NCBI RefSeq assembly: GCF_002980495.1
Contig: NZ_PVBR01000002.1
Coordinates: forward strand, 62,001-126,000
DNA length: 64,000 nucleotides
Direction of reading: 5' to 3'
DNA from: Phyllobacterium phragmitis
GTDB taxonomy: Bacteria; Pseudomonadota; Alphaproteobacteria; Rhizobiales; Rhizobiaceae
The first letter of the stretch is position 1, and the number at the start of each line of letters is the position of its first letter. The position numbers were made by a program, and so were the translations under genes. Shown here one piece after another: positions 1 to 64,000 of this stretch. Below the pieces are notes generated by a model. It was not told the origin of the DNA. It made no database searches and saw only the letters and a program-made list of their open reading frames with translations.

Positions 1-1
1 T

Positions 2-22
2 TCTGCGAATAAGGCCGCATGA
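2..22 (+). CDS. 3' end of an upstream gene (partial)
   Basis: A short open stretch in frame 2 reads SANKAA and ends with TGA at 20-22. The TGA overlaps the ATG of the ROK kinase at 19-21 (ATGA overlap). The same arrangement joins the kinase to cutC, so an upstream cistron of the same operon probably ends here. Too little is visible to name the product. Confidence 0.4.
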   Translation, partial: SANKAA

Positions 23-933
23 TCACATGCTTCGATATCGGCGGCACCGCCATCAAGAGCGCCCGGGCCTCATCGCCAAGGGATATCAAGGCTTTGGACA
101 AGGTACCGACGCCGCTCGATGATTTCGAGGCATTTGCCGCCGCCATCGGCAGGATCGCGACCGAAGCGACGGGCAATGATCACAGCCTTGTCGCCATCTC
201 GCTCGCCGGCATCATCGATTCCGACACCGGGCGCATCACCTGCGCCAATATCCCCTGCATCGACGGACGCCCGCTTGTCGCTGACCTTAGCGCAATCCTG
301 AAAAGGCCTGTGCTGATCGCCAATGATGCAGATTGCTTCGCGCTTGCCGAAGCCATAGCGGGCGCCGGACGCGGCCATCGCGTGGTCTTCGGCGCGATCC
401 TCGGCAGCGGCGTCGGCGGCGGCGTCATCATCGACGGAAAGATATTGTCAGGCGCCGGCGGCTTTGCCGGGGAATGGGGCCACGGACCGATTTCGGCGAC
501 ATCAGCAGGAAGTCCACCCGTCGCCATACCGCGTTTCCCCTGCGGCTGCGGCCAGACCGGATGTATCGATGTCGTAGGCAGCGCCCGCGGCCTGGAAAGG
601 CTGCATCGCCATCTCCATGGCGCCGACGCATCGAGCACGGAGATCATCGACGCCTGGACAGATGGCAACGCGAAGGCCGCTCGCACTGTGGATTGTCATG
701 TCGATATCCTCTCCGATGCGCTTTCGCTGGTCGTCAATGTGCTCGGCGCATCCATCGTGCCCGTCGGGGGCGGCCTCTCCAATTCGCAACCGCTGATCGA
801 ACGCATCGACTTGGGCGTGCGAAGCCGCATCCTGCGCAGGACGAACAAGCCGCTGGTGGTGCGCGGAGAATGCCGTATCGAACCGGGCCTCATCGGCGCG
901 GGACTGCTCGGGCTGGCGGAAGTACAATCATGA
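19..933 (+). CDS. ROK family sugar kinase
   Basis: This is a 304-aa cytoplasmic sugar kinase of the ROK family. The phosphate-binding motif DIGGT is at residues 6-10. ANDAD near residue 104 supplies the likely catalytic aspartate. A glycine-rich GSGVGGG turn, GEWGH, and the ROK zinc cluster with the CGCGQTGC pattern near residues 175-182 follow. An N-acetylmannosamine or N-acetylglucosamine kinase role is plausible for this subfamily, but the sequence alone does not fix the substrate. It overlaps both neighbours by 4 bp (ATGA), so it is translated as the middle gene of an operon ending in cutC. Confidence 0.9.
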   Translation: MITCFDIGGTAIKSARASSPRDIKALDKVPTPLDDFEAFAAAIGRIATEATGNDHSLVAISLAGIIDSDTGRITCANIPCIDGRPLVADLSAILKRPVLIANDADCFALAEAIAGAGRGHRVVFGAILGSGVGGGVIIDGKILSGAGGFAGEWGHGPISATSAGSPPVAIPRFPCGCGQTGCIDVVGSARGLERLHRHLHGADASSTEIIDAWTDGNAKAARTVDCHVDILSDALSLVVNVLGASIVPVGGGLSNSQPLIERIDLGVRSRILRRTNKPLVVRGECRIEPGLIGAGLLGLAEVQS

Positions 934-1649
934 GCCATATCCTGCTTGAAGTCTGTGTCGACGATGCGGAAGGGCTGGAAGCGGCGATCGAAGGCGGAGC
1001 CGATCGCATAGAGCTCTGTTCAGCACTGCAACTGGGCGGGCTCACCCCCTCGCCCGGCCTGATCGTAACTGCGGCACAGGCAACGATCCCCGTTTATGCG
1101 ATGATCCGGCCGCGCGCCGGAGATTTCATCTATACGCAGCGCGAGATCGACCAGATGCTGCGCGAGATCGATGCGGTCCGTGCAACAGGCCTCGCAGGCG
1201 TGGTGTTCGGCGCTAGCAAGCCGGACGGCAGCCTCGATGATCACGTGCTGGATCGCCTCAAGCGACACGCGACGGGACTTGGCACGACACTGCATCGCGC
1301 CTTCGATCTGGTGCCGGATATCGACGAAGCGGTCCGCATCGCTTTTCACACCGGTTTCGAACGCATTCTCACCTCCGGTCGGGCGCCGACAGCGCTCGAA
1401 GGGCTCGACGATCTGGAAAGAACCTTTGCGGCAGCGGACGGCAACATCGCGATCATGCCCGGATCGGGATTGACGGCAGACAATGTGGGGACCTTGCTTG
1501 CCCGGTTGCCCATAACCGAGCTTCACGCCTCGTGCAGCACTGCCCTTCCGCCACCGGATGGAAACATCATCCGCATGGGTTTTGACGATGGGCTGCGGCG
1601 CGGGACGGACAGGCACCGTGTGGGTGCGCTTAAGCAGAAGCTTGTGTAA
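930..1649 (+). CDS. cutC: CutC family protein
   Basis: The 239-aa product begins MSHILLEVCVDD, followed by EGGADRIELCSAL and GGLTPSPGL, all characteristic of the CutC TIM-barrel family. Members were first linked to copper tolerance in E. coli, but their biochemical role is unsettled. The frame stays open upstream to position 333; that extension lies inside the kinase gene and is not coding. The start at 930 is chosen because its ATG overlaps the kinase TGA (ATGA) and because family homology begins exactly there. Its place behind a ROK kinase suggests a role in sugar or amino-sugar metabolism rather than copper (inference). Confidence 0.92.
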   Translation: MSHILLEVCVDDAEGLEAAIEGGADRIELCSALQLGGLTPSPGLIVTAAQATIPVYAMIRPRAGDFIYTQREIDQMLREIDAVRATGLAGVVFGASKPDGSLDDHVLDRLKRHATGLGTTLHRAFDLVPDIDEAVRIAFHTGFERILTSGRAPTALEGLDDLERTFAAADGNIAIMPGSGLTADNVGTLLARLPITELHASCSTALPPPDGNIIRMGFDDGLRRGTDRHRVGALKQKLV

Positions 1650-1703
1650 AGACAGTTAGTTGGAACAGTTCACGGATTCAAATTGGGAAGCGTTTTCGCC
1701 TGT

Positions 1704-1776
1704 CATACCCCCCTCTGGCTTGCCAGCCATCTCCCCCTCAAGGAGGGAGATGGCTGGCAAGCCAGAGGGGGGTATG
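1704..1776. repeat. Intergenic palindrome, 32-bp perfect stem
   Basis: The arms 1704-1735 and 1745-1776 are perfect reverse complements around a 9-nt loop. It lies between the convergent ends of cutC and the LysR gene. A shorter relative with the same CCCCCCTCTGG core is at 26698-26735. It could terminate transcription in both directions or be a dispersed palindromic unit; no strong T-tract follows. Confidence 0.8.
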
Positions 1777-1819
1777 AGGAAGCGTGCAACGGCCAATCCA
1801 TCAACTCCCCCACTCCCAT

Positions 1820-2722
1820 TCAAAACTTCCCCGTGCGCTCATATTTTTCGAAGATTCCGCGCAGATGCTCGGCTACCACCTGGACATGCTGGCCGGCATC
1901 CTTGGCGACGACCACGCCAAGCTGATAGCTACCGAGCGGCGGCAGGCCGTGTTCCGGCCCGAGCGCAACGATCCCCTCGCCCAGAAGCGTCCTGCCGAAG
2001 GGCGCGATGGCGAGATCGGCGAGGATCGCCGAGCGTTGCCCCGTCGTATGCGCGCTCATATAGGCGACGCGATAGTTCCGCCCCGCCTTTTCGAGCGCTT
2101 CCGAGGCATTGCCGCGCCAGGCGCAGCCTTCTTCCCACATCGAAAGCGGCAGCGGGTCGCGTTCATGCGCGGTGCCGCATTTAGCGCCGGCCCATACCAA
2201 TTGCTCCGTCATCAGCACTTCGACATCGTTGGTCTTCGGCACCGTGTTCGACACATTGATCATGGTGATGTCGAGCCGGCGTTCATCCAGCCGCTTGCGC
2301 AGATTGACGCTCTGGTCGATGACGACATCTACCGTCACGTTCGGATGTGTCTCGGCGAAGCGCTTGAGCACGAAGGGCAGCACCCATTCGCCGACATCAT
2401 CGGGCGATCCCAGGCGAACCACGCCCGACACGGTCGGCGCCACGAATTTCGCCGCCGCCTCCCGGTTGAGCGCCAGCAACCGCCGCGCATAGCCCAGGAG
2501 CATCTCGCCATCGCTGGTCAGCGCCACCGATCGCGCGTCGCGCTCCAAAAGCGTGGCGCTGAGCGTTTCCTCCAGCTTCTTGATCTGCATCGATACGGCT
2601 GAAGGCGTGCGGAACACCGCATTGGCCGCCGCAGAAAAGCTTCCGGTCTCCGCGATCATCACGAATGTCCTGAGAACATCGAGATCGAGGATCGGCAGCG
2701 GGTGGTGCATCGGAGCTGTCAT
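1820..2722 (-). CDS. LysR family transcriptional regulator
   Basis: This 300-aa protein has an N-terminal winged helix-turn-helix (about residues 12-70: LDVLRTFVMIAETGSFSAAA, then SAVSMQIKKLE) and a LysR substrate-binding domain of the periplasmic-protein fold (about 90-295, containing GVVRLGSPDDVGEWVLP). The start at 2722 is followed by an alternative Met four codons in. It is divergent from the DUF1127 gene across an AT-rich gap of about 120 bp where a LysR operator would be expected. The effector and targets are unknown. Confidence 0.93.
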   Translation of the reverse strand: MTAPMHHPLPILDLDVLRTFVMIAETGSFSAAANAVFRTPSAVSMQIKKLEETLSATLLERDARSVALTSDGEMLLGYARRLLALNREAAAKFVAPTVSGVVRLGSPDDVGEWVLPFVLKRFAETHPNVTVDVVIDQSVNLRKRLDERRLDITMINVSNTVPKTNDVEVLMTEQLVWAGAKCGTAHERDPLPLSMWEEGCAWRGNASEALEKAGRNYRVAYMSAHTTGQRSAILADLAIAPFGRTLLGEGIVALGPEHGLPPLGSYQLGVVVAKDAGQHVQVVAEHLRGIFEKYERTGKF

Positions 2723-2842
2723 GATCGGGCCTCATTAATCAATTATTCTGAATTTATCTGTTCCTTAATTTCATTTGATTGAACCTCAAGCCTTCGACAT
2801 AGTCAAGTCGGCAATACGGAAATGGCATTCAGGAGAAAGACC

Positions 2843-3097
2843 ATGACCACCTACGACAATGGCTATCGCGATCGTTCCCGAGACCCTCACGCGGCATGGC
2901 CGGACCTGTTTTCGGATCGGATCGTGCGGATGATCGAGAGATCCACAGCTCAGATCGCCAGAAACATCAAGAAGATCGCCACAAGGAAGCGTCAGCGTGA
3001 CACCGACCGCGCACTGGCGGGCCTGTCGGAGAATATCCTTCATGATATCGGCTGGCCCGACCTTTATGAGCGACAGCATCGGAAGGACGAAAACTGA
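2843..3097 (+). CDS. DUF1127 small protein
   Basis: This 84-aa basic protein carries the DUF1127 signature at its C-terminal half: a run of basic residues (ATRKRQRDTDRALAGLSENI) followed by LHDIGWPDLYE, matching the family's L-x-D-I-G pattern. Alphaproteobacterial DUF1127 proteins are small, often RNA-associated regulators of phosphate, carbon and stress responses. I chose ATG 2843 over ATG 2822 because AGGAG at 2831-2835 lies 7 nt upstream of it. A strong hairpin follows 15 bp after the stop, so it is probably a single-gene transcript, divergent from the LysR gene. Confidence 0.85.
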   Translation: MTTYDNGYRDRSRDPHAAWPDLFSDRIVRMIERSTAQIARNIKKIATRKRQRDTDRALAGLSENILHDIGWPDLYERQHRKDEN

Positions 3098-3111
3098 TGC
3101 CGCCAGACAAA

Positions 3112-3153
3112 GATCGACGGGCGGCATGGCTCTGTTCCCGCCGCCCGTCGATC
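3112..3153 (+). terminator. Hairpin terminator after DUF1127 gene
   Basis: A 14-bp perfect stem (3112-3125 with 3140-3153, beginning GATCGACGGGCGGC) encloses a 14-nt loop and is followed by a short T-rich stretch. It is placed 15 bp behind the DUF1127 stop codon. Confidence 0.75.
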
Positions 3154-3334
3154 TGTTCCTTGCACGTCAAATTTGCCGGTTTGCGACAGCTATTTCGCCG
3201 CACTTCCTTTTGGAATAATTCTATGGCTCAATAGTTTTTGGGTCTTAACTGCGCCTGAATCGCACTGAATCATGGTTCAGATGCGACAGAGTAGAGCATC
3301 GGGACAGCAGAACGGCAGCGGGAACTTGTCAGCC

Positions 3335-4333
3335 ATGAATCAGAAAACGCTTATCAAGCGCTCATTCGTCTTCTTTCTCGTTCCCGATTTTTCCATGATC
3401 GCCTTTGCGACGGCCATCGAGCCGCTGCGGATTGCCAACCGCATGCTCGGCTATAACGCCTATCACTGGCGTCTGGCATCAACAGACGGCAAGCCTGTCA
3501 CCGCATCCAATGGTGTCGAATGCGCCGTCACCTCCTCGCTCGAGGATGAGCGCCGCTTTTTGACCGGCGAGGAACGACCGTCGATGGTCTTCGTCTGTTC
3601 GGGCGTCCATGTCGAGAAATTCCAGAACAAATCGGCCTTCGCCTGGCTGCGTGAGGAGTTCAATCGTGGCGTGGCGGTCGGCGGTCTCTGCACGGGAGCC
3701 CATATTCTCGCCGCCGCAGGCCTCCTCTCCGGCAAGCGCTGCGCCATCCATTGGGAGAATTTGCCCGGCTTTGCCGAGACCTTCCCCAAGGCCGATGTCT
3801 ATGCCGATCTCTTCGAGGTCGATGGAAATATTCATACCTGCGCCGGCGGAACCGCGGCGCTCGACATGATGATCAAGCTCATCAGCGACGATTTCGACGA
3901 CAATCTCGTCAACCGGGTCTGCGAACAGGCCCTGACCGACCGGGTACGCAATCCGCATGATCGTCAGCGCCTGCCCTTGCGCGCCCGCCTCGGCGTACAG
4001 AACTCAAAGGTGCTGACCATCATCGAGCTGATGGAGGCGAGCCTGACCGAGCCCTTGTCTCTGATCGAGGTGGCGGATCACGTTGGCCTGTCGCGCCGCC
4101 AGATCGAGCGCCTGTTCCGCCAGGAAATGGGGCGGTCGCCGGCACGATATTATCTGGAAATCCGCCTCGATCGCGCCCGCCATCTGCTCATCCAGTCGTC
4201 CATGCCAGTGGTGGAAGTGGCAGTCGCCTGCGGCTTCGTCTCGGCATCGCATTTTTCCAAATGCTACCGCGAACTCTATGGACGTTCGCCGCAGCAGGAG
4301 CGCGCCGACCGCAAGCCACTCGTTGCAGCGTGA
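3335..4333 (+). CDS. GlxA/GbdR-type AraC family regulator
   Basis: The 332-aa regulator has an N-terminal DJ-1/PfpI-like amidotransferase-fold domain (about residues 8-190, with the GGLCTGAH nucleophile-elbow region) and a C-terminal AraC double helix-turn-helix (about 225-320, including VADHVGLSRRQIERLFRQ and CGFVSASHFSKCYRELYG). GbdR/CdhR proteins of this layout control glycine betaine, dimethylglycine or carnitine catabolism. A dimethylglycine dehydrogenase-like gene lies 1.1 kb downstream on the other strand, which fits that role. The frame is open from ATG 3272; I prefer 3335, where family homology starts (MNQKTLIKRSFVFFL). No strong ribosome-binding site settles the choice. Confidence 0.9.
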   Translation: MNQKTLIKRSFVFFLVPDFSMIAFATAIEPLRIANRMLGYNAYHWRLASTDGKPVTASNGVECAVTSSLEDERRFLTGEERPSMVFVCSGVHVEKFQNKSAFAWLREEFNRGVAVGGLCTGAHILAAAGLLSGKRCAIHWENLPGFAETFPKADVYADLFEVDGNIHTCAGGTAALDMMIKLISDDFDDNLVNRVCEQALTDRVRNPHDRQRLPLRARLGVQNSKVLTIIELMEASLTEPLSLIEVADHVGLSRRQIERLFRQEMGRSPARYYLEIRLDRARHLLIQSSMPVVEVAVACGFVSASHFSKCYRELYGRSPQQERADRKPLVAA

Positions 4334-4339
4334 TCAGAG

Positions 4340-4380
4340 TAGTGAAACAGTGAAAATTACCTCTATTCACTGTTTCACTA
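4340..4380. terminator. Bidirectional hairpin between convergent genes
   Basis: A 15-bp perfect inverted repeat (TAGTGAAACAGTGAA at 4340-4354, complement at 4366-4380) with an 11-nt loop lies between the convergent regulator gene and the DUF1194 gene. Part of the motif is loosely repeated just after it. Confidence 0.65.
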
Positions 4381-4400
4381 CTCACTATCTCACTTCTCCT

Positions 4401-5255
4401 TCATCGCCACTCCCAGTCCTGCATTCGCCGCTGCCAGACCCGTTCACCGCTCATGCAGTCATGGGATTGCTTGGCCTGCACTTTGAGGACGGGGGCATCA
4501 CCCCGACTGTTTTCGGCCTGCATCGCGCCAATCGCCCGCGCCGGATCGCCTGCCAGTTCCAGCACCAGCTTGCGCCGCACCGCTTCCGGGAATTGTTCCC
4601 ATGATTTGACCGGTATCATGAATGCTCCCGGCCCGCCGATGACGCAATTTTCGTAATAGAGATCGAGATCCTTCACATCCCAGCCGCTATAGAGCGAACC
4701 GCGCGTCATCAGCGGCAAGCCGTTGAGGGTAATGCCCTTCTCAAGGGCGGCGGCTCGCGCATCGGTTACCGACCGGCCATGATTGTTCGGCCCGTCGCCC
4801 GAAATATCGACGACGCGGCGCTGTCCCTTGAAACCACTATTGTCGAAAAGCCCGGCGCTGAAATCGATAGCGGCGGAGATCGAGGTGCGGCTTTGCGGTG
4901 GCGGGACTGGCCGGTCGAGTTCGGCGGCGAGCTTTTCCGCCGCTTGCTTGCCGTCCACCAATGTCCAGGGGATGATGATGCGCTGAAAGCCGAATCCGGC
5001 CCATTCGACATAGGTGATGGCGACACGGCCATAAAGCCCTTCCAGGATGGCTTTGATCACCTGCGGGTGACGCAGCGCCGCGACATAGCCGTCGCGCTGA
5101 ATCTTCTGCTCGAAAGCCTCCATCGACCGCGATGCATCAACGGCCAGCACCAGTTCCACATCGACCGGTATCTCGTCGGCGCGTGCAGGAACCGAGGCCA
5201 TCATGGCCACGACTATGACCAGCATCTGGATCATTCGCAGTCCCATGCCAGACAT
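4401..5255 (-). CDS. DUF1194 (VWA-like) secreted protein
   Basis: The 284-aa protein begins with a Sec signal peptide (hydrophobic run ending ASVPARA, cleavage near residue 26). It continues with a von Willebrand A-like fold typical of DUF1194. The MIDAS metal site DASRS sits near residue 40, and VVDISGDGPNN is the second conserved strand. It is probably periplasmic or exported; no catalytic role is known for the family. It is convergent with the AraC regulator. Several Met codons cluster at the N-terminus (residues 1, 4, 8, 11), so the exact start is uncertain. Confidence 0.9.
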   Translation of the reverse strand: MSGMGLRMIQMLVIVVAMMASVPARADEIPVDVELVLAVDASRSMEAFEQKIQRDGYVAALRHPQVIKAILEGLYGRVAITYVEWAGFGFQRIIIPWTLVDGKQAAEKLAAELDRPVPPPQSRTSISAAIDFSAGLFDNSGFKGQRRVVDISGDGPNNHGRSVTDARAAALEKGITLNGLPLMTRGSLYSGWDVKDLDLYYENCVIGGPGAFMIPVKSWEQFPEAVRRKLVLELAGDPARAIGAMQAENSRGDAPVLKVQAKQSHDCMSGERVWQRRMQDWEWR

Positions 5256-5302
5256 AATACCATAGGAAATGAAAATGCCGCGGCGAAAACACGCGCCGCG
5301 GC

Positions 5303-5408
5303 GCTACAGCATTATGCATCTTTCAGGACGCACAAAGGACGTTGTAAGTTATTGAATCTGCGCATCGCGCTTTCCGAAAACCGATTCCAGTTTTCGGGCC
5401 GATGCGCT
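5303..5408. repeat. Brucella/rhizobial palindromic repeat, copy 1
   Basis: This element of about 105 bp contains GACGCACAAAGGACGTTGTA, GCGCATCGCGCTTTCCG and an inverted repeat CCGAAAACC/GGTTTTCGG-like core. Related copies are at 33286-33390 and 42111-42210. Size and composition resemble the Bru-RS repeats of Brucella, though I could not compare them directly. It lies in the gap between the DUF1194 start and the 3' end of the flavoenzyme gene. Confidence 0.75.
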
Positions 5409-5430
5409 GATCACGATCAGTTGAACAAGG

Positions 5431-7941
5431 TCAGGCCTTCAGACGCTCGTTTTCGGTATCGAACGGTGATTCGACGATGACGGTCGCCTTGTGCATCTTG
5501 CCGAGAATCCCGATCTCGAATTCGGTACCGGGCGCAGAGAATTCCGGCCTGACCATGGCAAGCGCAAGGCTCTTGCCCAGACGCCAGCCATAACTGCCAT
5601 GCGTCGCCCGGCCGATGAGCTTGCCCTCCTTGTAGATCGCTTCCGAGCCGCGCGCATCGGCATCGCCGATATCATGCACTTCAAGCGTCACGAAATTCCA
5701 GTTCAGCCCTTCCTCACGCGCCTTCACCACCGCGTCACGACCGATGAAATCGCCCTTGTTGGGATGCACGAAGCGGTCGAGACCGGATTCGTAGGCGTTG
5801 TATTCGATGGAAAGTTCGCGCGGGATCAGGCGATAGGATTTCTCCACCGCCATCGCCGTCATGGCGCGGATGCCGAATGGCTTGATGCCGAATTCCGCGC
5901 CCGCTTCCATCAGCAGATCGTAGATCGTGCTCTGCTGCTCGATCGGGTGATGCAGTTCCCAGCCAAGCTCACCGACGAAATTGACGCGCAGCGCGTGCGC
6001 GCTCGCCGGACCGACGCTGATTTGCCTGCCCGACAGCCACGGGAAATCCTCATTCGCCAAGCTCGTGCGGGTGAGCTTCTGCAACACCTTGCGGCTGTTC
6101 GGCCCGGCCAGCACCAAAACGCCGAACAGTTGCGTGATCGGCTTGAGCCTCACCGATCCGTCGGACGGCAGCAGCTTATAGAGATAATCATGGTCGTGGT
6201 TCTCAAAGGCGCCCGCCGAAACCAGATAGAACGAGCCCGGTTTCCATTCATAGACGGTGAACTCCGAGCGCACCCCGCCATTTTTCGTCAGAAGATGGCA
6301 AAGCGCGATGCGTCCCTGCTTCTTCGGGATACGGTTGGCGAGGATCGAGTCCAGCCACGCCCGCGCACCCGGACCTGAAACCTCCATCTTGGCGAAGGCC
6401 GACATGTCGAGAAGACCGACATTTTCGGTCACGTTCTTCACCTCGTTGCCGACATGCTCGAAATAATTCGAGCGGCGGAACGACCATACTTCCTTGACCT
6501 TGCCTTCCGCATCGGGCTTGGGGTGATTGTGGTTCATGAGCACGTCCGGCTTGTCGAGCGTGGCGACATCGATGCCATAGCCCTCGGGCGCGAACCAGTT
6601 GGCGCGCTCCCAGCCATAGACCGAGCCGAAAACGGCGCCGAGCGCCTTCTGGCGATCATAAGACGGCGAACGCTTCAAGGGCCGCGCCGCACCGCGCTCC
6701 TCGTCGGGATAATGCACCGAGAAGACCTCCGCATAGGCTTCCTCGTTCTTCTCTTTCAGATAACCCTCGGTCGCATAAGGGCCGAAGCGGCGCGGATCGA
6801 CACCCATCATGTCGATGGATGGCTCGCCCTCGACGATCCATTCCGCCAACTGCCAGCCGGCTCCGCCCGCCGCCGTCACGCCGAAGGAATGGCCTTCGTT
6901 GAGCCAGAAATTCTTCAGTCGCGGCGCCGGGCCGATGATCGGCGAACCATCCGGCGTATAGGCGATGGCACCGTTATACACCTTTTTGATGCCGACCTCG
7001 CCGAAGGCGGGAACGCGGGCAATGGCCGTTTCGATATAGGGCATCAGCCGCTCCAGATCCTCCTGGAACAGCTCGTACTCGCTCTGGTCGGAGGGCCCGT
7101 CGACATAGCAGACCGGCGCGCCCTTTTCATAGGGCCCGAGCAGCAACCCGCCATTTTCCTCGCGCATGTACCAGGAGGAATCGCTCTCGCGCAGCACGCC
7201 CATCTCGGGCAGGCCCTTGGCTTTGCGCTCCAGGATCGCCGAATGCGGCTCGGTGACGATGTACTGATGCTCCACCGGAATGACGGGAACGTCGAGGCCG
7301 ACCATCTGGCCGGTCTTGCGCGCGAAATTGCCGGTGGCGGAAATCACATGCTCGGCGAGGATATCGCCCTTGTCGGTCTTGACCAGCCATTGGCCATCCG
7401 GCTGCTGCTCGATGCCGGTCACCGCCGTGTGGCGATGAATAGTCGCGCCAAGATCGCGCGCGCCCTTGGCCAGCGCCTGCGTCAAATCCGCCGGCTGAAT
7501 ATAACCGTCATCCAGATGCTGGATCGCGCCCAGAACGCCGTCCATCTCGGCCAAAGGCCAGATTTCCTTGACCTCTTCAGGCGTCAGCAGCTTGACCGGC
7601 ACGCCGATCGTCTCCGCCACCCCGGCATAATACATATATTCGTCCCAGCGGTCCCTGGTGCGCGCCAGCCTGATATTGGTGCAATTGGTAAAACCGACAT
7701 TCATGCCGGTCTCCTCCTGCAATTCCTGATAGAACTTCACCGAATATTTGTGGATCTGGCCGACCGAATAGCTCATGTTGAACAGTGGCAGGAGACCCGC
7801 CGCGTGCCAGGTCGAGCCGGATGTGAGTTCCTTGCGCTCGATCAGGACGACGTCGCTCCAGCCCTTCTTCGCCAGATGGTAGAGCGTCGAAACGCCCACC
7901 ACACCGCCACCGATCACCACTGCACGGGCATGGGTCTTCAT
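5431..7941 (-). CDS. Dimethylglycine/sarcosine dehydrogenase-like flavoenzyme
   Basis: This 836-aa enzyme closely resembles mitochondrial dimethylglycine dehydrogenase in length and domain order. The FAD-binding oxidase domain (about 1-370) has the GGGVVG dinucleotide motif at residues 11-16, then GSTWHAAG, the region whose His I believe carries covalent FAD in the mammalian enzyme. An FAO_M linker (about 370-425, ending near FGPYATEGY) and GcvT plus GcvT_C folate-binding domains (about 430-815, with VGELGWELHHP) follow. It should demethylate N-methylglycines, passing formaldehyde to tetrahydrofolate. The start ATG 7941 has AGGGGA upstream. The GbdR-like regulator nearby supports a betaine-catabolism role (inference). 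Confidence 0.93.
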   Translation of the reverse strand: MKTHARAVVIGGGVVGVSTLYHLAKKGWSDVVLIERKELTSGSTWHAAGLLPLFNMSYSVGQIHKYSVKFYQELQEETGMNVGFTNCTNIRLARTRDRWDEYMYYAGVAETIGVPVKLLTPEEVKEIWPLAEMDGVLGAIQHLDDGYIQPADLTQALAKGARDLGATIHRHTAVTGIEQQPDGQWLVKTDKGDILAEHVISATGNFARKTGQMVGLDVPVIPVEHQYIVTEPHSAILERKAKGLPEMGVLRESDSSWYMREENGGLLLGPYEKGAPVCYVDGPSDQSEYELFQEDLERLMPYIETAIARVPAFGEVGIKKVYNGAIAYTPDGSPIIGPAPRLKNFWLNEGHSFGVTAAGGAGWQLAEWIVEGEPSIDMMGVDPRRFGPYATEGYLKEKNEEAYAEVFSVHYPDEERGAARPLKRSPSYDRQKALGAVFGSVYGWERANWFAPEGYGIDVATLDKPDVLMNHNHPKPDAEGKVKEVWSFRRSNYFEHVGNEVKNVTENVGLLDMSAFAKMEVSGPGARAWLDSILANRIPKKQGRIALCHLLTKNGGVRSEFTVYEWKPGSFYLVSAGAFENHDHDYLYKLLPSDGSVRLKPITQLFGVLVLAGPNSRKVLQKLTRTSLANEDFPWLSGRQISVGPASAHALRVNFVGELGWELHHPIEQQSTIYDLLMEAGAEFGIKPFGIRAMTAMAVEKSYRLIPRELSIEYNAYESGLDRFVHPNKGDFIGRDAVVKAREEGLNWNFVTLEVHDIGDADARGSEAIYKEGKLIGRATHGSYGWRLGKSLALAMVRPEFSAPGTEFEIGILGKMHKATVIVESPFDTENERLKA

Positions 7942-8113
7942 ATCGTGTCATTCCCCTGAATAAAGGCGGGTTCGCAGCCCGCGCATAAGGACGATTTTTC
8001 CGCACTATGCCGAGTGCCCCGGCCATTGGTAAGGCCTGTTTGCGACATGGCCGCAAAATGCCGCGACGCCATGGCGACATTGACTGGATGTAAGTTTTAA
8101 CTTACAAATATCT

Positions 8114-8419
8114 ATGACAATCTTCAAGCAGACCGCCACCTTTCAAAAGTGGTACCGGAAACTGAAGGACGCCAAAGCCAAAGCGGCGATTGTCCTGCGC
8201 CTTCAGCGGCTTGAAATCGGCAACCCGGGCGATGTCGCCCCGGTTGGTGAAGGCGTTAGCGAAATGCGCATTCATTATGGCCTCGGCTACCGCATCTATT
8301 TCCAACGTCGTGGCAACACCATCATCGTGCTTTTATGCGGCGGGGACAAAAGTACACAGGAAGCCGACATACGGACAGCGAAGCGCTTGGCCGCAGAATG
8401 GAGTGAAGACGATGGCTGA
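8114..8419 (+). CDS. RelE/HigB-like toxin (COG3657 type)
   Basis: A 101-aa basic protein with the compact RelE/ParE fold pattern of the addiction-module killer family: TFQKWYRKLKDAKAKAAI, RLQRLEIGNPGDV, GVSEMRIHYGLGYRIYF, then LLCGGDKSTQEADI. Members usually act as mRNA interferases or gyrase poisons; which applies here is unknown. It overlaps the antitoxin start by 8 bp, the toxin-first order typical of this subfamily. Confidence 0.9.
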   Translation: MTIFKQTATFQKWYRKLKDAKAKAAIVLRLQRLEIGNPGDVAPVGEGVSEMRIHYGLGYRIYFQRRGNTIIVLLCGGDKSTQEADIRTAKRLAAEWSEDDG

Positions 8420-8705
8420 AAAAATTTCCAATCTCGATCTGGCTGACATGCTCGATTCCGACGAAATTATTGAAGCATTCCTGACCGAAGCGATGGAATC
8501 GGGCGATGCAAAACTCATCGCAGCTTCCCTGGGTACTGTCGCCCGCGCCAAGGGCATGACCAACATTGCAAAAAAGACCGGACTGGCTCGCGAGCATCTT
8601 TATACCTCGCTCAGTGAAAACGGTAATCCGACCCTGGAAACCACATTGGCCGTCCTGAAAGCCCTCGGCTTTCATTTGGCCCCAAAGCACGACGCAACCG
8701 GCTGA
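8412..8705 (+). CDS. Antitoxin, HTH type (COG3636)
   Basis: The 97-aa partner of the preceding toxin starts at ATG 8412, inside the last codons of the toxin gene; the frame is open further upstream, but that part is toxin sequence. It carries a Cro/C1-like helix-turn-helix (about 50-90: MTNIAKKTGLAREHLYTSLS, then PTLETTLAVLKALGF), as in addiction-module antidote proteins. It should neutralise the toxin and repress the pair's promoter, which would lie in the 170-bp gap before 8114. Confidence 0.9.
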   Translation: MAEKISNLDLADMLDSDEIIEAFLTEAMESGDAKLIAASLGTVARAKGMTNIAKKTGLAREHLYTSLSENGNPTLETTLAVLKALGFHLAPKHDATG

Positions 8706-8818
8706 ACACGGCTGCAGTGTCCACCGGCACGCGGCAGCAATCGGTAACGGTCCGCACATCCAAGCCTTGCCATTTCATCTTCCATCACCGATGAAGGGCT
8801 GAGTGGGGAAGATCAATC

Positions 8819-10555
8819 ATGACAGACATGCCGATTGAACAAACCGAGGGGAAGCGCGACGGCCGGCGGCCTTTCCTGCGTCGTATCGCAACGGCGCCGC
8901 TGGCGTGGCTCGCGCTCGTCCTCCTCTTGCTTTGCGTTCTCCTGAGCATCCGCCTCATCCTGCCGATCGGCGCGATGTACTGGGACACTTATATCTATTT
9001 CGATGCCGCGCAACGCATCTATAACGGCCAGATACCCAACACCGATTTCCTGACGCCGGTCGGGCCGCTCGACTATTATCTGTTCGCATTGGGGCTGAAA
9101 TTTTTCCCCAATGCCCAACCGCTTCTGCTCGCCCAATGGGTCATCCTGCTCGTCGCGGCACCGCTGATGGCGGCGATCATCGATGATGTCGCCCGCAAAG
9201 AGCGCCGTATCGCCTTTGCCCTGCTCATCCCTTTCCTGATATTCGCCATCTGCCCGGCCAATGTGCAGACATTCCATTCCTATCCCGGCCTGGATGGCTT
9301 CGGCATCTACAATCGCCATGCGACGCTGTTGCTCTACGTGCTGGTTTCCGCGCTGATGTTCGTGAAGGATGGCCGCAGGCTTGCCATCCTCTGCGGGCTG
9401 ACGATGCTGGCGCTCTTCCTCATCAAGGTCACCGGGTTTCTGGCGGGAGGGCTGATCGGTCTTCTGGCGCTTTTGTCCGGGCGCATTTCCTGGCGCAGCG
9501 TCGTGTTGGCGGGCGCGATATTCCTCGCCGCCCTCATCTGCCTGGAATTCAACGGGCACATGATAACAGCCTACATCGATGAGATCGCCTTGCTCATCCG
9601 CATGAATGAACAGGCGCTGCTGCCGCGCTTTCTGACGGTCCTCTCCACCGATCTCGATATCATCATGGCGAGCGGCATCCTCGTTCTCGCCCTCGCATGG
9701 ATGGGACGGGAGAAACTCCTCGCTGGCTTCTCTGCCAGCGCAGGCATCGCATCGACCCTGCTCGACAGCAATTTCGTCTGGCTGGCGGTCGCGCTTGTCG
9801 CCGGCATTTTCTTTGAAACGCAGAACACCGGCAGCCAGGATTTCACTTTCCTCTGGCCGATCCTTCTGGCGATCTTCATCCAGTCCGCGCACGAACCCGT
9901 CTCCCGACGAATTGCGATCGTGGTGCTGATCGGATTTGTCGCCATTCCCTATACGACCAAGATAGCCCACAAGACGCTGCGTGCCGTCGCCGTGTCACCG
10001 ACCTATGTCGCAGCGCCCGTGACGGATATGAAAACGCTGGGGCAGGTCTCCACGCGCTGGGACATCATGGAGCGCAGCCTGCTTATGGAAAAGCATTATT
10101 TGGAGCATGGCGATACCTATAGCGATCTCTCCAGTCAGGGTCAGCTCCCGAGTTGGCAGCTTTATTCCGAACTCGACTATCAGATGTACTGGATCATCTC
10201 GGCGGACGAAGCGGTCAAGGCCATCAGGCAGTTCGAGGCCACGAACGGCATTCACCTCGCCACCCTCATGAACCTCGATTTCGCCAACCCGTTTCCGTGG
10301 CTCCTCGACCGCGACGCGACGCGCCATATCCAGATCGGCGCCGATCCCTACCGAACCGTGCCGCCGCTCGACGACGCCACCAGGCAATCGATCGCTGAGA
10401 CCGATGCCGTGCTCGTCCCGCACTGCCCCCTGACCACCGGCCGCCGCGCGCTGCGCCGTATCTATGCCGACGCGCTGAAGGACCGGCAGGAGGTGAAACT
10501 CAACGATTGCTGGGATTTGTTGCTGCGGCCGGGAGTTCTCCCATCCTCCTCTTGA
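8819..10555 (+). CDS. Polytopic membrane protein, GT-C glycosyltransferase-like
   Basis: A 578-aa protein with about ten hydrophobic segments between residues 28 and 390 and a soluble C-terminal domain of about 190 residues. The first extracytoplasmic loop, YWDTYIYFDAAQRIYNGQ with PVGPLDYYLF after it, has the acidic-residue layout of GT-C enzymes that transfer sugars from polyprenyl-phosphate donors in the periplasm. I do not recognise a named family. It converges with the minus-strand locus of a polyprenyl-phosphate pentose-type pathway, whose product could be its donor (inference). Confidence 0.8.
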   Translation: MTDMPIEQTEGKRDGRRPFLRRIATAPLAWLALVLLLLCVLLSIRLILPIGAMYWDTYIYFDAAQRIYNGQIPNTDFLTPVGPLDYYLFALGLKFFPNAQPLLLAQWVILLVAAPLMAAIIDDVARKERRIAFALLIPFLIFAICPANVQTFHSYPGLDGFGIYNRHATLLLYVLVSALMFVKDGRRLAILCGLTMLALFLIKVTGFLAGGLIGLLALLSGRISWRSVVLAGAIFLAALICLEFNGHMITAYIDEIALLIRMNEQALLPRFLTVLSTDLDIIMASGILVLALAWMGREKLLAGFSASAGIASTLLDSNFVWLAVALVAGIFFETQNTGSQDFTFLWPILLAIFIQSAHEPVSRRIAIVVLIGFVAIPYTTKIAHKTLRAVAVSPTYVAAPVTDMKTLGQVSTRWDIMERSLLMEKHYLEHGDTYSDLSSQGQLPSWQLYSELDYQMYWIISADEAVKAIRQFEATNGIHLATLMNLDFANPFPWLLDRDATRHIQIGADPYRTVPPLDDATRQSIAETDAVLVPHCPLTTGRRALRRIYADALKDRQEVKLNDCWDLLLRPGVLPSSS

Positions 10556-10577
10556 TGGTGAAGGAAGGAAGTGCCCC

Positions 10578-12047
10578 CTACTTTACCTGCGCCTTGACGA
10601 AATCCCTGACGATCCGGACGATACCGCGAGACAATACCTCGTCGAGCGCCGCAATGAACTGGTCGACATGCGCTCGCTCGCAGATCAGCGGCGGCTCCAG
10701 CCTGACCACATTGCGGTTGTATTCGGTGAAGGCCACCAGCACCGCATGGTCGCGCAGGAGATGGCTGCCGATGAAGCCCGGCAGCGAGCCTTTCAACTTG
10801 TCGTCCAGCATCGCCAGGACTGGCCGCAACACGACGGGTACGGACTTGGAAAAATCGTGGAACTCGAGGCCGATCATCAGCCCCTGCCCGCGCACATCCT
10901 TGATCAGCGACGGATATTTCTCCTGCAGCACCTTCAACCGCTCGACGAGATAGTCTCCGACCGCAGCGGAATTGTCGATCAGGTGCTCGTCATAAAGCAC
11001 GTTCAGCGCTTCGATGGCCGTGATGCAGGCCTCGCCGATGCCGCCGAAGGTGGCCATGGCGTGGATCAGCGCCGTCTTCGGCGTTCCATAGGCCTTCATA
11101 TAGACCTCGCGCCTGGCGATCATCGCCGCCATGGCGGCCTTGCCGCCGCCGAGCGATTTCGCCAGCGCCGTCACGTCAGGCACGACGCCATAATGCTCGA
11201 AAGCATAGAATTTGCCTGACCGGCCAAGCCCGCACTGCACCTCGTCGGCCACCCACAAGACGCCGTAACGGTCGCAGAGCGCCCGCAGATTCTGCCAGAA
11301 TTCGGTCGGCGCGGTGATGATCCCCGCCCCGCCCTGGATGGTTTCAAGAACGATGACGCCGATCTCCGGATCGGATTTGAAGGCGTTCTCGATCGCCTCG
11401 ATATCGCCGAAGGGCACGCGCACCGTATTGCCGCTCAGCGTGAACTCGCCGCGGTAGAGCTTGCCGTCGGTGACGTTGAGCACGCCCTTGGTCTTGCCGT
11501 GGAACGAGTTCTCGGCATAGACGACTTTCGGACGCTTCGGCCCGGCGGCACGTTCGGCCACCTTCAGCGCCGCCTCCATCGCCTCCGAACCGGACGAGCC
11601 GAAGAACACCATATCGAGATCGCCGGGGCTGCAGGCAGCGATATTATGCGCCAGCGCCGCCGCATATTGCGACATGAAGGCCATCGCGATCTCGTGGCGC
11701 TTTTCCTCCTGGAAAGCCTGACGCGCCGCGAGGATGCGCGGGTGGTTGTGACCGAAGGCGAGCGAGCCGAAACCGCCGAAGAAATCAAGGATCTTCCGGC
11801 CGTTCTGGTCGATATAATACATGCCTTCGGCACGCTCGATCTTGATCTTGTTGAAGCCCAGCAGCTTCATGAAATGCAACTGGCCGGGATTGATATGGGC
11901 GGAGAAAAGCTCCGTCATCCGCGGCAGATCCATCGATTTCGCCTGCTCGACGGTCAGCAGATCCGGCTTCGCCGTCCCCCCGCTCATTGGCACCGCCGCA
12001 TGGATAATAGGCGCTTCTTTTTTCACAAATCCCACGGCCTTGGCCAT
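10578..12047 (-). CDS. Class III PLP-dependent aminotransferase
   Basis: The 489-aa enzyme has class III aminotransferase hallmarks: an N-terminal FFGGFGSLAFGHNHP segment, GSSGSEAMEAALK for cofactor phosphate binding, VADEVQCGLGRSGKF with the cofactor-binding Asp, and ALAKSLGGGKA with the Schiff-base lysine. It belongs with the 4-aminobutyrate/acetylornithine-like group; the amino acceptor cannot be read from sequence. It is the last gene of the minus-strand run and begins 16 bp after the epimerase gene ends. It may aminate a sugar or lipid intermediate of that pathway, or be an unrelated passenger. Confidence 0.9.
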   Translation of the reverse strand: MAKAVGFVKKEAPIIHAAVPMSGGTAKPDLLTVEQAKSMDLPRMTELFSAHINPGQLHFMKLLGFNKIKIERAEGMYYIDQNGRKILDFFGGFGSLAFGHNHPRILAARQAFQEEKRHEIAMAFMSQYAAALAHNIAACSPGDLDMVFFGSSGSEAMEAALKVAERAAGPKRPKVVYAENSFHGKTKGVLNVTDGKLYRGEFTLSGNTVRVPFGDIEAIENAFKSDPEIGVIVLETIQGGAGIITAPTEFWQNLRALCDRYGVLWVADEVQCGLGRSGKFYAFEHYGVVPDVTALAKSLGGGKAAMAAMIARREVYMKAYGTPKTALIHAMATFGGIGEACITAIEALNVLYDEHLIDNSAAVGDYLVERLKVLQEKYPSLIKDVRGQGLMIGLEFHDFSKSVPVVLRPVLAMLDDKLKGSLPGFIGSHLLRDHAVLVAFTEYNRNVVRLEPPLICERAHVDQFIAALDEVLSRGIVRIVRDFVKAQVK

Positions 12048-12063
12048 CGTTCTTCCCCCGTTG

Positions 12064-13074
12064 CTATTCCGCTGCGAGCGGCACCATCTGCGCCACCGGC
12101 TTGCCGTCCATCTTGTTGCGATATTCCTTGTAGGCGGCGACCAGCATGTCCTCGTCGCGGAATTTCGGCTTCCATCCGAAAGCCGCGAACGCGCGTGAAG
12201 TGTCCCTCACGCAATATTCGTCGGCGATCAGATATTGCTCGGGATCCATCAACGGTTTGTTGATGGCATCGAGCATTGCCAAGGCGCCCTTGACCGCCCA
12301 GGCGGGCGTCGGCAGCAGGATCGATTTCGACCCGGCCTGCTTGATCAATCCCCCCAGCAGCGCGCGCACCGAAGGCGGGTTGGAGGAGCCGAGATTATAA
12401 GCATCGTTCGGCACGCCATGCTCCCAGGCGAGACGCGCGATCTCCGCACAATCATAGACGGAAATGAACTGGTACGGGTTCTTGCCCGAGCCGATCATCG
12501 GCACCGGCAGATTATGATCGATCAGCTTGAACAGCTTTTCCAGAATGCCGAGACGGCCCGGGCCGATGATCAGCCGCGGGCGCATGATCGAGATGTTCAT
12601 GCCGCGCGTACGCCAATCGATGGCGAGCGCTTCGGTCGCAGCCTTGGACTTGCCATATTCGCCGAGCGGCGCGATCGGATGGTCCTCCGTCTGTGGCGAG
12701 ACGACGGTATTGCCATAGACCATATCGGTGGTGAACTGCACCAGCTTCGACGTTCCCGCCCGGTCCATGGCGCTCATGATATGAGCGGCGCCGTGATAGT
12801 TCACCGGCCAGAAGAACTCGTGGCGCTTGGCGCGAACCTGGATCGGCGAGAGCATCTTGGCCGCCAGATTATAGACCATATCGTCAGGCTTGAGACCGAC
12901 TGCGTTCACCTGCGCTTCGCTGGTCACGTCGCAATGGACGAACTTGGCCTTGCCATAGTGCGGCAGGTCGGTCTTGACGATATCGGCGACGACGACCTTT
13001 TCGCCTTGATTGACCAGATCGTTTGCCAGATAGCGGCCGACGAAACCGTCGCCGCCGAAAATGATATGTCGCAT
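12064..13074 (-). CDS. NAD-dependent epimerase/dehydratase (extended SDR)
   Basis: The 336-aa protein is an extended short-chain dehydrogenase. It has the nucleotide motif GGDGFVG at residues 7-13, the active-site TTDMVYG, and YGKSKAATE with the Tyr/Lys pair. The frame opens with TTG at 13107, but ATG 13074 is chosen because the Rossmann strand starts directly after it. Within this locus it could supply the reduction or epimerisation step that DprE2 performs in mycobacteria, although DprE2 is a classical, shorter SDR. It lies 42 bp behind the small transporter gene and 16 bp ahead of the aminotransferase. Confidence 0.9.
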   Translation of the reverse strand: MRHIIFGGDGFVGRYLANDLVNQGEKVVVADIVKTDLPHYGKAKFVHCDVTSEAQVNAVGLKPDDMVYNLAAKMLSPIQVRAKRHEFFWPVNYHGAAHIMSAMDRAGTSKLVQFTTDMVYGNTVVSPQTEDHPIAPLGEYGKSKAATEALAIDWRTRGMNISIMRPRLIIGPGRLGILEKLFKLIDHNLPVPMIGSGKNPYQFISVYDCAEIARLAWEHGVPNDAYNLGSSNPPSVRALLGGLIKQAGSKSILLPTPAWAVKGALAMLDAINKPLMDPEQYLIADEYCVRDTSRAFAAFGWKPKFRDEDMLVAAYKEYRNKMDGKPVAQMVPLAAE

Positions 13075-13116
13075 GTTTTTACCCGCTACCTTGGAATCAG
13101 GCCCCAATATCAGACC

Positions 13117-13545
13117 CTAGTATTTTGATTTTGAATCGATCTGCGCCGTCTCGCGAGATGCTGCCCCGCTTCCATGTCCGCTCTGTGCGATCAGCACCGT
13201 ACCGACGCAGATGAAGGCGATCCCGGCGATCTTCAACGCACCGAGATCCTCCTTGAAGACCGCCCATGCAAAAACGGCGACCGCCACATAGGCGAGGCTG
13301 AGAAACGGATAAGCGAAGGAAAGATCGACCTTCGAAAGCACGTAGAGATGCGATGCCATCGAGATGACGAAGACGGTGAGCCCAGCGAACACCCATGGGT
13401 TGAACAGGATCTGGAAAATGCGCTGGATCGCAGTGTCGGCGCTGAAGCTGATGGGACCGAGCGTGATCATGCCGTATTTGAGCATGATCTGTGCCGCGGC
13501 GTTGGTCATCACCGTGAACAAAATGAAAGGAATGTATTTCGTCAT
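13117..13545 (-). CDS. Small EamA/SMR-type membrane transporter
   Basis: The 142-aa protein has four predicted membrane helices (about 4-24, 45-67, 74-95 and 101-120), with the conserved Pro-rich helix VDLSFAYPFLSLAYVAVAVF. This is the size and pattern of ArnE/ArnF-like and EmrE-like drug/metabolite transporters. ArnE/F pairs flip undecaprenyl-phosphate-linked aminoarabinose, so a flippase for the polyprenyl-linked sugar made by the neighbouring enzymes is an attractive guess. It is the third gene of the minus-strand run, 160 bp behind the oxidase gene. Confidence 0.88.
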   Translation of the reverse strand: MTKYIPFILFTVMTNAAAQIMLKYGMITLGPISFSADTAIQRIFQILFNPWVFAGLTVFVISMASHLYVLSKVDLSFAYPFLSLAYVAVAVFAWAVFKEDLGALKIAGIAFICVGTVLIAQSGHGSGAASRETAQIDSKSKY

Positions 13546-13704
13546 CGTACCCTTGCCTTACCCGCCTTGGGCTGTTGATCGCCGCACGCTACGACCAGTG
13601 GCGGACCGTTACACCGAGCATGTTGAGAAGCCGCAAAGCACTTCCCTAAAATTCGAACCATCCGCAATTTTCGATTGCAATTGGTATTCTCATATATCTC
13701 CGGA

Positions 13705-15018
13705 TCAAACCAGCGTCAGCGCCGTTCTCTGCCAGAAATTCGAGGAGAACGCCGGATCACGATGCTCTTCAAGCTTTTTCCACTGAGGAAATGACGCAGC
13801 GAAGGTCGCCGCCGGCATCCTCTGGTCCTTATAGGGATTGACCCGCCCGCCAGCCGCGATCGTCAAGCGATCGAGTTCCGACAAAAGCGCCAATGTTCCC
13901 GCCCCCTTATTGGGAAAATCGAGCGTCAGAGTATAGCCCGGCTGCGGAAATGACAAAAGCCCCGGCGAGCCGGTCGTCCCGAACCGTTTCAGCACGGTCA
14001 GGAAAGACACCTGGCCCGCCTTGCGCGTTGCTTCGAGCATGGCCGGGATCGTATCCGGCGCTTGTGCATAAGGGATGACGCTCTGGTGCTGGTAGAGCCC
14101 CGCCGGACCATAGAGCCGGTTCCAGTCGCGTACGCTGTCGAGCGGATAGAAAAATTGTTCATATCCCGAGAGATGCTGCCCCGCGCCCCTTCCCTTCAAG
14201 TTCAGGTATGCGGCATTGAAAAGCGTCAGGCTCGCCCGGTTCAGCGCCGAAAAAGGCAATTCGAACGGCACACGCAGCCGCGTCGGTCGGGCATCGACGT
14301 TGAAATTGCCGTTCCCCGCATGATTACCGGTCAGGAGCAGGCCACGCCCGGCGCGCCGTCCCCCGGCGATCTGGTCGATCCAGGCGACCGCATATTCGTT
14401 CTCCTCATCAGCCTTTTCGGCGAGCGCGAAGAATTGATCCAGATCGGCAAACCGCGTGATCCGTTCCTCGACATCGAGCGATGCGACACGCATCAGCCTG
14501 ATCCGGGCCGTCACGATCAAGCCGGTCAGCCCCATTCCGCCGATAGTCGCTGCAAAAAGCGCCTGGTTCTTGAGCGGCGAACAACTGACCGTCCTTCCGT
14601 CCGAACGCGACAACGCGAATGAAACCACATGGCGGCCGAATGTGCCGCGCCGATGATGGTTCTTGCCGTGCACGTCATTGGCGATGGCGCCGCCCAGCGT
14701 GACGAAGCGCGTACCTGGCGTTACGGCTGGAAAATAACCATGCGGCGCGGCGAAGGCGATGATCTCGGCCAGAAGCACGCCGGCCTCGGCATCGAGAATG
14801 CCGCTTGCCGCATCGAACCCCAATATCCGAGCTTTCCGGCGCATCTCGACCAGCGATCCGCGATCATTGTGACAGCTGTCGCCATAGGATCGGCCATTGC
14901 CGAAGCCGAGGAAAGCGCCCGCACCGACCGGGCCGTTTTGCAGCGACCGCTCGGCATCAGCAAATGAAACCGCCCTTCGCGGCTTTCGCTCTATGCGGCC
15001 GAAGCTCTCGAACGACAT
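13705..15018 (-). CDS. DprE1-like FAD-dependent oxidase
   Basis: The 437-aa flavoprotein aligns end to end with mycobacterial DprE1 (decaprenylphosphoryl-ribose 2'-oxidase). Conserved are the PP-loop GNGRSYGDS, PGTRFVTLGGAIA, HGKNHHRRGTFG (containing the His next to FAD), NRLYGPAGL, and the catalytic Lys at about residue 397 (NPYKDQR). DprE1 oxidises C2 of polyprenyl-phosphoryl ribose on the way to the arabinose donor. The cysteine hit by benzothiazinone inhibitors (Cys387 in M. tuberculosis) aligns with Thr at about residue 365 (GYTLTLDFP). Its ATG overlaps the stop of the HAD-UbiA gene (TGATG), implying coupled translation. Confidence 0.92.
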   Translation of the reverse strand: MSFESFGRIERKPRRAVSFADAERSLQNGPVGAGAFLGFGNGRSYGDSCHNDRGSLVEMRRKARILGFDAASGILDAEAGVLLAEIIAFAAPHGYFPAVTPGTRFVTLGGAIANDVHGKNHHRRGTFGRHVVSFALSRSDGRTVSCSPLKNQALFAATIGGMGLTGLIVTARIRLMRVASLDVEERITRFADLDQFFALAEKADEENEYAVAWIDQIAGGRRAGRGLLLTGNHAGNGNFNVDARPTRLRVPFELPFSALNRASLTLFNAAYLNLKGRGAGQHLSGYEQFFYPLDSVRDWNRLYGPAGLYQHQSVIPYAQAPDTIPAMLEATRKAGQVSFLTVLKRFGTTGSPGLLSFPQPGYTLTLDFPNKGAGTLALLSELDRLTIAAGGRVNPYKDQRMPAATFAASFPQWKKLEEHRDPAFSSNFWQRTALTLV

Positions 15019-16469
15019 CAGCGCATGCCCGCCGTCATCAGCATCACACCGCCAAGCAGGATCATCATGATGCTGCGCCAGTCGCTGAGGAGGAACACCA
15101 CGGGATCGTCATGCATCTGGTCGCGATGCGCCAGTATCCATATACGCAGATTGATGTAGAGCACGATCGGGCAAAGCGGCCAAATCATCCAGGGATAGGC
15201 ATAGAGCGTCCTGACGGAATCGCTGTCGATATAAAGCGCCAGAACCATGACCGCGCCGAATGCCGAGGCCACGCCGCTCTGGGCGATGACTTCGCGATCA
15301 TGGCCGAGATAGCCCCTGCCGGCGAGTTTCTCGTTCTCCTCCGGCGGCGCGTTGCGCAACTCGACATAGCGCTTGACCAGTGCCAGCGACAGGAAGAAGA
15401 AGATCGAGAAAGACAGGAGCCAGAATGAGCCGGGCGTCGCGTTGGCGGCGGCGCCGGCGAGCAGCCGCACCGTGTAGAGCCCCGCCAGCACCAACACATC
15501 GATAAGCAGCATCCGCTTCAATGCCGCGGAATAGGCTGTCGTGACGAACAGATAAAGCGTCAGGACCAGCATATATTCGGTCGGCAGTAGGGCAGCGACG
15601 CCATAGGCGAGCGCCAGCAGTGCGCCGGACGCACAAACGCCAAACCACACTGGCAGTTCACCACTGGCGAACGGCCTCTTCTTCTTGCGGGCGTGGCGCC
15701 GGTCGAGTTGCAGGTCGAACAGATCGTTGACGATATAGATGGACGATGCGGCCGCACAGAAGGAGATGAAGGCGAGAAAGGTTCGCCCGAAGACATCGTG
15801 ATAAAGAATGTCGTGGGCCAGGATGGCCGGGACGAAGACCAGCGTGTTCTTCATCCATTGATGGACGCGAAGCATTCTTAAATAGCTGGCGAACCGCACG
15901 CGCGGCGCGGCGAAGAACGCATCGCCATCACTGCCCGGATTATGCTTCCGTCGCCAGGCCCGCACGGCCCGGTCAGGCGCGACGACGATGGCTTTCCGTG
16001 CCTCGTCGAAAATGGCGATATCGGCACGTGAATTGCCGGCATAGTCGAACCCGTCCTCGCCGAAGGCCTCGACCAGCATCTTCAGCTTCGCTTTCGAGGC
16101 AAGATTCCGGTAGCGGTCCGTCGAATACACCGCATCGAAAATGCCGAGGTGCTTCGCAACCGCCTCGGCGAAGGGTGTGGCAGCGGCGGTTGCGAGAACC
16201 AGCCTGCGCCCCTCCGCATGTTCCTTCTTCAGGAATGCCAGAAATTCAGGCCGGTAGGGCAGTGTCGCGGCATCGACCGTGACGCGCTCGGCTATTTCAT
16301 GTTTCAGCCGCGCCTTGCCCTGCAACGCCCATATCGGCAGCAGAAAGACAAACAGAAAGTTCTTTTTCAGAAGCAGGAAGATGCCTTCCCACAAAAGATC
16401 CGTGGCAATCAACGTGCCGTCGAGATCGACGGCCAAAGGTACGTTCTTATTGGTCTTGCGCGCAGCCAT
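15018..16469 (-). CDS. HAD phosphatase-UbiA prenyltransferase fusion
   Basis: A 483-aa two-domain protein. Residues about 1-200 form a HAD-type hydrolase: DLDGTL near residue 15, ATAAATPF as motif II, then a SKAKLK lysine and AGNSRADIAIF. Residues about 205-483 form a UbiA-family integral membrane transferase with NDLFDLQLDRR and a later KRYVELR, like DPPR synthase (Rv3806c), which transfers phosphoribose from PRPP to decaprenyl phosphate. The HAD half could remove the 5'-phosphate that a separate phosphatase removes in mycobacteria (inference). It is the first gene of the run. The natural substrate is not proved by sequence. Confidence 0.9.
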   Translation of the reverse strand: MAARKTNKNVPLAVDLDGTLIATDLLWEGIFLLLKKNFLFVFLLPIWALQGKARLKHEIAERVTVDAATLPYRPEFLAFLKKEHAEGRRLVLATAAATPFAEAVAKHLGIFDAVYSTDRYRNLASKAKLKMLVEAFGEDGFDYAGNSRADIAIFDEARKAIVVAPDRAVRAWRRKHNPGSDGDAFFAAPRVRFASYLRMLRVHQWMKNTLVFVPAILAHDILYHDVFGRTFLAFISFCAAASSIYIVNDLFDLQLDRRHARKKKRPFASGELPVWFGVCASGALLALAYGVAALLPTEYMLVLTLYLFVTTAYSAALKRMLLIDVLVLAGLYTVRLLAGAAANATPGSFWLLSFSIFFFLSLALVKRYVELRNAPPEENEKLAGRGYLGHDREVIAQSGVASAFGAVMVLALYIDSDSVRTLYAYPWMIWPLCPIVLYINLRIWILAHRDQMHDDPVVFLLSDWRSIMMILLGGVMLMTAGMR

Positions 16470-16510
16470 CGGTTTCCACCCCCTTACCCCCCAAAGGCAT
16501 TTTGTCGTCC

Positions 16511-16622
16511 TAGAGCAAGTCCAGGAAATTGAGAACCGGTTTTCCCAACTGCTTTTCGTTCGAACTTATCTGCGAACAAGGAACGGAGCGGTTCTCGTTT
16601 CGATCAAAACTGAAACTCCTCT
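16511..16622. repeat. Dispersed AGAGCAAGT-type repeat
   Basis: The segment starts TAGAGCAAGTCCAGGAAATT and includes ACCGGTTTTCC, closing with CTCCTCTA. It shares its opening with the element inside the tmRNA gene (61070-61117). It occupies the gap upstream of the HAD-UbiA gene; the promoter of that operon must lie within or next to it. Confidence 0.5.
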
Positions 16623-16708
16623 AGCAGGTGATAAGAAAACGATGGATGAACGTCAGGACGGATGCCCGGCCACACCTGCGCAACTATAAGATGGGGTAAA
16701 CATGAACT

Positions 16709-16740
16709 TAAAAAAGCCGGGAGGAAAGCCCTGCCCGGCT
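16709..16740 (-). terminator. Rho-independent terminator (minus strand)
   Basis: Arms at 16715-16721 and 16734-16740 (AGCCGGG/CCCGGCT) form the stem. Read on the minus strand, it is followed by a run of six T. It lies about 100 bp behind the small exported-protein gene at 16843-17106, which it should terminate, separating it from the HAD-UbiA operon. Confidence 0.7.
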
Positions 16741-16842
16741 CTTTGCAACGACCTATACCTTGATACGACTAACCAGACGATGGTCGGGTAAGATCGAGTG
16801 TCCACGTCTGCCCGACGAGATCCTTGCCGAACGAATGATGAC

Positions 16843-17106
16843 CTAGTTGATCGTAGCCTGGCCGCCGGTGATCTCGATGGTTTCGCTTCCCGTCAACGCC
16901 TGACGGTCACCATTGGGGAAGGTGACGAAGCAGCCGGCAGGGCAGAAATCCACCGTTTCGCCTGGAGAGAGAACCAGATCGCTCTTGGTCGAACCCTCCG
17001 TGACGACGAGGGTGCGGGGTTCGCTGTCATTGTTGACAGCGCTGGCGGCGAATGCCGGCCCGGCCCCGATGGCGACAAGAAGAAATGCAATGGCATATCT
17101 GTTCAT
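16843..17106 (-). CDS. Small exported protein of unknown function
   Basis: This 87-aa protein has a clear Sec signal peptide (MNRYAIAFLLVAIGAGPAFA, cleavage after AFA) and a mature domain of about 66 residues with two Cys in DFCPAGCFVTF, which may form a disulfide. I do not recognise a domain. The terminator downstream and the 123-bp gap from the MscS gene suggest a monocistronic unit. Confidence 0.75.
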   Translation of the reverse strand: MNRYAIAFLLVAIGAGPAFAASAVNNDSEPRTLVVTEGSTKSDLVLSPGETVDFCPAGCFVTFPNGDRQALTGSETIEITGGQATIN

Positions 17107-17229
17107 ATCATTCCCGGTGTTGCCACCGCCCCTGTGTACGGCGTTATCGCCGCCTCGACCTATAGGGCATCTCTGCCCCGTTTCAGGCCCACTTATAAAG
17201 GTCGCAAGCTGAACGGCAACTGAACGCGG

Positions 17230-19716
17230 TCAGATTTTTATCCCGGCAATGCCGGCTTTGGCGGCCCCCGCCGTCACCTTTCCTTTCCCGCTGCCAGTGC
17301 CGACCTTTGGCTGGCTTTTCCGGGCGGCAATCGCATCGGCGATGGCTTCGATCTGCTCGACGCGCAAATTGATGTCGCGCTGCGGGAACGGAATCTCGAT
17401 CCCTTCCTCGGCAAATTTTTCCACGATCAGGAAGCGCAATTCATTCTCTACCAGGACGATTGAAGATATGTCGGACAGGAACACCCGAAGTTCGAAATCG
17501 AGCGAAGAATCGCCAAATCCCTTGAAGGCGACGAAAGGTTCGGGGTTCTTGAGCACCTGCGGATGGGAGCGCCCGATATCCAGCAGCAACGCATGGACCT
17601 TGCGCGGATCGCTGCCATAGGCCGCGCCGATGGGTATATCGGCGCGGCCGAGCTTGTTGCGATGCGTCCAGTTGGCGACATTGTCATTGATCAGCGAGGA
17701 ATTGGGAACGATGATCGACTGGCGCTGGAATGTTTCCACTTCCGTGGCGCGCACGCTGATCTTCTTGACGATACCGGCAACGCCGCCGGCCTCCACCCAG
17801 TCACCGACCTTGATGGGCCGCTCCACCAGAAGGATAAGACCCGAAACGAAGTTGGACACCACGTTCTGCAGGCCAAAACCGATGCCGAGCGAGAGACCTC
17901 CGGCAACCAGCGCCAGATTGGAGAGATTGATCCCGGCCGCCGATATGCCGACCAGCGCGGCAAGCGCCAGCCCGAGATAACCGACGACGGTGCGGATCGA
18001 ATTGCGCACCCCCGAATCGACCCGCCCGCGCGCCATGACGCTACCATCGAGCCAGTTCTGAAACCAGCGCGTAATGAAATAACCGATGACGAACAACAGC
18101 AGGCCGGTGAAGATGCTGGTGAAGGAGATCGAGAAATTGCCGACTTGGAAGCCGGTCATCAACCGAAGGAACCATGTCTGCAACTCCGACCACTGGAACC
18201 CGAGTTGCAGAAGGATCAGAGGCACGCCGATCAGAAGAACGACGAAATTGGTGAGAATGCCCGCAACCAGGCCGAGCTGATCGAGCGATGTCTCATCCAT
18301 GCCGAAACGCTGCTGCATGGCGCGCCCGACCGAGGTACTGCCGAAGGCCTGTTCGGCCGTGATGGCTCGCGCGGTGAGGAAGCCTAGATACATCGTCACC
18401 AGAAACGCGCCATTGACGACGATCTGCTGAGAAGCGAAGCGTGCCAGCCCGATATAGCCGAGCAGCGCGGCGACGATCGGAAACAGCCCCAGGCATATGA
18501 GGAAAACCCGCAACGCCTTGGGCCACGGTCGGACAGCCCCCGTTTCCTCCTGTTCAAGCGGCTTCACCCACGCAATGGCGATGATCAAAAGCCCCACCAG
18601 CACAGTGGCGAGCAGGCTTTTCGCCACGGTCAGCGATAATGGCGACGCCAGCACCTGGTTGACCGTATTGAGAAAATAATCGAGGCCGTTGATCAGTGCG
18701 GTCGTGGTGATGAGGTAGGTGAGCACCCGCGCCGGCTTCGGCGCGATATGCACCAGCCGCCAGTTCGGCATGTCCGAGCACAGCACCGCTTTTGCCAGCC
18801 TGTGGATGAAATAGACGATGACGATCACGCTGAATAGCGACGACAGCATCTTCGCGATGTCGGTGCGCAGGACATTGAAATAGTCGAGGAAGAAATAGGT
18901 TGTCCCGAGGAAAACGCCGACCGCCGCCGAGGGAATGAGTGTCGACCAGAAGGCGGCGGAAAGCCGGCTCAGATAGGACGGGGCCTCGACGGTGGGATCG
19001 CGCAGGAAAAGATCGCCCAGGAAACGCCTGGCGCCGAAATGCAGGACAAGCGCTGCGGCCAGGGCAAAGAACGCCGCCGCCAGGAAGGGTTTGAGCTTGA
19101 ACGACAAGACGAACCGCCACCAGGACGAGATCCTCCGTCCAAGCTTTTGCGTCTCGTATCCTGCGGCGCCCACGACCTGGCTGCCCAGCGAATAATTGAT
19201 GTCGACACGCTGCGAAAGCGTGCGCGTGAACAATTCGCGGCGCATCTCGCCGATCCGCTCGATCATCTGGTTGACGGTAACGGAACTATCCTCCGTCTCC
19301 CCGATCATGGCGTTGATCTGCGCCTTTTCACCGGTCAGCCGGTTGCGTTCGTCGGTGACGATCGCAGGCTCTGCAGGCTGTCCCTGGGCCGGTGCTGGAC
19401 CGAGTTGCTCCAGCCGCGCGTTGATCTCCGTCAGCCGCGGCCTGAAAGCCAGACCAACGCCGAGCAGCTTCTTCGTCACACCCTCCATCTGCAGGCGCAG
19501 ATCGGCCAGTTCCTCGTCGCTCGTCGAGGCTTTTGCCATCTGTCCGGACAGGTCGGCCGTCTGCTTCTTCAGCGAATCGATGATTGGACGTTGTTCCGCG
19601 ATGATATTCTGCTGCGCGAAGCCATGGCTGACTGGCGCCAGAAACGCGAAAAATATCGCGAAAACAAACAGGAATTTCGAGAGTTTACCTGAAAATATCA
19701 ATTTCGATCCGCCCAT
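17230..19716 (-). CDS. MscS family mechanosensitive channel with DUF3772
   Basis: The 828-aa protein has a signal peptide, a periplasmic DUF3772 domain with coiled-coil character (about 40-190), about ten membrane helices, and a C-terminal MscS pore and beta domain. The pore helix region reads GLSLGIGFGLQNVVSNFVSG, followed by ERPIKVGDWVEAGGVAGIVK and NSSLINDNVANWTHRN. Large MscS proteins of this type release solutes on hypo-osmotic shock. The product ends in a basic Gly/Lys tail. It is divergent from the hypothetical gene at 19965. Confidence 0.93.
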   Translation of the reverse strand: MGGSKLIFSGKLSKFLFVFAIFFAFLAPVSHGFAQQNIIAEQRPIIDSLKKQTADLSGQMAKASTSDEELADLRLQMEGVTKKLLGVGLAFRPRLTEINARLEQLGPAPAQGQPAEPAIVTDERNRLTGEKAQINAMIGETEDSSVTVNQMIERIGEMRRELFTRTLSQRVDINYSLGSQVVGAAGYETQKLGRRISSWWRFVLSFKLKPFLAAAFFALAAALVLHFGARRFLGDLFLRDPTVEAPSYLSRLSAAFWSTLIPSAAVGVFLGTTYFFLDYFNVLRTDIAKMLSSLFSVIVIVYFIHRLAKAVLCSDMPNWRLVHIAPKPARVLTYLITTTALINGLDYFLNTVNQVLASPLSLTVAKSLLATVLVGLLIIAIAWVKPLEQEETGAVRPWPKALRVFLICLGLFPIVAALLGYIGLARFASQQIVVNGAFLVTMYLGFLTARAITAEQAFGSTSVGRAMQQRFGMDETSLDQLGLVAGILTNFVVLLIGVPLILLQLGFQWSELQTWFLRLMTGFQVGNFSISFTSIFTGLLLFVIGYFITRWFQNWLDGSVMARGRVDSGVRNSIRTVVGYLGLALAALVGISAAGINLSNLALVAGGLSLGIGFGLQNVVSNFVSGLILLVERPIKVGDWVEAGGVAGIVKKISVRATEVETFQRQSIIVPNSSLINDNVANWTHRNKLGRADIPIGAAYGSDPRKVHALLLDIGRSHPQVLKNPEPFVAFKGFGDSSLDFELRVFLSDISSIVLVENELRFLIVEKFAEEGIEIPFPQRDINLRVEQIEAIADAIAARKSQPKVGTGSGKGKVTAGAAKAGIAGIKI

Positions 19717-19964
19717 TTCGATCCGTTATCCGCCCTGAAGCGCTTCCCGGACCTCCATTCATAGAAAACCGTGCTACCGTTCACAAGTAAAACGGGGCAC
19801 AATCATGACGTCGAAATGAATCGGAATTGCAAAATCTTTCCGCAAAACACCGCAAGCGACCGATATTTTCTTGTCCCGCGGCCCCTGGGTGGCTAATGAG
19901 AGATTGCGATTGGCGCGATTTTCGTGCAGACGGACCTTTACTGTCCGGATATCGCCGTGATGTC

Positions 19965-20417
19965 ATGACATCCACGAAACTGCGGGAGTTGATCGAGGCA
20001 ATGCATTTCACAAGCGACGCAGAACAGGAAAAGCGCGGAGTTGTGCCGCTTTTCGCCTGCGTCCTATGGATCGCCGCTATTCTCTTCGCTTTTCACTGGG
20101 CCGTTCCCGGCGAAAATGACGTCGATGACGTTCTTGCCATCGCCGCGGGAAATCAGGGTGATATGCGTTCGCCGGTTCCGGCAAGGGAACAATCGGCTCC
20201 TGCACAAAACCCGATGCGGGCGGCAGCGCTGGAAGCCTGGCATCTGAAGGCCACGCCGCTTCGCCACGACGGCGGACAGGATCCAGCCCTTTTGCCCGCT
20301 TCATACGAATTCGGCATATGGAATATTGGCGGCGCTATCCCAAGCCGGATCGCCGCGCCGTCAACCGGGATATTCGGCCGCGCCTTTGCTGCGCGTGCCC
20401 CGCCGGCTGCCGCCTGA
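19965..20417 (+). CDS. Hypothetical membrane-anchored protein
   Basis: An open frame giving about 150 aa from ATG 19965, with one membrane helix (VVPLFACVLWIAAILFAFHW, about residues 25-44) and a low-complexity Ala/Pro-rich remainder. The frame is open further upstream to 19827, but the segment before 19965 has no helix or motif. I recognise no family. It fits neatly between the divergent MscS gene and secDF, which favours a real gene, but support is modest. Confidence 0.45.
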   Translation: MTSTKLRELIEAMHFTSDAEQEKRGVVPLFACVLWIAAILFAFHWAVPGENDVDDVLAIAAGNQGDMRSPVPAREQSAPAQNPMRAAALEAWHLKATPLRHDGGQDPALLPASYEFGIWNIGGAIPSRIAAPSTGIFGRAFAARAPPAAA

Positions 20418-20532
20418 GCCTTACTCGGCGCACGGAATTGTCCCTTTGAGGGGAACTTCATCTTAAGAAAACCGGCGCTCGCGAATATCCCAGCATAGGT
20501 TTCAGCGAGCCCAACTTTACCGGATCATAAAA

Positions 20533-23070
20533 ATGCGCACTTCAAAATGGGTCGTCGCGACCTACAGCTTCGTCATTCTGATCGGCATCATCATAGCGCT
20601 GCCGAACCTGTTCACGCAGCAGCAATTGGCTTCCCTGCCGAGCTGGTTCCCGAAAAAGCAGGTCACGCTTGGTCTCGACCTGCGCGGCGGCTCATATCTC
20701 GTCCTCGAGGTCGATGCCGCGAGCCTCAAGAAGGACCGCCTGCGCTCGATACTCGATGACGCGCGCAGCAAGCTGCGTGCCGAGCGCATCCAGCCCCAGT
20801 CGATCCGTGTCGTTGGCGACGCGGTGGTGGTCAGCATTGCCGATGCCGATCAGCGTGCGCGCGCCGAAACGGCGCTGCGCGAGCTTGCCACTCCCATCGA
20901 CGACCAGACGGGTTTCGGCGCAGCGACCAACGATATCGACGTCAGCGCCGCCGATAACCAGATCCGTCTCACCCTGACGGAGGCGGGCATGCAGTACCGC
21001 CTCAACAGCGCGCTCCAGCAGAGCCTCGAGATCATCCGCCAGCGTGTCGACCAGGTCGGTGTCGCCGAACCGTCGATCCAGCGCGTCGGCTCCGATCGCA
21101 TCGTGGTTCAGCTTCCCGGCCTCCAGGACCCCGCACAGTTGCGCCAGCTCCTCGGCAGCACGGCGAAGATGAGCTTCCACATGCTTGCCGACGTCAATCC
21201 GAACGATGTGCCGCCTCCCGGCGTCACGATCATGCCGGATGCGAAGGACCCGAATATCAAATATCCGATCGAGGATCAGGTGGCGCTGAGCGGCGAAAGG
21301 CTGACGGATGCGCGCGCCGGCTTCGATTCACAAACCAACGAACCGATCGTCTCCTTCCGTTTCGACAGTCTCGGCGCGCGTCAGTTCGGCGATATCACCA
21401 GCCGCAATGTCGGCCGTCCATTCGCCATCGTCCTTGACGGCAAAGTGCTGAGCGCCCCCGTCATCCGCGAGCCGATCACCGGCGGTTCCGGCCAGATCAG
21501 CGGCAGCTTCACGGTCGAGGACACCGTCGTCCTGTCGGCTCTCCTGCGTGCCGGCGCCCTGCCCGCTCCGCTCACCGTCATCGAAGAGCGTACAGTCGGC
21601 CCCGACCTCGGCGCAGACGCTATCAAGATGGGCCTTTACACCGGTCTGATAGGCTTTGCCCTTGTGGCGGTGTTCATCATCGTCCTCTACGGCTACTGGG
21701 GTATGATCGCCAATCTGGCGCTTCTGCTCCACACGATCCTCACCTTCTCGGCCCTCAGCCTCATCGGTGCGACGCTGACGCTGCCGGGCATCGCCGGCAT
21801 CATTCTCGGCATCGGTATTGCGGTCGACGCCAACGTCCTCATCAATGAACGTATCAAGGAGGAAACCCGCAAGGGGCTCAATGCCATGCCGGCCCTCGAC
21901 AGGGGGTTCAAGAGCGCTTACGCCACCATCGTCGACGCCAATGTGACGACGCTCATCGCCACCGGCCTTCTCTTCCTGTTCGGCACCGGCCCTGTACGCG
22001 GCTTCGCCATCACCATGATGCTCGGCATTGCCATTTCGATGTTCGCCGACGTCAGCCTCGTGCGCATGATGATGGCCTGGGTCGTCCGTCGCTGGAAGCT
22101 GAAGAAGCTGGAAATCAAGCCGTTCATCCGGTTTGGACCCGAGGGTACGAACTTCCAGTTCATGCGGGCACGCTTTTTCGGCATCGGCGTTTCCATCGTA
22201 CTCTCGATCGCATCGATCGTGCTCTTCATCACGCCTGGCCTCAATTACGGCATCGATTTCAAGGGCGGCATCCAGGTCGAGATCGATACGCCGCAACCGG
22301 CCGATCTCAGCCAGTTGCGCTCGACGCTCGGTGCTCTCGACCTCGGCGAAGTCGCGCTGCAGAATATCGGCGGCCCCAGCAGCGTCCTGATCCGCGTGCA
22401 GCGTCAGGACGGCGGCGAGAAAGCACAGACGGAGGCAGTCACCAAGGTCCGTGGTGCGGTTGAAAAGCTCATCCCCGGCGTCAAGATCGAACGCACGGAG
22501 GTCGTCGGCCCGAAAGTCAGCGGTGAACTGGCACGCTCCGGCATCCTCGCCGTAGCTCTCGCTGCAGTCGCGATGCTGTTCTACATCTGGTGGCGCTTCG
22601 AATGGTATTTCGCACTCGGCGCCATCGCTACGCTCATCCTCGATACCACCAAGATGATCGGCTTCTTCGCCTTGACCGGCCTCGACTTCAACCTGACGGC
22701 CATCGCCGCCCTCCTGACGATCATCGGCTATTCGGTGAACGACAAGGTGGTGGTCTATGACCGGATGCGCGAAAATCTCAGGCTCTATAAGTCCAAACCT
22801 CTGCGCGAGATCATCGACATGAGCATCAATCAGGTGCTGGCGCGTTGTATCTTCACCTCGCTGACCACCTTCCTTGCCATGCTGCCCATGGCGATCTGGG
22901 GTGGCAGCGCGGTCGAGAACTTCGCCGTTCCGATGATCTTCGGCATTGTGATTGCGACCAGCTCGTCGATCTACATCGCCGCTCCGATCCTTCTGTTGCT
23001 GGGCAACTGGTGGAAGCGTCGTCAGGCCGAACAGCAGAAAACCGAAGGCGCGATCACCCAGAACCGATGA
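20533..23070 (+). CDS. secDF: Protein translocase SecDF fusion
   Basis: An 845-aa single-chain SecDF, the accessory translocase that uses the proton gradient to pull secreted proteins across the membrane after SecA. The SecD half (about 1-520) starts with a helix, contains LGLDLRGGSYLVLEVD and a large periplasmic domain, then five further helices with GIGIAVDANVLINERIKEE. The SecF half (about 545-830) shows NYGIDFKGGIQVEI and TIIGYSVNDKVVVYDRMREN. Twelve helices in total match the fused form known from Bacillus and many Rhizobiales. It is transcribed alone or with the downstream antiporter (135-bp gap). Confidence 0.96.
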   Translation: MRTSKWVVATYSFVILIGIIIALPNLFTQQQLASLPSWFPKKQVTLGLDLRGGSYLVLEVDAASLKKDRLRSILDDARSKLRAERIQPQSIRVVGDAVVVSIADADQRARAETALRELATPIDDQTGFGAATNDIDVSAADNQIRLTLTEAGMQYRLNSALQQSLEIIRQRVDQVGVAEPSIQRVGSDRIVVQLPGLQDPAQLRQLLGSTAKMSFHMLADVNPNDVPPPGVTIMPDAKDPNIKYPIEDQVALSGERLTDARAGFDSQTNEPIVSFRFDSLGARQFGDITSRNVGRPFAIVLDGKVLSAPVIREPITGGSGQISGSFTVEDTVVLSALLRAGALPAPLTVIEERTVGPDLGADAIKMGLYTGLIGFALVAVFIIVLYGYWGMIANLALLLHTILTFSALSLIGATLTLPGIAGIILGIGIAVDANVLINERIKEETRKGLNAMPALDRGFKSAYATIVDANVTTLIATGLLFLFGTGPVRGFAITMMLGIAISMFADVSLVRMMMAWVVRRWKLKKLEIKPFIRFGPEGTNFQFMRARFFGIGVSIVLSIASIVLFITPGLNYGIDFKGGIQVEIDTPQPADLSQLRSTLGALDLGEVALQNIGGPSSVLIRVQRQDGGEKAQTEAVTKVRGAVEKLIPGVKIERTEVVGPKVSGELARSGILAVALAAVAMLFYIWWRFEWYFALGAIATLILDTTKMIGFFALTGLDFNLTAIAALLTIIGYSVNDKVVVYDRMRENLRLYKSKPLREIIDMSINQVLARCIFTSLTTFLAMLPMAIWGGSAVENFAVPMIFGIVIATSSSIYIAAPILLLLGNWWKRRQAEQQKTEGAITQNR

Positions 23071-23205
23071 AAAACCCGACGGCGCACCGGGAAATCGATC
23101 TTTCCGGATGCGCCATCGGCACTTCCAAATATACTCCGGCCGTCATCCAGACGGCGAACGAAGCAAAGATGGAACACCCGTCGTCCGGAGGAGATTTCCC
23201 GCCCA

Positions 23206-24954
23206 ATGCCGCATGAGACGCCTCTGATTGCAACGATCGTCGTCGGGCTCTGCCTTGCCTTCGTCTTCGGTGCGATCGCCAATCGGTTGCGTATCCCTCC
23301 CCTTGTCGGCTACCTGCTTGCAGGTGTCCTTGCCGGACCGCATACGCCAGGCTTCGTCGCCGACCAGGAACTGGCGCCGGAACTGGCCGAAATCGGCGTC
23401 ATTCTCCTGATGTTCGGCGTCGGCCTGCATTTTTCCCTGAAGGACCTTCTCTCGGTCAGGGCGATCGCGCTGCCCGGCGCAATCGTGCAGATCGCCGTTG
23501 CCACCGCACTCGGCACGGGCCTCGGCCTCATTCTCGGCTGGAACCTCGGTGCCGGCGTCGTTTTCGGCCTGGCTCTTTCGGCAGCCAGCACGGTGGTTCT
23601 GCTGCGCGCCATGCAGGAGCGCCGCCTCATTGAAACCGAACGCGGCCGCATTGCCGTCGGCTGGCTCATCGTCGAGGATCTCGCCATGGTGATGGCGCTG
23701 GTTCTCCTGCCGGCGCTGGCAAGCGTCATCAACGGCACGCCCAGCACGGCGCTCAGCGATCCTATCGCCATCTATTTCGGCCTTGGATTGTGGGGCGTCA
23801 TCGGCCTCACCTTCGGCAAGGTGGCGCTCTTCGTCGTGCTGATGCTCGTCATCGGGCGGCGCGTGATCCCATGGGTCCTGCATACGATCGCACATACGGG
23901 ATCGCGCGAACTCTTCCGTCTTGGCGTCCTCGCGATTGCGCTCGGCGTCGCCTTCGGCGCGGCGAAACTCTTCGGCGTATCGCTGGCGCTCGGTGCTTTC
24001 TTCGCCGGCATGATCATGAGCGAATCCGAGCTCAGCCACCGCGCCGCCGAGGAATCGCTGCCTTTGCGCGATGCCTTTGCCGTCCTGTTCTTCGTCTCGG
24101 TCGGGATGCTGTTCGATCCGGCCAGCCTGCTCAACGATCCGCTGCCGATGCTCGCCACGCTCGTCATCATCATCCTGGGAAAATCCGTTGCCGCCTTCCT
24201 GATCGTGCGTTCTTTCGGCCATCCCATCGGCACGGCACTGACGATTTCGGCAAGTCTGGCGCAGATCGGCGAATTCTCGTTCATTCTGGCCGAACTCGGC
24301 GTCGGGCTGAAACTGCTCCCGGAAGAAGGCCGTGACCTGATCCTCGGCGGAGCCATTCTCTCGATATTGCTGAACCCTCTCGTCTTCCTCGCGATGGACC
24401 GGCTCCGACCAAGACTGGAAAAACGTCTCGCGACGGCTCCGGATCAGGCCGCCTCCATGGCTGAGCAACGAGCAGAGCCGGAAGCCGAAGTGGAGGAACT
24501 GCCGGTCACCTCCTTGACCGATCATACAATCCTCATCGGCTATGGCCGCGTCGGAAGCCTGGTGGGCGAAGCCCTGAAGGCGGCAGGGGAGCCCTTTCTC
24601 GTCATTGAGGACGCCGACAAGCCGATCGGAAAATTGCGCGACGAGGATGTGGAAAATCTCATTGGCAATGCCGTGCGCGACGAAGTGCTGAATGCCGCCA
24701 ATCTCCCAAAGGCGCGCCAGCTCGTTCTTGCCATTCCCAATGCGTTCGAAGCCGGTCAGATTATCGTCAAGGTTCGGGCAGCCAATCCAGGCATCGGCAT
24801 TGTTGCACGCGCCCATTCAGACGCCGAGGCGCAGCATCTGACCGATCTTGGTGCGGATATCGTTATCATGGGCGAGCGCGAGATTGCGCGCGGCATGGTC
24901 ACGCATCTTCTGGAAGCAAATTCACCCATCGCCGGCGAAGCTGGTGTGATCTAA
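23206..24954 (+). CDS. ybaL: YbaL-type cation:proton antiporter (CPA2)
   Basis: This 582-aa protein consists of a Na+/H+ exchanger-type membrane domain (about 5-400, twelve or so helices, with SAASTVVLLRAM and GWLIVEDLAMV in the ion-binding region) and a cytoplasmic RCK/TrkA-N nucleotide-binding domain (about 440-555, starting ILIGYGRVGSLVGE). YbaL/RosB proteins are predicted K+/H+ antiporters related to KefB/C. It sits between secDF and the UPF0104 gene on the same strand, with gaps of 135 and 51 bp. Confidence 0.9.
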   Translation: MPHETPLIATIVVGLCLAFVFGAIANRLRIPPLVGYLLAGVLAGPHTPGFVADQELAPELAEIGVILLMFGVGLHFSLKDLLSVRAIALPGAIVQIAVATALGTGLGLILGWNLGAGVVFGLALSAASTVVLLRAMQERRLIETERGRIAVGWLIVEDLAMVMALVLLPALASVINGTPSTALSDPIAIYFGLGLWGVIGLTFGKVALFVVLMLVIGRRVIPWVLHTIAHTGSRELFRLGVLAIALGVAFGAAKLFGVSLALGAFFAGMIMSESELSHRAAEESLPLRDAFAVLFFVSVGMLFDPASLLNDPLPMLATLVIIILGKSVAAFLIVRSFGHPIGTALTISASLAQIGEFSFILAELGVGLKLLPEEGRDLILGGAILSILLNPLVFLAMDRLRPRLEKRLATAPDQAASMAEQRAEPEAEVEELPVTSLTDHTILIGYGRVGSLVGEALKAAGEPFLVIEDADKPIGKLRDEDVENLIGNAVRDEVLNAANLPKARQLVLAIPNAFEAGQIIVKVRAANPGIGIVARAHSDAEAQHLTDLGADIVIMGEREIARGMVTHLLEANSPIAGEAGVI

Positions 24955-25005
24955 CTAGATACGAAAGGTATAAGACTGGCAAAATGGGTTCGGGCAACAG
25001 GCAAC

Positions 25006-25962
25006 ATGAAGCTTAAAGATTACATATGGCCAATCGTCGGCGTCATCGCGGTCCTTGTTTCGGCATGGCTGCTCTACAAGGAGCTGCGCAGCATATCGCT
25101 CGAAGATGTAATCCACAGCCTTGATGCCATCAGCCTGCATCGCTGGTTGCTGGCCGGTGCCTCGGCGATGCTGTCCTATGTCGCGCTCGCCGGTTATGAC
25201 CGCATTGCGCTGCTGCACCTGAAGAAGACCATCTCCTGGGTGTTCATCACGCTGAGTTCCTTCACGACCTACGCGCTGTCGCACAATATCGGTGCCTCCG
25301 TTGTTTCAGGGGCGGTCGTGCGCTACCGCGCCTATAGCTCACAGGGGCTGACCGGCAGCGAAGTGGCGGTTCTCGTCGCCTTCTGCTCCTTCACCTTCGT
25401 CCTCGGAACAACGATCCTGAGCGGCATCGTCCTCCTCATCGAGCCCGATATCCTGCAGCGCTTTAACGACGAGATCCCCACACATCTGGCGGTCGGGCTC
25501 GGGCTCTTGATGATCCTTCTGGTGCTGCTCTATGTCTTCGGCAGTTGGCTGCAATTGCGCCCGCTGGTCATCGGCAAATTCCGGCTGGAATATCCGCGCC
25601 TCAATCTGGTCTGGCAGCAGCTTCTGATCGCACCGCTCGAACTGATCGGCGCCGCCGGCATCATCTATTTCGCCCTGCCAGAGGCAGGCAATCCGGGCTT
25701 TCTCATCGTGCTCGGCATCTTCCTCGTGTCGTTTTCCGCAGCCCTCATCTCGCATGCGCCCGGGGGCTTGGGCGTTCTCGAGATTGTTTTCCTGACCGGA
25801 CTGCCCGACATGAATCAGGCCGACGTGCTGGCGGCACTGATCGTTTTCCGCCTGCTCTATCTGCTAATCCCCTTCGCGATTTCGCTGTTCATCGTACTGA
25901 TCTTCGAAAAGACCCAGTTCGCGCTGCGCTGGCGGGAAAAGGACAAGCAGCCGGATCAATAA
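25006..25962 (+). CDS. UPF0104 (YbhN/LPG synthase TM-like) protein
   Basis: The 318-aa protein has about eight hydrophobic segments and matches the lysylphosphatidylglycerol synthase transmembrane/flippase family (YbhN, UPF0104). Typical motifs are SYVALAGYDRIALLHL near residue 63, HNIGASVVSGAVVRYRAYSS, and SHAPGGLGVLEIVFL near residue 245. It lacks the aminoacyl-transferase domain of MprF, so lipid modification is unlikely; a lipid-transport role is plausible. It starts 51 bp after the antiporter gene. Confidence 0.88.
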   Translation: MKLKDYIWPIVGVIAVLVSAWLLYKELRSISLEDVIHSLDAISLHRWLLAGASAMLSYVALAGYDRIALLHLKKTISWVFITLSSFTTYALSHNIGASVVSGAVVRYRAYSSQGLTGSEVAVLVAFCSFTFVLGTTILSGIVLLIEPDILQRFNDEIPTHLAVGLGLLMILLVLLYVFGSWLQLRPLVIGKFRLEYPRLNLVWQQLLIAPLELIGAAGIIYFALPEAGNPGFLIVLGIFLVSFSAALISHAPGGLGVLEIVFLTGLPDMNQADVLAALIVFRLLYLLIPFAISLFIVLIFEKTQFALRWREKDKQPDQ

Positions 25963-26109
25963 CCAGGGATTGCAGAACCCAAATTTTCGCGCCAACCGGC
26001 TATTGTTAGGCGATTAGTTTCCAAAAGCCCGGTAACGATAGCCGAGCTTTTCTTCATCAGAATCGTGCCGCGACATATTCTTGAACCAGATTTGGTTTGA
26101 GGAAGCGTC

Positions 26110-26658
26110 ATGACGACATTGATCATACCCGGTTACAGGGGATCGGAAGCCGGTCACTGGCAGCGCCAATGGCTTTGGGACGATCCGCAGGCGAAAATGG
26201 TCGAGCAGGAGGATTGGGAAAACCCGGTTCTTTCCGATTGGTTGCACGTGCTGGAGGCGCATCTGGCCGAACATCCCGGCGCCATTCTGGTCGCGCACAG
26301 CCTCGGCTGCGTACTGGTTTCCCATCTGGCAAACCGTCCGGCGGCGGCGCATGTCGCCGGTGCCCTGCTGGTCGCTCCGGCCGATACCGAAAGGATGGCG
26401 CGCCAGGATGCGAAATTCGTAAGCTTCGCTCCCCTGCCGCGCCGCGAGCTGACCTTTCCCTCGATCGTCGTCGCCAGCCGCAACGACGAATATATGAGCT
26501 TCGCCAAGGCGCAGGCATTGGCCGATGTGTGGGGCTCTGGCTTCGTCGATCTCGGCCATGCCGGCCATATCAACCCGGCAAGCGGCTTCGGCTATTGGCC
26601 GGAAGGCATGATCCTCACCTCCTCCTTCCGCCAACCGGCGCTGATCGCGGCGGAGTGA
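26110..26658 (+). CDS. RBBP9/YdeN family serine hydrolase
   Basis: A 182-aa compact alpha/beta hydrolase. The family-typical opening GYRGSEAGHWQRQW is followed by the nucleophile elbow AHSLGC (Ser near residue 65), an acidic residue in SRNDEYM, and the His in GHAGHIN, giving a complete Ser-Asp-His triad. The substrate is unknown. ATG 26110 has GAGGA upstream. It converges with the sulfate transporter genes across a palindrome at 26698. Confidence 0.9.
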   Translation: MTTLIIPGYRGSEAGHWQRQWLWDDPQAKMVEQEDWENPVLSDWLHVLEAHLAEHPGAILVAHSLGCVLVSHLANRPAAAHVAGALLVAPADTERMARQDAKFVSFAPLPRRELTFPSIVVASRNDEYMSFAKAQALADVWGSGFVDLGHAGHINPASGFGYWPEGMILTSSFRQPALIAAE

Positions 26659-26697
26659 GGATCAAGGGCGTGTGGCTATTCGAAAGCCGCTGGCGCT

Positions 26698-26735
26698 CTC
26701 ACCCCCCTCTGGCCGGCAGGCCAGAGGGGGGTGAG
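26698..26735. repeat. Intergenic palindrome, 17-bp stem
   Basis: Perfect inverted repeat (26698-26714 with 26719-26735, beginning CTCACCCCCCTCTGGCC) with a GGCA loop, between the convergent hydrolase and cysW genes. The core is shared with the palindrome at 1704-1776. Confidence 0.75.
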
Positions 26736-26766
26736 AGGAAGCCCGTGGCCATCAAAACAGCAACCG

Positions 26767-27630
26767 CTAAGCGTGTGCCTTGCGCTCCAGAATATACTTG
26801 AGAACCAGCGTCAAAAGCGCGATGAAAGCAAGTGTCGAGGCCGCGGCAAACGCCCCGACTGTGTTGTAATCATTGAAGAGCTGCTCCACCTGCAAAGGCA
26901 GGGTATTGGTCTTGCCGCGAATGGCGCCGGAGACGATCGATGTCGCACCGAACTCGCCCATCACGCGCGCGTTGCAGAGTACCGCGCCATAAAGAAGCGC
27001 CCATTTGATATTGGGCAAGGTGACGTAGAAGAAGGTTTGCAGGCCGGTAGCGCCAAGCGAGATCGCCGCTTCCTCATCGTCATTGCCCTGCACCTCCATC
27101 AGCGGAATGAGTTCACGCGCCACGAATGGACAGGTGACGAAAAGGCTGACCAGGAAGATCGCCGGAACCGTGAACATGATCCTGATATCGTGCGCCTCGA
27201 GGAACGGCCCGAGCAGGCCCTGCGAGCCATAGAGGAAGAGATAGGTCACGCCTGCCACGATCGGCGAGACCGAAAATGGAATTTCGACGAAGGTGATGAG
27301 CAGCCGCCTTCCCGGAAAGCGGAACCGCGTCACCAACCAGGCGACGCAGATGCCGAAAACCATATTGATCGGCACGACGACAACGGCGGTGAGAACGGTG
27401 AGCCAGATCGCGTGCAGGGTCGCCGGCTCGGTGATCTCGCTCCAGAAGACGCCGATCCCGCTGCTGAAGGCATAAATGAAGATCACCGCCAGCGGCACGC
27501 CGAGGAAAAGCACCGAAAGCACGATGGCGGAAAGGATCAGCGCGACCTGCCAGGGGCCGCGCTTCTTCTTCAGCGTACCGGCGGCCGTGGCGGACGGCCG
27601 GCCGATCGCAAGACTAGCTGCGCTCTGCAT
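26767..27630 (-). CDS. cysW: Sulfate ABC transporter permease CysW
   Basis: The 287-aa inner-membrane permease has six predicted helices and the EAA loop (EEAAISLGATGLQTFFYVTL) that contacts the ATPase. Motifs such as MGEFGATSIVSG identify the CysW branch. It overlaps the end of cysT by 17 bp, so the two are translated from one message. No ATPase gene (cysA) follows: the next gene downstream is on the opposite strand, so the ATPase must be encoded elsewhere or shared. Confidence 0.95.
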   Translation of the reverse strand: MQSAASLAIGRPSATAAGTLKKKRGPWQVALILSAIVLSVLFLGVPLAVIFIYAFSSGIGVFWSEITEPATLHAIWLTVLTAVVVVPINMVFGICVAWLVTRFRFPGRRLLITFVEIPFSVSPIVAGVTYLFLYGSQGLLGPFLEAHDIRIMFTVPAIFLVSLFVTCPFVARELIPLMEVQGNDDEEAAISLGATGLQTFFYVTLPNIKWALLYGAVLCNARVMGEFGATSIVSGAIRGKTNTLPLQVEQLFNDYNTVGAFAAASTLAFIALLTLVLKYILERKAHA

Positions 27631-28456
27631 ATCGTAACTGCCAGGCCTGGATGAGATTGGTGGTGAGAAGCATGAGGAAAGCCATGATCAGCATGACCAT
27701 CGCCAGCGCCGCCGCCTGGGGATAATCGAACTCGTCGAGCCGGATGAAGATCAAAAGCGCCGTCACCTCCGTCTTGAACGGCAGATTGCCCGAGATGAAG
27801 ACGATCGCCCCGAACTCGCCGAGGCTACGGGCGAAGGACAGCGCCGACCCTGCGAGAAAAGCCGGAAAGATCATCGGCCAGATGATATGCCGGAAAATCT
27901 GCCAGGGCTGCGCGCCGAGCGTCTGCGCCGCCTGCTCGACATCATCGGACAGATCCTCCAGCACCGGTTGCACGGTGCGGATGACGAATGGCGCACTGGT
28001 AAAGGCCATGGCGATGGCGATACCGAGCGGCGCATAGGCGATCTTGATGCCCATCGGCTCGAGATACTGGCCAAACCAGCCATTGCGCGAGAAAACCGTG
28101 ACCAACGCCAGGCCGGCAATCGCCGTCGGCAGGGCGAAAGGCAGATCGATGAGCCCGTCGATCAACCGCTTGCCGGGAAATTCGTAGCGCACCAGCACCC
28201 ATGCAAGGAGGAGGCCGAAGCTGGCATTGATCAGCGTGGCGATCGCCGCGGTACCAAGCGTGATGCGATATGTGGAAAGCGCGCGGTCCGAGGTGACGAT
28301 CGACCAGAACTCGGCCCAGCCGAGGCTCGCCGTCTTCAGCACCATGGCCATGAGCGGCAGCGCCACGATGATGACCAGATAAAGCAGCGTGACGCCCATG
28401 GTTATGCCGAAGCCGGGCAGAACGCCTTTTCTGATCCTGGATGATTTTGAAAACAT
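27614..28456 (-). CDS. cysT: Sulfate ABC transporter permease CysT
   Basis: A 280-aa permease starting MFSKSSRIRKGVLPGFG, with six helices, the EAA loop VEQAAQTLGAQPWQIFRHII and SLGEFGAIVFISG, typical of CysT (CysU). The frame is open upstream to 28549, but that part translates the intercistronic hairpin at 28497-28543, so ATG 28456 is preferred. It pairs with CysW to form the channel for sulfate and thiosulfate. Confidence 0.94.
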   Translation of the reverse strand: MFSKSSRIRKGVLPGFGITMGVTLLYLVIIVALPLMAMVLKTASLGWAEFWSIVTSDRALSTYRITLGTAAIATLINASFGLLLAWVLVRYEFPGKRLIDGLIDLPFALPTAIAGLALVTVFSRNGWFGQYLEPMGIKIAYAPLGIAIAMAFTSAPFVIRTVQPVLEDLSDDVEQAAQTLGAQPWQIFRHIIWPMIFPAFLAGSALSFARSLGEFGAIVFISGNLPFKTEVTALLIFIRLDEFDYPQAAALAMVMLIMAFLMLLTTNLIQAWQLRYAERS

Positions 28457-28496
28457 GGCAGACAATAGGTCCGGTTTCAAACTTTGTGGCAGGTGA

Positions 28497-28543
28497 GTGC
28501 CGCTTCTTCCTTCTCCCACAAGGGGAGAAGGAAGAAGCGGCAC
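28497..28543. repeat. Intercistronic hairpin between sbp and cysT
   Basis: A 21-bp perfect stem (28497-28517 with 28523-28543) and 5-nt loop lie between the binding-protein gene and the permeases. Such structures often stabilise the upstream message, so that more binding protein than permease is made. No T-tract follows on the minus strand, so full termination is unlikely. Confidence 0.7.
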
Positions 28544-28573
28544 CGTCACATTACTTCAGGAACCCGCTCTTAG

Positions 28574-29602
28574 TCACCGCGCCGTGAAGAGCTGATCGAG
28601 GATGCCGCCTTCGGCGAAATGCTCCTCCATCACCTTCTTCCAGCCGCCGAATTCGTCTTCCACGGTGACGAGGCGGACCTCGGGAAACTGATCCGCGTAT
28701 TTGGCCTTGACCGTCTCGTCATGCACCCGGTTGAAATTCTGGGCGAGGATATCCTGCCCTTCCGGCGAATAGAGATAGTTCAGGTACGCTTCCGACACGG
28801 CGCGCGAGCCGCGCTTGTCGACGACCTTATCCACCACCGTCACCGGAAATTCCGAGAGAAGGCTGATGGGCGGCACGACGACATCATAGTTGTCCTTGCC
28901 GAGTTGCTTCTGCGTTCCCAGCACTTCGGCCTCAAAGGTGATCAGCACGTCGCCGATACCGCGCTCGGTGAATGTCGTGGTCGCGCCGCGCCCGCCGGTA
29001 TCAAAAACCGGAACTTGGCGGAACAGCTTGGTGATGAATTCGCGCACCTTGGCGTCGTCATTGCCAAACGCTTCCCGGGCATAGGCCGTCGCCGCCAGAT
29101 AGGTGTAGCGCGCATTGCCCGACGTCTTCGGATTGGGGAAGATCACCTCGACATCGTCGCGGACGAGATCGCCCCAGTTGCGGATGTTCTTCGGGTTGCC
29201 GGCACGCACCAGGAAGGCCGGCAGCGAATAATAAGGCGAGGAATTGTTCGGCAGGCGCGACTGCCAATCGGCGGGGATGAGATTGCCCTTGTCGTGCAGG
29301 ACCTGCACATCTGTCACCTGGTTGAAGGTGATGACGTCGGCCTCCAGCCCTTCCAGGATCGAGCGCGCCTGCTTCGACGACCCGGCATGCGACTGGTTGA
29401 CGGTGATGTCGTTGCCGGTCTTTTCTTTCCACGCCGCCGTAAAGGCCTTGTCGATCTGCTCGTAGAGCTCGCGCCCGATATCGTAGGAGACGTTGAGGAT
29501 CTCCTTCGGCTCGTCGGCACGCGCGGGCGAAGCGCCCAGCGCCAAGGCCGGTGCCAGAGCCAGAGCCAGAGCCATTGCTGCATATAGAAAAATTTTCTTC
29601 AT
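28574..29602 (-). CDS. sbp: Sulfate-binding periplasmic protein
   Basis: The 342-aa precursor has a signal peptide (MKKIFLYAAMALALALAPAL, cleavage near SPARA) and a mature domain matching sulfate-binding proteins: ILNVSYDIGRELYEQIDKAF, NQSHAGSSKQARSI and VIFPNPKTSGNARYTYLAA contribute ligand contacts. It delivers sulfate to CysT/CysW. The signal peptide is encoded in part by three tandem GGCTCT-type hexamers (29552-29569). It is the first gene of the sbp-cysT-cysW unit. Confidence 0.95.
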   Translation of the reverse strand: MKKIFLYAAMALALALAPALALGASPARADEPKEILNVSYDIGRELYEQIDKAFTAAWKEKTGNDITVNQSHAGSSKQARSILEGLEADVITFNQVTDVQVLHDKGNLIPADWQSRLPNNSSPYYSLPAFLVRAGNPKNIRNWGDLVRDDVEVIFPNPKTSGNARYTYLAATAYAREAFGNDDAKVREFITKLFRQVPVFDTGGRGATTTFTERGIGDVLITFEAEVLGTQKQLGKDNYDVVVPPISLLSEFPVTVVDKVVDKRGSRAVSEAYLNYLYSPEGQDILAQNFNRVHDETVKAKYADQFPEVRLVTVEDEFGGWKKVMEEHFAEGGILDQLFTAR

Positions 29603-29826
29603 AGATCGTCATCTCCACGGGCACGCTTGCGCAAAGCCGCCTTGATCAAAGGAACCATGGAAAAACAATCTAGTGCCGTATATGGCAAAATCAATCTAAA
29701 TCATTGATTTGAATAGATAAACTAACATATTAACTGATCGCGCAATGCTTATCGCGGACCAATGCAAAAAAGCGGGCATTTTTTTCGGAAGGCAAGCGTA
29801 GGGAGGAAATGATTTCCCGCAAAAAG

Positions 29827-29859
29827 AAGGCTGGAAAGGAGCTCGCTCCATCCAGCCTT
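29827..29859 (-). terminator. Rho-independent terminator (minus strand)
   Basis: The stem AAGGCTGGA/TCCAGCCTT (29827-29835 with 29851-29859) is followed on the minus strand by a T-rich run (CTTCTTTTTGC). It lies 83 bp behind the small gene at 29942-30130 and should end its transcript. The rest of 29603-29941 holds only the AT-rich sbp promoter region. Confidence 0.7.
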
Positions 29860-29941
29860 TGCGCGGGGCCACATCACCCGCTCAGTTCCCACTCAAACCT
29901 CGACCGTTGATCGGTCTCTCACCTCAAACCGGAAATCCGTC

Positions 29942-30130
29942 TCACCAGAAGCCGCGCTGTTTCCAGCACCACAGGACGTCATCTTCTACCCGTTCGGTCC
30001 TGCGCCTGCGCCTCGCGGCGATTTCGTCGGTGTCATGCGCCATGGCGAAAAGAGGCCGTTCCAGACAGGCAAGCGCCCGTGCAAACAGCTGGCTGACCGG
30101 GAGAACACAGAGTTGGTAGATGCGTGTCAT
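29942..30130 (-). CDS. Unknown 62-aa basic protein
   Basis: A short gene supported by context: AGGAG at 30137-30141 sits 6 nt before its ATG, and a terminator lies 83 bp behind its stop. The product has a hydrophobic first half (YQLCVLPVSQLFARALACLE), a basic stretch IAARRRRRTERV, and ends WKQRGFW. The layout loosely recalls DUF1127-type peptides, but the signature residues are not convincing, so I assign no function. Confidence 0.6.
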   Translation of the reverse strand: MTRIYQLCVLPVSQLFARALACLERPLFAMAHDTDEIAARRRRRTERVEDDVLWCWKQRGFW

Positions 30131-30321
30131 TCCAATCTCCTATACACTCACGGGAAGGCGCAAATGCTACCCTCTTCAAATTGCCCTGTTTTCGCCACAC
30201 AGGTCAACGTTCCCCTAATGATGGAGGCTTTCCCCTGATTGTCAATAAGGTCGCGGCGCTGATGGTATATAAATACGATATATATTTTGTGATAAGGCGT
30301 CGAGGACACATTTCTCACGCA

Positions 30322-30352
30322 AAAGCCGCCCCTGCGATCAACAGGAGCGGCT
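30322..30352 (-). terminator. Hairpin terminator behind FMN reductase gene
   Basis: AAGCCGCCCCTG and CAGGAGCGGCTT pair with one G:T, and TTTTG follows on the minus strand. It lies 33 bp behind the stop of the reductase gene at 30385. Confidence 0.65.
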
Positions 30353-30384
30353 TGAAATGAGGACCGAAACAGATGGCCGATGCG

Positions 30385-30954
30385 CTAGGCGCTGCGGATC
30401 GTCTTGAGGCCCGTTGTCCAGCGCTGCAGCTCGTCGAGCACTGTCGTGGCGCTCGCCGTGATCAGTTCGTTCGGCTTGAATACGCCCTCCTCATCGATGA
30501 ACTGCATGAAGCTGGGCACCGGAATGCCTTCCGGGATCGCCACCATCTTGAGGTTCGAAAGCTGCAGCCGTGCGATCTGCGCGGCACGCAAGCCCCCGGA
30601 CACACCGGCGTAGCTCAGTATGGCGGCGGCCTTGTAATGCCATTCCGATGCAAGATAGGTGACCGCATTGAAGAAGGCCGGAGGTGGCGAATAATTATAT
30701 TCCGGCGTCACGAAAACGAAGGCGTCGGCGGCTTCGACGCTGGCGCTCCAGTCCTTCGTGTGCTGGTTTTCATATTGCTTGAGACGCGGATGCTTCGGTT
30801 CGTCGAAAACCGGCAGGGCAAATTCCGCCAGATCGACCAGGGCGGCGTCGAACTTGCCATGATCCATGGCAAAGCCATGAAACCATTCGGCGATTTTAGG
30901 TCCCTGACGTCCTGGTCTGGTGCTGCAGATGATGATGTGAAGTCTGGGCTTCAT
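30385..30954 (-). CDS. NADPH-dependent FMN reductase
   Basis: The 189-aa flavodoxin-fold protein begins MKPRLHIIICSTRPGRQGPK, with the phosphate-binding loop STRPGRQG, and contains FVFVTPEYNYSPPPAFFNA and SYAGVSGGLRAAQ, standard for the NADPH-dependent FMN reductase (YhdA/ArsH-like) family. It probably reduces quinones or other acceptors. The frame is open to 31176; ATG 30954 is chosen because AGAGGA lies 9-10 nt upstream and homology starts there. Confidence 0.93.
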   Translation of the reverse strand: MKPRLHIIICSTRPGRQGPKIAEWFHGFAMDHGKFDAALVDLAEFALPVFDEPKHPRLKQYENQHTKDWSASVEAADAFVFVTPEYNYSPPPAFFNAVTYLASEWHYKAAAILSYAGVSGGLRAAQIARLQLSNLKMVAIPEGIPVPSFMQFIDEEGVFKPNELITASATTVLDELQRWTTGLKTIRSA

Positions 30955-31111
30955 CAGGCAATTCCTCTGTCGGTTGGGGATTTCCCAGACGGCATAACCT
31001 GCTCCTGCCAAGGCGGGCAAGAAGGCACCTGGAGGTAACCGGCCTGAAAAGGACGGGTTCAGGAGAAAGTGATTGCCGCTTTTTTGCGGTCGCCTCATCG
31101 GCTGGCGAAAT

Positions 31112-31768
31112 TCATTCCGCCGGTGATATCTGTACTCCGCGCCGGCGGCGCGGGCGCGATTTGAACATGCGAACACCGAAGATCGTGGCGACGGTAGCGA
31201 GGATCGTGACGCCGAGCGTCAGCCACATCCAGTCACCGCCATTCATGCCGGCGAAAATGCCCGCTCCCTTGCCGGCAAGCCAGCCGGGCGAGAACATCAC
31301 CGGCGCCCATACGGCGGCGGAAAGGACATTGGCGGTCTGGAAACGCTTCTGATCCATCGACATCATGCCCGCCACCAGAGGCACTGTGCAGCGGATGGGA
31401 CCGAAGAAACGGCCGAAGAACACCGCGGCGAAACCATAGCGGCGGAAATAGAGTCGCGCACGGGCGACGCCCTGGCGATGCCGGTTGAGCGGCCATTTGT
31501 GAACGATGCTGCGCCCCACCCACCAGCCGAGGAAATAGGAGATGATGTCGCCGATCACCGCGCCGATGATGGCGCCGAGAATGACGGAAAACGGCTCGAT
31601 GATACCGGCGCCGATCAGCCCGCCGATTAAAAGCATGATGGCGGTGGCCGGAATGAACATTCCGATCAGGGCAAGCGATTCGCCGAATGCGATCAGCCCG
31701 ACGATCGGCCCGGCCCATGCTCCATGCGCCGAGATGAAATGCCCGAGCTCGCCCAGAAAGCTTTCCAT
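31112..31768 (-). CDS. DedA family membrane protein
   Basis: A 218-aa integral membrane protein of the DedA (VTT/SNARE-associated) family, recognised by FGESLALIGMFIPATA near residue 28, GAIIGAVIGDIISYFLGWWVG, and FFGRFFGPIRCTVPLVAG with the conserved basic and proline residues. DedA proteins are implicated in undecaprenyl phosphate recycling and membrane homeostasis. A basic tail (KSRPRRRRG) ends the protein. Confidence 0.93.
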   Translation of the reverse strand: MESFLGELGHFISAHGAWAGPIVGLIAFGESLALIGMFIPATAIMLLIGGLIGAGIIEPFSVILGAIIGAVIGDIISYFLGWWVGRSIVHKWPLNRHRQGVARARLYFRRYGFAAVFFGRFFGPIRCTVPLVAGMMSMDQKRFQTANVLSAAVWAPVMFSPGWLAGKGAGIFAGMNGGDWMWLTLGVTILATVATIFGVRMFKSRPRRRRGVQISPAE

Positions 31769-32121
31769 GCAGTCCCCAATACCATCAACAAGACGTTAGC
31801 TGACAGAGTTTAAGGAACTGTACAGCGATTTTCGAAAACCACGGCAGGACCACCGCGACCGCCGATTGTTGTCTTTCTAAATGTGGCAGACAAGGATCAA
31901 ATATTGATGACAGGAATTTGTCTTCAAGACTGACGCATATCCCTCACCTACCGCTTCTGCGGCAACATATGGCAATCGGATGGGGCAGTGGCAAGCGCGG
32001 GAGAAGAAGATGGCGAAAACAGTTTCGGCCCCATCGAGGCGAAACTCCGGCCCACAAATCGGCATCAAGCAACAATGTATAGAAACCGGATTAAGTTTCA
32101 GCGGCAAACCATTGAAAGGTT
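31769..32121. other. Intergenic region without recognised gene
   Basis: About 350 bp between the dedA start and the tRNA-Lys gene. I find no convincing coding frame, repeat or RNA. It should hold the dedA promoter near its left end and the tRNA terminator near its right end. Confidence 0.5.
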
Positions 32122-32197
<76 letters not shown>

Positions 32198-32334
32198 GCT
32201 TCGTCTGGACAGCGTCCTGTCGAAGTGAGCGGTTCTATAACCGCACTCATCGCACCTGTCCAGCCTTCAATCGCGCAATTTTGCAGAAAGCCTGTATGGA
32301 AGACGATCTATTCCCGCAGTCAGGCCGGTTGCGG

Positions 32335-33267
32335 TCAGACGAATATCATGCCTTCCGCCACTTTTACCGCCGATCCGCCGATGCGGGCGCCCGCTATGCG
32401 CCGGTTCTCGATATCGATCTCGAGCCTGATGCGCGAGGGCCGTCCCATCTCCATGCCCTGCTCGATCCATAGCTGTGTTATGCCATCCACCGGCTTGTCG
32501 AAATGATGGATTGCTCCGGCAAAGGCGGCAACGGCCGATCCGGTCGCCGGATCCTCATAGTGATTTCCCGCCGTCACGAACATGCGCGCATGAAAATCGC
32601 TGTCGAAAAGCCGCGTCTCGCGGCAATAGGCGTAGATCGGCAATTGCCGCCCATCGATTGCCGGCATGTTTTCCCTGACAAAAACCGTATCGACCGAGAT
32701 CTTGGCCGCCGTGATCAGATTGTGCACAGGAATGAGCACATAGGGATTGCCGCCGCTCCAGACGCTCGGCACGTGATTCTCGAAGCCGATCTCATGCGTG
32801 CCGACACCGAGCGCCGCCGCGGCGACCTCCTTTTCGACCTCGATATCGAGCTTTTCGGGCAGACGCGGCAGATCGAATTCAGCGAAAGCGCCCTTCTTTG
32901 AAAGCCCGACGCCGCAGCGCACCACGCCGATCTTCTCCTCCAGGGCGATCAGCACATCGGCATCTTCACCGTTGAAGCCGCTGCGCTTGCGGGCAAGCGC
33001 AATGGCCGTTCCCACCGTCGGATGACCGGCGAAGGGAAGTTCGTAATCCGGCGTGAAGATGCGGATCGCGGTCGTATGGATCGGATTTTCGGCTGGCGTG
33101 ATGAAGACCGTCTCTGAAAGGTTGAACTCACGCGCGATCGCCTGCATACGCTTCTCGCTGAGCCCCTCGGCATCATGGACGATCGCAAGCGGATTGCCAC
33201 TCAGCGTCTCCTCCGTGAACACGTCGAATATCTCATAGGCCCGCCCCGAGGCCGTTTTACCATCCAT
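32335..33267 (-). CDS. PhzF family isomerase-like protein
   Basis: A 310-aa member of the PhzF (phenazine biosynthesis-like) family with the two-lobed diaminopimelate-epimerase fold. Motifs: FTEETLSGNPLAIV, REFNLSETVFI with the catalytic Glu, FTPDYELPFAGHPTVGTA, and EDPATGSAVAAF in the C-terminal lobe. The true reaction is unknown outside phenazine producers, and there are no phenazine genes here. It precedes tRNA-Lys on the same strand. Confidence 0.92.
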   Translation of the reverse strand: MDGKTASGRAYEIFDVFTEETLSGNPLAIVHDAEGLSEKRMQAIAREFNLSETVFITPAENPIHTTAIRIFTPDYELPFAGHPTVGTAIALARKRSGFNGEDADVLIALEEKIGVVRCGVGLSKKGAFAEFDLPRLPEKLDIEVEKEVAAAALGVGTHEIGFENHVPSVWSGGNPYVLIPVHNLITAAKISVDTVFVRENMPAIDGRQLPIYAYCRETRLFDSDFHARMFVTAGNHYEDPATGSAVAAFAGAIHHFDKPVDGITQLWIEQGMEMGRPSRIRLEIDIENRRIAGARIGGSAVKVAEGMIFV

Positions 33268-33285
33268 ACTTCACAATCTCCATTC

Positions 33286-33390
33286 CTACAGCGCCATGCG
33301 TCCTCTGTGACGCTACACAAGGACGCCGTAGACTATTGAACGGCGCATCGGGCTTTCCGAAACCCGTAACAGGTTTTCGGACCGACGCGC
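33286..33390. repeat. Brucella/rhizobial palindromic repeat, copy 2
   Basis: Diverged copy of the elements at 5303 and 42111, sharing CTACAGCGCC, CACAAGGACGCCGTAGA, GGCGCATCGGGCTTTCCG and a GGTTTTCGG core. It fills the gap between the PhzF and NUDIX genes. Confidence 0.7.
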
Positions 33391-33473
33391 CGGCACCGGC
33401 ATAGGCCCCGAGCATAGACATGGAGACGTCGGGCACAATCGAATATGCATTTCCGGTCAATGTTTTTCCGGCA

Positions 33474-34187
33474 TCATCCCGCATCGTTGAAATGCCAGTC
33501 GGCAAAGGCCTTGACATAACTTGGTGTGGCCTCCCCCATTTGCCCCGGTCCGGTCACCTTGATGATCTGGTCCAGTTCCGGATCGTCCTGGCCGGCGAGA
33601 TGATCCTCGATGCGGCCGATCAGCGTCGCCGCATCCTCGGCGAAGCGGTAGCGGCGGAAAAGCGCAATGCTGCGATTGCCGGTTACCAGATGGATCTTCG
33701 TCTCCTGCCGGGCATGCGACAGATCGAGGCCGGTTTCCTCATGCACTTCACGCCTGCTATTGCTGTCATAATCGACCATCCCGTCGGCAATATCATTGTC
33801 GTCGATGGAACCCGCCGGAAAATAGATGCGCCCGCCGCCGGCATTGCGCGCGGCCATACGCGCGGCGATCAGATGATTGTCTGCAGAAACCACCACACCG
33901 ACGCCAAAGATATGCCATGGCCGGATTTCTTGCGGATCACGGCGCCAATAAAGCAGCGTCTCGTAGAGCGTGCGGACGAAATCGGCGCGCAGAACACCAT
34001 CCCCGATGCTCGCCTGCGGCGCGAAATAGAACTCGCCATTGAAAAGATTGGGATTGGCGGCAAGCTCATCACGCCAGTTGCGCTCGATCGCCGCCTTGTT
34101 CGCAATGGCGTAATCAAGTGCTCCCGGCACGACGCGCACCTCGACGCGATCGATCGGAATGACCGTGTTCTCGGGAATTCCATCCAT
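33474..34187 (-). CDS. NUDIX hydrolase with atypical Nudix box
   Basis: A 237-aa protein whose second half of the Nudix box is intact (RREVHEETGLDLS), giving the metal-binding Glu residues, but the expected Gly-x5-Glu half is replaced by an Asp-rich stretch (GSIDDNDIADGMVDYDS). NUDIX enzymes cleave nucleoside diphosphate derivatives. I start at ATG 34187 because it overlaps the upstream stop (TGATG) and so implies translational coupling with the endonuclease/phosphatase gene; an ATG 33 bp further up is less likely. Confidence 0.85.
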   Translation of the reverse strand: MDGIPENTVIPIDRVEVRVVPGALDYAIANKAAIERNWRDELAANPNLFNGEFYFAPQASIGDGVLRADFVRTLYETLLYWRRDPQEIRPWHIFGVGVVVSADNHLIAARMAARNAGGGRIYFPAGSIDDNDIADGMVDYDSNSRREVHEETGLDLSHARQETKIHLVTGNRSIALFRRYRFAEDAATLIGRIEDHLAGQDDPELDQIIKVTGPGQMGEATPSYVKAFADWHFNDAG

Positions 34188-35299
34188 CAAAGAATATCCA
34201 GCGTCATTGCAACAGGGCAATGGTCGCTGGCCTTTGGTCTGTCCCAGCCGGTCCTCGGATAGCGCTCAACCGTTTGGCCCTCCGGGAAGATTACACGCCA
34301 GGGCTGACCGCGGCGCACGATATCAGGCACCGCCTGGGCGTTCTTGCGGCTGAGTGCCGGAGAGGACAGGATGTAATCGAGCTGGCAGAGATGGCGCTCC
34401 AGCGGGCCACGGGTATGATAGAGCGTCCAGCGATCCATGATGGGCCGGCGTTCCACCAGGTTTTCCGCGAACCCGTCCTGCAGCAGGATATCGATCGAAC
34501 TGACGCTTTCCGTCGCCGGCTCGAAGACATAGCCGTTCACCTCATCGCCGCCGATGATGATGCGCTCGCGGTAATCGTTGAAGTCGCCGCAGATCAGCCA
34601 GCGCTTGTGTGGCGCGCCCTCGCGTCCGAACTTCTTCTCGATGATCCAGCGGACCGCCTTCGCCTCGGCGACACGCACCGGCATGGTTGCCATACGTCCG
34701 TCGAGCCCATTGCGCTGGCCCGCCATCGATTTGAAATGGCAGACGAACAGCGAAAGCGGCCGGCCGCCGACGCGAATGTCTATCTCCAGGCAGTCGCGCT
34801 TGAAGATGCGCTCATGCGGCTCGATGCCGAGCGTTGCGAGGATCGGATCGTAAAGCTCCAGATCGGCGTAGGTCAGATGTGCGTGGCTCTTCATCGAGAC
34901 GAACTCGATCGGCTGGCCATCGCGGGTTTCCTCGCGCATCATCACCGCCACGTCGATGCCGCGGCTGTCATTGCCCTCCACGATGTATTTGTGACGATAG
35001 CCGTGCCCGACCATCTTGAAGAGATAGCCATATTCGAAGGCTTTGAGCGCGGCGAGATTGTCCACTTCCTGCAGGCAGAGGATATCGGCGCGGGTATCGG
35101 CAATGGCCAGCGCCGTCATCTGGCGGGTATCATCGGCATGGCCGATGGCGCGCGCCTGTTCGAGCAGCTTGTACTGCGCCTCGTCATGAATCTCGAAGAG
35201 CTGAAGACTGCGGTCCTGATGTAGTTCGTTCCGGAAGCCCGAAAAATCGAACCGGTGCATCAGATTTTCGACGTTGAAGGTGGCGATCGTTAAGGACAT
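34187..35299 (-). CDS. Endonuclease/exonuclease/phosphatase family protein
   Basis: A 370-aa EEP-fold protein. The opening MSLTIATFNVENL, DILCLQEVDNLAAL with the metal-binding Glu, LSLFVCHFKS, LICGDFNDY and a C-terminal SDHCPVAMTL together give the DNase I-like active site. The target may be nucleic acid or a phospholipid or sugar phosphate. The frame runs upstream to 35368; ATG 35299 is chosen since the EEP fold starts there. It is coupled to the NUDIX gene by TGATG. Confidence 0.92.
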   Translation of the reverse strand: MSLTIATFNVENLMHRFDFSGFRNELHQDRSLQLFEIHDEAQYKLLEQARAIGHADDTRQMTALAIADTRADILCLQEVDNLAALKAFEYGYLFKMVGHGYRHKYIVEGNDSRGIDVAVMMREETRDGQPIEFVSMKSHAHLTYADLELYDPILATLGIEPHERIFKRDCLEIDIRVGGRPLSLFVCHFKSMAGQRNGLDGRMATMPVRVAEAKAVRWIIEKKFGREGAPHKRWLICGDFNDYRERIIIGGDEVNGYVFEPATESVSSIDILLQDGFAENLVERRPIMDRWTLYHTRGPLERHLCQLDYILSSPALSRKNAQAVPDIVRRGQPWRVIFPEGQTVERYPRTGWDRPKASDHCPVAMTLDIL

Positions 35300-35441
35300 G
35301 CGCGGCGGAGTTTTGCCCGCCGCGTCCAAAATGACAAGACCCGCCGGCAATCTTTTACAGCCAACCACTGGGCGATCGCGTTAATCACCGCCCGGGTTTG
35401 CCAGCGCCCGGCCTGAACCCTATATAAAGGGGAAGGATGCG

Positions 35442-35822
35442 ATGATGATGATGTCGAGAACACTCTGGATGGTGCTATTGGCGGGAAGCTGGCTGTTGCC
35501 GGCCGTCTCCGCCGCTTCGGCGATCGAGATTCGCCAGCAATCCGGCATTCAGCCGCTGCGGCCCGAGAGCCCCTCGATCGTCGGTGGCACTGGCAGCGGG
35601 GGTGGCAGCTATTATTCCGAACAGGGCGTGCTGCATTACAAGAACGGCGATCCGATCGAGCAACGGCAGCGCTCGCCCGGCGTCAAGGCGCGCGGAGCCA
35701 CGCCGAGCGTAAATCACATCCAGTGGTGCCAAAACCGGTATCGCTCCTATAGCATCAACGACAATACCTATCAGCCTTTCGCCGGCACACGCCGCGGCTG
35801 CTCGTCGCCCTTCAGTCCCTAA
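35442..35822 (+). CDS. BA14K family protein
   Basis: The 126-aa precursor has a signal peptide (about 1-26) and the BA14K motif at its C-terminus: HIQWCQNRYRSY, then DNTYQPFAGTRRGC. The founding Brucella 14-kDa protein is an immunoreactive, lectin-like surface protein. The middle part is a Gly-rich linker (GGTGSGGGSYYS). The gene overlaps the convergent aminotransferase gene by 11 bp. The frame starts with four consecutive Met codons, so the exact start is ambiguous. Confidence 0.85.
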   Translation: MMMMSRTLWMVLLAGSWLLPAVSAASAIEIRQQSGIQPLRPESPSIVGGTGSGGGSYYSEQGVLHYKNGDPIEQRQRSPGVKARGATPSVNHIQWCQNRYRSYSINDNTYQPFAGTRRGCSSPFSP

Positions 35823-37044
35823 ATGCAGCAGCCATTTGCGTGCGAACGAGCCGCCCGAGACGGCTGATCCCTTCCTCGATCATCGCCTCATTGGCGCATG
35901 AGAAACTGAGTCGCAGCGTATTGGCGCCCGAACCGTCTGCGAAGAAGGCTTTTCCCGGAACAAAGGCCACCTTCTCGCTTTCGACCGAAGCGGCGAGAAG
36001 TTCCGCGCCATCGAACCCTTCCGGCAATGTCACCCAGATGAACATGCCGCCCTCCGGCCTGGTCCAGGAAATTCCTTCGGGCATATGTCTTTCGAGAGCC
36101 GCCAGCATACCGTCACGACGCCGCCGATAGGTGTTCCTGAGCTTCTCGACCTGCCCCTCGAAGCCGCGCTCCGCCACGCGGCATATGGCGATCTGGTTGA
36201 TGGTCGGGGAATGGAGATCCGCCGCCTGCTTCATCAGCACGAGCTTCTGGACAACCGGCTTCGCCGCGCAGACCCAGCCAACCCGCAATCCCGGCGCCAG
36301 CGTCTTGGAGAAGCTGCCGCAATAGATCGTCCGGGTCTGCTCGATGCCGCCCGTCCGGGCGATATCGAGCGCCAGGAGCGGCGGGATCGCCTCTCCATCA
36401 TAACGCAGCGACTGATAGGCCGCGTCCTCGATGAGGCCGATATCGAGCTCGTCTGCCAGACCGAGCAGACATTGTCGCGCAACACGATCGAGCGTCTCGC
36501 CCGTCGGATTGGCGAAGTCGGCAGACGCATAGGCGAATTTCACCCGCCCTCCGGCATTTGCCGCCGCCTCGCGGTAAGATAAAGGCGTCCGGTTGCCATC
36601 AGGCGAAAGACGATCATAGGCCGGTTCATAAGCATTGAAGGCCTGAAGCGCCCCAAGATAGGTCGGCCAGGCCACGAGCGCCGTATCGTTTGGCGACAGG
36701 AACAGCTTGCCGAGATAATCGAGCGCCTGCTGCGAACCGGATGTGATGAAGATATTGTCGAGTGAACAGTCGATTCCGAGCGCATTCATTTGGCCGCCAA
36801 TCCATTCGCGTAAGGGCCCATAGCCTTCGCTGACCGAATATTGCAACGCGGCAGCCGTTTCCGGACCGCCGAGAATCTCTCCATAGGCTTCCCGGAATGC
36901 CGCGTCGGGAAACAGCGCAGGATCGGGAATGCCGCCCGCAAACGAGATGATGTCGGGACGTTCGAGAAGCTTCAGGAGCTGTCGGATTTCCGAAGCGCGC
37001 ATCCGTGACGAACGGGTGGCGAAGATATTCTCCCAGGCAAACAT
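35812..37044 (-). CDS. Class I/II PLP-dependent aminotransferase
   Basis: A 410-aa fold-type I aminotransferase of the 2-aminoadipate/MocR-like group without a GntR domain. Seen: ISFAGGIPDPALFP near residue 34, TSGSQQALDYLGKLF for cofactor binding, FANPTGETLDR, and YCGSFSKTLAPGLRVGW with the Schiff-base Lys. The amino donor and acceptor are not clear; an amino-acid:2-oxoglutarate transaminase is likely. It lies downstream of ilvC on the same strand but behind ilvC's terminator, so it is probably separately transcribed in the 130-bp gap. Confidence 0.92.
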   Translation of the reverse strand: MFAWENIFATRSSRMRASEIRQLLKLLERPDIISFAGGIPDPALFPDAAFREAYGEILGGPETAAALQYSVSEGYGPLREWIGGQMNALGIDCSLDNIFITSGSQQALDYLGKLFLSPNDTALVAWPTYLGALQAFNAYEPAYDRLSPDGNRTPLSYREAAANAGGRVKFAYASADFANPTGETLDRVARQCLLGLADELDIGLIEDAAYQSLRYDGEAIPPLLALDIARTGGIEQTRTIYCGSFSKTLAPGLRVGWVCAAKPVVQKLVLMKQAADLHSPTINQIAICRVAERGFEGQVEKLRNTYRRRRDGMLAALERHMPEGISWTRPEGGMFIWVTLPEGFDGAELLAASVESEKVAFVPGKAFFADGSGANTLRLSFSCANEAMIEEGISRLGRLVRTQMAAAFRD

Positions 37045-37109
37045 GTCGCGGTCCTTGAACGTTGAATCCGATCAAATGTCAGCAATACTGACCTAAATGG
37101 CAATACCCG

Positions 37110-37134
37110 AAAAAGCCGGGGATGTCTCCCCGGC
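37110..37134 (-). terminator. Rho-independent terminator of ilvC
   Basis: GCCGGGGA (37115-37122) and TCCCCGGC (37127-37134) form an 8-bp stem with a 4-nt loop, and on the minus strand a TTTTT run follows. It is 40 bp behind the ilvC stop. Confidence 0.85.
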
Positions 37135-37173
37135 CCGTATTTCCCGCCTGTCGCAGTTGCGTCAGGTATTCGC

Positions 37174-38833
<1,660 letters not shown>

Positions 38834-38867
38834 GTCCACCCTGCCCTGCACCTTCGCTCCCGCGCTG

Positions 38868-38885
38868 CCGTACCGTACGTTACGG
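38868..38885. promoter_or_regulatory. Probable TetR operator palindrome
   Basis: CCGTACCGTACGTTACGG matches its reverse complement at 16 of 18 positions. It lies 35 bp upstream of the preferred start of the TetR gene that precedes ilvC, as expected for autoregulation. Confidence 0.55.
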
Positions 38886-38995
38886 TTCGGCACCATGTCG
38901 AAAGCGAAGCCAGAATGCAAGTCCTTCCGGGATCAATTTCATGAGAGGTGAAGTGCTACAGTCACATTGATGCGCCGCGGCAGTTCAAACATCGA

Positions 38996-39032
38996 GCCAT
39001 GGGTTCTCGGGTCAAGCCCGAGGCCCCATGGC
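38996..39032. repeat. Dispersed palindrome (GCCATGGG type), copy 1
   Basis: Inverted repeat GCCATGGG…CCCATGGC enclosing CTCGGGTCAAGCCCGAG. A sister copy is at 54592-54628. It lies between the TetR gene and the 3' end of kup. Confidence 0.65.
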
Positions 39033-39127
39033 TGAGGGGCAAAAACAGTCCTGTCACCCACTTCAGGATCCAGAAATCACCAGCTGCCATGCCTTCCACG
39101 GCAACGACACCCAGCCCCCTCTCCCGT

Positions 39128-41065
39128 TCACATATTGACCTGGGTCCCGACCTCCACGACGCGTCCGGTGGGTATCTGGAAATATTCGGTTGCATCGGAT
39201 GCCGTGCGTGCCAGGAGAATGAAAAGCCTGTCCTGCCAGAGCGGCATTCCCGAATTGGGCGAGGCTTTCAGTGTGCGCCGCGACAGGAAGAAGGAGGTCT
39301 TCATGATATCGAATTGCCAGCCAAGCTTGCGGCAGATCGCCAGCGCGCGCGGAATATTGGGCTGTTCCATATAGCCGAAGGTCAGCGTCACCTGCATGAA
39401 GCGCTCATTGTACTGCGACACGCGGGCCCGGTCGGCGGTGGCGACGCGCGGCGTCGGCGCGGTCACCACAGTCAGGATGACATTGTTCTCATGCAGCACC
39501 TTGTAGTGCTTGAGACTGTGCATCAGCGCCGTTGGCGCGCTTTTCGAATCGCTTGTCAGGAAAACGGCGGTTCCCGGTACGATGATCGGCGGCTTCTTTG
39601 ATATTTGATCGACAATCAGGTCGAGGTCCACCTCGCTCTTGCGGGTCTTGTGGAAGAGGTGCCGGGTGCCGCGCACCCATGTCACCATCACCACCATGAC
39701 GATAGCGGCCATCAAGATGGAAACCCAGCCGCCCTCGTGGACCTTGGCGATATTGGCGCTGAAGAACACCAGATCGACCAGGAGGAAACCTGCGGTCACC
39801 AGGCCTGCTGCCGCCAGCCGCCATTTCCAGATGCGGGTCATGACAACGAACAGCAACGAACTCGTCACGATCATATTGCCGGTGACGGCGATGCCGTAGG
39901 CCGAGGCGAGACGGGAGGAACTTCCGAAACCGATAACCAGCAGGATGACGGCGATGCCGAGCAGGAAATTGACGCGCGGAATATAGATCTGGCCAAGCAG
40001 CTTATCGGATGTGTGCTGGATTTCGAGCCGCGGCAGCATATTGAGCTGCACAGCCTGGCGCGCAAGGGAATAGGCGCCAGTGATGACGGCCTGGCTGGCG
40101 ATGACGGTCGCAGCCGTCGCCAGCAGCACCATTGGTATGAGCCCCCAGGCCGGTATCATCTCGAAGAACGGGTTCGAAGCAGCCTTTCCGTGTGACAGGA
40201 TGAAGGCGCCCTGCCCGAAATAGTTCAGAAGCAGGCTGGGAAACACGATCCACAGCCAGGCAGTCACGATCGGCTTGCGCCCGAAATGGCCGAGATCGGC
40301 ATAAAGCGCCTCGGTGCCGGTGACCGCAAGGAAGATCGCGCCGATCGTCGCAAATGAGGTCGCGGGATTTTCCAGCAGGTAATCGACCGCATAATAGGGA
40401 TTGATGGCGAGGAAAACCGTGGGATCGTCGAAAATATGCCAGAGGCCGGTAAGCCCCAGCGAGAGGAACCAGAGCGCGGTGATCGGCCCGAACACCGCGG
40501 AGACCTTGGCCGTACCGAAGCGCTGCACCGAAAAGAGCGTCACCAGGATGGCGATGGTCACCGGCACGACGAAAGGCGTCAATTCCGGCGTGATGACTTC
40601 CAAGCCTTCAACGGCGGAGAGGACGGAAATGGCCGGCGTAATGACGGCATCGCCGAAAAATAGCGCTGCACCGCATATGCCGATGCCCAGGACGACATTT
40701 GGCCGCTTACGGAAGCTCGACCGGACAAGCGCCATCAGCGAGAGGATGCCGCCTTCGCCATTATTGTCGGCGCGCAGCACGAAGAGGATGTATTTGATGG
40801 TGACGATCAGCGTCAGCGCCCAGAAGATCAGCGAGATGACGCCCAGAATATCCGCGCGGGACAGCGTTCCGTCGCTTGCGGCCGCATGCAGGCCTTCGCG
40901 AAAGGCATAGATCGGGCTGGTGCCGATATCGCCATAGACGACACCCAATGCCCCCATGAGCAGAACGCGGAAGCTGTCGCCTTCAGGTCCCGTATGCTCG
41001 GCCATCCCGTTTTCGGGACCGGCAGCTCCGGCCTCAGGCGTAACGCCGTTCCGCACATTGTTCAT
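39128..41065 (-). CDS. kup: Low-affinity K+ transporter Kup
   Basis: The 645-aa proton-coupled potassium uptake protein has an N-terminal LGVVYGDIGTSPIYAFRE, the Kup signature, about twelve membrane helices (about 35-480) and a C-terminal cytoplasmic domain of about 160 residues (GTAVFLTSDSKSAPTAL onwards). EGGILSLMAL and GDAVITPAISVLSAVEG are further conserved segments. It is monocistronic between the TetR-ilvC unit and pdxJ. Confidence 0.96.
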   Translation of the reverse strand: MNNVRNGVTPEAGAAGPENGMAEHTGPEGDSFRVLLMGALGVVYGDIGTSPIYAFREGLHAAASDGTLSRADILGVISLIFWALTLIVTIKYILFVLRADNNGEGGILSLMALVRSSFRKRPNVVLGIGICGAALFFGDAVITPAISVLSAVEGLEVITPELTPFVVPVTIAILVTLFSVQRFGTAKVSAVFGPITALWFLSLGLTGLWHIFDDPTVFLAINPYYAVDYLLENPATSFATIGAIFLAVTGTEALYADLGHFGRKPIVTAWLWIVFPSLLLNYFGQGAFILSHGKAASNPFFEMIPAWGLIPMVLLATAATVIASQAVITGAYSLARQAVQLNMLPRLEIQHTSDKLLGQIYIPRVNFLLGIAVILLVIGFGSSSRLASAYGIAVTGNMIVTSSLLFVVMTRIWKWRLAAAGLVTAGFLLVDLVFFSANIAKVHEGGWVSILMAAIVMVVMVTWVRGTRHLFHKTRKSEVDLDLIVDQISKKPPIIVPGTAVFLTSDSKSAPTALMHSLKHYKVLHENNVILTVVTAPTPRVATADRARVSQYNERFMQVTLTFGYMEQPNIPRALAICRKLGWQFDIMKTSFFLSRRTLKASPNSGMPLWQDRLFILLARTASDATEYFQIPTGRVVEVGTQVNM

Positions 41066-41291
41066 TGCTGATACCTCACTGCCTCAGTATCTCGCTCGCA
41101 TCCCGTAACGCAACTCTCCGGGCGCCGTTCCTGAGGACGTGGGCGGACCGGATAGCCACACCGCACCGCAAATGCTTGCCAGTGAAGTTATGCGCTGAGC
41201 GAATACCCATGCCCCCTGAGCAACGAGAGCGCTATGCCTGCACGATTTCATGAAATTTCCTAATATTTTGAAATGCCGCAGGGTTAAGGAA

Positions 41292-42038
41292 TTATGCAGT
41301 GGTCGCCAGCGCTGCCAGGAAGCGCCTGACGGTCATCGCCATTCCATGCTCCAGCGCATCGGCCGTAAGTCCGTGACCGATGGAAACTTCGGCAAGCGCC
41401 GGGATACGCCTGGCCAGCGGTGGAATGTTTTCCACCGTCAGGTCGTGACCCGCATTGACGCCGAGACCCAGCGCAAGCGCCGCGTCGGCGGCAGCGCCGA
41501 GTTTGCGCAATTCTTCCGCCGCGGCTTTCGGTGAAGCATGCGCCCCGCCATAGGGCCCTGTGTAGAGCTCGATCCGGTCCGCGCCGATGGCCTTCGCCGA
41601 AGCGAGCCCTTTCGTATCAGGATCGGCAAACAGTGATACGCGCACCGTGCGTTTCTTCAATCGCGCCACGATGGGTGCCAGGAAATCGGCTTTGCTGTCG
41701 AAGTCCCAGCCATGATCGGAGGTGGCCTGCGTCGGATCGTCGGGCACCAGCGTTACCTGTTCCGGCTCATATTTTTCGACTATATCCAGAAAATGTTCCG
41801 TCGGAAAACCCTCGATATTGAATTCGGCCCCCGGAAATTCATCATCGATCAATGCCCTGATATCACCGAGATCGGAAAAGCGGATGTGGCGCTGGTCGGG
41901 GCGCGGATGCACCGTCAACCCGGACGCACCGGCATCGAGCGCGATGCGTCCGATGCCGGTAACGCTCGGCCATGGCAGGTCGCGGCGGTTGCGCAGCATG
42001 GCGGCGGCGTTAAGATTAACGGAAAGTTTTGCAGTCAT
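41292..42038 (-). CDS. pdxJ: Pyridoxine 5'-phosphate synthase
   Basis: A 248-aa TIM barrel that condenses 1-deoxyxylulose 5-phosphate with 3-amino-2-oxopropyl phosphate, the last ring-forming step of vitamin B6 synthesis. Conserved: [54 protein letters not shown] and [16 protein letters not shown]. The ATG at 42038 is followed directly by homology. It is separated from kup by about 225 bp with no recognised feature. Confidence 0.96.
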
Positions 42039-42110
42039 TCCCGGCCTGGCTCCTCAACGAAAGTGCTGTTGCAGCGTTATAATGGAAAATCAGCCGGCTG
42101 AAAGCTGTAA

Positions 42111-42210
42111 CAGCGCCGTGCGTCCATTGGGACGCACAAAGGACGCTGTAAGTCATTGTATCTGCGCATCGCGCTTTCCGAAAACCGATTCCGGTTTTCG
42201 GGCCGATGCG
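42111..42210. repeat. Brucella/rhizobial palindromic repeat, copy 3
   Basis: The copy most similar to that at 5303-5408, sharing GACGCACAAAGGACGCTGTA and CCGAAAACCGATTCCGGTTT. It lies between the divergent pdxJ and STAS-like genes and ends 34 bp before the latter's start, so it may carry or displace promoter elements. Confidence 0.75.
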
Positions 42211-42243
42211 GTAACATAACTTTCCAGTTCGACATAAGGAATC

Positions 42244-42648
42244 ATGATGAGGCCCGAGACCACCATTCCAGTCGTCCGCCGCATCCCGACCAATCGGGCG
42301 GATGCCTTCGCCTTCACCATAGAGGGCCATCTCTCCAACGCTGATGTCGAAAACGTCTACGGTCTCTTGGAAGCCGCCTATGAGCAGCACGACAAGATCG
42401 ATCTTCTGGTGCGGCTCAACGGCTATGAAGGGTTCGACTGGAACGCCGCATTCAAAGATACCACATTTGCCATGCAAACGCGTTCGCTCAAGCACATCCG
42501 CCGCTATGCGATCGTCGGCGGCCCGGCATGGATCCATGTCTGCGCGAACCTGCTGAAACCATTTCTTTCCATCGACATGAAGACATTCGATTCATCAGAT
42601 GAAATCAAAGCTTGGCAATGGATCGGCGCCGAAGAGATAGGGGAATAG
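42244..42648 (+). CDS. SpoIIAA-like STAS protein
   Basis: A 134-aa protein of the SpoIIAA-like family: FAFTIEGHLSNADVENVYGL, DKIDLLVRLNGYEGFDW, then YAIVGGPAWIHVCANLLKPF. These single-domain STAS-like proteins are widespread and poorly understood; some bind lipids or nucleotides. Two adjacent ATG codons (42244 and 42247) begin the frame. The last codons and stop overlap the left arm of the inverted repeat at 42636. Confidence 0.85.
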   Translation: MMRPETTIPVVRRIPTNRADAFAFTIEGHLSNADVENVYGLLEAAYEQHDKIDLLVRLNGYEGFDWNAAFKDTTFAMQTRSLKHIRRYAIVGGPAWIHVCANLLKPFLSIDMKTFDSSDEIKAWQWIGAEEIGE

Positions 42649-42762
42649 GGGAATAAGGCAGTAGGGGAATATGTTTTATGTCCTATCCGCGTGTAGGAAA
42701 GCGGACGCAAACGGGCAATAAAAACATATTCCCCTACTCCCCTACTCCCTTATTCCCCTATC
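42636..42762. repeat. Long inverted repeat between convergent genes
   Basis: Arms at about 42636-42677 and 42718-42762 are built from repeated GGGGAATA units (GATAGGGGAATA…TATTCCCCTATC) and pair with few gaps. Both flanking stop codons, of the STAS gene and of the helicase gene, lie within the arms. It probably serves as a shared terminator region. Confidence 0.7.
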
Positions 42763-43894
42763 TGACGATCGTCAGCCGTTCCGCCGCTCGGGTGATTGCC
42801 GTATAAAGCCAGCGCTCGCGCGTATCGCGAAAGGCGAAGCTTTCGTCGAACAGCACGATTTCGTTCCATTGCGAGCCCTGCGCCTTGTGGACGGTTAGCG
42901 CATAACCATAGTCGAAATCGTCGAAACGCTTCTTGGTCTGCCACGGGATTTCCGTGTCCGGCTCCTCGAACTGCGCCTTGAGCAGCTTGATCTTGGCCAC
43001 GCCCCTGCCCGGCTCCTCGTCTTCCGGCGAAACCAGAAGATTGATCCCCGGCTTCACCGTTTCCCTGGATGCGGTCATCACCTTCCACAAGGAACCGTTG
43101 AGCAGGCCCTTGGCCGGATCGTTCCTGAGGCAGACAAGCTTGTCGCCCGCCTGCGGATAATCGGCGGTGAAGCCTTTCAGCTCGCGCAGGCGTTGATTGT
43201 AGCGCCGCCTGGTCCGGTTGGTGCCGACCAGCACCTGATCGGCGGCAAGCACCAGCTCCTGCGTCACGTCACCCTTGTTGATGACCTTGGCCGTACCATA
43301 GTCGCCATGCCCGAACTCGCGGCCCTCGCGCACGTCGAGCGCCAGCCGGATGATCGGATTGTCACGCGCCTGGCGATGGATTTCCGTGAGCAGGAAATCC
43401 GGCTCGTGCTCCGTGAAGAACCCGCCGCCCGAGATCGGCGGCAACTGACCGGGATCGCCCAGCACGAGGATCGGCGTACCGAAGGTCATCAAATCGCGGC
43501 CAAGCTGCTCGTCCACCATCGAACATTCGTCGACGACGATGAGCTTGGCCTTGGCCACCGGGCTCTGCCGGTTGAGCGAAAAGGTCGGCGAGATGCTGGT
43601 CTTGCCCGTGGTCTCGTCCTCTACCGCCTCTTCACCCTTCGGGCGATAGATCAGCGAATGGAGCGTACGCGCATTGGTCGCGCCTTTGGAGCGCAACACC
43701 TGCGCCGCTTTTCCGGTGAAGGCCGCGAACTGCACGTCGCCATCGACATGCTCGGCGAAATAGCGCGCAAGCGTCGTCTTTCCGGTTCCGGCATAGCCGA
43801 ACAGCCGGAAAATCGGCCGGCGGCCTTCACTCAACCACTCTGAGACGGCCTTGAGCGCCGCGTCCTGTTGGGGAGAAAACTGCATGGGGTTCAA
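42758..43894 (-). CDS. RecD-like ATP-dependent DNA helicase
   Basis: A 378-aa SF1B helicase: Walker A GYAGTGKTT (about 33-41), FTGKAAQVLRSKG, Walker B VVDECSMVD, motif III GDPGQLPPISGGG, then TVHKAQGSQW and YTAITRA for motifs V and VI. It resembles the RecD2/Dda-like helicases with a UvrD-like C-terminal lobe, and lacks the N-terminal extensions of RecBCD subunit alpha. A role in repair or replication restart is likely. Confidence 0.93.
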   Translation of the reverse strand: MNPMQFSPQQDAALKAVSEWLSEGRRPIFRLFGYAGTGKTTLARYFAEHVDGDVQFAAFTGKAAQVLRSKGATNARTLHSLIYRPKGEEAVEDETTGKTSISPTFSLNRQSPVAKAKLIVVDECSMVDEQLGRDLMTFGTPILVLGDPGQLPPISGGGFFTEHEPDFLLTEIHRQARDNPIIRLALDVREGREFGHGDYGTAKVINKGDVTQELVLAADQVLVGTNRTRRRYNQRLRELKGFTADYPQAGDKLVCLRNDPAKGLLNGSLWKVMTASRETVKPGINLLVSPEDEEPGRGVAKIKLLKAQFEEPDTEIPWQTKKRFDDFDYGYALTVHKAQGSQWNEIVLFDESFAFRDTRERWLYTAITRAAERLTIVR

Positions 43895-43958
43895 TGGCAG
43901 GATTCTTCACCGAAGAGCAAGATACAATCGTTAAGGAAGTATGCTTGTTTAGGGATCA

Positions 43959-44089
43959 CCGCCAAGCGCCCTCGTCCTTCGAGGCTCTGCTTCGCTTCGC
44001 ACCTCAGGATGAGGGCTACTGGAGCTGCCGCCCTTCACCCTCATGGTGAGGTGTGAGCGAAGCGAGCCTCGAACCACGAGGGTGAAGGA
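43959..44089. repeat. Long dispersed palindrome (CGCCAAGCGCCCTCG type), copy 1
   Basis: About 130 bp starting CGCCAAGCGCCCTCGTCCTT and containing CACCTCAGGATGAGGGCT and GAGCGAAGCGAGCCTCGAA. The two halves are imperfectly complementary. The second copy is at 48549-48692. It lies between the helicase start and the end of the dehydratase gene. Confidence 0.75.
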
Positions 44090-44093
44090 CTCA

Positions 44094-45059
44094 TCAAGCC
44101 GAACGGAGCAACTGGCAAAACTGCCCGAGATCGACATTTCCGCCGCTGACGATCACGCCGACCCGCAGCCCCCTAAGCTGCGGCCCGAGTTTCCTCGCGC
44201 CGGCAAGCCCGAGACAGCCGGTCGGCTCGACGATCATCTTCATGCGCGACGCGAAGAACCGCATGCTTTCGACCAGTTCGCTGTCCGCAACCGTCAGGAT
44301 ATCGTCGACATCCCGCCGGATGATGGCGAACGTATAGTTCCCGAGCGACTGGGTCTGCGCGCCGTCGGCAATGGTCTTCGGCGTCGCGATACGGACGATT
44401 TTGCCCGATCTGAAGGATTGCTGCCCGTCATCACCAGCCTCCGGCTCGACGCCATAGATCTTGCACCCGGGCACCAGCGCCTTCGCGGCCAATGCGCTGC
44501 CGGACAGAAGCCCGCCACCGCCGAGACAGACGAACAGCGCGTCGAGTTCACCGACCTCTTCCAACAACTCCTTCGCCGCCGTGCCCTGGCCGGCGATGAT
44601 GTCAGGATGATCATAGGGCGGGATCAGCGTCAGCCCCTGCTCTTCCGCCAGCCGCCGGGCAATCGCGTCGCGATCTTCGCTGTAGCGGTCAAAGGTCACG
44701 ACGGTCGCGCCATAGCCCCGCGTCGCCGCCATCTTCGCGGCAGGCGCATCCTCGGGCATGATGATGGTCGACGACATGCCGAGCAGGCTTGCCGACAAGG
44801 CGATCGCCTGCGCATGATTGCCCGAGGAGAATGCAAGGACGCCGGCCTTCCTTTGGCTCTCGTCGAAGCGCGAGAGCGCATTGAAGGCCCCGCGGAACTT
44901 GAACGCCCCGATGCGCTGGAAATTCTCAGCCTTGAAGAAAATCTCCGCACCGAGTTCCCGCTCAATGGTGCGCGACCGCAAAACCGGCGTGCGATGCGCA
45001 TGCCCCTCGATACGGCGCGCCGCCGCCAGAACGTCTTCATAAGTCGGGAGGTTTTGCAT
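44094..45059 (-). CDS. Threonine dehydratase/serine racemase-like enzyme
   Basis: The 321-aa fold-type II PLP enzyme contains NFQRIGAFKFRGA with the Schiff-base lysine, SSGNHAQAIA, and GGGGLLSGSALA for cofactor phosphate binding. It has no C-terminal ACT-like regulatory domain, so it corresponds to the short, catabolic-type or serine-racemase-like branch (about 320 aa) rather than to the long biosynthetic IlvA. It could deaminate L-threonine to 2-oxobutyrate, feeding isoleucine, which suits its position next to ilvH-ilvI. Hydroxyaspartate ammonia-lyase or serine racemase activity is also possible. Confidence 0.92.
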   Translation of the reverse strand: MQNLPTYEDVLAAARRIEGHAHRTPVLRSRTIERELGAEIFFKAENFQRIGAFKFRGAFNALSRFDESQRKAGVLAFSSGNHAQAIALSASLLGMSSTIIMPEDAPAAKMAATRGYGATVVTFDRYSEDRDAIARRLAEEQGLTLIPPYDHPDIIAGQGTAAKELLEEVGELDALFVCLGGGGLLSGSALAAKALVPGCKIYGVEPEAGDDGQQSFRSGKIVRIATPKTIADGAQTQSLGNYTFAIIRRDVDDILTVADSELVESMRFFASRMKMIVEPTGCLGLAGARKLGPQLRGLRVGVIVSGGNVDLGQFCQLLRSA

Positions 45060-45092
45060 GGAGTATCCCTTTTGTCGGTACTATACATTACG

Positions 45093-45247
45093 CCCCTCAC
45101 CCTTACCCTCTCCCCGTAAAAACAGGGAGAGGGAGGCGTCAGCATTATCGCCTCTTTTTTCTCCCCTGCACCTGGCAGAAAGAAAGGCAAAACGCCAGTG
45201 TCCCCCTCTCCCCGTTCTTCACGGGGAGAGGGTAAGGGTGAGGGGCC
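45093..45247. repeat. Composite CCCCTCACCC palindrome pair, copy 1
   Basis: The left end CCCCTCACCCTTACCCTCTC and the right end GAGAGGGTAAGGGTGAGGGG are inverted copies about 155 bp apart, each followed or preceded by a small hairpin (CTCTCCCCG/CGGGGAGAG). A second composite of the same size is at 46254-46404. The two bracket ilvH and the DUF559 gene. Confidence 0.75.
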
Positions 45248-45254
45248 ACTCTCC

Positions 45255-45827
45255 CTACATCCCCTCCGGCCCCCGGTTCATCGCAGCTACACCCGTGCGG
45301 CAGATTTCCACGAGGCCGAGCGGCTTCATGATGGCGATGAACTGGTCGATCTTGGCGCTTTTCCCGGTGATTTCAAAAATGAAATGCTCCGTAGTCGCAT
45401 CGGTGACCTTGGCGCGGAAGGCATCGGCCAGACGCAGGACCTCAACGCGGTCCTCGCCGGTTCCCACGACCTTGATCAGCGCCAGTTCGCGCTCGATCGG
45501 CCGCTCATGGCCGAGTTCCGCCGCGCGCATGGAAAGATCGATCACCCGGTGCACCGGCACGATGCGCTCGAGTTGATGGCGGATCTGGTCGAGCACATGC
45601 GGCGTACCGCGCGTCACGATGGTGATGCGCGACAGATGCTGCTCGTGCTCCGTTTCCGAAACGGTGAGGCTTTCGATATTGTAGCCGCGCCCGGAGAAAA
45701 GGCCGATGACCCGGGCAAGAACGCCCGGCTCATTATCGACCAGCACCGCCAGCGTGTGCGTCACCGGCTTTTGCGTCTCGCTGGCGATGAAATAGGCCGA
45801 GCCGGAAGCTAGGTTTTGTGCGTTCAT
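45255..45827 (-). CDS. ilvH: Acetolactate synthase small subunit
   Basis: The 190-aa regulatory subunit has an N-terminal ACT domain (HTLAVLVDNEPGVLARVIGL, then GYNIESLTVSETE) that binds valine for feedback inhibition, and a C-terminal ALS_ss domain (RELALIKVV, then GVAAMNRGPEGM). It activates IlvI. Its ATG overlaps the DUF559 stop (ATGA), so translation is coupled to that inserted gene rather than directly to ilvI. Confidence 0.96.
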   Translation of the reverse strand: MNAQNLASGSAYFIASETQKPVTHTLAVLVDNEPGVLARVIGLFSGRGYNIESLTVSETEHEQHLSRITIVTRGTPHVLDQIRHQLERIVPVHRVIDLSMRAAELGHERPIERELALIKVVGTGEDRVEVLRLADAFRAKVTDATTEHFIFEITGKSAKIDQFIAIMKPLGLVEICRTGVAAMNRGPEGM

Positions 45828-46228
45828 GGTTTTCCTCGGGAATATCCTGTAAAAATCAAGTCACTTGCCACTGTCTCTTCGTGCAATCGCCCGTCGAGTG
45901 CAGCCACGATGGTCTCCAGGACGGCATTGCTTTTGCCAAGCACATCCACATTCCAAAACCGGATGACAGCGTAGCCTTCATGCTTCATGAAGGCGTCGCG
46001 TCTGCGGTCATATTCACTTTCAGCATGCTGGCTGCCATCCACTTCCACAACCAGCTTGCGTTCCCGGCAAACAAAATCCCCATAGTAGGGACCGATAGGA
46101 AATTGCCGAATAAATTTATAGCCGTTCAGCCGTCTACCCCTGAGCTCGGACCATAATTTGTGTTCGGCGTCATTGTCTTGTTTTCGCAGCGACCGCGCCC
46201 GCTCGATAACCTTTTTAGGACCGCGCAT
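45824..46228 (-). CDS. DUF559 endonuclease-like protein
   Basis: A 134-aa DUF559 protein with a PD-(D/E)xK/Vsr-like core: LWSELRGRRLNGYKFIRQF, GDFVCRERKLVVEVDGSQH (Asp and Glu-x-Asp active-site pattern), then YDRRRDAFMKHEGYAVIRFW. Members are often stand-alone and spread by transfer; function is unproved. It is located inside the ilvI-ilvH unit, overlaps ilvH by 4 bp, and is 200 bp from ilvI with a palindrome composite between them. Confidence 0.88.
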   Translation of the reverse strand: MRGPKKVIERARSLRKQDNDAEHKLWSELRGRRLNGYKFIRQFPIGPYYGDFVCRERKLVVEVDGSQHAESEYDRRRDAFMKHEGYAVIRFWNVDVLGKSNAVLETIVAALDGRLHEETVASDLIFTGYSRGKP

Positions 46229-46253
46229 CGATCGCCCCTCACCCTTGGAGTTG

Positions 46254-46404
46254 GCCCCTCACCCTTACCCTCTCCCCGTAAACGGGGAGAGGGAGACATC
46301 AACGTTCTGCCTCATTCTTCTTCCTGTGCGCGGGGAGAAAGGAGAAACGGCAAGGTCTATGCCCCCCTCTCCCCGCATGCGGGGAGAGGGTAAGGGTGAG
46401 GGGC
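46254..46404. repeat. Composite CCCCTCACCC palindrome pair, copy 2
   Basis: Second composite, bounded by CCCCTCACCCTTACCCTCTC and GAGAGGGTAAGGGTGAGGGG in inverted order, with internal CTCTCCCCG hairpins. It lies in the intercistronic gap between ilvI and the DUF559 gene, so the ilv transcript should carry it. Confidence 0.75.
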
Positions 46405-46428
46405 AACTTGAACGGCAATCTTCTATCA

Positions 46429-48201
46429 TCACACCAATTCCCGCCCCTTGGCGTCGATGGCGTTGGCGACGGCTTCGTCGGTCGCCTCGTCGGGCAGCAG
46501 CATCTCGTTATGCGCCTTGCCGGAAGGGATCATCGGGAAGCAGTTGGCGAGATTCGCCACGCGACAATCGAAGATCACCGGCTTCTTGACGTCGATCATC
46601 TCCTGGATCGCATCGTCGAGATCGCCCGGCTTCTCGCAGCGTATGCCATGGCCGCCATAGGCTTCCGCCAGCTTGACGAAATCCGGCATCGCCTCCGTGT
46701 AGGAATGCGACAGGCGGTTGCCGTGCAAGAGCTGCTGCCACTGGCGCACCATGCCCATATATTGATTGTTCAGGATGAAGATCTTGATCGGCGCTTCGAA
46801 TTGAACCGCCGTACTCATCTCCTGCATGGTCATCTGCACCGAAGCATCGCCGGCGATATCGATGACCAGCGCATCCGGATGCGCGATCTGCACGCCAAGC
46901 GCGGCAGGCAGGCCATAGCCCATCGTGCCGAGGCCGCCCGAAGTCATCCAGCGATTGGGCGCTTCGAAGCCGAAGAACTGCGCCGCCCACATCTGGTGCT
47001 GGCCAACTTCCGTGGTGATGTAGGTGTCGTGCCCCTTGGTCATCTCATAAAGCCGCTGGATCGCATATTGCGGCATGATGACGTCCTTGTTGGACGCATA
47101 GGCCAGCGAATTGCGCGTCCGCCATTTGTCGATCTGCGCCCACCAACCGGCAATCGCCCTCTTCTCGGGCTTCGTCTCCGATGCCCGCCACTGGCGCACC
47201 ATATCCTCCAGAACACGGCCGACATCGCCGATAACAGGCACATCGACACGGACGACCTTGTTGATCGAGGACGGATCGATATCGATATGGATCTTCTTCG
47301 AGTTCGGCGAAAACGCATCGAGCCGGCCGGTGATACGGTCGTCGAAGCGCGCGCCGATGCACAGCATGACGTCGCAATCATGCATCGTCATGTTGGCCTC
47401 GTAGGTGCCGTGCATGCCGAGCATGCCGAGCCAGTTCTTTCCCGATGCCGGATAGGCGCCGAGCCCCATCAGCGTCGACGTGATCGGAAAATTGGTCAGT
47501 TCCACCAGTTCGCGCAGCAAGTGACTTGCCTGCGGGCCGGAATTGATGACGCCCCCGCCGGAATAGATGACCGGCTTCCTGGCCGAGGTCAGAAGCTCGA
47601 TCGCCTGCGCAATAGCATTCTGGTCGCCATCCATGGTCGGACGATAGCTGGTGCGCGGCGCGGTCTGCGGCGGCGTGTATATCCCGGTGGCGAACTGGAC
47701 ATCCTTCGGAACATCGACGACGACAGGCCCGGGACGGCCCGTGCTGGCGACATGGAAGGCCTCGTGCAGGACGCGGGCGAGATCATTGACGTCCTTCACC
47801 AGCCAATTGTGTTTGGTGCAGGGACGGGTGATACCGACGGTATCGCATTCCTGAAACGCATCGGAACCGATGAGCGAGGTCGGGACCTGACCGGAAATGC
47901 AGACGAGCGGGATGGAATCCATCAGCGCATCCTGCAGTGGCGTGACGGCATTGGTCGCGCCGGGACCTGACGTCACCAGCATGACGCCGACCTTGCCGGT
48001 CGAGCGCGCATAGCCTTCCGCCGCGTGGCCTGCGCCCTGCTCGTGACGCACCAGGATGTGCTCGATCTGATCCTGCTGGAAAAGTTCGTCATAGATCGGC
48101 AGAACCGCACCGCCCGGATAGCCGAAAATATGCTCGACGCCCTGGTCGATGAGCGCCTGCACAACCATCTCGGCACCCGTCATCTCGCGGTTTCCCGCCA
48201 T
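46429..48201 (-). CDS. ilvI: Acetolactate synthase large subunit
   Basis: The 590-aa thiamine-diphosphate enzyme makes acetolactate and acetohydroxybutyrate. N-terminal binding domain: GVEHIFGYPGGAVLPIYDEL with the catalytic Glu in RHEQGAGHAAEG. Middle FAD-binding domain: ARFDDRITGRLDAF. C-terminal cofactor motif: GDASVQMTMQEMSTAVQF…NNQY, the GDx-NN pattern. The frame opens at 48249, but ATG 48201 has GGGGAGG 7 nt upstream and is preferred. Expression is probably set by the attenuator at 48318-48425. Confidence 0.95.
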   Translation of the reverse strand: MAGNREMTGAEMVVQALIDQGVEHIFGYPGGAVLPIYDELFQQDQIEHILVRHEQGAGHAAEGYARSTGKVGVMLVTSGPGATNAVTPLQDALMDSIPLVCISGQVPTSLIGSDAFQECDTVGITRPCTKHNWLVKDVNDLARVLHEAFHVASTGRPGPVVVDVPKDVQFATGIYTPPQTAPRTSYRPTMDGDQNAIAQAIELLTSARKPVIYSGGGVINSGPQASHLLRELVELTNFPITSTLMGLGAYPASGKNWLGMLGMHGTYEANMTMHDCDVMLCIGARFDDRITGRLDAFSPNSKKIHIDIDPSSINKVVRVDVPVIGDVGRVLEDMVRQWRASETKPEKRAIAGWWAQIDKWRTRNSLAYASNKDVIMPQYAIQRLYEMTKGHDTYITTEVGQHQMWAAQFFGFEAPNRWMTSGGLGTMGYGLPAALGVQIAHPDALVIDIAGDASVQMTMQEMSTAVQFEAPIKIFILNNQYMGMVRQWQQLLHGNRLSHSYTEAMPDFVKLAEAYGGHGIRCEKPGDLDDAIQEMIDVKKPVIFDCRVANLANCFPMIPSGKAHNEMLLPDEATDEAVANAIDAKGRELV

Positions 48202-48317
48202 GTCACGGCCTCCCCGGCGCGTCTCTGTTTCGCGTTTTCCTGCCGTCATCGTCGTTTTCCCGTCTATCGTTCCGTCTCTATCGGATTTGCGTTTCGTTTA
48301 GCTGGATTGAGGATAAT

Positions 48318-48385
48318 AAAAAAGGCCCCCGAAGGAGCCTTGTGTGTCGCGCATGGGAGGCCAATGCCGGATGGTTACACCATCC
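48318..48385 (-). promoter_or_regulatory. ilv attenuator: terminator and alternative stems
   Basis: On the minus strand, AAGGCTCC-TTCG-GGGGCCTT plus TTTT (48341-48318) is a rho-independent terminator. The segment GGCCTCC (48362-48356) can pair perfectly with GGGGGCC (48330-48324), which includes most of the terminator's 3' arm, forming an antiterminator. A further 7-bp hairpin GGATGGT/ACCATCC (48385-48369) contains the leader-peptide stop codon. This is the layout of classical amino-acid attenuation. Confidence 0.85.
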
Positions 48386-48425
48386 TGCCCACGCGCGCTC
48401 GTACTACGATAAGAATTGTCTTCAT
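48375..48425 (-). CDS. ilv leader peptide
   Basis: A 16-codon reading frame MKTILIVVRARVGRMV between the attenuator and the likely promoter. It has Ile-Leu-Ile-Val-Val in a row and Val again at codons 12 and 16, the regulatory residues expected for control of branched-chain amino-acid synthesis. When charged Ile, Leu or Val tRNA is scarce, a ribosome stalled in this stretch would free the antiterminator. The ribosome-binding site is weak by eye. Confidence 0.85.
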   Translation of the reverse strand: MKTILIVVRARVGRMV

Positions 48426-48548
48426 GGTTGGAAAGATTAATCGCGGAACCATCGCGCGTCAACGGCTAAAATGAAAGGGCCGGGAATGACGACCGGCATT
48501 ACTAACCTTATCTCAATACGCAGCCGCTAGCGTCTGTCTTATGGAATC

Positions 48549-48692
48549 GGCGCCAAGCGCCCTCGCCCTTCGAGGCTCCGTTCCGCTTTGCTCCACTACG
48601 CACCTCAGGATGAGGGCTGTTGGAGCGACGCCGCCCTTCACCCTCATCCTGAGGTGCGAGCGGAGCGAGCCTCGAAGGGCGAGGGTGAAGGG
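48549..48692. repeat. Long dispersed palindrome (CGCCAAGCGCCCTCG type), copy 2
   Basis: Second and more symmetrical copy of the element at 43959. It contains CGCCCTTCGAGGCTCCGTTC, CACCTCAGGATGAGGGCT and CTCATCCTGAGGTGCGAG, and closes with GCGAGGGTGAAGGG. The halves are inverted copies. It sits just before the herA start and creates a spurious 57-codon upstream extension of that frame. Confidence 0.8.
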
Positions 48693-48711
48693 ACTAACGG
48701 GGGCAAGTGGG

Positions 48712-50583
48712 ATGCAGCACGAACAGGAGCGCGTTGTCGCGCGCAACCGCACCGAGGGCTATATCATCGAATGCGACGGCGACCGCGCCACCATCGCGGC
48801 CATCGCCGGCCCCTCGGTCACCGCATCGGAAGATTACTGGGCCGTCGGACAGCTCATCTCCGTGCGGGTCGGGGAAAACCGGCTGGTCGGGCTGATCCAC
48901 AAGGTGGATATGCCCGATGCCGCATGGCAAAAGGATGCAGACAATATCATCCACATCCATATCGAGCTGATCGGCGAGGTGCGCAGCGGCCCCGAAGAAA
49001 ACGCGTCCTTCACCTCGGGCGTTTCGCAATATCCGCATATGGGCGCCATCGCGCACCGCATCCGCGCCTCCGATCTCGCCGCCATCTATGCCGCGAGCGA
49101 ACGTAAGACCGTTGCGATCGGAACGCTGACGCAGGACAAAAATATTCCCGCGCTCGTCTCCATCGATGATCTGCTTTCGCGCCATTTTGCCGTCGTCGGC
49201 ACGACGGGCGTCGGCAAATCGAGCGCGGTAACGCTTCTGTTGCGCAAGGTGGTGACCGAGCGCCCAGACGTTCGCGTGTTGATCCTCGACCCGCACAATG
49301 AATTCGCCACCGCCTTCCCCGATCACGCGATCGTCGTCGATCCCGCCAATCTCGACCTGCCCTTCTGGATGTTCCGGCTGGAGGAATTCGCCGACGTGCT
49401 GTTCCGCGGCCGCGAGCCCAATGCGGGCGAGATGGATGCGCTGCGGGACATGATCCAGATCGCCCGCGAGCGTTTCCGCATGTCGGACAGCCAGGCATCG
49501 ACGCTTCTGCGACGGCGCGAACGTGATACCCGGCCGGTAACGGCGGATACGCCCATCCCCTACCGCATATCCGATCTCCTGGCGCTGATCGACCAGCGCA
49601 CGGGGCAACTCGATGGAAAGGCGGAGCGGCCGCATCTCAAGGCGCTGAAGACGCGGCTGGAATCGATTGTCAACGATCCCCGCTTCCGCTTCATGTTCGC
49701 CGCCTCGACCATCGCCGATACGATGCGTCAGATGATCGGACGCATCTTCCGCATTCCACAGGACGGCCGCCCGATCTGCGTCTTTCAGCTCTCCGGCCTG
49801 CCGTCGGAGGTCGTCAATGCGGTCGCTTCGGTACTGTGCCGCCTGGCCTTCGATATCGCAGCGTCGAGCGACGGCAAGATCCAGACGCTCGTCGTCTGCG
49901 AGGAAGCCCACCGCTACATCCCCGCCGATCCGGACGCCGGGTTCTGGCCGACACGCCAGGCCATCTCCCGCATCGCCAAGGAGGGCCGCAAATACGGCGT
50001 CTATCTCGGCGTCATCACCCAGCGCCCCGGCGAGCTCGACCCGACGATCCTGTCCCAGTGCAACACGATCTTCGCCATGCGGCTCGGCAACGAACGCGAC
50101 CAGCAGATCATCAAGGGCGCCATAACAGGGGCCGCGAAGAGCATGACGAATTTCCTGTCGTCCATCGCCAATCGCGAGGCCGTCGCATTCGGTGAAGCGC
50201 TGTCGACGCCGATGCGCATGACCTTCGAGACCATTCCCGCCAACAAGCTGCCTGGCGCGCATATCCAGGAACAGCAGCAATCCATGCGCACGGGCGACAG
50301 GCGGATATCGCTCGAAAGCGTCGTCGAGCGGCTGCGCCATTTCGACAGCTCTGCCTCCGAGACCTCCGATTATGACGCGGAGGCGGAGGGCCCCGACGAG
50401 CAGCGCCCGTCGCTTCCACCGATCCTGCCGCTCGATCCCGGCCAACGTACGGCGGCGGCGCCTGAATCCGACTGGCGCATGCGCCACGCCGAAACGCGGG
50501 AAGAGCATCTCAGGATGATAGAAAAACAGCAACACCCCCGCGCCAACGACCTCGTCCGGTCTTTCCGCAATGATAGGAGCTAG
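48712..50583 (+). CDS. herA: HerA-like hexameric ATPase
   Basis: The 623-aa product has an N-terminal HAS-barrel domain (about 1-150: RNRTEGYIIEC, SVRVGENRLVGLI) followed by a FtsK/HerA ATPase core. The core has Walker A VVGTTGVGKSSAV near residue 160, ILDPHNEF, and Walker B VVCEEAHRYIP. HerA works with nuclease NurA in DNA end resection in archaea, and with Sir2 or DUF4297 partners in some defence systems. No NurA-like gene is seen here. The start at 48712 is used because the frame before it is repeat DNA. Its last 4 bp overlap the convergent kinase-like gene. Confidence 0.92.
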   Translation: MQHEQERVVARNRTEGYIIECDGDRATIAAIAGPSVTASEDYWAVGQLISVRVGENRLVGLIHKVDMPDAAWQKDADNIIHIHIELIGEVRSGPEENASFTSGVSQYPHMGAIAHRIRASDLAAIYAASERKTVAIGTLTQDKNIPALVSIDDLLSRHFAVVGTTGVGKSSAVTLLLRKVVTERPDVRVLILDPHNEFATAFPDHAIVVDPANLDLPFWMFRLEEFADVLFRGREPNAGEMDALRDMIQIARERFRMSDSQASTLLRRRERDTRPVTADTPIPYRISDLLALIDQRTGQLDGKAERPHLKALKTRLESIVNDPRFRFMFAASTIADTMRQMIGRIFRIPQDGRPICVFQLSGLPSEVVNAVASVLCRLAFDIAASSDGKIQTLVVCEEAHRYIPADPDAGFWPTRQAISRIAKEGRKYGVYLGVITQRPGELDPTILSQCNTIFAMRLGNERDQQIIKGAITGAAKSMTNFLSSIANREAVAFGEALSTPMRMTFETIPANKLPGAHIQEQQQSMRTGDRRISLESVVERLRHFDSSASETSDYDAEAEGPDEQRPSLPPILPLDPGQRTAAAPESDWRMRHAETREEHLRMIEKQQHPRANDLVRSFRNDRS

Positions 50584-51194
50584 GTGTTCGGTCCCATCAT
50601 TTCCAGGCAGCGCAGGGCCAGTTCTTCTTCGGAAACATCTTCTCCGACATCAATGTTCGGAAGGGACAACCGAACGACTTCGCTGCGGATGAAGTGATTG
50701 AATGCCAGTGTCCGATCGAGAAAGCGATCGACCAACTTCCGGCCGAATGGCACCATTTCTGAGTAGCGGCTTTCCGCATAAATACGATTTCTGATCAAAT
50801 CTTCCGACGCGGTGAGCCAGGCAGCAAAGACTCTGTCCGTCAGAACCTGAACGGCATGATCCGGCAGCAGCGCCGATCCCTCCAGAACAAGACTTGACGC
50901 CGTTTCATCGGAAGACTGCCGGATGATCAGCGGTTCTATGAGAGGCTTCCACATGGCCTTATAATGCGAGAGAACCGACGACATAAGCTGATCTGCATCA
51001 AGCCTGTCATAGTGCTCCATGACATGCGGGGGGAGGCTCTCGGGCGGGCTTCGCCACGGTCGGCCAGGATGGCGCGCCAAACTGTCAGTGGATTCATGCT
51101 TCCAACCAAGCTTACGAGCCAGATTTTCCGCAAGAGTCGATTTTCCCATATGGGAGGTTCCACCGATCAGGACAAGCGATTTTTCGTTCGTCAT
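50580..51194 (-). CDS. P-loop kinase-like ATPase
   Basis: A 204-aa protein with an N-terminal Walker A motif GGTSHMGKST (about residues 11-20) and, after LVLEGSALLPDHAVQV, an LID-like arginine-rich helix (DLIRNRIYAESRYS). It has the size of a small-molecule kinase such as 2-phosphoglycerate kinase or an AAA-type phosphotransferase, but I cannot assign a substrate. It is convergent with herA, overlapping by 4 bp. Its AT content looks higher than that of its neighbours, so it may be acquired. Confidence 0.8.
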   Translation of the reverse strand: MTNEKSLVLIGGTSHMGKSTLAENLARKLGWKHESTDSLARHPGRPWRSPPESLPPHVMEHYDRLDADQLMSSVLSHYKAMWKPLIEPLIIRQSSDETASSLVLEGSALLPDHAVQVLTDRVFAAWLTASEDLIRNRIYAESRYSEMVPFGRKLVDRFLDRTLAFNHFIRSEVVRLSLPNIDVGEDVSEEELALRCLEMMGPNT

Positions 51195-51244
51195 GACTTG
51201 ATACAGCAGTCCTGCCCGTCAGAAGTCAACGAAAGCCCACCCGA

Positions 51245-52036
51245 TCACACACAAACGCGGTCGCGGCCCATATTCTTGGCCTTGTAGAGCAGCTTGTCCG
51301 CCCGGCGATAAAAATCCTGCCAGCCCTCGCGCTTGTCCCATACGGCAACGCCGATGCTCGTCGTCACTTTCAGATGCGCATCGTCTATCGTGATATTGAT
51401 TTCCGAAATGGCCTTGCGGATCCGGTCGGCGAGCTTGGCCAGCAATTCCTTGTCCATATTGGGGGCGACGACAGCGAATTCCTCCCCGCCGAGGCGCGCG
51501 ACGACATCATGATAGCGCGTATAATCCTTCAGGCAGCGGGCGACCTCGCGCAAAACCGCATCTCCGACGACATGCCCATGTGTGTCGTTGACTGATTTGA
51601 AATGATCGAGATCGAGGATCATCAGCCCCACCGGCTTGTTGATGCGGCCGAACTGCGCCAGGTATTCCTTCAGCGCTTCGTCGAAATAGCGCCTGTTCTG
51701 CATTCCGGTCAGCCCATCGGTCAGCGCCGCATGCGCCAGTGATTCGGATCGGGCCGAGAGAATTTGCGCCATCTCCTGGAGTTTTCCGTGATCCTGCGCC
51801 TGAAAGCGGATCAGCGGATAGATCAGAAAAATTCCGCAAAACAACGCAGCAACCAGAAACAGAGCGGCAAGGCTGTTGGCGGCGGCGATATAGTCGACCA
51901 GCGTGGCTGCATTCTCGCTCGCCGATATCGGAGACAGAATATCCACAGCCGTCTTGACGCGATAGAGCATGATGCCCACGCCGCCCAGAAAGACGATCAG
52001 GATAAAGAATGATGTCTCTGATTTATGAAAACGCAT
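51245..52036 (-). CDS. Diguanylate cyclase (GGDEF)
   Basis: A 263-aa membrane protein with two helices (about 10-27 and 55-73) bracketing a short periplasmic segment, then a GGDEF domain (about 100-260). The active site is GGEEF (LGGEEFAVV), preceded by LDLDHFKSVNDTHGH. The inhibitory I-site RxxD is present as RYHD five residues before it, so product feedback is likely intact. It makes cyclic di-GMP, controlling surface attachment and motility. Confidence 0.93.
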   Translation of the reverse strand: MRFHKSETSFFILIVFLGGVGIMLYRVKTAVDILSPISASENAATLVDYIAAANSLAALFLVAALFCGIFLIYPLIRFQAQDHGKLQEMAQILSARSESLAHAALTDGLTGMQNRRYFDEALKEYLAQFGRINKPVGLMILDLDHFKSVNDTHGHVVGDAVLREVARCLKDYTRYHDVVARLGGEEFAVVAPNMDKELLAKLADRIRKAISEINITIDDAHLKVTTSIGVAVWDKREGWQDFYRRADKLLYKAKNMGRDRVCV

Positions 52037-52130
52037 CTGTACGCGCTGCCCCCTGCGACGCCATATTCAACCTATAGGCGTTTCGCTCCCGTTAATCGCG
52101 TCATCCGAATAAGCTGCTTTGATCCCGCCG

Positions 52131-53048
52131 TCAGGAAAAAGATTCCGTCTGGTTTACATCGCGTAAAATCTGCCAGCCGGAATCGAGCTGATTGCGGAAC
52201 CAGGTCATCTGCCGCTTGGCATATTGCCGCGTCGCGATCTTCGCCCGTTCCGCCGCTTCCTCGAACGTAATTTCCCCGGCCAAAGCAGCGCCGATCTCGC
52301 GCACGCCAATGGCCTTCATCGCCGGCAGCGCCTCGGAAAGCCCCAGCGCAAGCAATGCCTTGACCTCATCGACGGCACCGCTGTGCATCATCATGTCGAA
52401 GCGCCGCGAAATGCGCTGGGCAAGCAACGCCCTGTCCGGCAGGATCACCACGCGGCGTACGGCTTCGGCATCGACCAGTGCCCTGCCCTTCTCCTTCTGC
52501 CAATCGTAGATCGACCGCCCTGACGCTTCCATCACCTCCAGCGCCCGGACGATCCTCTGCCCATCCGTTGGCCGAAGAATCGTGGCTGCAACGGCATCCA
52601 TGCCGGAAAGCACGCGATGCAGCGCCGGCGCCCCCTCCGCCGCTAGTCTTCCCCGCCAGCGCTCGCGCACTTCATCTGGCACATCGGGCATATCGGACAG
52701 CCCGCCGGTGAGCGCGCGGAAATAAAGCCCCGTGCCGCCGACGAAAACCGGCACGCGCCCCCGCAGCTCGGGCCGGTTCAGCAGCGCTTCCACATCCCCG
52801 AGCCACCGTCCGGTCGAATAGAGTTGCGACGGCGGCACGTGTCCGTAAAGATAATGCGGAGCAGCTAGCAGATCGTCGGCTTGCGGCCGCGCCGTCAGGA
52901 GGTCGAGAACGCCATAGACCTGCATGGAATCGGTATTGACGATGAACCCGTCCCGCTCCTTGGCGAGACGCAGCGCCAGCGCCGACTTGCCGCTTGCCGT
53001 CGGTCCGGCTATCAGGATCGCATTCTTGATCGTCACATCACCCACCAT
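52131..53048 (-). CDS. miaA: tRNA dimethylallyltransferase
   Basis: The 305-aa enzyme adds dimethylallyl to A37 of tRNAs reading UNN codons. P-loop GPTASGKSA near residue 15, [18 protein letters not shown], then [19 protein letters not shown] are standard for MiaA, with [15 protein letters not shown] near the C-terminus. It is divergent from serB with only 15 bp between start codons, so its promoter must overlap coding sequence. Confidence 0.95.
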
Positions 53049-53063
53049 GCCGGGAATTGCTTC

Positions 53064-53951
53064 ATGTCACTGGTCGCCACGCTCATCGCCAATCCGGCTC
53101 GCCCGATACTGTCCTCGTCGCTGGGGATTAAAGCTTGCGCCGCGGTGAATGCAACCGGACTTTATTGGCTGGCCGACGGCATCGCCTGCGATCTGGCCCT
53201 GAAGGACGGCACCGATGCCGCCGAGGCAGCAGCACGTCTGCGCGACGCGGTCGATGGCGAGCCGGTCGATATCGTCGTGCAGGAACAGGACGGAAGACGC
53301 AAGAAGATGCTGATCGCCGACATGGATTCCACCATGATCGGCCAGGAATGCATCGACGAACTGGCTGAGGAAGCAGGCCTGCGCGATGCCGTGGCGGCAA
53401 TTACCGCGCGCGCCATGAATGGCGAGATCGCCTTCGAACCGGCACTGCGCGAGCGCGTGGCACTCCTGAAGGATCTGCCGCTTTCCGTCATCGACAAGGT
53501 GATCGCCAGCCGCATCACGCTGACGCCGGGCGGTGTCGAGCTGGTGCGCACGATGAAGAAGCATGGCGCCTACACCGCGCTGGTATCGGGCGGCTTCACC
53601 GTTTTCACCCGGCGCATCGCCCAGATGATCGGCTTCAACGAGGACCGCGCCAATCTGCTCCTCGATGATGGCAAGTTGCTGACCGGCGAAGTGGCCGAAC
53701 CGATCCTCGGACGCGAGGCGAAGGTCGAACGGCTGATCGATATCTGCGGACGGCTCGGGATCACCACCGAGGACGCGATTGCCGTCGGCGACGGCGCCAA
53801 TGATCTCGGCATGCTGCAGCTCGCCGGAACCGGCGTCGCGCTCCACGCCAAACCGGTGGTCGCCGAGCAGGTGAAAATCCGCATCGACCATGGCGACCTC
53901 TCCGCACTTCTCTACATCCAGGGCTATCGCAAAACGGATTTCGTGACATGA
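53064..53951 (+). CDS. serB: Phosphoserine phosphatase
   Basis: A 295-aa HAD enzyme for the last step of serine synthesis. An N-terminal ACT-like segment (about 1-80) precedes the HAD core: [20 protein letters not shown] with the nucleophile Asp, [11 protein letters not shown], and [12 protein letters not shown]. The frame opens upstream at 52881 inside miaA sequence on the other strand; ATG 53064 is chosen as it starts family homology. Its stop overlaps the GNAT start by 4 bp. Confidence 0.95.
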
Positions 53952-54511
53952 TCATTACAGAGACCGAACGGCTGATCATCCGCAACTGGCAGGAGCATGA
54001 TCGCGCGCTTTTTCATGAGATCAACTCCGACCCTGAGGTCATGGAGTATTTCGGTTTCCTCCGTGACCGTGAGCAATCGGACGAATTGCTCGACAGGCTC
54101 AAGATGGACATCGACGCGACGGGCTATGGCTTCTATGCGCTGGAGGAGCGCGCCACGCGCGCCTGCCTCGGCTTCGCCGGCCTCGCTCTCACCGATCTCG
54201 AACCGCATTTTCCCAAGGGAACCGTCGAAATCGGCTGGCGGCTGGCGAAACGCCACTGGGGCAAGGGCTATGTGACGGAAGCCGGACGCCAGCTGCTTGC
54301 GCACGGCTTCGACGAGCGCGGGCTGGACGAGATCGTCTCCTTCGCCGTCTTCAACAACCACCGCTCGACCGCCGTCATGCAGCGCCTCGGCATGAAACGC
54401 GATCCGGCCCGCGACTTCGACCATCCGAAGGTGAGCGACGCGACACCGCATCTCAAACCGCACGTCGTCTACAGCATCGCACGGCAGGATCGGCTCGGAA
54501 TCAAAACCTGA
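53948..54511 (+). CDS. GNAT family N-acetyltransferase
   Basis: A 187-aa GNAT of the RimJ/RimL type: ITETERLIIRNWQEHDRALF, VEIGWRLAKRHWGKGYVTEAG with the acetyl-CoA binding loop, then VFNNHRSTAVMQRLGMKRD. It could acetylate a ribosomal protein or a small amine. It is translationally coupled to serB by ATGA. Confidence 0.92.
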   Translation: MIITETERLIIRNWQEHDRALFHEINSDPEVMEYFGFLRDREQSDELLDRLKMDIDATGYGFYALEERATRACLGFAGLALTDLEPHFPKGTVEIGWRLAKRHWGKGYVTEAGRQLLAHGFDERGLDEIVSFAVFNNHRSTAVMQRLGMKRDPARDFDHPKVSDATPHLKPHVVYSIARQDRLGIKT

Positions 54512-54591
54512 GCACTTGCGGGTAAGCGATTCGAATCGCGAGGGTTTCTCTCTGGAATCCGCTGCAGCAGCGGAGAGGTATATGCTCCTCA

Positions 54592-54628
54592 GCCGTGGGT
54601 CCTCGGGCTTGACCCGAGGGCCCACGGC
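54592..54628. repeat. Dispersed palindrome (GCCATGGG type), copy 2
   Basis: GCCGTGGG and CCCACGGC enclose CCTCGGGCTTGACCCGAGG, matching the element at 38996-39032. It lies between the convergent GNAT and degP genes. Confidence 0.65.
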
Positions 54629-54688
54629 AAAGAGGCGAGACCATTCCGGTCAATCCCGACGCGATCCATCCTGGCGGACGGTGTATCC

Positions 54689-56212
54689 TCACTCCACCCT
54701 TACAGTCACAAACCGCAATTCGCCGGTTTTCGAGGCGAGCATCAGAAGTGCATTCTTGCGGCCTTCCTTGCGCAGCCCGTCGACACGCTTCTCGACATCA
54801 TCGGGCGAACCGACCGTTTCCTGGCCGATATCGACGATCACCTCGCCGGGCGCGATGCGTTTTTCCGCTGCCGCCGAATTGGGCGCAACTTCCGTGACCA
54901 CCACGCCCTGAACATCGGGCGCTATCTCGAACCTCGTCCGCATCTCATCATCGAGGGCCGCAAGCTTCATGCCCAGGACGTCAACCGAAGCGGGCTTATC
55001 AGGCTGTTCGGTGCTCTTGTCTGTCCCCTCGTCGTCGGTATCGTCTTTCGTTTCTTTCTTTTCGAATTCCTCCAGGCGACCGAGCTTGACCTTGACGGTC
55101 TCTTGCCTGCCCTTGCGGATGACGACCACTTCGACTTCCTTGCCGACCGGGCTTTCAGCCACGACGCGCGGAAGATCGCGCGCGTTTTCAATGGTCTTGC
55201 CATCGAATTTGACGATGACGTCGCCCGGCTGGATTTCCTTGTTGTCGACATTGCTACCTTCGACCAATCCCGCAACCAGCGCGCCCGTGGTCGATTTCAT
55301 TCCGAGGCTCTCGGCAACATCGTCGGTGACGGGCTGGATGCGCACGCCGAGCCATCCGCGCCGGGTTTCGCCGAATTCCCTCAACTGGTCGATGACGCTC
55401 ACCGCCATTTCAGTCGGAATGGCGAAGCCTATACCGATCGAGCCGCCGGAGGGTGAGATGATGGCCGTATTCACGCCGATGACCTCGCCATCCATATTGA
55501 ACAGCGGCCCACCGGAATTACCCCGATTGATCGCCGCGTCCGTCTGGATGAAATTGTCGTAGGGGCCGGAATTGATATTGCGATTGCGCGCCGAGATGAT
55601 GCCTACCGTCACCGTGCCGCCAAGGCCGAACGGATTGCCGATGGCCATTACCCAATCGCCGATGCGCGCTTTCTGCGAATCACCGAATTTCACCGCCGTC
55701 AGCTTGTGCTTGGTCGGATCGATCTTCAAGACGGCCAGATCGGTCTTGACGTCCTTGCCGAGCAGTTCCGCCTTCAGCTTCGATCCATCATTGAAATTGA
55801 CCTCGATGTCGTCAGCATCCGCAATGACGTGATTGTTGGTGACGACGATACCCTGTTGTGCATCGACGACGAAGCCCGAGCCAAGTGACTGGACCCGGCG
55901 TGACTGCCCCCTTTCTCCGCCTCGTCCCTGAGGTCCGAAGAAATCATCGAAGAACTCCTGGAAGGGCGAGCCCTCGGGTATTTGCGGCATGGGCACTTGA
56001 TTGCCGCTTCCCGGTCCCTGCACGTTTTGTGACGTGGAGACGTTTACCACCGCGTCGAGACGTCCCTGAGCAAGATCGGCGACTGATGCCGGGCCTTCGG
56101 CGGCCTGGACCGGTGTCGTCCACACCGGCGCGATCGCGCCGAACGTCACCGCACCGATGGCAATTGCCGCAATGCCGCTGCGAAGAAAACCGGATCGAGT
56201 TCCGAAAGCCAT
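54689..56212 (-). CDS. degP: DegP/MucD periplasmic serine protease
   Basis: The 507-aa precursor has a signal peptide ending near TTPVQAA, a trypsin-like domain (about 95-280) with catalytic His in NNHVIADAD, Asp in TDLAVLKID and Ser in RGNSGGPLF, and two PDZ domains (about 300-390 and 430-500). It degrades misfolded exported proteins. In many alphaproteobacteria it lies downstream of hflK-hflC, as here with the DUF2065 gene between. Confidence 0.96.
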   Translation of the reverse strand: MAFGTRSGFLRSGIAAIAIGAVTFGAIAPVWTTPVQAAEGPASVADLAQGRLDAVVNVSTSQNVQGPGSGNQVPMPQIPEGSPFQEFFDDFFGPQGRGGERGQSRRVQSLGSGFVVDAQQGIVVTNNHVIADADDIEVNFNDGSKLKAELLGKDVKTDLAVLKIDPTKHKLTAVKFGDSQKARIGDWVMAIGNPFGLGGTVTVGIISARNRNINSGPYDNFIQTDAAINRGNSGGPLFNMDGEVIGVNTAIISPSGGSIGIGFAIPTEMAVSVIDQLREFGETRRGWLGVRIQPVTDDVAESLGMKSTTGALVAGLVEGSNVDNKEIQPGDVIVKFDGKTIENARDLPRVVAESPVGKEVEVVVIRKGRQETVKVKLGRLEEFEKKETKDDTDDEGTDKSTEQPDKPASVDVLGMKLAALDDEMRTRFEIAPDVQGVVVTEVAPNSAAAEKRIAPGEVIVDIGQETVGSPDDVEKRVDGLRKEGRKNALLMLASKTGELRFVTVRVE

Positions 56213-56357
56213 AAGCGCAAACTCCGATAATTGTGTTGCAGGCAGTCGACCGCGCCACGCGCGGCGGTCGCACCAATGCTAAGGTCAGCACCTAGTTTCA
56301 GTGCCTAAAAAATACGGCTTGTTTGCGGCCTTGAAAAGCCACTGTGAATGAAAAGAA

Positions 56358-56543
56358 TTACCCGCGTGCCAGCCAGACGATCACCACGCCGGCGGCAATG
56401 GCGAGAATGCCGGCGATGCGCAGTACGCCATCGGGCAACTCGACCACGTCGCGGGCAAAATGCTTCGCCAGAGATGGAAAGCCGCCGTAGAGCAGCCCCT
56501 CGAACACGAAGAGCAGACCTACGGCGGCAAGAAAGTCGTTCAT
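56358..56543 (-). CDS. DUF2065 small membrane protein
   Basis: A 61-aa protein with two membrane helices (about 5-22 and 41-58) separated by PSLAKHFARDVVELPDGVLR, the DUF2065 (YjeT-like) pattern. Such genes regularly follow hflKC. It starts 28 bp after hflC ends, so it is probably in the same transcript. The function is unknown. Confidence 0.88.
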   Translation of the reverse strand: MNDFLAAVGLLFVFEGLLYGGFPSLAKHFARDVVELPDGVLRIAGILAIAAGVVIVWLARG

Positions 56544-56571
56544 AGACCTCTATTCCGTTCGCCGCAGCCTA

Positions 56572-57522
56572 TCATTGCGCCGGCGTCGACCGATTGGCCG
56601 GAGCAGCCGCCGGCGCCTGTCGGTTCACCGCAGGAACGTTGCCCTTTGCGTCCTGGAAATAACGGAAGAATTCCGAATTCGGCGACAGCACCATTGTCGT
56701 ACCTGATGTCTCCAGCGCCTGCTCATAGGCTGCCATCGAACGGTAGAAGGCGAAGAAATCCGGATCCTTGGTGAAGACATCGGCAAAGATGCGGCTGCGC
56801 TCGCCTTCGCCCTCACCGCGCAGGATTTCCGATTCCTTGCGGGCATCGGCAAGGATTTCCACCACCTGGCGGTCGGCCACGGCGCGGATGCGCTGCGCCG
56901 CCTCACGGCCACGGGCACGCAAGCGTTCCGCTTCCGCAAGACGTTCCGCCTTCATCCGGTCGTAGGTCTGCTGCGAGACCTCCGCCGTCAGATCGGTACG
57001 GCGGATACGCACATCCGCGATGGTGAGGCCGAGCGAGGTAGCGTCGGGGCTCAACTGTTCGCGCACCTCCCGCATCATTTCGCCACGCTCCTCGGAAAGC
57101 GCCGCCTCGAAGCCGCGCAGACCGTAGACGCCACGCAACGCCGCATCGAGACGTGTGCGCAGACGCTGTTCGGCGAGCGTCGTATTGCCCGAAACCGTCT
57201 GGCGGAAGCGCCGTGCATCGGTGATCCGATAGACCAGGAAGGCATCGACATCGTAGAACTTGCCGCCCGAGACCTGAACGCGGATATCGTCCAGATCGAA
57301 GCGCCGCAGACGATCATCGATCATCTGCACATTGTCGGCATCGAAGAAGCTAAAGGGCAGTTTCAGATAAATGCCGGGCTGGGTCTTCACATCGATGATC
57401 TGGCCGAAGCGAAGAACGATAGCCTGCTGACGCTCGTTGACGATGAACACCGACGAATAGAGCAGGAAGACGGCGATCGCGATGATGCCCGCAATGATGG
57501 GGAAACGGTTCTGGTTCATCAC
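56572..57522 (-). CDS. hflC: HflC, FtsH protease modulator
   Basis: The 316-aa SPFH/prohibitin-type membrane protein has one N-terminal membrane helix (about 7-26), the SPFH domain with NERQQAIVLRFGQIIDVKTQP and IRRTDLTAEVSQQTYDRMKAE, and a coiled-coil C-terminus. With HflK it forms the cage around FtsH. It overlaps hflK by 4 bp. The C-terminal Ala/Pro-rich tail (about 295-316) is low complexity. Confidence 0.95.
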   Translation of the reverse strand: MMNQNRFPIIAGIIAIAVFLLYSSVFIVNERQQAIVLRFGQIIDVKTQPGIYLKLPFSFFDADNVQMIDDRLRRFDLDDIRVQVSGGKFYDVDAFLVYRITDARRFRQTVSGNTTLAEQRLRTRLDAALRGVYGLRGFEAALSEERGEMMREVREQLSPDATSLGLTIADVRIRRTDLTAEVSQQTYDRMKAERLAEAERLRARGREAAQRIRAVADRQVVEILADARKESEILRGEGEGERSRIFADVFTKDPDFFAFYRSMAAYEQALETSGTTMVLSPNSEFFRYFQDAKGNVPAVNRQAPAAAPANRSTPAQ

Positions 57523-58688
57523 TGGCTGGCTCCTGTCACGCTGCTGGCCCCGGTGGTAGTCCCGCCGGTCGTACTTCCAGTCGTGTTGTTCGGTGGAGTC
57601 GTTTGGGGCGCGCGCTGGCGCATCAACTCATTGAGCGGCAGATAAGGCACAGCGTTATTTCCCTGCTCCATGATCACCTTGTTGGAGCCCTTCAGAACGC
57701 GCTCCATGGTTTCGAGGAACAGGCGCTTGCGCGTCACGTCGGGCGCCTTGACATATTGGTCATAGACGGAGGTGAAGCGCTGCGCTTCACCGATCGCCTC
57801 CTGGACGATTCGGTCCTTGTAGGCCGCAGCCTCCTCGCGGACCTGCGCGCCCTGACCACGCGCCGCGCCGAGTTTCTGGTTGGAATACTGGTTGGATTCT
57901 TCGACGAAACGGTCTTCGTCCTGTTCAGCGCGCTGCACCTCGTCGAAGGCATCCGCCACTTCGGGTGGCGGCGCGGCGTCCTCGATGGAAACGGCGTTGA
58001 CCTGAATACCCGCATTATAGTTATCGAGTGCCGCCTGCACGATGGCGCGCACGTTCTGGGCGATATCCGCGCGGTTGTCACGGAACACGTCCTGTGCCGG
58101 ACGACGACCGACGACCTCACGAATGGCGCTTTCGGAAACCTGCTGCACCATGTTGTCGGGATCCTGCACATTGAACAGATAAGCGCGCGGCGCGATCACC
58201 TGATAAAGCACCGAGAACTGGACGTTGACGATGTTCTGATCGCCGGTCAGCATCAGCCCCTGCGTGGCGCCGCGCGTACCCTGACCGCCGATATTGATCT
58301 GCTTTTCGACGATCTGCGCCTTCTCATAGGTTTCGATGGGCCACCAATGGAAGTGCAGGCCGGGCCCGGAGATTTCTTCCTTCGGTTTTCCAAAACGCAG
58401 TTCGACGGCAAGCTCGTCCGGCTGCACCGTATAGACCGACTTGAAAAGCCAGAAGGCGAGGAGCACGACGCCCGCCACGATATAGATAGTGTAATTATTG
58501 CCACCACCACCACCGCCGGGAAGTGCCCGTCTCAGCCGGTCTTGGCCCTTGCGCAGGATATCCTCTAGATCCGGTGGCGTACCGGGGGCGCCACCGCGCG
58601 GGCCCTTCGGCCCCTGTCCCCACGGACCGCCATTGTTGCCGCCGCCACCCCAAGGGCCGCCGCCGCCATTTTGATTACTCCAGGGCAT
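57519..58688 (-). CDS. hflK: HflK, FtsH protease modulator
   Basis: The 389-aa partner of HflC has the Gly-rich cytoplasmic N-terminus typical of HflK (MPWSNQNGGGGPWGGGGNNG), one membrane helix (about 66-86), SPFH domain (TVQPDELAVELRFGK, LMLTGDQNIVNVQFSVLYQV) and a Thr/Gly-rich C-terminal tail. It is the first gene of hflK-hflC-DUF2065. Confidence 0.96.
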   Translation of the reverse strand: MPWSNQNGGGGPWGGGGNNGGPWGQGPKGPRGGAPGTPPDLEDILRKGQDRLRRALPGGGGGGNNYTIYIVAGVVLLAFWLFKSVYTVQPDELAVELRFGKPKEEISGPGLHFHWWPIETYEKAQIVEKQINIGGQGTRGATQGLMLTGDQNIVNVQFSVLYQVIAPRAYLFNVQDPDNMVQQVSESAIREVVGRRPAQDVFRDNRADIAQNVRAIVQAALDNYNAGIQVNAVSIEDAAPPPEVADAFDEVQRAEQDEDRFVEESNQYSNQKLGAARGQGAQVREEAAAYKDRIVQEAIGEAQRFTSVYDQYVKAPDVTRKRLFLETMERVLKGSNKVIMEQGNNAVPYLPLNELMRQRAPQTTPPNNTTGSTTGGTTTGASSVTGASQ

Positions 58689-58850
58689 TCTTACCTCTCA
58701 TTTCGTACGCAAGAGGCAACGTACGACCTCCCGACATCAATTCATGTTTCCCGTTTATAGGGATGGTGAAAGCCGCTTTCAACGCAAGCGGAGAACTTTC
58801 GATGCTCATTTGGAAAATCAGCATGTTTTGCGAAGCCTCAGCGTGTCCAT

Positions 58851-59369
58851 TCAGCTTCTTTCATAGACGATATAGCGCGTGGCATGGCTGTCCTTCTCTC
58901 CTGCCGGCACCTCTTCCGCTGAAACCTTGCGCCAATCAGCCGGATCGATCGCCGGAAAATACGTATCGCCCACCACCTCGCCGAGAACCTCGGTCACATA
59001 GAGCCGATCCGCAAGAGGCAATGTCTGGCGATAGATATCGCCGCCGCCGATCACACAGATCTCGTCGGCGCCCGCCTCCTCCGCGCGCCCTCGGGCCAGT
59101 GCCAGCGCGTCTTCGACCGAGCCCGCCACATCGATCCCATCGACCGCGAAATCCGGGTCGCGGGTAACGACGATATTGGCGCGTCCGGGCAGCGGCCGGC
59201 CGATCGATTCCCAGGTCTTGCGGCCCATGATGATCGGCTTGCTCATGGTGACCGCCCTGAACCGCTTCATATCGGTAGAAAGCCGCCATGGCAGACCATT
59301 GTCGCATCCTATGATTCCGTTTTCCGAAATGGCGACGACGATCGAAATAATGGGGGAAACCGCTTTCAT
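58851..59369 (-). CDS. folA: Dihydrofolate reductase
   Basis: The 172-aa enzyme regenerates tetrahydrofolate: ISENGIIGCDNGLPWRLSTD with the active-site Asp, IMGRKTWESIGRPLPGR for NADPH binding, and IGGGDIYRQTLP. It is coupled to thyA by TGATG, the usual pairing since thymidylate synthase consumes the folate that it restores. Confidence 0.96.
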   Translation of the reverse strand: MKAVSPIISIVVAISENGIIGCDNGLPWRLSTDMKRFRAVTMSKPIIMGRKTWESIGRPLPGRANIVVTRDPDFAVDGIDVAGSVEDALALARGRAEEAGADEICVIGGGDIYRQTLPLADRLYVTEVLGEVVGDTYFPAIDPADWRKVSAEEVPAGEKDSHATRYIVYERS

Positions 59370-60268
59370 CAGACCGCCACATCTGCCTTGATCGCGGCGT
59401 GCGGCTCATACTCCGTCACCTCGAAATCATCGATCCGGTAGCCGTCGATGCTGGGAGGCCGGCGCAGCAGGCGCATCCGGGGAAAAGGCCGAGGCTCCCG
59501 TCTCACCTGCTCGCGCGCCTGTTCCAGATGGTTGAGGTAGAGATGCACGTCGCCTCCCATCCAGATGAGTTCGCCCAGTTCGAGACCGGTCTGCTGGGCC
59601 ACCATCATCTGCAATGCCGCGCCGCCGACGAAATTAAACGGCGCGCCGAGTTCCAGATCGCAGCTGCGCTGGTAAATCAAAAGGTTGAGCCGGTTTCCTC
59701 CCGTGACATGGAACTGATAGACCATGTGGCAGGGCGGCAGCGCCATATCAGGCAGTTCCGGCACGTTCCAGCCATGAAAAAGCATGCGCCTGCTCGACGG
59801 ATTGGTCTTCAGCGTCTCGATGACGGTGGCGATCTGGTCGTGCTCGACACCGTCCGCGCCGCGCCACCGGCGCCACTGCTTGCCATAGACAGGACCCAGG
59901 TCGCCCCATTTGCGCGCGAAATCATCATCCTCGAGGATGCGCTTCTCGAATTCGGGCTGCGAAATGTCCTCGGCCGTCGCCTTGCGGTATTTGTCCAGCG
60001 GCCAATCGGTCCAGATCCGGACATTCTCTTTCAACAGCGCCTGGATATTGGTTTCCCCCGTCAGGAACCACAGCATCTCCTTGACGGCCAGCTTCCAGTA
60101 GACCCGCTTCGAGGTCAGGATCGGCACCGTGCCGTCCGAAAGATCGAACCGCAGCATCGTGCCGAATGTCGAAAGCGTGCCGACGCCGGTCCGGTCGATT
60201 CGCCTGTCCCCCTTCTCCAGAACGTGGGACATGAGGTCGAGATATTGATATTCGGGGTGGCGCGGCAT
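59369..60268 (-). CDS. thyA: Thymidylate synthase
   Basis: The 299-aa enzyme converts dUMP to dTMP using methylene-tetrahydrofolate. Active-site Cys is in LPPCHMVYQFHV, the nearby segment is YQRSCDLELGAPFN, and the C-terminus is ADVAV. It is longer than E. coli ThyA (264) because of an insert in the small domain (about 90-120: KATAEDISQPEFEKRILEDD), as seen in related families. First gene of the thyA-folA pair. Confidence 0.97.
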   Translation of the reverse strand: MPRHPEYQYLDLMSHVLEKGDRRIDRTGVGTLSTFGTMLRFDLSDGTVPILTSKRVYWKLAVKEMLWFLTGETNIQALLKENVRIWTDWPLDKYRKATAEDISQPEFEKRILEDDDFARKWGDLGPVYGKQWRRWRGADGVEHDQIATVIETLKTNPSSRRMLFHGWNVPELPDMALPPCHMVYQFHVTGGNRLNLLIYQRSCDLELGAPFNFVGGAALQMMVAQQTGLELGELIWMGGDVHLYLNHLEQAREQVRREPRPFPRMRLLRRPPSIDGYRIDDFEVTEYEPHAAIKADVAV

Positions 60269-60342
60269 TGTTTTCTCCTGGAAGCCGTCCTGTTTCGATG
60301 GAATCGCAGAACCGCTCCAATCCTATATGCCAAAATAGCAAA

Positions 60343-60365
60343 ACCCCGGCGCAAAGCACCGGGGT
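60343..60365 (-). terminator. Rho-independent terminator behind DUF2853 gene
   Basis: ACCCCGG and CCGGGGT form a 7-bp stem, followed by TTTTG on the minus strand, 23 bp behind the DUF2853 stop. Confidence 0.8.
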
Positions 60366-60387
60366 ATCACATGTTATCATCAAAAAA

Positions 60388-60699
60388 TCAGAGGGTTTCG
60401 AGTTTCCCAAGCGCTTTCGCGGTCAGATAGTAGAAGGTGACGCGCTGCTTGTCGCGATCGCCTTTCATGATTTCCCCGACGCTCTGGATAGCAGCACTGC
60501 CCTTGTCGGCATCGGCAATGCCGAGCTTCTTCTCGACCCAGCTCTTGCGCACGCGCTCGACTTCGCTTGGGTCCGACATCGCGACGAGCGAAGCATCCCT
60601 GCTGCGCAGCGCTATGCCCAGATGCTTGACGATTTTTTCGACGATGGCCGGATCTGCACCGGCATCGTAACGGCGGACGTCTTCGATATATTCACTCAT
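60388..60699 (-). CDS. DUF2853 family protein
   Basis: The 103-aa product matches DUF2853: MSEYIEDVRRYDAGADPAIV and KSWVEKKLGI, ending YYLTAKALGKLETL. The family is helical and of unknown function. The start ATG 60699 is preceded by AAGGAG 8 nt upstream, so the open frame beyond it is not used. Confidence 0.88.
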   Translation of the reverse strand: MSEYIEDVRRYDAGADPAIVEKIVKHLGIALRSRDASLVAMSDPSEVERVRKSWVEKKLGIADADKGSAAIQSVGEIMKGDRDKQRVTFYYLTAKALGKLETL

Positions 60700-60977
60700 T
60701 GACCGTTCTCCTTCGACTCTGGCCACATCATCGGCTGCAGGAACAGCAGAATGGAATCGTCAGTTAAATCCACTGTTGCAAAACATTGACTAGCAAAAAA
60801 CGCCTGTCAATGCCGCTTGAACATTGCCGGTCCGATTGGCTGCGTATGGAAAACGGTGAAGCTACCCTGGAAACGCACCGAAAACATTCCGGCGCCGTTG
60901 AAAAACGATAACCCGGACCAGCGCAAATCGTACCAGGGGCCCTTCCAATTCCCGCCGGGCGCGTCTATATACGATCT

Positions 60978-61364
60978 GCCGGTCTCGACCGGCTATGGTG
61001 ATAAACGGACGATGTAATAAGCCTATTGGACCCGGGGGCGGTACCCGGCGCCTCCACCAGAATGCAGCCAGAGCAAGTTCAGGAAAAGTGTAAAACGGTT
61101 TTCCGTCCGGAGTTGCGAGATAGATTAAGGCGGCTGCCTTGTGGCGGGGGCGAAATAGGATCGACAAGGGTGTAAAGATCGCTCTTTTGCCCGGCATAGT
61201 ACCACCGTTATCGGGCTAACTCAGTAGTTGCAAACGACAACTATGCGGAGGCACGTCTCGCCGCTTAATGCGGTGCGATAGCTTCAAATCAAGCCTTAGG
61301 CCGTCGCAGGTCTAAGCGGGGTTCGGAGGCACCTGGCAACAGAAGCCTCCACTTCTCCCCGCTT
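60978..61364 (+). ncRNA. ssrA: Permuted two-piece tmRNA precursor
   Basis: Alphaproteobacterial circularly permuted tmRNA. The acceptor piece comes first and ends CGCCTCC-A-CCA (61049-61059). After an intervening segment, the coding piece starts GGGGGCG at 61146. These arms pair over 7 bp with a G·U at the third position, the alanine identity mark. The resume codon GCA at 61230 opens a 12-codon tag ANDNYAEARLAA, with TAA at 61266-61268. A T-arm-like CCGGG…CCCGG lies at about 61032-61048. The 5' end is estimated from TATATA at 60966 and a GCCGGT-CTCG-ACCGGC hairpin; the 3' end from a hairpin (61314-61364) with TTTT. Confidence 0.92.
61070..61117. repeat. Dispersed repeat inside tmRNA intervening segment
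   Basis: AGAGCAAGTTCAGGAAAAGT followed by GTTTTCCGTCCGG and GTTGCGA: an imperfect palindrome related to that at 16511. It lies wholly between the mature acceptor and coding pieces of tmRNA, so it should be removed during processing. Confidence 0.65.
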
Positions 61365-61372
61365 TTCCCTTC

Positions 61373-62596
61373 CTATTCCGCCGGCACATCCACCGGGATT
61401 TCCGTTGCGCCCGTGCTGCGCCGGCGACCCAGCGACAACTGCGTGAGCAGGAATGCGCCGATCGCGCAGGCGGCAATGCCTGCAATCATTGGCAGCGCGG
61501 TGCCGTCGAAGAATGCGCTGGCAATCCCCATGGCTATCGCCGCGGCAACGAAATGCAGCGTCCCCATGAGAGCCGATGCCGTACCCGCGATTACACCATG
61601 ATCCTCGAGCGCCAGCACCGCCGTCGTCGGAAACACCAGTCCCAGGAAACCATATCCGATGAACAGGAACGCGGCCATGACAGGCAATGACTGGAAGCCT
61701 GATATCGTCACGATGAGCAGCAGCGTCATCGCCGCGGCGTAGCCTGCAACAGCCATCCGCACGACCCGCACCAGTCCGAATCGGTCGGCCAGCCAGCCGC
61801 TCAACTGCGATACGCTGAAGAACGACACCGCATTGATGGAGAAGGCGATGCTGTACTGGGTCGGCGTGAGACCGTAATGGTCGATCAGCACGAAGGATGA
61901 GTTGGCGAGATAGACCAGGAACGACGACAGGCCGAGACCGCCGATGAAGGTCAGCCCAAGGAAATTACGATCCTTCAGCAGCAGCCCATAGGCGGCGAGT
62001 GCACTGCCGAGGCTGCTTTCCACCCGCATGGATTTCGGCCGCGTCTCCTTCAGCGACGTGGCAAGCAGCACCATGCCGATGAGCGCGGCGATCAACACGG
62101 CCCAGAACACGCCGCGCCAGCCGAAGAAGGAGATGATCGCCGTGCCGGTCAGCGGCGCGAGGATGGGCGAAATGCTGAAGACGAGCATTAGCAGCGACAT
62201 CAGCCGCGCCGCATCGACGCCGGTATGCAGATCGCGCACGATGGCGCGCGGAATGACCATGCCTGCACTGGCCCCGATCCCCTGCAGGAACCGGAAAGCG
62301 ACGAGCGTGTCGATATCGCCGGCGAGCGCCGATCCGATGCTGCCGATGGAGAAAAGCACGAGCCCGCCATAGAGCGGGACCTTGCGGCCCAGCATGTCGG
62401 AAAGCGGCCCGCAGAAAAGCTGTGCCAGGCCCATGGAGATGAAGAAGGCGAGCAGGCTCATCTGTACGGCGCTCGTCTCCGCCGAAAGATCTGCTCCGAT
62501 CGTCGGCAGCGCCGGAAGATACATATCGATCGCAAATGGCCCTATAGCTGACAGAAGTCCAAGAACGATCGCAGTGCGAAGAAATCTGGATGACAT
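61373..62596 (-). CDS. Bcr/CflA-type MFS drug exporter
   Basis: The 407-aa transporter has about twelve helices and begins MSSRFLRTAIVLGLLSAIGP. DMYLPALPTIGADL is the Bcr/CflA motif and SDMLGRKVPLYGGL the MFS signature loop. It exports drugs such as bicyclomycin or sulfonamides in relatives. The frame extends upstream to 62779, through the operator region; ATG 62596 is chosen from homology. Its stop lies just beyond the tmRNA 3' hairpin, which it may share as terminator. It is divergent from the TetR gene. Confidence 0.92.
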   Translation of the reverse strand: MSSRFLRTAIVLGLLSAIGPFAIDMYLPALPTIGADLSAETSAVQMSLLAFFISMGLAQLFCGPLSDMLGRKVPLYGGLVLFSIGSIGSALAGDIDTLVAFRFLQGIGASAGMVIPRAIVRDLHTGVDAARLMSLLMLVFSISPILAPLTGTAIISFFGWRGVFWAVLIAALIGMVLLATSLKETRPKSMRVESSLGSALAAYGLLLKDRNFLGLTFIGGLGLSSFLVYLANSSFVLIDHYGLTPTQYSIAFSINAVSFFSVSQLSGWLADRFGLVRVVRMAVAGYAAAMTLLLIVTISGFQSLPVMAAFLFIGYGFLGLVFPTTAVLALEDHGVIAGTASALMGTLHFVAAAIAMGIASAFFDGTALPMIAGIAACAIGAFLLTQLSLGRRRSTGATEIPVDVPAE

Positions 62597-62740
62597 CGCG
62601 GATACTTTCGAAATGAAGGATCGACCGGGCGTCGCGGTACACGGGGCGCGGCACGGGCTCCGCCGGTCGGTCATAATAGAAACGGGGAATGCCGAACGCC
62701 TCTCCCATTGCGGAAGATGACGGCAGGCTATATTCATCAC

Positions 62741-62786
62741 GTCCAATTGTTTGGACAGTGATGTCAAATTAGACACCATTGTCTAA
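62741..62786. promoter_or_regulatory. Tandem operator sites for the TetR regulator
   Basis: Two 18-bp inverted repeats lie directly next to each other: TTGGACAGTGATGTCAAA (62751-62768) and TTAGACACCATTGTCTAA (62769-62786, perfect 7-bp arms around 4 nt). A third overlapping palindrome GTCCAATTGTTTGGAC spans 62741-62756. They sit in the 218-bp gap between the divergent exporter and TetR genes, close to the TetR start. Confidence 0.75.
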
Positions 62787-62814
62787 ATCGTCAACCCGTC
62801 TTAATCTTGGTGTC

Positions 62815-63597
62815 ATGAAGAATACTGACAAATCTGCTGCCACCGCGCGTCCGGCGCCTGGCTCCTGCTCCCCCGGCCCCTTCTCCAATGCCAAGGGACC
62901 TGATCACAGGGGACAAGCCTTTACCCGGCCCGGCAGCGGGCAATGCATGAAGCGCAATTCCATACTGGATGCGGCCGCGCGCACCTTCTGCCGTGACGGT
63001 TTCACCGGCACCAGCATCGACCTGATCGCCGCCGAGGCCGGCGTCTCGCGGCAGACCATCTACAATCACTACCGTGACAAGGAGATGTTGTTCGGCGCGG
63101 TCGTCGATGAAATCATCGGACGCATGAACGCCGTTCTTTACGGCATTCTCGCCACCTTTCCCGAAAAGCCGGACAATCTCGAAGCCGATCTCGTCCTTTT
63201 CGCCACCCGGCTCGGCAAGAATTGCATGTGCAACCAGGATGGGGAGTTCCTGCGCAAGCTGATCCAGGCCGAGGGCGAGCGCTATCCCGAACTGTTCGCG
63301 ATCTGGCGCGAGAACGGTCCCGCCAGGGTCTGGTCCGCCATCGCCGCAAGGCTCGCACGGCTTGCCCATTGCGGCGCTCTCGACATCGATGACCCCGACC
63401 TTGCCGCGCGCCAATTCATGGCGCTGATTAATACCGACCTCCAGTTTTGCGGAATGCTGGGCGAAAAGCCGACGGAAAAGCAGATCGAGGACGGTGCACG
63501 TAACGGCGTACGCACCTTCCTGCGCGCCTTCGCATCTCGCGGCAATCCGTCGACCAAAGCCGATCCGGCGGTAAAACCCAATATGGCGCTTTTCTGA
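62815..63597 (+). CDS. TetR family regulator of the MFS exporter
   Basis: A 260-aa regulator with the helix-turn-helix at about 48-95: ILDAAARTFCRDGFTGTSID and AEAGVSRQTIYNHYRDKE, then a TetR C-terminal domain (DLVLFATRLGKNCM…). An unusually long, Pro/Gly-rich N-terminus of about 45 residues precedes the HTH, so translation could start lower (Met at 62947, MKRNSIL). The palindromic sites in front imply autorepression and control of the exporter. Confidence 0.88.
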   Translation: MKNTDKSAATARPAPGSCSPGPFSNAKGPDHRGQAFTRPGSGQCMKRNSILDAAARTFCRDGFTGTSIDLIAAEAGVSRQTIYNHYRDKEMLFGAVVDEIIGRMNAVLYGILATFPEKPDNLEADLVLFATRLGKNCMCNQDGEFLRKLIQAEGERYPELFAIWRENGPARVWSAIAARLARLAHCGALDIDDPDLAARQFMALINTDLQFCGMLGEKPTEKQIEDGARNGVRTFLRAFASRGNPSTKADPAVKPNMALF

Positions 63598-63739
63598 CGC
63601 CATTGCCCGTCAATTACCGCATATCCCATTTCCCCGGTCGCAATTGCTATGGCCTTGCGCCATAATGGCGACGCTTTATGGCTCTTTCGTTCCACATCGA
63701 ACTTGACATCGAACTGCGAATCCGTGGGATAAGCACCTT

Positions 63740-64000
63740 ATGGTCCAGGATCTGATCCGTTATGATATTCTCGCCCAGGAAGCGCTTCGCGGTGTCATCC
63801 GCAAAGTGCTGATGGAAGTCGCCAAAGCGGGACTTCCGGGCAATCACCATTTCTTCATCACATTCCTCACGGAAGCCCCCGGCGTTCGCATTTCGTCTCG
63901 TCTGAAGGAGAAATATCCCGAGCAGATGACGATCGTGATGCAGCACCAGTTCTGGGATCTGCAGGTCACCGAACAGTTGTTCGAGGTCGGCCTGTCCTTC
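63740..64000 (+). CDS. sspB: SspB, ClpXP adaptor (3' truncated by window end)
   Basis: The first 87 codons of an SspB-family protein: MVQDLIRYDILAQEALRGVI, GLPGNHHFFITFLT and YPEQMTIVMQHQFWDLQV are typical of the alphaproteobacterial DUF1321 branch. SspB tethers tmRNA-tagged proteins to ClpXP. It continues past position 64000. Confidence 0.92.
   Translation, partial: MVQDLIRYDILAQEALRGVIRKVLMEVAKAGLPGNHHFFITFLTEAPGVRISSRLKEKYPEQMTIVMQHQFWDLQVTEQLFEVGLSF

Follow-up and report, generated by a model that had tools for sequence, protein, structure and literature searches.

The DprE1 pathway, a tuberculosis drug target, is known as a route to arabinose, and DprE2 is the reductase that acts after DprE1 to make this sugar. 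In the Arn pathway, ArnB, ArnE/F and ArnT put 4-amino-4-deoxy-L-arabinose on lipid A. In their accessible text, PMC11127046 describes a lipid-linked pentofuranose route in Citrobacter and discusses one in Pseudomonas, and PMC2443382 proposes one for Azorhizobium Nod factors. Thus, the early pathway steps are already known outside Actinobacteria, a setting that the first-pass annotation of the present locus had put in its heading. What is new is a class III aminotransferase (AT) that appears to take the place of DprE2.

The window analysed here, a stretch of 64,000 nucleotides from Phyllobacterium phragmitis, contains six genes of interest whose coordinates were all verified (Table 1). We consider it likely that they specify a lipid-linked amino-pentose pathway in which the AT replaces the DprE2 reductase.

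Table 1. Genes of the DprE1-like locus in the window, with predicted roles
Feature	Length (aa)	Coordinates	Strand	Predicted role
HAD phosphatase-UbiA fusion	483	15018..16469	-	Predicted polyprenyl-phosphate phosphoribosyltransferase with built-in 5'-phosphatase
DprE1-like FAD oxidase	437	13705..15018	-	Predicted C2 oxidase of polyprenyl-phosphoryl pentose
SMR/EamA-type four-helix protein, ArnE/ArnF-like	142	13117..13545	-	Predicted flippase for lipid-linked sugar
Extended SDR, GalE/ORF13-type	336 (from ATG)	12064..13074	-	Possible C3 epimerase of lipid-linked pentose
Class III aminotransferase (AT)	489	10578..12047	-	Proposed amination of 2-keto sugar, replacing DprE2 reduction
Facing GT-C-type membrane protein	578	8819..10555	+	Predicted sugar attachment outside the inner membrane

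At their junction, the fusion gene's stop codon and the start of the DprE1-like gene overlap. AT, extended SDR and SMR protein accompany DprE1 in 71 of 80 named loci (the best 80 of 582 relatives, a set biased to near kin), and the layout is therefore not due to chance. Among the 85 fetched loci with both AT and DprE1 (72 from the named set and 13 from the other set; loci and genomes carry our own L and G numbers), the SMR protein is present in 83 (71/72 and 12/13), being missing from L076 and L169, and the extended SDR in 82, being missing from L076, L167 and L169. The AT is the best-conserved part of the locus, with a median identity of 78% versus 44% for the GT-C protein. A scan for promoters and terminators gave about as many matches as shuffled sequence (3 versus 3.0, and 9 versus 7.7).

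The first-pass annotation had recognized a UbiA-type transferase with DPPR synthase-like motifs, an oxidase collinear with DprE1, an extended SDR, a class III aminotransferase, a four-helix ArnE/EmrE-like transporter and a facing GT-C-like protein. All of these identifications were borne out by the searches described here, which also revealed a HAD phosphatase domain that it had not mentioned (PF12710, E 5.4e-12; DLD at residues 15-17) at the N-terminus of the UbiA protein. Among NCBIfam models, this fusion scores best against a generic one, PRK08238 ('UbiA family prenyltransferase'; 631 bits versus a cut-off of 351); models of decaprenyl-phosphate phosphoribosyltransferases give 111-147 bits, under their cut-offs, and the proteobacterial UbiA quinone model gives 31 bits. 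The protein matches the DPPR synthase of M. tuberculosis, solved as 8j8j (E 1.4e-26), and has the motif residues N248, D249, D252 and D256 (NDLFDLQLD) together with R367 and E370 (KRYVEL), as counted by eye. These match the residues named for Citrobacter ORF15 in the accessible text of PMC11127046. A grouping of the UbiA half with quinone or heme prenyltransferases had been named beforehand as evidence against the assignment; in the tree it instead joins the DprE1-linked enzymes and is separate from the three other UbiA proteins of the genome, which form long branches. The NDxxDxxxD and R/E motif residues and this grouping with DprE1-locus enzymes point to a polyprenyl-phosphate phosphoribosyltransferase (DPPRS/PPPRS). 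A quinone or heme enzyme was rejected on model scores and tree.

The oxidase has an FAD_binding_4 domain and a collinear match to the NCBIfam DprE1 model (NF053785; 334 bits, residues 39-422) that covers most of the protein and does not reach the equivalog cut-off of 500. By sequence it is a DprE1 relative, not a mycobacterial-type equivalog. It aligns with solved DprE1 (E 1.3e-65) and retains the HGKNHH segment and the conserved lysine K397, whose counterpart we take to be the catalytic Lys418; Thr365 aligns with the cysteine of NICVDF, presumably Cys387. In most AT-type DprE1s, active-site residues are shifted, with Thr, Asn and Tyr replacing Ala, Tyr and Ala, and therefore the oxidised position could differ. 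The shift follows the DprE1 clade, not the AT itself, and for this reason was rejected as an AT marker.

The AT belongs to PF00202 (E 2.1e-86) and has the PLP lysine of class III aminotransferases (K297), which is invariant, as is D268, in 16/16 aligned rows. Among named proteins, PigE and putrescine aminotransferase are closest to it: the nearest NCBIfam model is PigE (351 bits, cut-off 850), and the nearest solved chain, 4ppm, is listed as 'Aminotransferase' and is presumably PigE. The predicted AT model was poor (pLDDT 67.8) and was left out of all inference. The extended SDR (PF01370, E 3.4e-35) has a GGDGFVG segment and YGKSK, with Y139 and K143 invariant in 14/14 rows, and may epimerise the lipid-linked pentose at C3. 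The small transporter matches EamA (PF00892, E 1e-6) and scores below the cut-offs of both the ArnF (55.9 bits, cut-off 99) and ArnE (38.2 bits, cut-off 92) models; judged from these scores it is related to the ArnE/ArnF flippases, not a family member. Transporter type changes with AT presence: in the other locus set, SMR is found in 12/13 AT loci versus 0/28 DprE2 loci, and GtrA in 0/13 versus 18/28.

The facing protein has no match in Pfam or NCBIfam. Its predicted model (pLDDT 91.4) resembles ArnT (5ezm; Foldseek E 1.1e-6, TM 0.36) and the arabinosyltransferase AftA (8if8; TM 0.47, E 3.7e-3). Besides this GT-C fold, it has the conserved acidic residue that follows the first helix, D56 and D62 being invariant in 28/28 aligned rows. 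The profile of this protein also matches (56-67 bits) hypothetical membrane proteins adjoining DprE1/DprE2 in R. leguminosarum.

Within the order, the AT occurs in 14 of 297 genomes, all 14 of which also have DprE1, itself present in 44 (hypergeometric 3e-13, not corrected for kinship). The two genes may be unlinked: they lie on different contigs in G654, and in Hoeflea olei, two Bosea and one cut-contig genome the AT is on another stretch than the fetched DprE1 locus. A DprE2-type reductase was undetected in these 14 genomes and in one AT-containing genome of another order, and is present in 29/30 DprE1 genomes of the order without AT. A search with NF053786 (E<=1e-45) recovered DprE2 in 0/15 AT-containing genomes versus 8/10 DprE1 genomes lacking the AT. 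Using our own profile (at least 200 bits) on the other locus set, a DprE2-type SDR is found in 28/31 AT-less and 0/13 AT loci, and outside the order a DprE2-type reductase is found in 38/41 AT-less DprE1 loci (at least 150 bits). The best match in the P. phragmitis genome reaches 81 bits, versus a cut-off of 250. Since the curated cut-off was reached in 0/25 genomes outside the control genome, 'DprE2' in these proteobacteria is an assignment by similarity and position.

The AT, not the extended SDR, tracks the absence of DprE2. Genome G425 keeps fusion, DprE1, SMR, SDR and GT-C, has no AT, and encodes DprE2 elsewhere. In G205, the DprE1 that accompanies the AT clusters within the DprE2 type. 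Neither partner is nearby in five named loci (the AT is elsewhere in three, with none in two), in G586 and in three class loci. Only about four AT/DprE2 swaps occur on the DprE1 tree, and a phylogenetically paired test had three informative pairs, all opposite (p = 0.25); therefore, shared ancestry may explain some of the statistical signal. The first-pass annotation had noted that the mycobacterial route lacks an equivalent of the AT, and this proved to be the key to the locus. Of the sugars it had offered, the amino variant is supported by the AT/DprE2 exclusion. Arabinose is not, and was rejected as the product because DprE2 was found neither in P. phragmitis nor in the AT-containing genomes searched.

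Ordinary polyprenyl-phosphoryl arabinose could still arise if the extended SDR substituted for DprE2 and the AT acted elsewhere, for example on the acceptor. The NAD site and YxxxK of the SDR, and its presence in 82 of the 85 loci, are consistent with this. However, G425 holds both extended SDR and DprE2, and the AT is found without SDR in G541 and G563 (no genome-wide match at E<=1e-70) and on the L076 contig. Moreover, L200 has SDR, fusion and SMR, and its genome (G610) is without DprE1 (E<=1e-50). On the basis of G425 and the SDR-free AT loci we rejected the SDR as a DprE2 substitute, and arabinose formation by this means is unlikely.

Slightly less probable still is that the AT aminates another carbon, the SDR or the shifted DprE1 oxidising C3 or C5 to give a 3- or 5-amino pentose lipid. 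The altered active-site residues of most such DprE1s would fit, as would the general preference of class III aminotransferases, for which aldehydes are the more frequent substrates. Arguing against it, DprE1 retains DprE2-type active-site residues in three AT systems (Methyloprofundus L076, G541 and G205), and the AT is found without SDR. Given that the nearest named relatives of the AT are general omega-aminotransferases, it might also be a neighbour inherited by chance, with an unrelated amino-acid or amine role. We regard this as very improbable, since AT and DprE1 co-occur in 14/14 genomes, also when unlinked, and the AT excludes DprE2.

In the amino-pentose pathway that we favour, the initial steps would match the polyprenyl-phosphoribose pathway. 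By homology, the DprE1-like enzyme would then oxidise C2 to a ketone, and the AT would aminate C2 in place of the DprE2 reduction to arabinose, yielding polyprenyl-phosphoryl 2-amino-2-deoxypentofuranose, as AT-DprE1 co-occurrence and AT/DprE2 mutual exclusion suggest. The extended SDR might invert C3, before or between oxidation and amination, in which case a xylo- or lyxo-configured product could result. Fold and gene neighbourhood suggest that flipping of the lipid falls to the ArnF-like protein, after which the ArnT/AftA-like GT-C protein would attach the sugar to a polymer or lipid of the cell surface. By sequence and fold, a lipid-donor synthase, a flippase and a GT-C are encoded together, as in the three-component pentofuranose systems set out in the accessible text of PMC11127046. 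The general scheme of the first-pass annotation, a polyprenyl-phosphoryl pentose that is made, flipped and attached, is supported as regards pathway, flippase and GT-C; arabinose, its headline sugar, is not, given the lack of DprE2.

On balance, it is probable that Rhizobiales and some others use this AT-for-DprE2 swap to make an undescribed polyprenyl-phosphoryl 2-amino-2-deoxypentofuranose that decorates a surface glycan, xylo or lyxo where the SDR is present and ribo or arabino where it is absent. Judged from titles and abstract openings, the open-access papers searched yielded no description of DprE1 alongside an aminotransferase, nor of a surface amino-pentofuranose. If true, an amino-sugar branch would be added to the DprE1 pathway, whose keto intermediate could thus feed a different enzyme; a surface amino-pentofuranose is predicted in plant- and soil-associated bacteria, and AT versus DprE2 would become a gene-content rule that predicts amino sugar versus arabinose.

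Like the mycobacterial decaprenylphosphoryl-arabinose pathway (Rv3806c, Rv3807c, DprE1, DprE2, Rv3789), the locus encodes a predicted PRPP-dependent UbiA transferase and a DprE1-type oxidase, and by description the two share a small exporter (Rv3789, SMR-family according to the accessible text of PMC11127046) and downstream GT-C transferases. In contrast to mycobacteria, HAD is fused to the transferase, no DprE2 was found, and AT and extended SDR are added. The Citrobacter youngae O1/O2 system (ORF12-15), as far as the accessible text of PMC11127046 describes it, shares the HAD-UbiA fusion, its motif residues included, an EmrE/ArnE-like transporter, a GalE-like SDR (ORF13, ribo to xylo) and a GT-C; unlike the window, it has no DprE1 or aminotransferase described there, and its transferase is GT136. 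For Azorhizobium noeCHOP (Nod factor arabinosylation), the accessible text of PMC2443382 likens noeC, noeH and noeO to mycobacterial arabinosylation proteins, and the proposed product, a D-arabinose precursor, sets it apart by description. The R. leguminosarum plasmid locus UbiA-GtrA-DprE1-DprE2 (L095) shares HAD-UbiA, DprE1 and membrane proteins matching the GT-C profile of the window, whereas its stretch contains DprE2 and GtrA and lacks AT, SMR and extended SDR. The Arn pathway is similar in outline to the predicted one, with a lipid-linked amino pentose, a flippase related to the ArnF-like protein of the window and a GT-C resembled by the facing protein (ArnT); in contrast, the window is predicted to start from PRPP on the lipid, to use a class III rather than an ArnB-type aminotransferase, and to place the nitrogen at C2.

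The locus comprises five co-directional genes and one facing gene, all placed as described in the first-pass annotation. In a domain search the first protein proved to carry a HAD phosphatase domain fused to a UbiA domain. Its top NCBIfam model is the generic 'UbiA family prenyltransferase' (631 bits); the UbiA quinone model reaches 31 bits, and models for decaprenyl-phosphate phosphoribosyltransferase reach 111-147 bits, under their cut-offs. Residues 189-374 align with the solved M. tuberculosis enzyme 8j8j (E 1.4e-26). By the first-pass annotation, a grouping of the UbiA half with quinone or heme prenyltransferases would have refuted its lipid-linked pentose proposal. Phylogenetic analysis places the fusion with UbiA proteins of other DprE1 loci, apart from the three other UbiA proteins of the same genome, which include long branches. 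Solved DprE1 aligns collinearly with the oxidase (E 1.3e-65). On homology, the predicted first steps, formation of polyprenyl-phosphoryl ribose and then oxidation at C2, are well supported. Among named DprE1s, the closest belongs to Phyllobacterium myrsinacearum (67%), in a listing that possibly omits records of the same or very near genomes.

Positions of the features discussed, in the window and in three other loci
Stretch	Position	Strand	Feature
Window	3272-4333		GbdR-like regulator (358 bits, cut-off 480)
Window	5431-7941	minus	Fusion of an FAD oxidoreductase and a glycine-cleavage T-like domain
Window	8114-8705	plus	Toxin-antidote pair immediately preceding the GT-C gene: RelE/ParE-type toxin, TIGR02683 at 137 bits; antidote, TIGR02684 at 109 bits
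Window	8819-10555	plus	Facing gene (GT-C-type)
Window	16469 down to 10578	minus	Five co-directional genes
Window	13705-15018		DprE1
Window	25006-25962	plus	Resembles the MprF flippase half (193 bits, cut-off 600); adjoins a YbaL-type antiporter and a SecDF gene
L071 (S. psoraleae)	9947-11308		Lone DprE1 relative
L093 (Sinorhizobium meliloti Ak57)	9986-11311		Lone DprE1 relative
L211 (Azospirillum sp. B510 plasmid)	8998-9963		Related extended SDR (44%)

Elsewhere in the window, the FAD oxidoreductase and the GbdR-like regulator perhaps belong to methylamine or choline metabolism.

In the window's genome (5.6 Mb, 139 contigs) no DprE2, the enzyme that turns the 2-keto sugar into arabinose by reduction, scores above cut-off (best 81 of 250 bits). 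Its place in the locus is taken by a class III aminotransferase (AT) together with an extended SDR. The simplest account is that the AT substitutes for DprE2 and would aminate the 2-keto sugar to a lipid-linked 2-amino-2-deoxypentofuranose. The data show the genes and their conservation, that AT occurs together with DprE1, and that AT and DprE2 exclude each other; we infer the enzyme activities, the aminated carbon, the sugar stereochemistry, the flipping and the acceptor.

Among 297 Rhizobiales genomes, 44 carry DprE1 (E<=1e-50) and 14 carry AT (E<=1e-130). Every one of those 14 also has DprE1; in G654 the two genes lie on separate contigs. We fetched 46 regions (DprE1 of 43 genomes besides the window, the G654 AT, G610, and G205 from another order), 44 of which contain DprE1. 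A DprE2-type SDR, scored at >=200 bits with a profile from three plasmid loci (no score falls between 218 and 103 bits), is present in 0/13 AT-carrying DprE1 regions versus 28/31 without AT. Regarding the three exceptions, the AT of G654 and the DprE2 of G425 lie elsewhere in their genomes, and G586 has neither gene and sits on a long branch of the DprE1 tree. Per genome, DprE2 was found in 0/14 with AT versus 29/30 DprE1 genomes lacking it (Fisher 1e-10, kinship ignored), scored over the whole genome for the former and mostly over the fetched stretch for the latter. A genome-wide search (E<=1e-45) recovered DprE2 in none of the 15 genomes with AT (G205 plus the 14 above) versus 8/10 without AT; of the two misses, G602 has DprE2 by the three-plasmid-locus profile and G586 has none. 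Since no match in the 25 genomes searched met the curated 250-bit cut-off (highest 206), these proteins are called DprE2-type by similarity and position.

In a sample of 385 genomes of the class, AT (E<=1e-130) was found in two, the window's genome and G205, and DprE1 (E<=1e-60) in 44. After removal of the already-seen window genome, G361 and G205, none of the 41 class DprE1 loci fetched contains AT; DprE2 is present in 38 at >=150 bits and 35 at >=200, and the loci without it are one close to a contig end and the two most divergent DprE1s. Among 80 named loci, the best 80 of 582 relatives and thus biased to near kin, 71 encode AT, SDR and an ArnF/EmrE-like small transporter (SMR) together. 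The others have AT alone (1), SDR and SMR on a cut contig (1), DprE2 (2), or neither AT nor DprE2 (5). Searching 12 of these genomes recovered AT in all four with AT in the locus, and on another stretch in Hoeflea olei, two Bosea and the cut-contig genome; it was not found in the two carrying DprE2 or in two Sinorhizobium/Ensifer genomes with a lone DprE1. Both lone DprE1s from Sinorhizobium that the tree includes (L071, and L093 from a plasmid record) have another residue in place of the conserved lysine, and this relative may serve another function. The L093 record is labelled pSymB, which may be wrong because it is 3.7 Mb long and carries thrS, parE and eno.

A DprE1 tree was built by a quick method from 130 sequences, thinned to 89 at 80% identity; labelling it by AT or DprE2 requires three changes by locus and four by genome. 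In G205 AT accompanies a DprE1 nested in the DprE2 type; in G425 DprE2 accompanies one nested in the AT type. These swaps are good anecdotal support but statistically thin (three informative pairs, p = 0.25). DprE1 residues 365, 394 and 396 are Thr, Asn and Tyr in most AT-type proteins (this pattern in 56 of 89 rows) and mostly Ala, Tyr and Ala in the DprE2 type (25 rows), possibly reflecting a changed substrate shape; three AT rows show the second pattern.

Over the 71 full named loci, median identity is highest for AT (78%), followed by SDR (71%), SMR (70%), DprE1 (60%), the fusion (56%) and GT-C (44%), a ranking one would expect with a constant donor and a varying acceptor. A GT-C copy is recognisable in 30 of the 71; the others may use another transferase. 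The confident predicted model of GT-C matches ArnT and AftA, and the GT-C profile also picks up hypothetical membrane proteins adjoining DprE1/DprE2 in R. leguminosarum and two other genomes. The transporter type changes together with the pathway: in the 46-region set, SMR occurs in 12/13 AT loci versus 0/28 DprE2 loci, and GtrA in 0/13 versus 18/28. Three AT loci lack the SDR (L076, L167 and L169), each with a large membrane protein close by; those of L076 and L169 exceed the Pfam cut-off for PMT_2, and that of L167 has no Pfam match. In locus L021 the fusion, SDR/AT and GT-C genes are split among several overlapping ORFs, perhaps through assembly errors. Near the SDR of L211 are glycosyltransferases, an LPG-synthase-type membrane protein and a hypothetical protein; the annotation of that stretch includes no DprE1.

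Judged from listings and abstract openings in the open-access literature, no report of the AT variant was found, and the word 'aminotransferase' is absent from the main text of PMC11127046. For pentofuranose side chains, that paper describes flippases, GT-C transferases and HAD-UbiA fusions; it ties DprE1/E2 homologues to arabinose and presents Citrobacter ORF13 as a ribo-to-xylo epimerase (PMC11127046). In locus L200 the SDR accompanies a HAD-UbiA protein and SMR, with DprE1 absent. Our guess that the SDR could be a C3 epimerase comes from this arrangement, which resembles the setting of ORF13 as portrayed there (PMC11127046).
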